A stretch of 30,427 nucleotides of DNA from a virus (IMGVR_UViG_3300031578_000239:1-30427); one strand, 5' to 3'. Positions 1-30,427 are shown, counted from the stretch's first letter. The notes: generated by a model not told the origin, from the letters alone. Numbers and translations are program-made.

Positions 1-509
1 ACGTTTGGCGTGTCGAAGTATGGGGCGATCTTGAGTGGGGCGACGACAAATTCTGCGGACTGCACCGCAAGGCTCTTTGGGGCTTTGATGCGGCATCTAT
101 ACTCGAGCGTTTCGCTCGTCTATGTGCTCTAGACGTGGCGAGGCTTTGGAATCCGCCCGATCTTGTCGTGAAGTTTTTGCGATCTGGTGACCCGGAGTTG
201 CGCCAAGACGCTTTCCGGCTTGCTTCTCGGGCATACTGGGAAACGAAAGGCGAAGCATACGCTCGCGCCGCTCGCGCCGCCAACGCTGCCATCAACGCCG
301 CTCGCGCCGCTGCCGACGCCGACCGCGCCAACGCCGCCACCAACGCCGCCACCAACGCTGCCTTGCACGCAGCCCACGCCGCCGCCAACCCTGCCTTGCA
401 CGCAGCCCGCGCCGCCAACGCCGCCATTAGAGAGAAGCAACGAAGACGCTTGACATCTATGATTTGTGCAACGTCGCGCAAATCACAAACCCAAAAGGAA
501 AAAAGGTAA
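1..509 (+). CDS. Alanine-rich protein, 3' part (Imm5-like)
   Basis: The frame is open from position 3 with no stop until TAA at 507-509, so this is the C-terminal part of a gene that starts before the window. The visible ~168 residues have an N-terminal stretch with ordinary composition (WGDD, CGLHRKALWGFD, LDVARLWNPPDLV). From about residue 85 they become a long run of Ala-Ala-X repeats (AARAANAAINAARAAAD), and the end is basic (REKQRRRLTSMI). From memory this layout resembles bacterial and phage proteins of the Imm5-like putative immunity family: a short helical domain with LDxAxxLW, Ala-rich heptad-like helices, and a final basic segment. The function in phages is unknown. A GTG at 135 could start a 124-aa form, but the open upstream frame with plausible protein sequence argues against it. 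The stop lies in the ribosome binding site region of the next gene. Confidence 0.6.
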   Translation, partial: VWRVEVWGDLEWGDDKFCGLHRKALWGFDAASILERFARLCALDVARLWNPPDLVVKFLRSGDPELRQDAFRLASRAYWETKGEAYARAARAANAAINAARAAADADRANAATNAATNAALHAAHAAANPALHAARAANAAIREKQRRRLTSMICATSRKSQTQKEKR

Positions 510-514
510 TAGAT

Positions 515-1846
515 ATGCAGACTTCAGCCGATCCTCTTGCCGCTCTGCTTTCGGGCAACAGCAAGCCAGAACCCAAGGCGGCCACTCCCGAAGAGATCCG
601 AATGCAGCGGATCAAAGCACTTGCACCGGAGGCAATTATCAACGAAGGCGCCGATCTTGTAGCCATTACCTCCGCGCTGATTAATCAGCAAGCGAAGCTG
701 ATTAACGAGATCGCTAACTTGGAAGGCGTTGAAGACGCCAGCGTTCACGTCCAAGCACTGCGAGGGTTGTCAATTCCAGATCTACAAACGCGCCTAGGTC
801 AGTTGCGATCGCAAACCGATCCCGAGCAAATGACGCGCGGACAACTAATTGCCAAGATCGGGGCGAAGTTGCCACAAGTGACGAAGGAAATGTTTGCCGC
901 GCGTAGTGATAGCGATCTCCGACTAGCTGTAGGCCAGATCCTCGCTGATGAGGCTACCAAAGGCCACGCGGTAAACCCGCCGGAAGTAAAGGCTACAACC
1001 GATCCGACTCTGCCAGCAAAGATCGCCTCTAGCGCCCCGGAAATGCCGCTCGAAGACAAGACAAGCCGCGGGCTTAGGTTTGCCGACGGTTCGTTGTTGT
1101 CTACGGTTACGGTCAAAAGTGGGCTCATGCAAGCCGAGCTGAAACGGATGGGTTGGCCTATTCCGATCGGCGCGGGAAAAGCCGGAAGAATGCGCCAGCT
1201 CTGCCAGTTGGCGCTCCTTGGCGAAGATCCTGGCGATCTCAACAGCTTCGGGCCGTTTGCAGATTCCGGTCCGAAGGTTTCCGGTCCGCCGGAATCGGCC
1301 GATCTGACAACCGAGGATCTGGCACTCAAAAAGAAGTGCATTGACGAAGCGAATGATATCATCGGAGATCTTGATCTGGATAGGCCAACGATACGGATGA
1401 CGGATCCAACCGAAGTTGTCGTAAAGGAGCTGACCGATCTTCGCCTCATTCGCGACGAAGCCGCCAAACCGCAGATTGATCCTCGCCTCATTCGCGACGA
1501 AGCCGCCAAACCGCAGATCGATTGTCCACAAGTGACGCATTCCGTTAAGGTGGCGCAAGCCGGGTTGTTTACTCTCTATGTAGATTGCCGCCCGATGTTC
1601 GATAGCATCCTTGACGCTATCACCTTTGCTTTGCCATTCATGGCAGAGATCGCGAAGTCCGCTGGTGTTCCCCATTACCTTATGTGCCCATATGGGGAGG
1701 GGAGCAACCGCGTTGCCGCTGCCGTTGCGATGAATGCAGACAAGCTGGCGGGCGCGGTTTACGTCAACACAGCGAGCAAAACGGGCGCGCTGATTGCCGA
1801 AGCACTGTCACCGAAAGCATCCTATATCGTGAAGGGAGATAGATAG
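515..1846 (+). CDS. Hypothetical protein, 443 aa, early operon
   Basis: Unrecognised protein. ATG 515 is preferred over ATG 464 because an AAAAAAGG ribosome binding site lies 8 bases upstream and the preceding gene ends at 509. The first ~30 residues (MQTSADPLAALLSGNSKPEP) look disordered. The middle is charged and helical, with a proline-rich linker. The last ~95 residues (from GLFTLYVDC to the end) look like a compact alpha/beta domain with the segments YLMCPYGEGSN and GAVYVNTASKTGALIAEAL. A 14-residue stretch, RLIRDEAAKPQID with one flanking residue, is tandemly duplicated around residues 308-335. It lies first in an operon with small genes and the helicase, so a role in replication or recombination is possible, but no catalytic motif is seen. 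Confidence 0.75.
   Translation: MQTSADPLAALLSGNSKPEPKAATPEEIRMQRIKALAPEAIINEGADLVAITSALINQQAKLINEIANLEGVEDASVHVQALRGLSIPDLQTRLGQLRSQTDPEQMTRGQLIAKIGAKLPQVTKEMFAARSDSDLRLAVGQILADEATKGHAVNPPEVKATTDPTLPAKIASSAPEMPLEDKTSRGLRFADGSLLSTVTVKSGLMQAELKRMGWPIPIGAGKAGRMRQLCQLALLGEDPGDLNSFGPFADSGPKVSGPPESADLTTEDLALKKKCIDEANDIIGDLDLDRPTIRMTDPTEVVVKELTDLRLIRDEAAKPQIDPRLIRDEAAKPQIDCPQVTHSVKVAQAGLFTLYVDCRPMFDSILDAITFALPFMAEIAKSAGVPHYLMCPYGEGSNRVAAAVAMNADKLAGAVYVNTASKTGALIAEALSPKASYIVKGDR
1436..1519 (+). repeat. 42-bp in-frame tandem duplication
   Basis: Two adjacent copies of a 42-bp unit inside the 443-aa gene, with period 42 (for example position 1442 matches 1484). An internal run of about 36 bases is identical. 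The copies differ at 1440 versus 1482, which changes Leu to Pro, and at the edges. Each unit encodes 14 residues including RLIRDEAAKPQID. The near identity suggests a recent duplication. Confidence 0.9.
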
Positions 1847-2058
1847 TGGATACACCTAGCTTGGAAGAAATGGCACTAGAATTTGCTCTCGCCATTGTTA
1901 GTGGCGAGGGTATTCGTGAAGCAAGCCAGCCGAAGCATATCAAGAAGATAGTGGAATACGCTTACGCTCTTGCCGAGGCTTTCGTTGACTACGACCGCGC
2001 AGAAGCGCTTGACAAAGGCATTGCCGGCGCACCAAGGGAGAAACTGAATGATGAATGA
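1846..2058 (+). CDS. Small hypothetical protein, 70 aa
   Basis: Starts with GTG at 1846, which shares its G with the TAG stop of the upstream gene (TAGTG junction). AAGGGAG lies about 9 bases upstream. The protein is acidic and helical (SLEEMALEFALAIVSGEG, KKIVEYAYALAEAFVDYDRAEAL) with no transmembrane segment and no recognised family. The end overlaps the start of the next gene. Its layout resembles that of the following 69-aa protein: both are short single helical domains with the pattern xxALA.xxVxxxD / YTLADKM. The pair may be distant paralogues, but this is only an impression by eye. Confidence 0.7.
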   Translation: MDTPSLEEMALEFALAIVSGEGIREASQPKHIKKIVEYAYALAEAFVDYDRAEALDKGIAGAPREKLNDE

Positions 2059-2257
2059 TGAAGAATTCGAGTTGCGAGACAAGATCGCTAGAATGCTTCT
2101 GCTTAGCGAACCGGGCGAGGTATTCAGCGCAGTATCTGATATGGCTTACACGTCAGAAGGGCTAGACAAAACGGCCGCATTCATCGCGAACGTGTGTTAC
2201 ACACTCGCGGACAAAATGATCCTTCGCAGAAGACAGGAGTTGGAACCATGCGATTGA
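2048..2257 (+). CDS. Small hypothetical protein, 69 aa
   Basis: ATG 2048 (or the adjacent ATG 2051) follows AAGGGAG at a distance of about 9 bases and overlaps the end of the preceding gene by 11 bases, a sign of translational coupling. The product is charged and helical (NDEEFELRDKIARMLLLSE, FIANVCYTLADKMILRRRQE). No domain is recognised. The 3' end overlaps the start of the zinc-ribbon-like gene at 2248. Tiny early genes of this kind are often host-takeover or regulatory proteins, but nothing in the sequence shows the function. Confidence 0.7.
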   Translation: MMNDEEFELRDKIARMLLLSEPGEVFSAVSDMAYTSEGLDKTAAFIANVCYTLADKMILRRRQELEPCD

Positions 2258-2790
2258 GGTTCACGGAAGCCGATGTTTCCGGCTTTAGCGGGAGCAAGAT
2301 CCTTGTCGCGCCAGTAGAGTCTGGGCATATCCTCTTGCTCGTCAATACCGGGGCGATCGCTTACGTGCCCAACAAGGCGGTTTCGGGCTCTGATCTCTCA
2401 CTCGACCTTAGCGAGTTGACAACTAGCTATGTACATACGATTGACAGCGCCAAAAGGAAGATCCAAAGCGTTTTGGACGAAGACAAGCCGCGCGGAATGT
2501 TGACCACGAAACATGACGCGAGCAACCCGGATTGTGCCTGCTACGAATGCGGGGAGTTGCGCGCCGCGCTGGATCGTCATTTTCTCACACAAGACGATCC
2601 AACCAAAACATTCCGCCTTGGCGAGCATTGCCGTATGTCGGAAGGGTCTGGCATTGTGCATAGGATCGCAGCCGAGGCAACCGACGAGCTAGGTCCGTTG
2701 ACGGACTGCGGGCGGCGGATCGATACCGGGCGCGCGTTGTTGTCGACCGCTCCGGTCAACTGTAAGAAGTGCCATAGAGGTAACCTATGA
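2248..2790 (+). CDS. Zinc-ribbon-like hypothetical protein, 180 aa
   Basis: ATG 2248 is chosen over ATG 2194 because AGGAG lies 8 bases upstream and the earlier start would overlap most of the preceding gene's end. The N-terminal ~70 residues look like a small beta-rich domain. A first cysteine cluster (CACYECGE) lies near residue 95. The C-terminal ~50 residues contain His, then TDCGRRI, then NCKKCHRGN, a typical metal-binding knuckle. The same H...TxCGxRI...TCxxC arrangement is found in the 64-aa protein encoded at 2891, so the two probably share a zinc-binding module. The function is unknown. The stop overlaps the next start as ATGA. Confidence 0.75.
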   Translation: MRLRFTEADVSGFSGSKILVAPVESGHILLLVNTGAIAYVPNKAVSGSDLSLDLSELTTSYVHTIDSAKRKIQSVLDEDKPRGMLTTKHDASNPDCACYECGELRAALDRHFLTQDDPTKTFRLGEHCRMSEGSGIVHRIAAEATDELGPLTDCGRRIDTGRALLSTAPVNCKKCHRGNL

Positions 2791-2894
2791 AGGACGACGA
2801 GCTTTGGGAAGCAATCCTATTGACCGTGGCTCTTAGCCTTGGCGTATTCGGCATATCCGTCGCAATCCTAAACCTCTTGGGAGCATTCCAATGA
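2787..2894 (+). CDS. Single-pass membrane microprotein, 35 aa
   Basis: A very short reading frame with ATGA overlaps at both ends (with the stop of the upstream gene at 2787-2790 and the start of the downstream gene at 2891-2894), which strongly suggests that it is translated. After the charged start MKDDELWE comes a hydrophobic stretch of about 25 residues (AILLTVALSLGVFGISVAIL), long enough for one membrane-spanning helix, with acidic residues before it. No family is recognised. GAGG lies at a suitable distance upstream. Confidence 0.65.
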   Translation: MKDDELWEAILLTVALSLGVFGISVAILNLLGAFQ

Positions 2895-3085
2895 GCTTGA
2901 TTTCAGCCGCGCCCCATATGCTAGTGAAGGTAAACGCCCAAGCGAAGACGCTGCATGGGCTCCAATACGTGACGCAAGATGGCGGCGTTACATATTGCGG
3001 GATTCGCATTGCGTGGCCAGAATTGCGCCCCCAGTTGTTTTCTGGCATTACCTGTCAAAACTGCCTAACAAGAAAGGCTTGCTAG
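2891..3085 (+). CDS. Small zinc-ribbon-like protein, 64 aa
   Basis: Starts at ATG 2891, overlapping the stop of the 35-aa gene (ATGA), with CTTGGGAG about 6 bases upstream. The product carries a probable zinc site made of His (TLHGLQ), VTYCGIRI and ITCQNCLTRKAC. This is the same pattern as the end of the 180-aa protein two genes upstream, so a local duplication of a metal-binding module is likely. Short proteins of this type are common in phage early regions, and their targets are mostly unknown. Confidence 0.7.
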   Translation: MSLISAAPHMLVKVNAQAKTLHGLQYVTQDGGVTYCGIRIAWPELRPQLFSGITCQNCLTRKAC

Positions 3086-3087
3086 TT

Positions 3088-4743
3088 GTGGCAGATACGG
3101 CACGCATACTAGAGATCCCGCGCGAGGCGCCAGTTGATGATCCGTTGCTGCCTTGGCGCCTCGGACTTGTCAGAAGCGGCGCTAAGGCGGCAATCTGGCC
3201 AGTCCAACGCAAAGCTCTAGGTGTCCTAGAACGGACCGGCGGGCTTATCTTACAAGCGGGTTGTGGTGACGGCAAAACACTAGTTGGCTTGCTGGGCGCG
3301 GCCGTATGCGACGCAAAGCGCCCACTATATTTGTGTCCGCCTAGCTTGGTGGGGCAAGTGCGCGACGAAGCGAACCGAATGCACAACTTCGGCTTTTGCG
3401 TCCCTAGCGTGGAAATTCGCTCGCACGTTTGGGTGAGTACACAACCAACCGGCTTGGAACGTATGGCGCCAGATTATGTTTTCGTCGATGAGGCGCACGC
3501 CTTTAGGCGCCCCGAGAGCGCTAGGCATAAGCGGTTGATTCGTTACCTGGTTGCCAACCCGCCGCGTACATGGGGCGGCAAACTAACCCTGGCGTTTGCA
3601 AGTGGCACACTAGGTGAATCGAGCATACTTGAATTGACTACGCTCTTTCGCCTTGCGCTAGGGCGCGGTTCACCGTTGCCTGTTGGTGGCGCCGAGTTGG
3701 ACGCTTGGGCAAACGTGCTAGATCCCGATGGTCAACCCGGTCCGCAAGACTGGGCAATCTTCGCCCCGATCGTGCGTTCGGCGCGTATGAATATGGAAGG
3801 CACAACGCGAGAGAAACGGCAGATTGCTAGAAAGGCGTTCGATCTACGGCGGCGTTCTACGCCTGGCGTGGTAGTCAGCGATTCCGATTCCGTTCCTTGC
3901 TCGCTTGTCATATACCCACGCGACGAGCCAAAGGCCAAGGCGGCGCTAGCCGCAGCTATTGCTTACGTGGAAGCCGACGTTTTGCCCGATGGCAGCGGAC
4001 GCATCGAAGATCCAACGGAAAAATCGCGCCACGCAAAGACACTGGCGGCGGGCTTCTGGTATCGTTGGCACTGGCCAAACGTGGGCAGACAAGATCCTGA
4101 TTTGGATTGGATTGATGCTCGGGCGGCTTGGCAACGGGGCTTGCGGCGCGAGCTGGAATACCACGCCACGATCGGATATGACTCCGAAAAGCTAGTGAAG
4201 ATTGCGGCTAGAACCAAAGGCCACAAGCTAGGAAAGAAGCTAGCCGCTTGGGAGGCTTTGGCAGATCGATATGATATTGATACGTTGCGCGAAGCCGTTT
4301 GGATTTCGGACGAGATCCTTTTGTATGCGATCAACCTGGCGAATCAACTAGGGGCGATCGTATGGTATGAATCGCTAGCTGCGGAAGCGCGGTTGAAGCA
4401 ACTCGGCTTCCCAACCTACGGCAAAGGATCTAAACTGCCTAGCGCTGGGGTTCCTTGTGCCCTAGCGCGGAAGGTATGGTTTCAAGGCCACAACTTGCAA
4501 GATCGTTGGAACGTCGCTATCTACCTTGAAGTCCCTTCTAGTGGCGTAGCTTGGGAGCAATCTCTAGCCAGAATACATAGAGCTGGGCAGAAAGCGGACG
4601 AGTGTGTAGCGATCCCAATGTGTCACGCGCCAGGATCGAAAAGAGCATTCCAGAAAGCCCGCGAAAGGGCGCGCTTTCTGGAATCAATCCAGGGTAGGCA
4701 ACGCCTATGTTACTGCCCGATCGTTTCAATCAAAGGAGTTTAG
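3088..4743 (+). CDS. SNF2-type DEAH-box helicase
   Basis: A 551-aa superfamily 2 helicase/ATPase, probably acting on replicating or recombining phage DNA. Walker A is GCGDGKT near residue 58, Walker B is VFVDEAHAF near residue 132, motif III is FASGT near residue 172, and the C-terminal RecA lobe ends with the SNF2-like motif VI (QSLARIHRAGQK, near residue 497). The spacing and RxHRxGQ signature favour the SNF2 group over classical DEAD proteins. GTG 3088 is chosen because it directly follows the TAG of the upstream gene and AAAGG lies 10 bases before it. An open frame up to 2995 would overlap that gene for 90 bases. Downstream are an ssDNA-binding-like protein and DNA polymerase, which fits a replication module. 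Confidence 0.88.
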   Translation: MADTARILEIPREAPVDDPLLPWRLGLVRSGAKAAIWPVQRKALGVLERTGGLILQAGCGDGKTLVGLLGAAVCDAKRPLYLCPPSLVGQVRDEANRMHNFGFCVPSVEIRSHVWVSTQPTGLERMAPDYVFVDEAHAFRRPESARHKRLIRYLVANPPRTWGGKLTLAFASGTLGESSILELTTLFRLALGRGSPLPVGGAELDAWANVLDPDGQPGPQDWAIFAPIVRSARMNMEGTTREKRQIARKAFDLRRRSTPGVVVSDSDSVPCSLVIYPRDEPKAKAALAAAIAYVEADVLPDGSGRIEDPTEKSRHAKTLAAGFWYRWHWPNVGRQDPDLDWIDARAAWQRGLRRELEYHATIGYDSEKLVKIAARTKGHKLGKKLAAWEALADRYDIDTLREAVWISDEILLYAINLANQLGAIVWYESLAAEARLKQLGFPTYGKGSKLPSAGVPCALARKVWFQGHNLQDRWNVAIYLEVPSSGVAWEQSLARIHRAGQKADECVAIPMCHAPGSKRAFQKARERARFLESIQGRQRLCYCPIVSIKGV

Positions 4744-4746
4744 AGT

Positions 4747-5570
<824 letters not shown>

Positions 5571-5574
<4 letters not shown>

Positions 5575-5765
5575 TCGGCTCTACACTCTATGCAGCGTGC
5601 GAGGGTCCGCCGGAAATGCCCCATGGGCGCGTGATCTTTTCGCGCTGGATCTACGGTATAGATGGTCCGATCGAAGGCGGCTGCCCAGTCTGTACGGCGG
5701 CGGAAGCGCTGGCAAAGCTGACGCTCGCGGATCTTGTGGCGGCGCGGAAGGGAGAAGAGGCGTAG
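5571..5765 (+). CDS. Small hypothetical protein, 64 aa
   Basis: GTG 5571 overlaps the TGA of the upstream gene (GTGA), so translation is probably coupled. The product contains one CxxC pair (GGCPVCTAAEAL) and an early Cys (YAACEG), which may bind a metal, followed by an Ala-rich helix (LAKLTLADLVAARKGEEA). No family is recognised. It is the last gene before a strong intrinsic terminator, so it closes the early operon that starts at or before 515. Confidence 0.65.
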
Positions 5766-5770
5766 CCGTA

Positions 5771-5828
5771 GGGTCCGCCGCGCCTCGGCGCTGGCATGAC
5801 GCGGAAGCGCGGCGGACCCTTCTTTTCT
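5771..5828 (+). terminator. Rho-independent terminator
   Basis: A perfect 13-bp GC-rich inverted repeat (GGGTCCGCCGCGC at 5771-5783 with its complement at 5807-5819) around a 23-base loop, followed by a T-rich run TTCTTTTCT from 5820. It lies 5 bases after the stop of the 64-aa gene and before a new promoter, so it should end the early operon. Confidence 0.9.
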
Positions 5829-5869
5829 GCGGACTAGAGACTTTTTTTGCGGAAAAAGCAAAAAAGTTG

Positions 5870-5898
5870 TTGACGGTCAAAATTCGGCGGGTTATTAA
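5870..5898 (+). promoter_or_regulatory. Sigma70-type promoter with A/T-rich upstream region
   Basis: TTGACG at 5870-5875, a 17-bp spacer, then TATTAA at 5893-5898: five of six and four of six matches to the -35 and -10 consensus with ideal spacing. Runs of T and A at 5842-5866 upstream of the -35 could act as an UP element, and they also form a small inverted repeat (CTTTTTTTGC / GCAAAAAAG). The promoter faces the alanine-rich genes, whose first ATG is at 5947, leaving a leader of about 40 bases. Confidence 0.8.
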
Positions 5899-5920
5899 GC
5901 AGTTCAGCTTGGGAGTTAAC

Positions 5921-5970
5921 CAAGCCAAACCGAAGGGAGCCGAAAAATGACGAACCAAACCAACGCCGCC
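5921..5970 (+). repeat. Duplicated leader and gene start, copy 1
   Basis: This 50-base segment contains the ribosome binding site (GAAGGGAGCC) and the first eight codons of the 211-aa alanine-rich gene. It recurs at 6592-6641 with one mismatch, in the same place relative to the next alanine-rich gene. A shorter 19-base part recurs at 6948-6966 before a third gene. The pattern suggests that the genes arose or were inserted as cassettes with a shared leader. Confidence 0.9.
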
Positions 5971-6582
5971 GCACTCGAAGCCCTTGAAGCGCTTGAAGCA
6001 GCTTATGCGGTCCGCGCCGCCGCCCGCGCCGCCGCCTACGCTGCCGAAGCCGCCGCCGCCCGCGCCGCCGTTGATGTTGATAAAGCGGCTCTCGCTGCTA
6101 CCACCACTACCGCAGATGTTTCGGCCTGTAGTGCCTACGCCGCCGCCCGCGCCGCCTATGACGCTGCCGACGCCGCCGCTAGTGACGCACTTGATACGTA
6201 TGACGCAGCCCGCGCCGCCGCCCGCGCCGCCGCCCGCGCCGCCGAAGCCGCCGCCCTCGAAGCCTACGCCGACGCCGACGCCGCCCGCAACGCCGCCCGC
6301 AACGCCGCCCGCAACGCCGCCCGCAATGACATAGCCGCCGCCCTCGAAGCCTACGCCGACGCCGACGCCGACGCCGCCCGCAACGCCGCCCGCGTCGACG
6401 CTCGCGCCGCCCGTGACGCTCGCAACGCCGAAGCCGCCCGCGCCGCCCTCGAAGCCGCCGCCGAAGCCTCCGCCGAAGCCGCCCGCGCCGCCGAAGCCGC
6501 CGCCGAAGCCGCCCGCGCCGCCGCCGACGCCGCCGCCGACGCCGCCAACGCAGCCCACGCCGCCGCCCGCAACGCCAAGTAA
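5947..6582 (+). CDS. Alanine-rich helical repeat protein, 211 aa
   Basis: Starts MTNQTNAAALEALEALEAAY after GAAGGGAG placed 8-9 bases upstream. By my count about 112 of 211 residues are alanine. The rest are mostly Arg, Asp, Glu, Asn and Tyr in AAR/AAD/AAE/AAN patterns. Such a sequence should form one or more long helices. There is no signal peptide, membrane segment or known domain, and a single Cys. Codons are almost all GCC, CGC, GAA and AAC, giving a DNA composition richer in GC than the neighbours and nearly free of GATC and CTAG. The repeats resemble the Ala-rich tail of the protein at the start of the window, but without its N-terminal domain. A structural, DNA-coating or decoy role can only be guessed. 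Confidence 0.75.
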   Translation: MTNQTNAAALEALEALEAAYAVRAAARAAAYAAEAAAARAAVDVDKAALAATTTTADVSACSAYAAARAAYDAADAAASDALDTYDAARAAARAAARAAEAAALEAYADADAARNAARNAARNAARNDIAAALEAYADADADAARNAARVDARAARDARNAEAARAALEAAAEASAEAARAAEAAAEAARAAADAAADAANAAHAAARNAK

Positions 6583-6591
6583 CCTAGCGCC

Positions 6592-6641
6592 CAAGCCAAC
6601 CCGAAGGGAGCCGAAAAATGACGAACCAAACCAACGCCGCC
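6592..6641 (+). repeat. Duplicated leader and gene start, copy 2
   Basis: Matches 5921-5970 with one mismatch in 50 bases, and places an identical ribosome binding site and MTNQTNAA start in front of the 95-aa alanine-rich gene. After the match the second copy has one extra GCC codon and then continues similarly (GCACTCGAAGCCC). Confidence 0.9.
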
Positions 6642-6905
6642 GCCGCACTCGAAGCCCTCGAAGCCGACGCCGCCCACGCCGCCGCCCGCGCCGTTTTTGA
6701 AGCCGCCCGAAACGCTGCTAACGTCGCTTCCGCCAAGGCTACCCGCGCCGCCAAGTCCGCCCGCGCCGCCAAGTCCGCCTATTACGCCGCCCTCGCCAAC
6801 CACGAAGCTGCCATTACCGAAGCCACCAACGCCGCCCGCGTCGCCTCCGAAGCCTATGCAGTTGTTGTTTCTACCTATGCGGCTACCGCCCGCAACGCCA
6901 AGTAG
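6618..6905 (+). CDS. Alanine-rich helical repeat protein, 95 aa
   Basis: A paralogue of the preceding 211-aa protein: the first ~15 residues (MTNQTNAA, ALEALEA) and the last (ARNAK) are the same, and the leader is duplicated. It is about half alanine, with Lys/Ser/Tyr-containing segments in the middle (KSARAAKSAYYAALANHEAA) and a slightly more hydrophobic end (YAVVVSTYAATARNAK). It is predicted to be wholly helical with no recognised domain. It lies 35 bases after the first copy and probably belongs to the same transcript from the promoter at 5870. The shared ends and different middle suggest duplication followed by gain or loss of repeat units. Confidence 0.75.
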   Translation: MTNQTNAAAALEALEADAAHAAARAVFEAARNAANVASAKATRAAKSARAAKSAYYAALANHEAAITEATNAARVASEAYAVVVSTYAATARNAK

Positions 6906-6947
6906 CCCAGCGCCCAGCGCCCAAGCCAAACCAAACCGAAGCCAAAA

Positions 6948-6966
6948 CGAAGGGAGCCGAAAAATG
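6948..6966 (+). repeat. Shared 19-base leader, copy 3
   Basis: The 19 bases ending in the ATG at 6964 (ribosome binding site plus start codon) are identical to those before the two alanine-rich genes. Here they precede an unrelated coding sequence, so the leader is shared beyond the paralogues. Confidence 0.85.
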
Positions 6967-7284
6967 ATCATACATGCGAACCACGCCGCCGATCGCGTAC
7001 CAGATATCGTCAGCAAGGCGATTCACGCTTGCGCCCGCGGCTGCTACCAGGCTGCCTTGCTCGCAGGGAGGCAGAACTGGGCAGGGTCCGATCTCTCGGG
7101 CAAGGCGAACAAGTATGGGAGCCACTACGCACGCAGCCGCGCCGGGCTCATCGCGCGTATTGAGGATGCAATCGCTGACTACGATTGGAGCGTCCGTAGC
7201 GAGCTGGTGTACCACGGCTCCCCGAAGCGCTGGCGGCGCGAGCTGGTGTTGATCTCGCCCGACGGCGAGCGGTTGATCTGGTAG
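6964..7284 (+). CDS. Hypothetical protein, 106 aa, island gene
   Basis: ATG 6964 is chosen because it carries the same GAAGGGAGCCGAAAA leader as the two upstream genes. A longer open frame upstream is proline-rich read-through of the alanine-rich gene and is not real. The product has two helical segments (ADRVPDIVSKAIHACARGCY, AGLIARIEDAIADYDWSV) around a Gly/Ser/Tyr-rich part. It ends in a likely beta hairpin (KRWRRELVLISPDGERLIW). No family is recognised. It lies 7 bases before the PP-loop gene, so the two are probably co-translated. Its GC-rich codon usage with no CTAG matches the island. Confidence 0.7.
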   Translation: MIIHANHAADRVPDIVSKAIHACARGCYQAALLAGRQNWAGSDLSGKANKYGSHYARSRAGLIARIEDAIADYDWSVRSELVYHGSPKRWRRELVLISPDGERLIW

Positions 7285-7291
7285 CCCGACG

Positions 7292-8026
7292 ATGAGTAAC
7301 ATAACGGAAGTGATCGCATTGTCCGGCGGGAAGGATTCAACGGCGATGGCGCTGCGGTTGTATGAGACTGAGCCCGAGCTTGTCGCGCGTGCTCGAATCG
7401 TTTGCTCACCGACTGGCGACGAACTGCCCAACATGCAAGAGCATTGGCGGCGGCTCGAAGGGCTCATCGGTAAGCCGTTGGAGCACATTACAAACGACGG
7501 TCGCACGCTTCACGATTGGATCGAGCATTTCAACGCGCTACCGAATCCGCGAATGCGCTGGTGTACGCGGCTATTGAAGGTGCAGCCGTTCGTAGCCTTT
7601 CTCGCCAGTCTACCCAAGCCGGTCGTGCAGTGCGTTGGGTTGCGTGCGGACGAGCCGCTTCGCGCGGGGCTCTTCTCGGACGAATTCGAGTCACGTTACC
7701 CTCTCCGTGAATGGGGTTGGGGGCTCGAAGATGTTGTCGGGTACCTCGAAGAGAAAGGGATTGAGATACCGAAACGCACCGACTGTGCGCGGTGTCCATA
7801 TCAGCGGCTTAGTGAATGGCACGAGTTGTGGAAGGCGCACCCGGACATTTACGAACACGCGGCGCGCCAGGAAGACGCAACGGGGCGGACGTTCCGCAGC
7901 CCGTCGCGCGACACCTGGCCAGCGGGGTTGCGCGAGCTGGGCGCAGACTTTGAGCGTGGCCGCGAGCCGCGGGGCGGGTGGGTAGACGGCACGAATTCGC
8001 GCGCATGTCGCGTGTGCTCCCTATGA
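7292..8026 (+). CDS. PAPS reductase-like PP-loop ATPase
   Basis: A 244-aa protein of the phosphoadenosine phosphosulfate reductase-like (PP-loop nucleotide alpha hydrolase) superfamily. The ATP-pyrophosphatase P-loop SGGKDS is at residues 11-16, followed by CSPTGDELPNMQEHW and the family-typical RMRWCTRLLK (around residue 90) and GLRADE segments. Cys pairs CARCPY (residue ~172) and RACRVCSL at the very end could bind a metal or Fe-S cluster. Relatives are frequent in phage genomes, where the substrate is usually unknown. Others act in sulfur assimilation, tRNA thiolation or, as DndC, in DNA phosphorothioation. No other assimilation or Dnd gene is present here, so the true reaction cannot be assigned. 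The lack of CTAG sets it apart from the flanking replication genes. Confidence 0.85.
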   Translation: MSNITEVIALSGGKDSTAMALRLYETEPELVARARIVCSPTGDELPNMQEHWRRLEGLIGKPLEHITNDGRTLHDWIEHFNALPNPRMRWCTRLLKVQPFVAFLASLPKPVVQCVGLRADEPLRAGLFSDEFESRYPLREWGWGLEDVVGYLEEKGIEIPKRTDCARCPYQRLSEWHELWKAHPDIYEHAARQEDATGRTFRSPSRDTWPAGLRELGADFERGREPRGGWVDGTNSRACRVCSL

Positions 8027-8039
8027 CCGATCGATACAA

Positions 8040-9995
8040 GTGAGCGTCTTGATGCTTCACGCTCTAGATTGCGAGACTTGGCCTATTCGACCTGGCCAAG
8101 TCTCGCCTCGGCTTGTCAGCGTCGCGTTTCAAACCGGGCAATCGCAGCCCGCAATCTTTCATCGATCGGACGATTGGCAATCACACTTCCGATCCGTCAT
8201 ATCGTGCGCATTGCGCGACGGAACGCCACTCGTCAATCAAAACATTGCTTTTGATTTCCGCGTCTTGATCAACGAAGAGCCAAGCCTAGCGCCGTTGATC
8301 TGGCAACTATACGATAGCGATCTCGTATGTGATCCGATGATCACAGCAATTCTCTTGAGCATCGCGCACGGGGAGCCCCAAGCGAACGGCACTCGTAAGG
8401 CAATGCACCTAGGCGGCTTCGCGCTGGCGGACCTAGCCAAGCGCCACCTAGGCGAGACAATCGAGGGAAAAGGTCCGGACGCTTGGCGCACTCGATACCA
8501 TGAGCTAGATAGCGTACCGATCAAAGACTGGCCAGCCGCGGCGCGAGAGTATGCCATAGAGGATCCGGGTTGGGCTTTGCGCGTGTTCCAAGCCCTTCGC
8601 AACAGTAACGGAGGCGCTCGCCCTAGGGGAGAAACGCGCGGAGTGCGTACTTCTTGGGCACTTGGACTGGCAGAATCGTGGGGAGTGCGAACGGATCCCG
8701 AGTACGTTGAAGCACTGAAAACGCACCTAACAGCGCACGTTGCTGAGTGCTACGATAGGATCCGACAAGCGCCGGACTTCAACGGCTGGCTTCGATCTAA
8801 CGGCTCTCGCGATATGGTGCTTATGCGAGAGCGTATCGAAGCGGCGTTGCCGGAACATGAGAGAGCCGAGCGCATTACGCCTACCGGCAAGCGAACAACC
8901 GATCGTGACACACTTGAAGCCTGTGTTGACGCGGAAGATCTGGCGGCTTGGGTAGATCAAGGCGAGGCAAAAACAGAGTTAACAACCTTCGTTCCACGGC
9001 TGGAAGAGGGAACAGCACTGCCAATCCATGCGCGTTGGTGGCCAATCGTGGAAAGTGAACGGCTTAGTTGCAGGAATCCTAATCTAACGAATCTACCAAG
9101 GCGAAGCATGTTGATCGGCGGCGTTAGGGTTGGCGTTCGATCTTGCTACGTTCCGCGCCCCGGCTTCGTCTTCAGCGCGGCGGACTTTGGAACAGCGGAG
9201 TTGCGCGCATTTGCTCAGATCTGCCTTTGGTGGTTTGGCCATAGTGCCATGGCGCAAGCCTTTAAGGATCAAACTAAGGGCGGGTTGGATCTACACTCCA
9301 AGCTGGCGGCGCGTATCCTCGGCATATCGGACAATGACGCAAAGACGTTGAAAGCAAAGGGCGATGAAGACTTTGATCGCACTAGGCACGTTGCCAAGCA
9401 AACAAACTTCGGGCGGCTCGGCGGTATGGGAAATGAGCGCTTCATTCTTACGTGCCGTAAAGACGGAGTAGATTTGACACTTGGCGGAAGACTCGGCAAC
9501 AACCTTGAAGAGATTGCCGAAGCGCTGAAGCTAAAGCAGTTTGCCCTATTCCCCGAGATTCCTGAGTATTTCGCTAGGATCAATAGCATACTCCGAGAAA
9601 GTGGGGGCGATAACGCCACGATAACTAGCGCTGGCACTGGCCTAGTGCGAGGCAACGTAGGCTATTGTGATACGTGCAATCACTTCTTCCAGAACCTTGT
9701 GGCACAATGGACTAAAGATGCGCTGTATGTGATAGCACGAGAATGCTACAACGTGCCAAGCTCTCCCCTTTATGGGTCGCGTCCGATCATTGTTCCGCAT
9801 GACGAGACGATCTTGGAGGTGCCAGAATACAAGGCGGGCGCGGCTGCGGATCGGCAAGCTGAGATCATGCGCCTAGTTGCCAGCGCTTCAGCGCCGGATG
9901 TCCCTATTGAGTGCGAAGCCGCGCTAATGCGGCGTTGGGATAAGCGAGCGAAGCCCGTTCGCGTCAATGGTATTCTAGTGCCTTGGGAGGCATAA
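8040..9995 (+). CDS. Family A DNA polymerase (DNA polymerase I-like)
   Basis: A 651-aa replicative polymerase with an N-terminal 3'-5' exonuclease domain. Exo I is LDCET near residue 9, Exo II is NQNIAFDF near residue 66, and Exo III is YAIEDPGWAL near residue 170. The polymerase domain has motif A AADFGTAELR near residue 382, motif B RHVAKQTNFGRLGG near residue 443 and motif C VPHDE near residue 580, so the two catalytic aspartates are present. Motif A lacks the usual S-Q-I before ELR. GTG 8040 overlaps a tiny frame ending at 8043, and no good ribosome binding site is visible. ATG 8052 is an alternative. There is no 5'-3' exonuclease domain, as usual for phage enzymes. Confidence 0.92.
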   Translation: MSVLMLHALDCETWPIRPGQVSPRLVSVAFQTGQSQPAIFHRSDDWQSHFRSVISCALRDGTPLVNQNIAFDFRVLINEEPSLAPLIWQLYDSDLVCDPMITAILLSIAHGEPQANGTRKAMHLGGFALADLAKRHLGETIEGKGPDAWRTRYHELDSVPIKDWPAAAREYAIEDPGWALRVFQALRNSNGGARPRGETRGVRTSWALGLAESWGVRTDPEYVEALKTHLTAHVAECYDRIRQAPDFNGWLRSNGSRDMVLMRERIEAALPEHERAERITPTGKRTTDRDTLEACVDAEDLAAWVDQGEAKTELTTFVPRLEEGTALPIHARWWPIVESERLSCRNPNLTNLPRRSMLIGGVRVGVRSCYVPRPGFVFSAADFGTAELRAFAQICLWWFGHSAMAQAFKDQTKGGLDLHSKLAARILGISDNDAKTLKAKGDEDFDRTRHVAKQTNFGRLGGMGNERFILTCRKDGVDLTLGGRLGNNLEEIAEALKLKQFALFPEIPEYFARINSILRESGGDNATITSAGTGLVRGNVGYCDTCNHFFQNLVAQWTKDALYVIARECYNVPSSPLYGSRPIIVPHDETILEVPEYKAGAAADRQAEIMRLVASASAPDVPIECEAALMRRWDKRAKPVRVNGILVPWEA

Positions 9996-9997
9996 CC

Positions 9998-10216
9998 ATG
10001 GGTAACCTAACGTGCGATCGTCAGTCTCTGATCATGTATAGCGAAGGGATCTTGTTGGATTTCAGGCAAGGAAGGGGGCGAATGTGTAACGAGGTAGAGG
10101 TTGAACGCGCATTTGAAGCCCTTGAAAAAGGCGAGACTGTCTACCTACTAGAAGCCGGGCGGATTGTCTCGTCTATCAAAGAGATCTGCGGTTGCTGGGA
10201 AGAGTGCGAGGTATAA
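9998..10216 (+). CDS. Small hypothetical protein, 72 aa
   Basis: ATG 9998 lies just after the polymerase stop, with GGGAGG about 7 bases upstream. An ATG-like earlier start at 9983 would overlap the polymerase. The protein has a short N-terminal part, an acidic helix (EVEVERAFEALEKGETVYLL) and a Cys-rich end (KEICGCWEECEV) that could bind a metal. No family is recognised. Its leader (GAGGCATAACCATGG) is nearly the same as that of the following gene, indicating that the two are expressed together. Confidence 0.7.
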   Translation: MGNLTCDRQSLIMYSEGILLDFRQGRGRMCNEVEVERAFEALEKGETVYLLEAGRIVSSIKEICGCWEECEV

Positions 10217-10218
10217 CC

Positions 10219-10440
10219 ATGGATAAGGCTAGGGATAACGAATTGCTAAGGCTACCGCCAGCAAGCGCGATGGCAGGCGTATGGGATATTTCGATTCAGA
10301 CTGTGTATCAGCGGACACACGGGCGGATCCAAACCAGCGCACGAGCAATCGCGACGCTCGCGAGAGAGCTAGATCTAGACTGCGGGCTTCTCTGCATGGA
10401 ATTCGCCCGGCGGCGCGCCCGTTTTCTGGCGGATCACTAG
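10219..10440 (+). CDS. Putative small HTH DNA-binding protein, 73 aa
   Basis: ATG 10219 follows GAGG by 8 bases. The segment from residue 11 to 60 (LPPASAMAGVWDISIQTVYQ, then ARAIATLARELDLD) reads like a helix-turn-helix in which a gene-regulator helix 'ISIQTVYQRTHGRI' follows 'SAMAGVWD', as in Cro/MerR-like or phage excision proteins. A basic tail (FARRRARFLADH) follows. It could be a transcriptional regulator placed at the end of the rightward block, facing the late genes. The assignment rests only on helix pattern and size. Confidence 0.55.
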   Translation: MDKARDNELLRLPPASAMAGVWDISIQTVYQRTHGRIQTSARAIATLARELDLDCGLLCMEFARRRARFLADH

Positions 10441-10473
10441 AGACTTCCTCGCGGGAAAGCAACGAACCAAACC
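10436..10473 (+). repeat. Partial copy of the alanine-rich island leader
   Basis: ACTAGAGACTT at 10436-10446 recurs at 5833-5843. A GCGG..AAAGCAA segment follows in both places, and ACGAACCAAACC at 10462-10473 equals the codons after the ATG at 5950-5961 and 6621-6632. The order is the same as upstream of the alanine-rich genes, with the promoter part missing. It sits in the short gap (10441-10498) between the convergent rightward and leftward blocks. No clear terminator is seen in this gap. Confidence 0.55.
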
Positions 10474-10498
10474 GACAAAATCGAAACCGTCGAGTGCG

Positions 10499-11965
10499 CT
10501 AGCCGCCCGTTACTGGCTCATTAAAAGCTTGGACCACGCCAAGGGTAGGCGAGACTGCGTGCGCCGCTAGGGCTCGCCTAGACCCGTCATAGCCCTCTTC
10601 TACGTGCCATCTATCCGCGCCCGTCGCACTTGGCCAACGGATGATCTGAAGATCGCTCCTTTGCGGCAAGTCGCGTTCCGTATGGTAATGACCAGTAAAG
10701 CAGTAGCGCCAACGCGACAAGCCCCATTCGCGAGCGAATCGCTTTGGGATCACTTCGCTGAGCGCCTTTACCCGCAGCTTGTCGCCATGATGCACGCAAA
10801 GCAGAGTCTCGCCATAGAGCTGGCCAATCACGGGATCAACGATCGTGCCATATACCTGAACGTCTTGCCGCTGAGAAAACCAAGCGCGCACGGCTTCGGT
10901 CATTAGTGCGGACGCGAAGCGATCGTGATTGCCTTGCATTGGCCAAAGCTCTACCGGCGCAAGCTGTGTCAGCGCGTCGATTTGCTCTACTTTATATTCT
11001 ACCCAAGACGAGGCGATCTCAAGTGGCGATCCGTCTACGTCTTGCGGCGTTCCCTGAGTTGTTGTTCCGCCGCTTGTGTCAATATGCAACCCGTCAGATC
11101 CGATCGGGATAATGATCTTCGCTGGCCTACCTAGCAACTCAACTCGTCCAATCAGCCGCTCTATCAGCTCTAGGTAGAGCGTGCGTTGCGTTTCACGGCC
11201 GTAGCCACCAACGCCACGCTTTCCCCAATGCTCATCGGTTAGGCCAACAACCAAAGTGAACGGTTCGCGCGGCTTTCGGATTCGGATCTTTGGCGGCGCG
11301 TAGGTTGGCGCCCGTTCTGCAAACCAGCGCTTTAGCGGCTCTAGCGTATGCTCTCGGAACGCGCGCCATTTCTCAGCGTCGCGCTTGTATTCCCGCCATT
11401 TGTCTTGCTCAATCTTCCTATAGACATCAAGCTGACGAAGTTGTCTCGCTTCGTCCCTTAGTTCGTTTTCGCTAGCAGTACCTAGCCGCTCTTCCGTAAA
11501 CGGCAAACTGTCATGCGTTTTGCCCAGCGCGCGGAGTATCCCGATCACAACCGGACGTGGTAGATCGTGCGTGCGAGCAACTTGATTGATCGTCGCGGGC
11601 TTGCCAGTGACGTTGGAATAATCAGCAAGAATAGAATCAACGCGGTCCGTAGATAGAACGATATTCCTGGCGATTCCAGCAACGCGAAAAACGTAAGTTT
11701 GCGTTGCTGCATTGTATTCGTAGTCGTTTGGTTTGCTGGCTTCCGCTGCGGGCTTTACGGCTTCCGCTGCGAGCTTTACGGCTTCCGCTGCGGGCTTTAC
11801 GGCTTCCGCTGCGGGCTTCAGTCTAGAGCGAAGAAAACGGCCAAGCTCTCTTGCCTCGTCCCATGGTAGCCCGGTCAGTACCGCAATCCGCTTCCACTTC
11901 CTGGATCTTGCGCTTACTTGGAGCGTTTCGATCTTCTCATGCTTTAGGTACTCTTCCCAACCCAC
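10499..11965 (-). CDS. Calcineurin-like metallophosphoesterase, phage type
   Basis: A 488-aa protein. The GTG start at 11965 overlaps the TAG of the upstream gene. The C-terminal half has calcineurin-type metal-binding motifs: GLTDEHWG (DxH), IGSDGLHID (usually GNDxxH in this phage family), GNHD, VHHGD and GHYH. Between them is the family segment TTTQGTPQDVD. The N-terminal ~200 residues contain a coiled or helical region, a probable HTH-like segment (ATINQVARTHDLPRPVVIGI) and a 7-residue tandem repeat (KPAAEAV) around residues 50-77. Such two-part proteins are widespread in phages and prophages. Their substrate is unknown, with a nucleic acid suggested by the HTH. It is the last leftward gene, after the lysis genes. 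Confidence 0.85.
   Translation of the reverse strand: MGWEEYLKHEKIETLQVSARSRKWKRIAVLTGLPWDEARELGRFLRSRLKPAAEAVKPAAEAVKLAAEAVKPAAEASKPNDYEYNAATQTYVFRVAGIARNIVLSTDRVDSILADYSNVTGKPATINQVARTHDLPRPVVIGILRALGKTHDSLPFTEERLGTASENELRDEARQLRQLDVYRKIEQDKWREYKRDAEKWRAFREHTLEPLKRWFAERAPTYAPPKIRIRKPREPFTLVVGLTDEHWGKRGVGGYGRETQRTLYLELIERLIGRVELLGRPAKIIIPIGSDGLHIDTSGGTTTQGTPQDVDGSPLEIASSWVEYKVEQIDALTQLAPVELWPMQGNHDRFASALMTEAVRAWFSQRQDVQVYGTIVDPVIGQLYGETLLCVHHGDKLRVKALSEVIPKRFAREWGLSRWRYCFTGHYHTERDLPQRSDLQIIRWPSATGADRWHVEEGYDGSRRALAAHAVSPTLGVVQAFNEPVTGG
11739..11822 (-). repeat. 21-bp tandem repeat, four units
   Basis: Four units of 21 bp starting at 11739, 11760, 11781 and 11802 inside the metallophosphoesterase gene. 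They encode KPAAEAV, KPAAEAV, KLAAEAV and KPAAEAS on the minus strand. Unit 2 has one substitution (Pro to Leu) and the unit at 11802 diverges in its last bases. The repeat forms a spacer between the N-terminal segment and the HTH-like domain. Confidence 0.92.
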
Positions 11966-12354
11966 TAGATCGCCCCGGCCGCATACACACTTAGCAGCAC
12001 AACTGTAATAGCTGCGATCGCGCTAACTGGCGCAACAAAAGCCGGCGCTTCATACCATGGCACAACCGGAGGCGCGCTCTGCCTATCTAGCAAAGATCGC
12101 AAACGATCGCCACGTTGGCGCTCTATCTCCGCCAGTCTAGCCGCAGCGGCAAGCCTTGCTTGCGCCTCGCGCTCTACCAAAGTGCGCATAGCTTGGCACG
12201 CTTCCAGCTTGACGGTTCGTCCTAGTGCTTCTCGCGCCTCTTGGAAGGGTACTAGAAGCCCGCTACAAGGCTTCTCTACCACTTGCGCTTCCGTACATGG
12301 GGCGGGCGCTGCTGCGAGCGCTAGAGCTATTAGCTGGCACGCTAGGCCAATCAT
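11965..12354 (-). CDS. Membrane protein of the lysis cassette, possible spanin
   Basis: ATG 12354 is preferred because it overlaps the upstream TGA (ATGA) and has ACAGG at a good distance. A start at 12369 is also open. The 129-aa product begins with a hydrophobic segment (MIGLACQLIALALAAAPAPC) that looks like a signal peptide or membrane anchor. A helical central part with Arg/Glu/Ala heptads follows (REAQARLAAAARLAEIERQR), then a C-terminal membrane helix (APVSAIAAITVVLLSVYAAG). An N-terminal export signal with a C-terminal membrane helix is the layout of unimolecular spanins, although no canonical lipobox is present. It lies between an i-spanin-like gene and the metallophosphoesterase. A role in outer-membrane disruption is inferred from layout and position only. 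Confidence 0.6.
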   Translation of the reverse strand: MIGLACQLIALALAAAPAPCTEAQVVEKPCSGLLVPFQEAREALGRTVKLEACQAMRTLVEREAQARLAAAARLAEIERQRGDRLRSLLDRQSAPPVVPWYEAPAFVAPVSAIAAITVVLLSVYAAGAI

Positions 12355-12686
12355 AGGCGCCTGTTCCATTCGGCTGCTAGATCGGCGCCTTCCAAGTGGG
12401 AGATCAAATCCAGCGCTTCGGTTTCGGTTGCCATAACCTCGGCGCCAGTTTCATTGATTACACCAAGCTCTTCCGCTAGCGAAGCGCCCGAAGTCCGCTC
12501 GGCAGCGTCGCGATCTGAATTGATCGCTTCAATCTCTTTGGCGACTTTTGCGCGTTGCTCGGCTGCGATACGCGCCCGGCGCTCCCGTCGGAAGAGCCAA
12601 GCGAAGCCGCCAGCAATGGCAGCTAGAACGATCCAAGCGTAGCGCCCAACCTTGGCAAACGCAGCTTTGATTGCCGCCCAAATCAT
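12351..12686 (-). CDS. Putative i-spanin-like membrane protein, 111 aa
   Basis: ATG 12686 overlaps the TGA of the upstream holin candidate (ATGA). The N-terminus has a short amphipathic part, then one membrane helix (YAWIVLAAIAGGFAWLF). A basic stop-transfer cluster (RRERRARIA) and a long helical, probably coiled-coil, domain to the end follow (AEQRAKVAKEIEAINSDRD). This topology, with a cytoplasmic N-terminus, one membrane helix and a periplasmic coiled coil, is that of Rz-type inner-membrane spanins. It overlaps by four bases with the following putative spanin partner. No sequence family can be named with certainty. Confidence 0.6.
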   Translation of the reverse strand: MIWAAIKAAFAKVGRYAWIVLAAIAGGFAWLFRRERRARIAAEQRAKVAKEIEAINSDRDAAERTSGASLAEELGVINETGAEVMATETEALDLISHLEGADLAAEWNRRL

Positions 12687-13021
12687 AGGCGCTCGATTCG
12701 TTTTCTAGCCTCTTTGACAATCCAAACTGGCGCACAACCGGAGGCAAACCCTAGAACCGCGCCAACCTCTAACGAAAAAGGTGTTGCGTCCCAAGCCGCT
12801 ACAGCTACACCAGATAGCGTGCCAGCAATCACGGCGAACGAGCCCACAACACCCGTCCAATACCAGCTAGCGGGCGGGTTGTTCGTCAACTTCAGATAAC
12901 GCTTGTGCGGCGCAAGCCATTTGCGGTTGATGAATTCGGCGCAAGCCCAAGCCGCGAAGCCCGAGATCGCGACGAGTAGAAGGATCCAAGGCGCCATTAT
13001 TGCCGGTGTCTCGCCTCGCAT
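12683..13021 (-). CDS. Putative holin, three membrane segments
   Basis: ATG 13021 has GGAGAG upstream at a good distance, so it is preferred over the internal ATG 12997, which overlaps the previous stop. The 112-aa product has three hydrophobic segments: residues ~9-30 (APWILLLVAISGFAAWACAE), ~54-78 (WTGVVGSFAVIAGTLSGVAV) and ~81-102 (LEVGAVLGFASGCAPVWIV). The end is basic (KEARKRIERL). Size and topology fit class I holins, which form holes in the inner membrane at lysis. Its position between the lysozyme and the spanin-like genes supports this. Confidence 0.65.
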   Translation of the reverse strand: MRGETPAIMAPWILLLVAISGFAAWACAEFINRKWLAPHKRYLKLTNNPPASWYWTGVVGSFAVIAGTLSGVAVAAWDATPFSLEVGAVLGFASGCAPVWIVKEARKRIERL

Positions 13022-13218
13022 TGTCTCTCCGTCGCAAGTGTACGCTCTTCCAAGCGCGAAACCCTATCTCGCAAGCCTTCAACATCTACGCGATCTAGGC
13101 GCTCGGTCAATGACGTTAGCCTCGAATCAACGCCTTTAATCTGGCCAGACAAGCGCCAGCTAGAGCCGAGGATTGCCAGAATGATCGTGACAACCGATCC
13201 AATGATTGCGCCTTCCAC
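12997..13218 (-). CDS. Small membrane-anchored coiled-coil protein, 73 aa
   Basis: GTG 13218 overlaps the TAG of the lysozyme gene (TAGTG), and AAAGGG lies about 9 bases before it. One N-terminal membrane helix (IIGSVVTIILAILGSSW) is followed by a heptad-rich segment to the end (LTSLTERLDRVDVEGLRDRV, RLEERTLATERQ). The topology recalls XhlA-like hemolysin/holin-associated proteins and other small lysis accessory proteins. It overlaps the start of the holin candidate by 25 bases. A lysis role is inferred from context. Confidence 0.6.
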   Translation of the reverse strand: MEGAIIGSVVTIILAILGSSWRLSGQIKGVDSRLTSLTERLDRVDVEGLRDRVSRLEERTLATERQCEARHRQ

Positions 13219-14003
13219 TATGCTTCGCCCTTTGGTTGCACGAGGAAAGTGGCAAAGTCCGCTTCCGATCCAATGAAGAGATCTCGGTCAATCTTGCCAG
13301 CGCCGTTGCGGTAGCCGTAGCATTTGCCTTTGCCAGTATATTGCCAGATATGAAGCGTTCCGGCTTCCGCCATGCTTACCGGCGGGTTGTGTTCTGGCGG
13401 ACCGAATAGGTTATCAAGTGCAACGTAGGCTGCTTGCCAGATAGGGTAACGAGCCAAGCGCTTTGTCCGTGCAAGCCTGTAGTGCCAGAAGGATCGGCCA
13501 GTATACAAAACGGGGGTTATGCCTGTCAGCTCTTCAACCCGCTCGAGGAAAGTAAGTGCCCAAGCAAGCACTTGCGAAGCGGGAAACTTAGCAGCGCGAG
13601 CGCCTAGATCCTTACCGCGCGCCAGCTTCTTTTCGTCCTTTGTTCCGCCCGGATAGCTCTGCCACTCTAGATCCAGCGCTGGCGGAAGATCGCCGGGCTT
13701 CAAAGGACCGAGCGTCTTGACGAAGATTTCGGCTTGCCTCTTGGCGCTGGCTAGGCTCTTCTTTCCCCAACGGAGATCCGCATAGTGATACCCTCCGAAA
13801 GCAATCGGGAGCATGACACCGGCGGGTGAATCGTTGTAGCCGCGGAAGCGCTTTTGATGCTTGCGAAACGAGCGCATAGGTTTGACGCCTTGGCTTGTTT
13901 TGGCATAGCAACCGCGCACTTGATCGGCAATGCGAAGAGTAACAGGATCACAACGGCTAGGCCATTGCCAACCAGAAACATCTATGAGGTTGATCCGTTG
14001 CAC
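13218..14003 (-). CDS. GH25 lysozyme (endolysin)
   Basis: A 261-aa glycoside hydrolase family 25 muramidase that cleaves the peptidoglycan glycan chain. The family signature is present: INLIDVSGWQWP at residue 4-15 (catalytic Asp region), GGYHYADL near residue 71, PPALDLEW (catalytic Glu) near residue 107, VLYTGRSFW near residue 165, YPIWQAAYV near residue 186 and LHIWQYTGKG near residue 217. No signal peptide, transmembrane arrest or cell-wall-binding domain is seen, so export needs the holin. The start is GTG 14003, the first start that leaves the IDVS strand intact. It lacks a good ribosome binding site and lies only 6 bases after a -10-like hexamer. Confidence 0.92.
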   Translation of the reverse strand: MQRINLIDVSGWQWPSRCDPVTLRIADQVRGCYAKTSQGVKPMRSFRKHQKRFRGYNDSPAGVMLPIAFGGYHYADLRWGKKSLASAKRQAEIFVKTLGPLKPGDLPPALDLEWQSYPGGTKDEKKLARGKDLGARAAKFPASQVLAWALTFLERVEELTGITPVLYTGRSFWHYRLARTKRLARYPIWQAAYVALDNLFGPPEHNPPVSMAEAGTLHIWQYTGKGKCYGYRNGAGKIDRDLFIGSEADFATFLVQPKGEA

Positions 14004-14009
14004 TTCTGC

Positions 14010-14038
14010 ATTGTAGCGCTATGGGAAAAAGAAGGCAA
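14010..14038 (-). promoter_or_regulatory. Putative sigma70 promoter for the lysis cassette
   Basis: On the minus strand TTGCCT (14038-14033) is followed by a 17-base spacer and TACAAT (14015-14010): four of six and five of six matches to the consensus. The expected start of transcription falls at or next to the GTG of the lysozyme (14003), so the mRNA would have almost no leader. The -35 lies in one arm of the large inverted repeat at 14030-14097. Confidence 0.5.
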
Positions 14039-14097
14039 GCCGCACAAGATTAGGTGGGGAGCCAAGGTTGCCAAGTAATCTTGCGGGCTTGCCTTCT
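14030..14097 (-). terminator. Long inverted repeat, likely leftward terminator
   Basis: AGAAGGCAAGCC with a near-complementary extension (14030-14051) pairs with 14077-14097. The first 12 base pairs are perfect, and a further ~8 pair with one bulge and one mismatch. The loop is 25 bases. Reading leftward the stem is followed by a T run (TTTT from 14029 to 14026), as in an intrinsic terminator that would stop transcripts coming from the tail genes. No T run follows on the plus strand. It overlaps the -35 of the putative lysis promoter. Confidence 0.6.
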
Positions 14098-14118
14098 GCT
14101 TTGATGGTATGATGAAGC

Positions 14119-14781
14119 ATGGCACGTAATCAAGGCATAGTCATAGTTAACTTTGACGCTGGGCTCTTTAAGCGGGACGTGTTGCGCTTCGCAAAGAAAC
14201 AAGTGCCGTATGCGATAGCTACGGCGTTAAACGCAACGATCCTAGACACTAAAGAGCAACTGATAGAGGATCTACCGAAGACGTTTACGATCCGCTCTGA
14301 TTGGACTGAGAAAGGGATACGTGTAAGGCTCGCCAAAAAAACCAAGCTAGGCGCCAGCGTAGGAACGGTTGATGAATACATGCGGCGGCAAGCCGTTGGC
14401 GACACAAAGAAGCCCAAAGATGCGAGAATGTTGGGGGTTCCGGTCAAAGCAAGGGCGAACCCCAAAACGAAAATTACACCAGCGCTATGGCCAGGCCCTA
14501 TCCAAAGGAAACAAAAGGGCTTCTACCGTGAAACCAAAAGTGGCGGCAAAATGCTGCTAGTCCCTAGGCGCCCAAGGAAGCCGAAGAAAGGCAGAGCGCG
14601 GCGCAAGCGTCGTGCAAACGCGAGCAAGGGAAAGCTCTTGCTTATGTACATCCTCAAATCTAGCATCTATGTACCGAAGCGCTGGCCACTAGAAAAAACG
14701 CTGCATATCGTAGCAACAAAGCGTTGGGTTCCGAATATGGCCAAGGCTTGGAAGCGCGCTCTAGCCAGCAAAAAGCGCTAG
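14119..14781 (+). CDS. Putative phage structural protein, GpZ-like, lone plus-strand gene
   Basis: A 220-aa basic protein read opposite to all neighbouring late genes. Residues ~10-100 (AIATALNATILDTKEQLIED, FTIRSDWTEKGIRVRLAKKT) resemble a family of phage minor structural proteins in which 'ALN.ta' helices are followed by an 'F.(l)R..W..KGIRV..A.K..L.A.V' strand region, such as GpZ-like minor tail proteins. The C-terminus (YVPKRWPLEKTLHIV, WVPNMAKAWKRAL) also fits. A very basic linker (RRPRKPKKGRARRKRRANAS) lies near residue 150. The ATG has a TATGAT hexamer 5 bases upstream and no clear ribosome binding site. Its TAG stop and the TAG of the convergent tail fibre gene share one CTAG palindrome at 14778-14781. 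Structural assignment is tentative. Confidence 0.6.
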   Translation: MARNQGIVIVNFDAGLFKRDVLRFAKKQVPYAIATALNATILDTKEQLIEDLPKTFTIRSDWTEKGIRVRLAKKTKLGASVGTVDEYMRRQAVGDTKKPKDARMLGVPVKARANPKTKITPALWPGPIQRKQKGFYRETKSGGKMLLVPRRPRKPKKGRARRKRRANASKGKLLLMYILKSSIYVPKRWPLEKTLHIVATKRWVPNMAKAWKRALASKKR

Positions 14782-16745
14782 CCTACGTAGCATAGTGCAA
14801 TCCCGTAGCCTCGCTCCGAACCGTATGCACTAACGACTTGCATACATTGGATCGCCTTACCAGCGCCGGGCTCGTTTGCGTGCATTCCAAGCCCTTGCTT
14901 GCCTGGTACAACGAAGCCGCCGGGCTCAACACTAGCGTCCACTAGCACGCGGATTTGACCTAGCAGTCCAACGGCCGTCCACTCTTCCGGGCGCTTGTCA
15001 CGCGGTACATAGGACATTGCAGAATCATATTTCGGGTTGATCAACGCGCGGCCGTCTTCGTCGCAAAGAGGCGCGCCCATTTCATCCCGCAGATACCGAT
15101 CGTGCCAACCAAGCGGCGCGCTGTTCGCCAGCGTCGCGGGCGCTACCGATACCACGCCAAGGATCCGATCGCCAACGCCAGCGATAGCGACGCGCCCTTT
15201 GGCCAGCGTAACGATTGCCCCACGCGGGATCGTTCCTAGCTCGAGGTTTTCAAAGCACTCGGCATAGTCCGCAGTTCCCGCACCAATCGTTCCATCCGAA
15301 TAGATATCACCAGAATCTGATTCGATGCGCCAAGTCTGCCCACCGCTCGTTCCTCCGCAGATCGATCGCGTGTTTGCAACCGTGATCGCTCCGGTTCCAA
15401 AGTCACTAGCCACAACCAGCGTGGAACTGCCCGAAACAGTGAGATCACCAGTGCAACCGATGATCGTTGCGCCCGATCCAGAAGCCAGCGGTCCAACACT
15501 CCCGGTTCCTTTCTGGCTTGTGATTGCTGCGGAAGCGTTGCCGTTTGCCGTAACAGCGCCGCGGCAAGCAATCAAAGCGACCGCTTCCCCACCGCTGATT
15601 GTAGGGATTGCGGTAGTCACGCGGGCGCAAGCTACGATCGCCCCGGCTTCCGAGATTCCGCCGATGATTCCGCCATTACTTGCGCAAATCCACGATCTGC
15701 CGTTGGTGGTATTGATCGTGACATTTCCGCAAGCAACAGCCGCGATGTCCGTCCCTTGCGCGACGCTGACACTATCACAAGCCGCGGCAAGGGAGCGAAC
15801 CGCGGAGGCGCCGATCGTTGTAGGCGAAGCCGTAGAACCATAGCAACCGACGATTGCACTATGAGTGCCTGCGTTGGAACAATCGGCGCCACCTAGCGCT
15901 TGGCCTTCGCTGGCGATCGTGAGAAGGTATGCGCCGCCCGCTATGGTGCTAGCTCGTTTTGAGACTGCAACCATAGAGCTAGGGCTATTGGCTAGGCCGT
16001 TTTCGGCGCCGATTACGGATGAAGCAACGGCACCGGCAAGACTACCACCTGTTGCGCCTATAACAACCGTGTTTGCTGCGCCGCTGGTATCGCTGGATAG
16101 AGAAGCCGCAATGAAAGAGTAATCAGCGCTCGCGATATCGCAACTAGCACTTGAAAGAATACAAGCAGTACTATTGGTGGCTGCGATCGTGCAAGTGTCC
16201 GAAGCTGCGATCACCCTTTCAGTACCAGCGCCCGAAACGATCTGACAACTAGTGGATCCAATAACGGCGCACTGTACACCGGCAACAACGCCAGCCGAAG
16301 ATCCGGCCGCAAAGGCGTTGGTTCCGGTAACAGCAAGTCCATTACAAGCAATAGCTGCGGCTTGCGTGCCAGATACCAGGCAAACATTAGACGCAACAAC
16401 GCTAGCATTCAGCCCATTCGCTTGGCTAGCAATGCAGCCTAGCAGGGTATTGGTATGGGTTGTTGAGCTAACGCCAGTATCTGAGATATCAGACTTCAAG
16501 CCCGCCACTTCGCTGATATTACCAAGCGCCGTTGCGAGCTGGTTATTGCTAGTCTTGCTGAGAATTCCGCCCGTCGCCTCTATTGCGTTGGCGATCTCTT
16601 CTTGGACTGCGTTTAGCCAGTCCGTTGTAACTACGGTTCCGCGAGTGCTGGTGCCAGTGTCCGCCTTGCGGAAATATCCAGGCGTTCCAAGCGCGCTAGG
16701 CGTTGGCAATACTGCAACATTGTCCGGGCCGTCGATTCTGTACAT
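14778..16745 (-). CDS. Tail fibre protein with Peptidase_G2-like C-terminal domain
   Basis: A 655-aa fibre. The N-terminus (MYRIDGPDNVAVLPTPSALG, GTVVTTDWLNAVQEEIANAI) is of the kind found in phage fibre proteins. Residues ~100-470 form a long repetitive Ala/Ser/Gly/Thr-rich region with short beta-strand repeats, which probably trimerise. The last ~170 residues (AGTADYAECFENLE, GAIVTLAKGRVAIAG, GLLGQIRVLVDASVEPG) match the IMC autoproteolytic domain (Peptidase_G2) of phage neck appendage proteins, which acts as an intramolecular chaperone and can cleave itself off after trimer assembly. The start is preceded by AGGGA. It follows the gp48-like gene, where fibre genes lie in Mu-like phages. Receptor binding is inferred. 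Confidence 0.82.
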   Translation of the reverse strand: MYRIDGPDNVAVLPTPSALGTPGYFRKADTGTSTRGTVVTTDWLNAVQEEIANAIEATGGILSKTSNNQLATALGNISEVAGLKSDISDTGVSSTTHTNTLLGCIASQANGLNASVVASNVCLVSGTQAAAIACNGLAVTGTNAFAAGSSAGVVAGVQCAVIGSTSCQIVSGAGTERVIAASDTCTIAATNSTACILSSASCDIASADYSFIAASLSSDTSGAANTVVIGATGGSLAGAVASSVIGAENGLANSPSSMVAVSKRASTIAGGAYLLTIASEGQALGGADCSNAGTHSAIVGCYGSTASPTTIGASAVRSLAAACDSVSVAQGTDIAAVACGNVTINTTNGRSWICASNGGIIGGISEAGAIVACARVTTAIPTISGGEAVALIACRGAVTANGNASAAITSQKGTGSVGPLASGSGATIIGCTGDLTVSGSSTLVVASDFGTGAITVANTRSICGGTSGGQTWRIESDSGDIYSDGTIGAGTADYAECFENLELGTIPRGAIVTLAKGRVAIAGVGDRILGVVSVAPATLANSAPLGWHDRYLRDEMGAPLCDEDGRALINPKYDSAMSYVPRDKRPEEWTAVGLLGQIRVLVDASVEPGGFVVPGKQGLGMHANEPGAGKAIQCMQVVSAYGSERGYGIALCYVG

Positions 16746-16754
16746 TGCTAGTCC

Positions 16755-17366
16755 CTAGGTAGGCGTTGCCACTTCGTTTGCTCGCAAGCCGTCAATGGCT
16801 ATCGCGATTGTATTAGCTGGCTTGATATTGTTGAAGAGTGCCAGCAAGCGATCCCAACCAAGCGCCGGCGCTGTAAGCCGCCAAACATACCAGACAAAGG
16901 ACCAGCTATCCCAATCGTAAGCGCGCTCGTCGCTAGCGCTTTCGTCCGCGCGAAACAACGTAGGGACTTGAATCTCTATGTCGGTTTCGTAGCCGAGTGC
17001 GATCGCTGCGTCATAGAGGATCTGGGGCTGCGTTCCGCCGCGCGCCAGGAACCGAGAGAGTACCGAGGCAATCCGATCCACAAGCAACGTCGGCGGACTT
17101 GGATCGTCGGGATCTGGCAAGCCTAGTACACGTTCCCAGCCGTCTATCAGTTCACTAGTTGTTCTAGGATCGGCTTCCTCTAGAATATCTAGCAGCCTAT
17201 TATGCACGGTAGCGAGCTGGGGCGAAAGCCCGGCAAGCGTCAACGTCAATCCGCTTGCTGGATCTCTCGTATCCCAAGCCTTGCCGCGGGGAATAAGCCG
17301 CCCTAGCAATTCAGCGTAGTCAACAGCCGCAAGGCGATCGGCAAATTTAGTAGCAATCGGAATCAT
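16755..17366 (-). CDS. Baseplate protein, Mu gp48-like
   Basis: A 203-aa protein similar to Mu gp48 / P2 gpI-type proteins (DUF2313 family), which link the baseplate to the tail fibres. Family-like segments are YAELLGRLIPRGKAWD near residue 20, HNRLLDILEEADPRTTSELI near residue 58 with DGWERVLGLPD directly after it, and RFLARGGTQPQILYDAA near residue 100. The C-terminus has WDSWSFVWYVWRL. ATG 17366 overlaps the stop of baseplate J (ATGA). Position between baseplate J and the fibre gene supports the call. Confidence 0.85.
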   Translation of the reverse strand: MIPIATKFADRLAAVDYAELLGRLIPRGKAWDTRDPASGLTLTLAGLSPQLATVHNRLLDILEEADPRTTSELIDGWERVLGLPDPDDPSPPTLLVDRIASVLSRFLARGGTQPQILYDAAIALGYETDIEIQVPTLFRADESASDERAYDWDSWSFVWYVWRLTAPALGWDRLLALFNNIKPANTIAIAIDGLRANEVATPT

Positions 17367-18508
17367 GGCAGATAAACCACGCCACTAAGATATGGGAAGT
17401 TATCGGCGCCGATCGTTACGTCCGCTGGCGTTCCGCCGTCTATGCCTGTCAGCTCGTGGGAATCTTCGCCCGGCGCTGCGTCAATAGCGCCCCAAAATTG
17501 GCTGACTTTAAGCGTTCCGCCGGGGCGCGCTTTCTGAAGCATCATTGCTTGCAATGAGTCTTCAACCGCGGCGCGGACTTCTGGCGTATCGGGATCAAGG
17601 TTTGTGATCTCTACAGCTATGCCTTGTGCTGTAATTTCTGGGATCGTAATACGATCCCCAATCAAAGGCGCTGGGCTTTTTGCGTCCGCGTACGGGAATG
17701 GACTAGCGGAAGGATCGCCCCGAACGTAAAGCCTCGCTGCCAAAACCTCGGCCGATGAAGGGATAGCCAAAAGAGGATCGCCAGTGGGACCGGGCTCTAC
17801 TATAAAGCGGATCGTCACTTCGCCTAGCACTGGCGTATTTGGGTAGACATAAACCTCGCGTGTATTGGCTACGGCTTCCTTAGTCCATTGAACGAAATCA
17901 GAAACCGCGCCGCCTTCGGGCGGATCGGACATACGATCCAGAACGCGATCGCGCTCTGATTCTGTACCTTCATCGTCGACGCCTCCGGTCAAACCTGGCG
18001 ATTGCACTAGGTTTTCCGTATTGACGCCAGCGATCGGGCTCGATAGGTACAGAGCAACGCCAGTTTCCGCATTGCCGGCCGCGCCCGCGTCGACGGCTTC
18101 AATCGCGACGTTGGCGATTCCGCCACCGCTGATAGTTGCCGGCGCAAGTGTGACATAGACAAAGCCGTTAGCGCGCACAACGGGGGTTGCTGTAGGGATT
18201 ACGGTTGCTGGGGTTCCCGTGAATTGCGTTGTGCCATTCGCGCGTTCGCCAGCAACATCGGGCAAACCCCATAACTTGCGCCAGCGCCTTACACCGGCGG
18301 CGCTTGCAAGATCGGGAAGGATCTCATTTGAGATTGAAAGAGCGAACTTGTAGAGAAGCCAGTTAACGCCGCCTAGTGCCATAGCCAAGGCGCGGGTTGC
18401 TCTGCGGCGGATCCTCGAATCAGCGCCCGGCAATGCGGCGTTAACGTCATTTTGTACGCTGGTAACGCAGTCCGCAAGAGTTGGAATCGTGAAGCCGGAA
18501 TCCGCCAT
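17363..18508 (-). CDS. Baseplate protein J (Mu gp47-like)
   Basis: A 381-aa baseplate J-like wedge protein. Typical features are the N-terminal FTIPTLADCVTSVQNDVNAA and the helix with 'DSRIRRRATRALAMALGGVN'. The segment LASAAGVRRWRKLWGL follows, then a beta domain with repeated 'GTPATVIPTATPVVRANG', and GVDDEGTESERDRVLDRM near residue 185. The C-terminal domain has DSLQAMMLQKARPGGTLKVS. Length is close to the family's usual size. It forms a wedge of the baseplate together with gp46 and gp48 homologues. The start follows a Gly-stop junction (GGTTAAGCTATG). Confidence 0.92.
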   Translation of the reverse strand: MADSGFTIPTLADCVTSVQNDVNAALPGADSRIRRRATRALAMALGGVNWLLYKFALSISNEILPDLASAAGVRRWRKLWGLPDVAGERANGTTQFTGTPATVIPTATPVVRANGFVYVTLAPATISGGGIANVAIEAVDAGAAGNAETGVALYLSSPIAGVNTENLVQSPGLTGGVDDEGTESERDRVLDRMSDPPEGGAVSDFVQWTKEAVANTREVYVYPNTPVLGEVTIRFIVEPGPTGDPLLAIPSSAEVLAARLYVRGDPSASPFPYADAKSPAPLIGDRITIPEITAQGIAVEITNLDPDTPEVRAAVEDSLQAMMLQKARPGGTLKVSQFWGAIDAAPGEDSHELTGIDGGTPADVTIGADNFPYLSGVVYLP

Positions 18509-18511
18509 AGC

Positions 18512-19033
18512 TTAACCCCAAGTGATACCATAGCGTAGCGTTTCAGGCGTATCGCCAGGCTTGCGCGTCATAACGATCAAGATATCAACGCGGTTCCGAT
18601 CTACCAGTTCCGCGGACGCTTCAATCTTAGTCAAGATCCGATCCGCCACAAGCCAATCAACCGAAGTCTGAGCATGACGCGCAATCGTTTCGATTGTCAG
18701 CGATCCAGCGGCGCCGCCTTCGGCTACGATTCGCGCCCGGTCCGCAAGGTGCAACCGCCCGCCCCATTCGTCGCCTTCCGTTTCTGGGAACGTATCGCCC
18801 CAGTACCCTTTCTGATCTGTAGATCCTGGCGTCAGCTCTGACAATTCCACGCGACGATCGGTAAAGAGGCTAGCAAAGATAGATGCCTCAAAGTCTTCTA
18901 GCGAGTTGCCCGGTACACCGTTTGCGGGATCCGCACTCCATTCGTCCGGCGGCGGAAAGATTGAAGGCTCGCCAGCTTGCGGACCGTCAATGTCCATTAC
19001 AACCGATCGGGTTTCTGTAGCCAGGCTAATCAT
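18512..19033 (-). CDS. Baseplate wedge protein, Mu gp46-like
   Basis: A 173-aa protein of the phage gp46 family. The characteristic segment, here GSTDQKGYWGDTFPE around residues 70-84, is present. It is followed by RILTKIEASAELVDRNRVDI near residue 132 and a C-terminal strand (ILIVMTRKPG). In Mu this protein is a baseplate wedge component related to T4 gp25. It is flanked by the gp45-like spike and the gp47-like wedge genes, as in Mu. Confidence 0.85.
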   Translation of the reverse strand: MISLATETRSVVMDIDGPQAGEPSIFPPPDEWSADPANGVPGNSLEDFEASIFASLFTDRRVELSELTPGSTDQKGYWGDTFPETEGDEWGGRLHLADRARIVAEGGAAGSLTIETIARHAQTSVDWLVADRILTKIEASAELVDRNRVDILIVMTRKPGDTPETLRYGITWG

Positions 19034-19047
19034 GCTCTGATTCTACC

Positions 19048-19659
19048 TTAGTCAACAGCTTTAACCAATGAGGATCCACTTGTGATCGTGCCGTTCATGC
19101 TAGTGATCGGAGTAACAGCGCCGGGAGCAATGACATTGATTGCGGCTTGCACTTGCCCGATCCAATCGTCAAAAGCCGAATCGCTGGTTATTGGGTCGCC
19201 TTCCCGCGCAACGCCTTTCGTCGCACCGTCGCCAAGCTCGATTGTGTCGCCATTGCTGACAATAACAACCTCGGCTTCACGCAACTCTAGCCTATGCCCA
19301 TGGATATCCCATAGGGTGACATCACCAGCGCTAGCCAGTTTCGGGCGATCTTCTCGGTATGCCGTAGCGATTACGGCTTGCACGTTAGGCTCGCCACCTA
19401 AGCGCAGCAAGATCGCTTCAGATCCTTTTGGTGGCGAAGAGGTAAACCCATAGTGCGCAAAGTTTTCAATCTCGTCTTGGATCTCGGGATCGTCGCCTTC
19501 TCCGTCAAGCGCGCCCATAACCTCGAGTTGCAGAGTTTGCAGCTTTGGACTGTCATTGATGAGCTGGATAACAGCGCGCCGGATCATGTTTGCAGCCCGG
19601 ATCCGAAGTGGTCTAGTAGCCTCAGATATGCGACGCTCGGTTTCGCTGAATAGGCTCAT
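19048..19659 (-). CDS. Baseplate spike protein, Mu gp45-like
   Basis: A member of the phage baseplate assembly protein V / Mu gp45 family (membrane-piercing spike). ATG 19659 is preferred because it overlaps the TGA of the hub gene (ATGA). A start at 19674 would add five residues. Family segments: LQTLQLEVMGAL followed by ENFAHYGFTSSPPKGSEAI around residue 65, and DVTLWDIHGHRLELREAEVV around residue 113. The C-terminal part is the trimeric needle. The iron-binding HxH at the tip known from Mu and P2 spikes is not evident here. An ordinary Thr/Ser-rich end (SMNGTITSGSSLVKAVD) is seen instead. Confidence 0.85.
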   Translation of the reverse strand: MSLFSETERRISEATRPLRIRAANMIRRAVIQLINDSPKLQTLQLEVMGALDGEGDDPEIQDEIENFAHYGFTSSPPKGSEAILLRLGGEPNVQAVIATAYREDRPKLASAGDVTLWDIHGHRLELREAEVVIVSNGDTIELGDGATKGVAREGDPITSDSAFDDWIGQVQAAINVIAPGAVTPITSMNGTITSGSSLVKAVD

Positions 19660-20747
19660 ACTGGCGACCGCCATGCTCCAATGGATCGCTTTGTCTTCTC
19701 GGGCAACCTAGCATAGTAGCCATATTCCGGACCTAGCGTAAGCTCTGCCGTTGTGCCGTCTTCTGAAGACTTGTGCAAACCGACATTGGTGATCAAGAGT
19801 CTTCCTGAAACCCGCATAAATGGATCGTCCACTTCAACCGTTGTGCCTGGTTGCCATAGGTTGCCGTCGCTACGATACCAGCCGCAAAGGGTATAGCTAA
19901 CAGAGCTTGCGCGCCCGATCCTTGTTGCGGCTTCCCATTGTGCCCGAGCCTTACACCTAGCAGTGCTAGATCCTTCGCCAGTCATAACCAGAACGCGGGC
20001 GCGCCCGATCGCCGTTGTGCGTTCTAAAGCCTCGATTCCAGCCGCAAGATCTCCGAAGCCTTCGTCCGTCCCTACGGCTTGTCCCTTGCACCTATAGGTA
20101 GAATACACTTGAGAAGCATCAAACGTACCTTCCGCGGATTTGATGTTGACTCCGCGCCGCAAAACGTCATTAGGCGAAGCACTAAAGCTCCCGTCAACGG
20201 CGCGTTGTAGGACGAGATCTCCGTCAGCGTCATCATAAACGAGAAAGCCAAAGCGCTCGGTTAGGCTTTCGATTGCGTCAAACACTTTGTCGCCAACGTC
20301 AATCGAAAACCGATCTACTAGCTCGCCTATATCTCCGTCTACAGTGGCGGATATACCGTGCGGATCAAGCATTTCCAGCAAGATCGCACCAACGGATTGG
20401 CGGTTAAAGCGCCGCTTGCCAACATGGCACGAATCAATCAAATCACCAGTGCGGCTTCTGCCATTGATCGTGATCCGAGATCCGGCCGGATCATAGCTCG
20501 GGTTAATACCGTCAACGTATCCTGTCAGAACCTTCCGCTTGCGCTGCGGCGGACCGATGAAGATCTCGCAAGCGTCGCCAAGGTAGATCTCACCTTGGCT
20601 TACTTTCTCAGCGTCCCGCGTCGATTCGATCGCGAAGTCCCGCGCGCCAGTCTCTATGCCGTAGGATACATCTACAGTCTGCCAGATCGGATAGTCTCGC
20701 CCGCCTATCCTAAGCGTCAACGTGTGTTGCTCTTCGAAGGTAGGCAT
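19656..20747 (-). CDS. Baseplate hub protein, Mu gpP (gp44)-like
   Basis: A 363-aa tail hub protein. It starts MPTFEEQHTLTLRIGGRDYP, with the fold of gpD/gp27-type hubs: VSYGIETGARDFAIESTRD near residue 28, CEIFIGPPQRKRKVLTGYVD near residue 61 and GRSRTGDLIDSC near residue 95. GDKVFDAIESLTERFGFLVY near residue 152 is followed by a late beta domain (GTTVEVDDPFMRVSGRLLIT). The hub forms the ring on which the spike sits. Neighbours are gpN-like and gp45-like genes, as in Mu. Confidence 0.85.
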   Translation of the reverse strand: MPTFEEQHTLTLRIGGRDYPIWQTVDVSYGIETGARDFAIESTRDAEKVSQGEIYLGDACEIFIGPPQRKRKVLTGYVDGINPSYDPAGSRITINGRSRTGDLIDSCHVGKRRFNRQSVGAILLEMLDPHGISATVDGDIGELVDRFSIDVGDKVFDAIESLTERFGFLVYDDADGDLVLQRAVDGSFSASPNDVLRRGVNIKSAEGTFDASQVYSTYRCKGQAVGTDEGFGDLAAGIEALERTTAIGRARVLVMTGEGSSTARCKARAQWEAATRIGRASSVSYTLCGWYRSDGNLWQPGTTVEVDDPFMRVSGRLLITNVGLHKSSEDGTTAELTLGPEYGYYARLPEKTKRSIGAWRSPV

Positions 20748-21943
20748 TAGCTACTCAAAACTTGGATCGTTCCTGGCCTAATAAAGCCGCCATGCACAAT
20801 GCCGTTGCGATCTTGGATCTCTTCGGCGCGTTCAGCGTCCGCATAAAGATCCCATGCAATCTCTAGTGAGCTAGTGACGCTCCCGATCTCTAGGTCACGC
20901 AACTCCGCGAGATCTTCCGCGAACGAAGTGAGCCAACCATATAGCGCGTTCGCGCCATCAATGAGTGTACGATACACAATGCGATCGATTGGTGTATCCC
21001 CTTCCGCGTCCGCAAGCTCTGATAGCTCGTCCCGCACTGCGATCGCTTCATCATAGACCACAAAATCGGTATTCTTCGCTGCCTTGATTGCCTCGGCTAG
21101 TGCAACCCGCTGGATCAATGCCGAGGTTGCGTCCGCGTTGCTAGCGATCGTCGCCTCGGTCGGGTTTGTTGGCATTGACGCTGCGTCCGGTATAAGTACC
21201 GAACGGCGCAAGCGTGCCAGCGCAATCAACACTCCAAGATCTCCGATAGCTTGGATCGCTGCTAGATGATTCGATAGAATGGCCACCGTAGCCATTGCAT
21301 AGGGTGTAGAAGCCAACGCAGCTTGCGAGGCTAGGGCAGACTGCAAAGCGGTTGGATCTTCGATTGTGGCCTTACGAGGAGTGCGCATAGCCGATCGTAT
21401 GTCAGAGATACGAGACAAGAGATCAAGCCCGGCGCTTTCTTGTGCTACTCCCGGTTCAGTCTCTACTGAATAGGCAGCGGTAAACTCGGCGGAAGCAAGA
21501 GTTGTCAGCTCGTCCGCCTTAGTGTCAACAATAGCATCCTCCGACTCAAACCAAATCAACCCGGCGCTCGCGAGATCCTCGGTAAAGGACAAGGAAAACC
21601 TAGCCTCGCCTTGCGTGCCTAGCCCTTCCGCGATCGTCCACGATCTGCAAATGCACTGGCGCTCGCCCCAGCGAGGATGGATCAAAAGCCCCGCGCCTGA
21701 TTGCAGCGCTACGATTAGATCTTGCGTCCCTAGGTGGTAGTCGTCACCTACCACGTAAGCGTCAAATGAGAAGCGCTCTATTTTGTTGCCTGCGTTTTCG
21801 GTATTGCCTTCATCGCGCCCGTAATACTCATGATCGGCGCCACGAATTCCGCCTTCGCGGGTTTGCTGCGTCACCTTGAATGGGATACCGCGGAAACTAG
21901 CATCAACTAGAGATCTAAACCATTCGGGATCTTGCATTGCCAT
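20747..21943 (-). CDS. Tail/DNA circularisation protein, Mu gpN-like
   Basis: A 398-aa protein with the N-terminal DNA_circ_N family pattern: WFRSLVDASFRGIPFKVTQQ, then GIRGADHEYYGRDEG near residue 30, DAYVVGDDYHLGTQDLIVAL near residue 60 and LIHPRWGERQC near residue 90. The rest is a helical domain rich in Ala, Leu and Asp. In Mu, gpN is a tail protein (named from an early proposal about DNA circularisation) and precedes gpP, as here. The start follows GGTTAG closely, and the TAG belongs to the tape measure gene. Confidence 0.85.
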   Translation of the reverse strand: MAMQDPEWFRSLVDASFRGIPFKVTQQTREGGIRGADHEYYGRDEGNTENAGNKIERFSFDAYVVGDDYHLGTQDLIVALQSGAGLLIHPRWGERQCICRSWTIAEGLGTQGEARFSLSFTEDLASAGLIWFESEDAIVDTKADELTTLASAEFTAAYSVETEPGVAQESAGLDLLSRISDIRSAMRTPRKATIEDPTALQSALASQAALASTPYAMATVAILSNHLAAIQAIGDLGVLIALARLRRSVLIPDAASMPTNPTEATIASNADATSALIQRVALAEAIKAAKNTDFVVYDEAIAVRDELSELADAEGDTPIDRIVYRTLIDGANALYGWLTSFAEDLAELRDLEIGSVTSSLEIAWDLYADAERAEEIQDRNGIVHGGFIRPGTIQVLSS

Positions 21944-21945
21944 AG

Positions 21946-23952
21946 CTAACCCGTTCCCGTCTTGCGCTTGCCAACCGCGGGGCGCACTGGCACTTTTGGA
22001 TTCTTAGAGGTTGCTTCAACGCTAACCTCTTTGCTCGCGCCCGTCTTGTCTTCGATCGTGATCTTCACTTCGCCACCAATATCAACGGGCTTGCCAGCTC
22101 CCATTACGCCACTTCGCGATCGCGGATCAAAGGCCATAGACTTTCGGATAACCTCTGCCAGAATCTCGGGCGGGATTGCCGCGCCCATGATCCCTAGGCC
22201 AGCCGAAAGCCCAGCGCCGCCAGTCTCAGCAATGCCAGTGCGCGCAATCTTGCGTTGCCTCGCTTGTCCCGCTGCGTGAACCCCAATGCCTTGATCTTTG
22301 AGTGTGTTAGATCTTAGGTGGCCTACACTCCACGCTTCCATAACGGTTTGCGCCAAGCCCTCTTCTAGCTTCTGGGCGGCGCGTCCCGCGGCAAAATCGC
22401 CATACATAGCGCGAGCGTCTAACTCTTCGATCTGCTTTTGAATCGTGACACGTTCGATCGTCCTAGTCCCTACCTTCTTTGCTGCTTGCTGCGATCGGTC
22501 AACGCCTTTGCGTGCATCGTCCCAAGCGTCTTTAACGTCTACTGCCGTGTTGATTAGATCCGCCGCCGCCGTTGCCAGACTACCAATCGCGCTTGTCACT
22601 TCGCCAAAGCTACGCCCAGCGCTAACAGCGAATTGTTGCCAGTCCATAGTTGCCAGCTCGTTCGCTGGATCAAGTGCTTTGACAAAACCTTCCGCGAATC
22701 CCTTGGCACCGGATCGAATGCCTTTGCCGGCTTTGGCTACGCGCTCCGGTATGTCGTCAAGATCACCAAGGCCAAGCCCTTCGGCTATACCGCCACCTAG
22801 TTCGCCTATGAGCAAAGAGAATCCGGTTTTCATTTGCTGGATTCTAAAGCCCATGCGTTTTTGTACGTTGGCAAACTTGTTGTCTAGTGTCCCGGCGGAG
22901 TCTCCCATCTTAGCCGTGATAGTGAGCAGATCTTCAAAGCCCGATCCCGCCAAGCGGACCGTTCCTTTGATCGCTTCCTTGCGCCCGAAGATTTCTGTAA
23001 TGATTCCGGGGCCTTTTTCGGCTGCAACCTCTTTGACTCTCTCAATCCACTTGACTAGGCTCCCAACCTCTTTGATTGCGCCAGCGCCAACAAACTCTTT
23101 GCCTAGTAGCTTTTTCATGCGCTTTTCGGCTTTGGCAGTAGGTTGGACAATGCCAGCAACGATAGAGCTGACTTGAGTAAAGGCAGCGCCCGTGCTAAGT
23201 CCCACTTTTGTCAGCGTCGCCATAGTCGAAAGCACTTCGTCAAAGGACACTCCCATTTCCTTTGCGAAGCCAGCAACTTGCCCGATCTCGCTAGAGATTT
23301 TGGCAAAGTCCGTTTTGCCTAGTGCCTCAGTAACAAAGAGCTTATTGGCGGCTTCCGCCGCTGTAATTCCGGTATCGGCAAACGTGTTTAGAATGCTAGT
23401 TAATGCGTCGACTGCAACGGCGGGCTCGGCAAAGCCTGCCTTTGCTGCCTTCAAAGCTACCGGCAAAAACTCTTGAAGCGCGCTCTTCGTTGTGTCAACG
23501 CCGCCCGAGAAGGCCATATAGGCGGCTTGTGCCGTTTCGATTGGATCCGTTCCATAGCGGATCGCCATATCTTTGAGTAGATCCGAATACTCCGAAACAG
23601 GATCAATCGAGTTGTCAAGTAGGTTGCCAAGGCGCGCAACTTCTAGTTCGAATTTACCAGCGCGATCAACTGCCATACCGAAACCAGCGGCAAGCAACCC
23701 GCCCGTCTTAGCCAGCGCACCAAAGCCGCGCTTGGCCATTCCCGCGGCTCTTCCCGCGCCTTGGACAGCGCTACCAGCCGCGCGGAAACCGCGACGCATA
23801 CCTCTACTAGCGCGCATTCCAAGGCGTTCGATCTTACCGAAGCTACGTCCGGCTTGCTTCTCAGCGCGTTTAAGCGCCCGCTTCCAAGGTATGTTGAGAT
23901 CGTCGACGCCTGCTAGGCTTGCTTTCGCTCTGAAGTCCGCGCGCTTAGGCAT
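21946..23952 (-). CDS. Tail tape measure protein
   Basis: A 668-aa protein of the TP901 / Mu gp42 tape measure type, which sets tail length. Basic N-terminal helices (KRALKRAEKQAGRSFG) are followed by the core with membrane-like glycine-rich stretches (GLLAAGFGMAVD). The typical segment GTDPIETAQAAYMAFSGGVD lies near residue 134 with TFADTGITAAEAANKLFVTE near residue 191, and EIFGRKEAIKGTVRLAGSG is near residue 327. The last part is Lys/Ala/Gly-rich with VKITIEDKTGASKEVSVEA. Using about 1.5 angstrom per residue, a tail near 100 nm is expected. The start overlaps the end of the frameshifted chaperone extension. Confidence 0.9.
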   Translation of the reverse strand: MPKRADFRAKASLAGVDDLNIPWKRALKRAEKQAGRSFGKIERLGMRASRGMRRGFRAAGSAVQGAGRAAGMAKRGFGALAKTGGLLAAGFGMAVDRAGKFELEVARLGNLLDNSIDPVSEYSDLLKDMAIRYGTDPIETAQAAYMAFSGGVDTTKSALQEFLPVALKAAKAGFAEPAVAVDALTSILNTFADTGITAAEAANKLFVTEALGKTDFAKISSEIGQVAGFAKEMGVSFDEVLSTMATLTKVGLSTGAAFTQVSSIVAGIVQPTAKAEKRMKKLLGKEFVGAGAIKEVGSLVKWIERVKEVAAEKGPGIITEIFGRKEAIKGTVRLAGSGFEDLLTITAKMGDSAGTLDNKFANVQKRMGFRIQQMKTGFSLLIGELGGGIAEGLGLGDLDDIPERVAKAGKGIRSGAKGFAEGFVKALDPANELATMDWQQFAVSAGRSFGEVTSAIGSLATAAADLINTAVDVKDAWDDARKGVDRSQQAAKKVGTRTIERVTIQKQIEELDARAMYGDFAAGRAAQKLEEGLAQTVMEAWSVGHLRSNTLKDQGIGVHAAGQARQRKIARTGIAETGGAGLSAGLGIMGAAIPPEILAEVIRKSMAFDPRSRSGVMGAGKPVDIGGEVKITIEDKTGASKEVSVEATSKNPKVPVRPAVGKRKTGTG

Positions 23953-24375
23953 TTTCCGGCAACTCCGCTAGGCTCTTGAACGCATCATACCAGAACCGAA
24001 GCCGAAAAGCCGTTAGATCCGCTAGCTCGCGCTCGCTAAAACGTAGCGTGACTGCCAAGAACGCTAGGATTTGTCGCCAATTCTTGGGCCACGCAAGAGA
24101 AAACCCGCTAGAATTCCCGCGGCTTTGTTGAGATCGTAAGCGTCCATTTCGCGCAAGCTGGCACTCGGGATCCCAGTAAGGCGTTGCAGCATAGCAACAT
24201 CGGAAGCGGACCCTTTTAGATCCAGCTCTTCCAGGTAGATCATATCCGAAGCCTTGATCCGGCGCATAAAGCGCAACTCGAGGATCTCTTCTCCGAACGC
24301 CTTAATTGGCGCGCCTTCCAAGTGCAACACTTCAACGGGTTCGCCTTCTGGCAAACCACTATGATCCTTGATCAT
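23945..24375 (-). CDS. Tail assembly chaperone, -1 frameshift fusion
   Basis: Reads through 92 residues of the 103-aa chaperone, slips back one base on GGGTTTT, and continues for 51 residues to the TAA at 23947-23945, giving about 143 aa. The new part (SLAWPKNWRQILAFLAVTLR, FSERELADLTAFRLRFWYDA) is rich in aromatic and charged residues, as in the extensions of other tail chaperones. Its stop overlaps the start of the tape measure gene by eight bases, as in lambda GT-H. Programmed frameshifting between the tube and tape measure genes is a conserved trait of long-tailed phages and is known for P2 E/E'. No start codon lies in the extension frame, so it can hardly be an independent gene. Confidence 0.72.
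24064..24375 (-). CDS. Tail assembly chaperone, Mu gp41-like, short form
   Basis: A 103-aa protein in the position of Mu gp41 / P2 gpE, between tail tube and tape measure. The middle has LRFMRRIKASDMIYLEELDL and DVAMLQRLTGIPSASLREMD with DAYDLNKAAGILAGFLLRG at the end, the typical pattern of the phage tail assembly (E-like) family. AAGGGAG lies 4 bases before the ATG. Most ribosomes should stop at the TAG at 24064-24066. A minority should shift at 24106-24100 and make the longer form. Both forms are thought to guide the tube protein onto the tape measure. Confidence 0.82.
   Translation of the reverse strand: MIKDHSGLPEGEPVEVLHLEGAPIKAFGEEILELRFMRRIKASDMIYLEELDLKGSASDVAMLQRLTGIPSASLREMDAYDLNKAAGILAGFLLRGPRIGDKS
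24100..24106 (-). promoter_or_regulatory. Ribosomal -1 frameshift slippery site GGGTTTT
   Basis: On the minus strand the zero frame reads GCG GGT TTT, so the seven bases G-GGT-TTT fit the X-XXY-YYZ slippery rule (X = G, Y = T, Z = T). A -1 slip opens a frame of 51 codons with no stop. A small CCAA-GAA-TTGG hairpin lies about 13 bases downstream and may stimulate the shift. Confidence 0.75.
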
Positions 24376-24397
24376 TGGCTCCCTTCCTTGGCTAAGG

Positions 24398-24775
24398 CTA
24401 GATTGAGATCATTTCAACTGGCGATTCAAGGCGAACGGTTACCGTTCCTTCGTCCGCATCTGGCTCTAGCGTGCCCACTTGCGCGCCTTGCTGCATAACC
24501 CAAGACTCACCATTATACATATCGAGCTGGCCAACTACATTCTCAGCATTAGCCAGAACCGCGAGATCAACGCCTTTCTTGTAAGGCATAGTCACTTCAA
24601 TGAACGGCTGCGTTGATTCGCGCTTGTGCCCAGTAGGCCCAGTAAGGCCAGTAGTGGAAGTGCGCATGAATCGGTAAGGTTGGAAAGTGACGGAACCCTC
24701 GATCTCATAAGGCGTACCGTCAAGCGTAAAGCTAAGGATCCCGCCGGTGCGCCCTTCAATCTTGTTGTCTGCCAT
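24398..24775 (-). CDS. Tail tube protein, Mu gpM (gp40)-like
   Basis: A 125-aa tail tube protein, which polymerises inside the sheath. The sequence is beta-rich: MADNKIEGRTGGILSFTLDG, then VTFQPYRFMRTSTTGLTG near residue 30, a segment of PFIEVTMPYKKGVDLAVL, then DMYNGESWVMQQGAQVGTLE near residue 85. This matches the phage tail tube (gp10/FII) pattern in size and motifs. AGGA lies at a suitable distance before ATG. It lies directly after the sheath gene, as in Mu and P2. Confidence 0.87.
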   Translation of the reverse strand: MADNKIEGRTGGILSFTLDGTPYEIEGSVTFQPYRFMRTSTTGLTGPTGHKRESTQPFIEVTMPYKKGVDLAVLANAENVVGQLDMYNGESWVMQQGAQVGTLEPDADEGTVTVRLESPVEMISI

Positions 24776-24787
24776 TGTCGGATCCTA

Positions 24788-26293
24788 TTACGTAAGCTGC
24801 AAATGGAATTGGTTTTTAACCGCCAAGACGCGCAACTGATTCTGAAGATCTGGCGGGAGCAAAACATCAAGTCGGTTGGGATCGCCAAGCGGGCGCTCTA
24901 CCGTCACGTTCGCTGCGAAGAGATCGGCATTCTCTACAATGCCGAGTGCTTCAAGGCGCTTGTATTCCGCGATGATCAAGCCCTTTACGGTTTGCGGCGT
25001 TACAGCGTTCGATCCGGAAGGAAGGAACGTGCCATCATTGACGAGCCGAACGCGCGCCAGCTTATTACTAGTCATTGCAGCATAAGCGCGGTTTAGATAC
25101 ATGATCTGAAACAGCGTTTCAGTGTCAAGGTATGAATCATCAGCGCCGCCGAAGGCGTCAAGCTGATACGTAGTGACAAGCCGCTCAATACGTACCTTGT
25201 TCGCTGCGTCAGTATAGAGCGTAGCTACACCGTCAAACAGCAATACGTTACGCTCTAGCTGCGTGAACCGCAGTGCTTTTGGTGCCGGAACGATCCCAAC
25301 AAGCTCCAAAGTCTGAAGCGGATCGCCAGGGTTGTTGCTGAGGCTAGAATAGCAAGCGCCCCAAGCCGCCGCGGACACTTCCCAAGGCTGACTTGGGATC
25401 GGCTCCATACCAAGCAAGAAGCTATGAGGATCGTTGCGCCCGTTCCCGAGCGTACTAAGGTTGCCTACCGTGTCACGCGCGGCCGTGCCAGCATGGCCAT
25501 AGGCTGCATTATGGTATGCCCAACGGCCTGTAGTATGATTATGGAACGCCTCAATGGCATTCAACGAAGCTGCACTCCGGTACGGATGATGCACAAAATC
25601 GAACCGCTCAGAACCGACGATCGCGCCAAGCCCGGTAATATCTGGATCGGTAGCGCCAGCAACCGTTTTTGTCAGACTCGTTACCGTGATTCCCGCAGGC
25701 AAAGCCTCGCCACCAGACTCCCCGAGCAAGTTGACTTGGTGGTTGATATGATCGGAAAACTCGGCTTTGTGCTTCGCGATCGTGACGATATCCGATCCGG
25801 TTCCGCCCGCCGTAACGCTGAGATCTAGATCCGCATTGATAGCCGCGCGAAGCGCCGTAGCTACCGTGGCGGAAGTATCAGTTGCGGTTACTGGCACGTT
25901 TACCAGCTTACCGCCAATGTAATAGCTAAACACGCCGTCCGCTGTAGCCGTGCCGGCAATAGTAAGCGTATGCTCGCTAGCTACGCCAGCGCCCGCGTCA
26001 GCATACGGGACTGCCCAGATCTCAGCTTGCAAGTTGTTGCTGCGGAACGCTCCGATCGCTTCCGCCAGCTCGCTACCAGCGCCAAACAAGCTAGCATCTT
26101 GCGATCGCGAATTGCTGCGGATCAAATCCTGCGGGGTTGCAGTGCCAGCGCCGCCGCCCGCAGTGATCATATTGCCAACAAAGAGCGCGGCGGAAGCACC
26201 AACGATCTGGCTTCCCGCCTGCGAAGAATCCATTTCCAAGAAGAAAAGCGGAGTACGCAAACTACCAGCCGCGGGAATCGTATTGAAATCCAT
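24788..26293 (-). CDS. Tail sheath protein, Mu gpL (gp39)-like
   Basis: A 501-aa contractile tail sheath protein. The N-terminus has TPLFFLEMDSSQAG and a loop GNMITAGGGAGTATPQDLIR. It continues with NNLQAEIWAVPYADAGAG near residue 88, FVHHPYRSAASLNAIEAFHN near residue 230 and NVLLFDGVATLYTDAANKVR near residue 345. ERLVTTYQLDAFGGADDSYL near residue 371 and RLDVLLPPDLQNQLRVLAVK at the C-terminus are the handshake and core strands of the family. The presence of sheath and tube shows a myovirus-type tail. The start is in the GGTTAAGCTATG junction after the DUF2635 gene. Confidence 0.92.
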   Translation of the reverse strand: MDFNTIPAAGSLRTPLFFLEMDSSQAGSQIVGASAALFVGNMITAGGGAGTATPQDLIRSNSRSQDASLFGAGSELAEAIGAFRSNNLQAEIWAVPYADAGAGVASEHTLTIAGTATADGVFSYYIGGKLVNVPVTATDTSATVATALRAAINADLDLSVTAGGTGSDIVTIAKHKAEFSDHINHQVNLLGESGGEALPAGITVTSLTKTVAGATDPDITGLGAIVGSERFDFVHHPYRSAASLNAIEAFHNHTTGRWAYHNAAYGHAGTAARDTVGNLSTLGNGRNDPHSFLLGMEPIPSQPWEVSAAAWGACYSSLSNNPGDPLQTLELVGIVPAPKALRFTQLERNVLLFDGVATLYTDAANKVRIERLVTTYQLDAFGGADDSYLDTETLFQIMYLNRAYAAMTSNKLARVRLVNDGTFLPSGSNAVTPQTVKGLIIAEYKRLEALGIVENADLFAANVTVERPLGDPNRLDVLLPPDLQNQLRVLAVKNQFHLQLT

Positions 26294-26296
26294 AGC

Positions 26297-26497
26297 TTAA
26301 CCCTTCTTAGCCTTCGGCTTGCTTTCCGCTTTCGGGCTGCCTTGCGTTACGTCACCAGACTTGATAGCCCGGAACCATTCAGGCATAACGGGAACCCACT
26401 CCCCAGCGGGCGCGAGAAAACGCGCCATATCGTGATACTTTCGGATCCTGCGATCTTGTGCTGGTATAAGAAACATTCGTTTTGGTGATTCCGTCAA
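26297..26497 (-). CDS. DUF2635 protein, Mu gp38-like
   Basis: A small protein with the DUF2635 pattern: MFLIPAQDRRIRKYHDM, then RFLAPAGEWVPVMPEWFRAI, ending in a Lys-rich tail (AESKPKAKKG). A TTG start at 26497 is preferred because GGAGG lies 7 bases upstream. A TTG at 26518 and ATG at 26476 are also in frame. In Mu-like phages this small gene stands just before the sheath gene, as here. Its function is unknown, though it is conserved with the tail module. Confidence 0.78.
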   Translation of the reverse strand: MTESPKRMFLIPAQDRRIRKYHDMARFLAPAGEWVPVMPEWFRAIKSGDVTQGSPKAESKPKAKKG

Positions 26498-26549
26498 GAG
26501 ATCGCCTCCGATACCCAAAGCCTACCATAGCCGATTGCTTGGCGCAATG

Positions 26550-27119
26550 CTAGGTTAGATCTGGCCTGATTGTGATTGTTGGACTGCCAGCAATACCGGG
26601 CTTGACGGTTATGTCAAGCACACTAAGGGCGCCGTCGCTAGCGATCGGGTTTTCATACGTATATGCTTCGTCGAGCAACATTTGAAACTCAACGGCTACG
26701 TGCCCACGAAGATCCAAGCCCGCGCCGCTTTGTCCCTTCTGTACGCTGGCGCCTTGCCACTTTCGGATCGATGTCATCAAATCGCGATAGCTGAAGATCG
26801 CAACCTTGATAGCTTGCTCCATATCGTCGATTGCGTCACCTATAGCTTCGTCCATATCATCAAGCGCTTTGCTTGTGTCAACTACAACAGTTGCCGCGCA
26901 AACGATCCTCTCTACCTTGGCGAAGCTAGAATGGTGCGAAATGGACTTACTGTCAGAACCGGGCGAAAAGACGTTGACGGCCGGAACGTCATCGGCTGGA
27001 AACTCAGTGCCTCGCGTTGACACCACGTTACCGCCAGCGATACCCTTAGCAATCAGCCTAGCGACAAACGCTTTGCGGATCGCTTTAGGATCTGGCGTAA
27101 TGGCAACGGCTAGTGTCAA
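26550..27119 (-). CDS. Tail protein, Mu gp37-like
   Basis: A 189-aa protein of the phage gp37 family, probably a tail-terminator-like protein at the head end of the tail. It starts with TTG 27119, which overlaps the TGA of the connector gene (TTGA), and AAGGTG lies about 7 bases upstream. The family pattern is ERIVCAATVVVDTSKALDDM near residue 65, DAIDDMEQAIKVAIF near residue 95 and HVAVEFQMLLDEAYTY near residue 139. It precedes DUF2635 and the sheath gene as in Mu. Confidence 0.78.
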   Translation of the reverse strand: MTLAVAITPDPKAIRKAFVARLIAKGIAGGNVVSTRGTEFPADDVPAVNVFSPGSDSKSISHHSSFAKVERIVCAATVVVDTSKALDDMDEAIGDAIDDMEQAIKVAIFSYRDLMTSIRKWQGASVQKGQSGAGLDLRGHVAVEFQMLLDEAYTYENPIASDGALSVLDITVKPGIAGSPTITIRPDLT

Positions 27120-27481
27120 GCGTGGTCACCTTGGATCGATTGCAGCATAACAGCGCCGAAGCCGTCAAAGTGCGTTTCGATCACAGTATACTTCTGGCCA
27201 GCAAACCTACCAGATAGCAGAGTGTATCGATCTCCCCGTTGCGGGATATTCACCAGATCTTCTAGAACGATCTCTAGCATAGGCTTTCGATCATTAATCT
27301 GCATTCCGTCAATTTCTACGGTTACCAGATAGGCTGAATCAAATACGCCGTAAAGGATCCCGCCCGTTGGCGTTGTAATCGTGGGCGTTCCGCCCTTCGG
27401 CGTATAGCTAATCGAAGTCTTCCAAACCCGCAAGTTAAGGCGGTTTGTCAAGCGTTCGATTGTGTCTCTAGGGTCAGACAT
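27116..27481 (-). CDS. Putative head-tail connector protein
   Basis: A 121-aa protein starting at ATG 27481, which overlaps the end of the upstream fibre-like gene by eight bases. A start at 27496 is also possible. Segments GILYGVFDSAYLVTVEIDGM near residue 40, PMLEIVLEDLVNIPQRGDRY near residue 65 and GQKYTVIETHFDGFGAVMLQ near residue 95 resemble lambda gpFII-like head-tail joining (stopper) proteins. Position between the virion surface genes and gp37-like agrees with a connector. Resemblance is recalled by pattern, so moderate certainty. Confidence 0.62.
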   Translation of the reverse strand: MSDPRDTIERLTNRLNLRVWKTSISYTPKGGTPTITTPTGGILYGVFDSAYLVTVEIDGMQINDRKPMLEIVLEDLVNIPQRGDRYTLLSGRFAGQKYTVIETHFDGFGAVMLQSIQGDHA

Positions 27482-28763
27482 TACGCGCCGACACACTCAT
27501 TTCTTGCACTGTCAACTTGTTTCCGCCGATCGTGGTATTACGCGCCCAAATCGTGATCTGGATATCGCCTCCGCTGGCGTCTACCGGAGCAGCCGAAACC
27601 ATACTGCTATTGCCAATGTCGGAAGCGTTAGCGTAACGGCGGGATAGAACAGGCGTTACGATTGTTGATCCGCCGTCTTGAGACCATCCGATCTCAATAT
27701 CTTGATTAGTGGCGTTGACACCGGCGCTTGCATGAATGTCAACCTCCACAACGCCGTTAAAGCCGCTTCCTATGGTGATACGATCGTTGGCTTGATCGGC
27801 TACGAAACTTCCGGCGCTGTAAGCGTCAGAGTCAAAAGTTGCAACTTGATACCATTGATTAAGCGTAGTTAGCGCAAAGTCAGTAGAGTTGCCGGACATG
27901 GTTATAGACGCTCTTGATTCCTCTAGTGCGTCCAATTTCGCCTTATCCGTACCAGACAATAGCCCAGCGTTGCCGCTCGCGACGGCAAGGGGTTTGGCTA
28001 GGCGCTCGATACCAAAAAAGGGACCAATCACAAAATCCCGACTAATCTCGGACAACTCTGCCAGAACGAGCGTAAAGAAGAAGTGCCAACCAGTTAACGC
28101 GATTGGTGTATACGGATCGCCCTCGCTATCAAAGTTGCCTTCAAAAAAGCGCAACGTGTAGGGTCCGGTTGTGTCCCTAGCTGGCGTTGTGATGATAGTG
28201 AAGATCACGCGCGGCTTATCAGGATCCGTAACCCCTTGGACTAGAGACAAAGTAGCATAAGAAAGCACAACCCCATCATAAGTGCCTTCATCCTCAAGTG
28301 TTTCCAGCGTTACTCTTCCCGCTACCGTGTTATATGCGCCTCGCGTTCCGTCGCTTGTTACCTCGAGCAAAACCGGAATTCCGGCAACTTCGCCGTGCCC
28401 TTCTACGCCTGGTACGTTTGAGAAATTCCAAGCGGCTTCCGCCGTAATGTCAACCGAAGTGACACCCGCGAGATCTAGTATTCCGCCAGGTTGGGCACCA
28501 ACTACCATCTTACTCGCGGAGGTTGCGCCTACATTGGCGGGAGTATGCGCCGAAGCCGAAGCCTCGTGCTCCAATACATCAACGCGGACCCAATCAGTGT
28601 CAAGCGCACCAGTCTTGCGCCACTCGGCGGATCCATCTTCCAACTCTGCCTTGGATCCTAGGCCAGCCGCCAACCCGTCACTTGCCGGATCGGATCCAAC
28701 TGCCAAAATATAACGGATCGCGCTCTGCCCGAAAGTAACGCGGTCAACGATTACAGTAGCCAT
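27474..28763 (-). CDS. Fibre-like protein A with C1q-like C-terminal domain
   Basis: A 429-aa protein. The first ~80 residues (MATVIVDRVTFGQSAIRYIL to HTPANVGA) are the same as in the two genes upstream. HTPAxVGA is a recurring phage fibre motif. A beta-rich domain follows (~85-265), then the fibre-type sequence GNAGLLSGTDKAKLDALEES near residue 275. A last domain of about 140 residues has a strand pattern like C1q/TNF jelly-roll heads (NQWYQVATFDSDAYSAGSFV, GFNGVVEVDIHASAG). ATG 28763 follows AGAGGGATC, the same leader as gene B. Location between head genes and connector suggests virion surface or host-receptor function, by inference. Confidence 0.68.
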   Translation of the reverse strand: MATVIVDRVTFGQSAIRYILAVGSDPASDGLAAGLGSKAELEDGSAEWRKTGALDTDWVRVDVLEHEASASAHTPANVGATSASKMVVGAQPGGILDLAGVTSVDITAEAAWNFSNVPGVEGHGEVAGIPVLLEVTSDGTRGAYNTVAGRVTLETLEDEGTYDGVVLSYATLSLVQGVTDPDKPRVIFTIITTPARDTTGPYTLRFFEGNFDSEGDPYTPIALTGWHFFFTLVLAELSEISRDFVIGPFFGIERLAKPLAVASGNAGLLSGTDKAKLDALEESRASITMSGNSTDFALTTLNQWYQVATFDSDAYSAGSFVADQANDRITIGSGFNGVVEVDIHASAGVNATNQDIEIGWSQDGGSTIVTPVLSRRYANASDIGNSSMVSAAPVDASGGDIQITIWARNTTIGGNKLTVQEMSVSARNV

Positions 28764-28778
28764 TGTGGATCCCTCTAA
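28526..28778 (-). repeat. N-terminal module repeat, copy A
   Basis: 253 bases holding the leader and N-terminal codons of gene A. They match 29341-29593 with 4 mismatches, all silent (offset 815). 28540-28763 matches 30134-30357 with 4 mismatches (offset 1594). Similarity stops at the end of the HTPANVGA codons. Confidence 0.95.
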
Positions 28779-29578
28779 CTCGCTGGCAGCTTGTTCCTGT
28801 AGATAAGCCACGTTCCATAGTAGTCGAGCAACGATATACCGGCCGGATCCGCCGTCACTTCAAATTGTAGTGCAAGGCCATAGCTGCCAGTTATGTACTC
28901 CACAAGCTCTTCTGGCAACGCATAAAAAGCCGTATGCCAACGCACGCCGCCCGCGCCATTGTCAGCGCCGCGCTTTGCGGCCGTGTTGTGCGCCTCGTCA
29001 TAGTAGGCGTCTACGTTGCCTAGTATTGCCGTTGGGGCGCCCATAGCCGCGCCGTCTTGTGGCATTAGCTTTGCGTAGATCACGGCTTTTGCGTCAACAA
29101 CTGGGCCTGTAATGATCTTGTAGACGCAAACGAAACCGAGCAACGCAATGCCAGTGCCAGCGCCGGCGCGCGTTGGAAGTGGGACGCTGTTATACCAAAC
29201 GGTATTTACAGCGCTAGCCGTTCGCCTCTTTGCTGGATTGCCTCCGCCACCATATACCGTGTTCCAAGCGCCGCCAACGTAGGATCCTTCGATTACGTCG
29301 ATCCAGATCCGCCCGTCGTCCTTATGCAAAGCAGTTGCCGCGCCTACATTGGCGGGAGTATGCGCCGAAGCCGAAGCCTCGTGCTCCAATACATCAACGC
29401 GGACCCAATCAGTGTCAAGCGCACCAGTCTTGCGCCACTCGGCGGATCCATCTTCCAACTCTGCCTTGGATCCTAGGCCAGCCGCCAACCCATCACTTGC
29501 CGGATCGGATCCAACTGCCAAGATATAGCGGATCGCACTCTGCCCGAAAGTAACGCGGTCAACGATTACAGTAGCCAT
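28775..29578 (-). CDS. Fibre-like protein B, shared N-terminal domain
   Basis: A 267-aa paralogue of the neighbouring genes. Residues 1-79 are identical to protein A, while the remaining ~188 residues (RIWIDVIEGSYVGGAWNTVY, LLGFVCVYKIITGPVVDA, VRWHTAFYALPEELVEYI) share no visible similarity with A or C. The C-terminal part is beta-rich and probably a distinct binding head. AGAGGGATCCACA before ATG is identical to the leader of gene A. The shared N-terminus probably anchors or trimerises each protein on the virion. Confidence 0.68.
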   Translation of the reverse strand: MATVIVDRVTFGQSAIRYILAVGSDPASDGLAAGLGSKAELEDGSAEWRKTGALDTDWVRVDVLEHEASASAHTPANVGAATALHKDDGRIWIDVIEGSYVGGAWNTVYGGGGNPAKRRTASAVNTVWYNSVPLPTRAGAGTGIALLGFVCVYKIITGPVVDAKAVIYAKLMPQDGAAMGAPTAILGNVDAYYDEAHNTAAKRGADNGAGGVRWHTAFYALPEELVEYITGSYGLALQFEVTADPAGISLLDYYGTWLIYRNKLPAS

Positions 29579-29593
29579 TGTGGATCCCTCTAA
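29341..29593 (-). repeat. N-terminal module repeat, copy B
   Basis: Matches copy A (28526-28778) in 249 of 253 bases, including the ribosome binding site and the stop region of the upstream gene (ctctaa on the plus strand). Confidence 0.95.
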
Positions 29594-30357
29594 GTGAGAT
29601 CTTGCACAAGCGCCTTGACAACGCTAGTCTTCTCAGTTCCGTTAGTTGCCGTTGGACTAACAAAGCGCCACTTGTAACGCTCGGCTTCGCCAGTTGCGTG
29701 GTAAACCTCAACGCCAAGCGAGCTAGCGGAAGCGTTGTAACTGACTTGCATAACCCTACCATCCCGCGTTGGAATTAGTAGGTTGGATAGAGCAAAGTCA
29801 GATTGCAGAAAACGCGCGCCTTCGGCTGCGTCTTCGTCATAGTAGAGCTTTCCAGCGCCTTGGTTTGTAACCGGATCTGCGTCGGCATTCATAAAGAAAC
29901 GATCCGTAGCAACGCCTACTGCAACCGGATCGTGATTCGTCGAGTTTGCCCAAAGTTGGGCAAAGCCTCCGCCCATAGACCAGACTGGCGAAATGAAAAC
30001 TTGGGGATTGCCAGCCGCCCCCGCGTCATGCACAAGATCTACAGATAGTGCATCATTCTGCGGATTCTGGCCAGCAACGGCGTTTGCCGCCGCGGTTGCG
30101 CCGGTGCCAGAAGGATCCGATCCCACTTCCGCCGGAGTATGCGCCGAAGCCGAAGCCTCGTGCTCCAATACATCAACGCGGACCCAATCAGTGTCAAACG
30201 CGCCAGTCTTGCGCCACTCGGCGGATCCATCTTCCAACTCTGCCTTGGATCCTAGGCCAGCCGCCAACCCGTCACTTGCCGGATCGGATCCAGCTGCCAA
30301 GATATAACGGATCGCGCTCTGCCCGAAAGTAACGCGGTCAACGATTACAGTAGCCAT
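29590..30357 (-). CDS. Fibre-like protein C, shared N-terminal domain
   Basis: A 255-aa paralogue. The first ~74 residues are the same as A and B except for Val22Ala and Leu53Phe in the shared part. The C-terminal ~175 residues (WSMGGGFAQLWANSTNHDPV, DFALSNLLIPTRDGRVMQVS, LGVEVYHATGEAERYKWRFV) are unrelated to A and B. The ribosome binding site is AGAGG in a different leader, downstream of a hairpin at 30368-30388. It is the first of the three transcribed leftward. Virion decoration or host binding is inferred from the fibre-like module and position. Confidence 0.68.
   Translation of the reverse strand: MATVIVDRVTFGQSAIRYILAAGSDPASDGLAAGLGSKAELEDGSAEWRKTGAFDTDWVRVDVLEHEASASAHTPAEVGSDPSGTGATAAANAVAGQNPQNDALSVDLVHDAGAAGNPQVFISPVWSMGGGFAQLWANSTNHDPVAVGVATDRFFMNADADPVTNQGAGKLYYDEDAAEGARFLQSDFALSNLLIPTRDGRVMQVSYNASASSLGVEVYHATGEAERYKWRFVSPTATNGTEKTSVVKALVQDLT
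30134..30357 (-). repeat. N-terminal module repeat, copy C
   Basis: 224 bases matching copy A with 4 mismatches, two of which change an amino acid. The match ends at the start codon, since the leader of gene C is different. Confidence 0.95.
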
Positions 30358-30427
30358 AGCGCCTAACCTCTGTTAGCGCCTAACAGAGCGCTAGGCGCTG
30401 GCCTAGTCCCTAGGTAATGGTAACGCC
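30358..30427. other. Intergenic hairpin and window end
   Basis: A perfect 8-bp inverted repeat (CTCTGTTA at 30368-30375 and TAACAGAG at 30381-30388) with a 5-base loop GCGCC. No T run follows on either strand, so it is a weak terminator candidate or a protein-binding or RNA-processing site between gene C and the gene before it. On the minus strand the frame reading GVTIT followed by TAG at 30412-30410 could be the end of an upstream late gene, but too little is present to call it. Confidence 0.4.

Follow-up and report, generated by a model that had tools for sequence, protein, structure and literature searches.

Three tandem phage genes joining a near-identical N-terminal module to unrelated C-terminal domains: candidate accessory head fibres

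Introduction

Invertible tail-fibre cassettes, such as the Gin cassette of phage Mu and the Cin cassette of phage P1, join a constant N-terminal part to alternative C-terminal parts by means of inverted copies and a site-specific recombinase. Hoc of T4-like phages combines a conserved capsid-binding domain with variable outer domains; two Hoc proteins are found in Muldoon and in PG7, and the longer Hoc of PG7 carries an N-terminal capsid-binding domain and a GDSL esterase head (PMC10385173). The receptor-binding gene cluster of Ackermannviridae encodes TSP1–TSP4, whose N-terminal structural domains are conserved and whose C-terminal binding domains vary, and the addition of a fifth tsp gene led to recombination between the tsp genes and to chimeras (PMC11414711). 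Phage 7-7-1, which has a contractile tail, carries capsid fibres that were proposed to reach host surface structures (PMC12796354).

Here, we analysed a complete IMG/VR record of 30,427 nt (hereafter, the window), a linear fragment of metagenome origin from a contractile-tailed phage. It contains three adjacent genes that start with almost the same module and continue into unrelated domains. We named them A, B and C in the order of transcription (minus strand); the B/C pair of this study corresponds to B/A in a first-pass annotation of the same DNA.

Like A/B/C, the Hoc capsid fibres consist of one conserved domain and varied outer domains. However, the conserved domain of Hoc is usually C-terminal and its outer domains are Ig-like, whereas the part shared by A, B and C is N-terminal, has a different sequence, is nearly identical at the DNA level and is present in three tandem copies. 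No match to the Hoc capsid-binding or Ig-like families was detected in A, B and C using Pfam and PHROGs. The branched tailspikes of Ackermannviridae resemble A/B/C in their clustered genes, conserved N-termini and variable C-termini, but they are large tail/baseplate proteins with defined anchor and XD domains, whereas A, B and C are small, lie in the head region and share one short module; general Pfam and PHROGs profiles gave no family match to XD/TD (gp10-like) domains in these proteins. The head fibres of 7-7-1 also belong to a contractile-tailed phage and are likened to A/B/C by description. Unlike the Mu and P1 cassettes, the A/B/C copies are all in direct orientation, each has its own start and the genes are intact. 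Literature searches for arrays of tail fibres with identical N-termini, or for DUF2190 decoration, yielded nothing. The one-module, many-heads principle is already known from the Hoc proteins and the Ackermannviridae spikes; what is new here is that three genes in tandem carry a short, near-identical module and occupy the slot between the capsid cement and head closure genes.

Results

Three adjacent genes share a near-identical start

A, B and C are all complete genes with separate starts and ribosome-binding sites (Table 1). Gene C starts at the ATG at 28763 rather than at the GTG at 28811. Over the stretch from 14 nt ahead of the ATG through nt 239, B and C were identical at 249 of 253 bases, and the four differences (nt 42, 51, 57 and 87) were all silent. 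A and C were identical at 220 of 224 bases, with two silent changes and two replacements (V22A and L54F), while A and B differed by four silent changes and the same two replacements. The unit shared by B and C, which comprises the ribosome-binding site and the N-module, opens at the stop codon that ends the gene ahead of it (TTAGAGGGATCCACA-ATG). The similarity ended at codon 74 in A and at codons 79–80 in B and C, beyond which there was no DNA or protein likeness, the best Smith-Waterman comparison between the C-termini giving a Z of only 1.9. This repeat family (D4) has exactly three copies in the window, all direct and on one strand, with no inverted copies there. The length and degree of identity of the shared N-module exclude a chance origin. 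These counts, including the four silent changes, reproduce those of the first-pass annotation, whose description of three adjacent paralogues with a conserved N-terminal module and unrelated C-terminal parts was thereby confirmed.

Table 1. Features of the A–C locus and of the genes used to place it (coordinates in the window)
Feature	Coordinates	Strand	Description
RNA hairpin	30353..30402	-	Near-perfect, 3-nt loop; between the cement gene and A
Gene A	29590..30357	-	255 aa; N-module (residues 1 to ~76) and unique C-terminal domain
N-module copy in A	30134..30357	-	224 nt in register
Repeat copy in B	29340..29592	-	14-nt leader with Shine-Dalgarno and 239 nt coding
Gene B	28775..29578	-	267 aa; N-module (residues 1–80) and unique C-terminal domain
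Repeat copy in C	28525..28777	-	14-nt leader and 239-nt coding unit; begins at the stop codon of B
Gene C	27474..28763	-	429 aa; N-module (1–80), middle (~81–260), GLLSGTDKAKLDALEE linker (~265–285), head (~286–429)
Head closure protein (lambda gpFII-like, Hc1)	27116..27481	-	Pfam Phage_attach 3.7e-7; phrog_82 7.7e-7
Tail sheath	24788..26293	-	phrog_165 2.1e-142; shows a contractile-tail phage
Tail fibre gene; Peptidase_G2 intramolecular-chaperone autocleavage domain at its end	14778-16745	-	Pfam 5.3e-41; with baseplate genes

The hairpin that precedes A pairs the Shine-Dalgarno sequence of this gene (AGAGG) and part of its AUG. The 88-nt stretch containing it had a folding energy of -38.5 kcal/mol (z -3.5), and none of 200 shuffles was as stable. 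It was rejected as a standard terminator, having no U-run. For B and C, the repeat itself supplies a ribosome-binding site. Judged from its predicted pairing, the hairpin could hold the output of A below that of the cement gene.

The C-terminal domains

The C-termini of A, B and C have no relatives in IMG/VR beyond the same virus, in the phage collection or among PDB sequences. Gene A had no match in Pfam, PHROGs, PDB sequences or the phage collection, and its copy in a second contig (L004) was 100% identical; gene B gave no significant matches in Pfam, PHROGs, the phage collection, PDB sequences or IMG/VR beyond the same virus. No relatives of gene C were found in plasmids, and its head alone produced only chance-level matches to phages. 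The GLLSGTDKAKLDALEE linker of C is presumably a motif of phage fibre proteins.

The last 144 residues of C, modelled without an alignment, were predicted with low confidence to be all-beta (pLDDT 48, pTM 0.41); the full-length model of C, also made without an alignment, had a mean pLDDT of 34 and was left out of the fold searches. The best Foldseek/VIA-align match of this low-confidence head model was the short tail fibre of cyanophage A-1(L) (Z 9.8 over 134 residues, rmsd 3.2), followed by a chain of the A4 portal-tail complex (Z 9.7). The TNF-like lectins PLTL (Z 8.0) and BC2L-C (Z 7.9) and a C-terminal domain of BclA were among the next, but CBM and other beta-sandwiches scored nearly as high. 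The best fold matches of this part of C are thus the jelly-roll fibre heads of cyanophages A-1(L) and A-4L, at 12–15% identity to a low-confidence model, and these are tail fibre proteins. The curated C1q profile of Pfam had no match in gene C at E<=1. The proposal that one C-terminal domain is C1q-like receives moderate support in C from these matches, suggesting that the head of C may resemble the C1q/TNF-like jelly-roll phage adhesins.

The genes occupy a slot between the cement and head closure genes

Upstream of A, the second contig encodes the large terminase subunit, gpW/Ad1, a lambda-type portal, a protease-capsid fusion (779 aa) and Phage_cement_2 (DUF2190). Downstream of C, the window encodes the head closure protein, tail terminator, sheath, tube, tape measure and baseplate genes, some of which we take to be such from their position and from general knowledge of tail operons of this kind. 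The likely ATG of the head closure gene overlaps the stop codon of C (ATGTCTGA), so C belongs to that gene block. The location of A, B and C in an operon for virion structure was supported, and, as for capsid decoration or head fibre genes, they lie in the head module by the capsid and cement genes. A search for closer relatives with head closure and sheath as markers returned none. The cement protein itself (L004, 5247-5948) has a C-terminal extension of ~120 residues, which may be a surface extension in its own right; no relatives of this extension were found in named phages.

We compared this arrangement with the head modules of phages that have a related capsid or cement protein. In seven of them (Bordetella PBb001, Microcystis yong2, Rhodobacter RcMamaDuck, Pseudomonas LPPA33, Vibrio 1.049.O, Vibrio 2.096.O and Shewanella 1/44), the connector genes come straight after the cement gene or are separated from it by small genes at most. 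In the cyanophage Synechococcus MinM1, the cement-connector stretch holds several extra genes before a head closure (Hc1) match, including those for 176-aa and 535-aa proteins without family matches, which are surface-like and unrelated to A, B and C. These comparisons mark the position as an accessory slot in the head module.

We give a probability of about 0.5 to the reading that A, B and C are accessory head fibres or appendages with a common attachment/trimerisation module and differing binding heads. No homologue of A, B or C was found in named phages, so the assignment to the head derives solely from gene position. Neck, collar or tail proteins can likewise be encoded by additional genes in a head module, and A, B and C might form whiskers or side fibres where portal and tail meet, with the N-module docking to the connector or upper tail. 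The genes directly precede those for head closure and the tail terminator, C overlapping the former, and both the motif relatives described below and the best fold matches of the C head are mostly tail fibres. However, the genes also directly follow the cement gene, which is the usual site of capsid decoration genes, and the phage has a separate Peptidase_G2 tail fibre gene that sits with the baseplate genes. We therefore consider such neck or tail fibres a serious but unlikely alternative to head fibres.

The N-module belongs to a motif family and is under constraint

Scanning of viral contigs for W-x-K-T-G-xxx-T-D-W identified ~12 proteins that share the pattern DP..G.G..A..GS......W.KTG...TDW. 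Their alignment (A1) had 11 invariant columns over nine sequences, with the A/B/C family in register, and the N-module matched L022 with a BLASTP value of 2e-5 (single comparison). Four proteins (L017, L021, L022 and L036) carry the motif at the N-terminus, and three carry it internally (L019, L027 and, twice, L038); in L015, L026, Loki gp21, C171 gp08 and Sour gp22 it lies at the extreme C-terminal end. The matches in the named phages (Acinetobacter phage Loki, Pseudomonas phage C171 and Gordonia phage Sour) were weak, with E values of 0.008 to 0.5 for a consensus query. Where any match exists, the motif proteins or their neighbours match tail fibre and virion structural families. No family model for the WxKTGxxxTDW motif was found, and a genome scan with the motif alignment gave no confirmed relative. 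The N-module is thus a building block that recurs generally among phage fibres.

These varied positions are what would be expected if the N-module were a folding or trimerisation element, with the proteins being held by their C-terminal parts or by one another in a mixed complex. Against this, the N-module is the only part common to A, B and C and stands at the start of each, and its being kept identical is most simply explained by a shared site of attachment; we regard a purely folding role as improbable. Since the motif is C-terminal or internal in other phage proteins, the anchor role in A, B and C is something that we infer, and it is plausible. The fixed anchor proposed by the first-pass annotation thus stands as far as the common N-module is concerned, but not as to anchoring, as the same motif lies elsewhere at a C-terminal tip or mid-fibre.

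Again, the near-identity might have a neutral history, in which a recent tandem duplication was followed by swapping of the C-termini through recombination and the likeness reflects recency only. The changes are indeed few (4–6 per pair), and the three copies follow one another in the same orientation, with a B/C unit that extends over the leader. Conversely, the four synonymous and zero non-synonymous changes of B/C have a P of 0.004 under neutrality, indicating that the protein sequence of the module is under selection; A/B (four silent, two replacement) is likewise biased (P 0.04), while A/C alone is not significant (P 0.26). The earlier view that the module is kept homogeneous thus holds at the protein level, and recency as the whole explanation has little probability.

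Recombination between the copies

Recombinational switching is possible because any crossover between modules keeps the reading frame intact. As there are no inverted copies and no recognised site-specific recombinase (no invertase was recognised among the ORFs scanned in this incomplete record), ordinary homologous recombination between direct repeats would be the only route available for it. An invertible cassette was rejected since inverted copies are lacking, a diversity-generating retroelement since the repeat is constant and not hypervariable, and silent partial cassettes since none of the three genes is truncated or lacks a start and ribosome-binding site of its own. In a working head cassette system, leader and N-module units would recombine such that binding heads are gained, lost or exchanged by virions or lineages while the products stay intact and attachable; to us this is a long shot.

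The repeat in a second contig

The contig IMGVR_UViG_3300031669_001933 (L004/L041) matches the window with 100% identity across 1,063 nt. It contains A joined to the start of B and ends 214 nt into B; the junction from B to C was seen in the window's contig only. Among the exact repeats of the window, only a 152-nt run shared by B and C, which starts at nt 88, exceeds 127 nt, and the second contig ends exactly 127 nt into this run. From how de Bruijn assemblers work, and assuming one with k = 127, this is where assembly would be expected to halt at a two-way repeat, which makes an artefact unlikely and upholds the repeats as genuine. That the three copies are a mis-join of different phages or strains is thus very improbable: this is a metagenome contig with near-identical repeats and only one contig spans B to C, but a second contig with the A-to-B join, a contig stop that is expected if the sample has both contexts, three intact reading frames, and regular gene spacing and stop/start overlaps all speak against it.

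Other features of the window

GATC is ~3.2-fold over-represented throughout the window (390 sites versus ~121 expected from first-order composition), as is GGATCC (37 versus 6 expected), and CTGCAG, GAGCTC, ACGCGT and GCATGC are absent, which points to a history of modification/restriction or to an unusual pattern of mutation. Ala-rich, highly repetitive ORFs were found at 268-428, 5947-6582 and 6618-6905 (plus strand). The gene starts at 5920-5972 and 6591-6643 are 98% identical over 53 nt, leader included, and represent another duplicated gene start with a different continuation. A 460-aa ORF contains an in-frame 42-nt tandem duplication at 1429-1512 (plus strand; LIRDEAAKPQID repeated).

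Discussion

If A, B and C are accessory head fibres, the shared N-terminal module would attach each protein to a common site on the virion and/or nucleate its trimer, while the differing C-terminal domains would bind the host surface or the environment and might broaden the host range. In C, the binding domain would be a C1q/TNF-like jelly-roll, a type of head that phage fibres carry at their tips. The three genes, set in the slot between the cement and head closure genes, would have arisen by duplication of a leader and N-module unit ahead of unrelated heads, and the copies would have stayed alike through selection on the module, possibly together with homologous recombination between them. 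Attachment, trimerisation, incorporation into the virion and surface binding by the heads are all steps that we infer.

Among phages, the known "one anchor, many heads" systems are mostly tail fibres or spikes. With a short, near-identical module repeated in tandem in the head region, A, B and C would illustrate how several different surface binders can be carried at one type of site. As the module is self-contained and has ~75 residues, its attachment is directly testable. More broadly, the set points to a short fibre motif, WxKTGxxxTDW, that recurs in many phage structural proteins.
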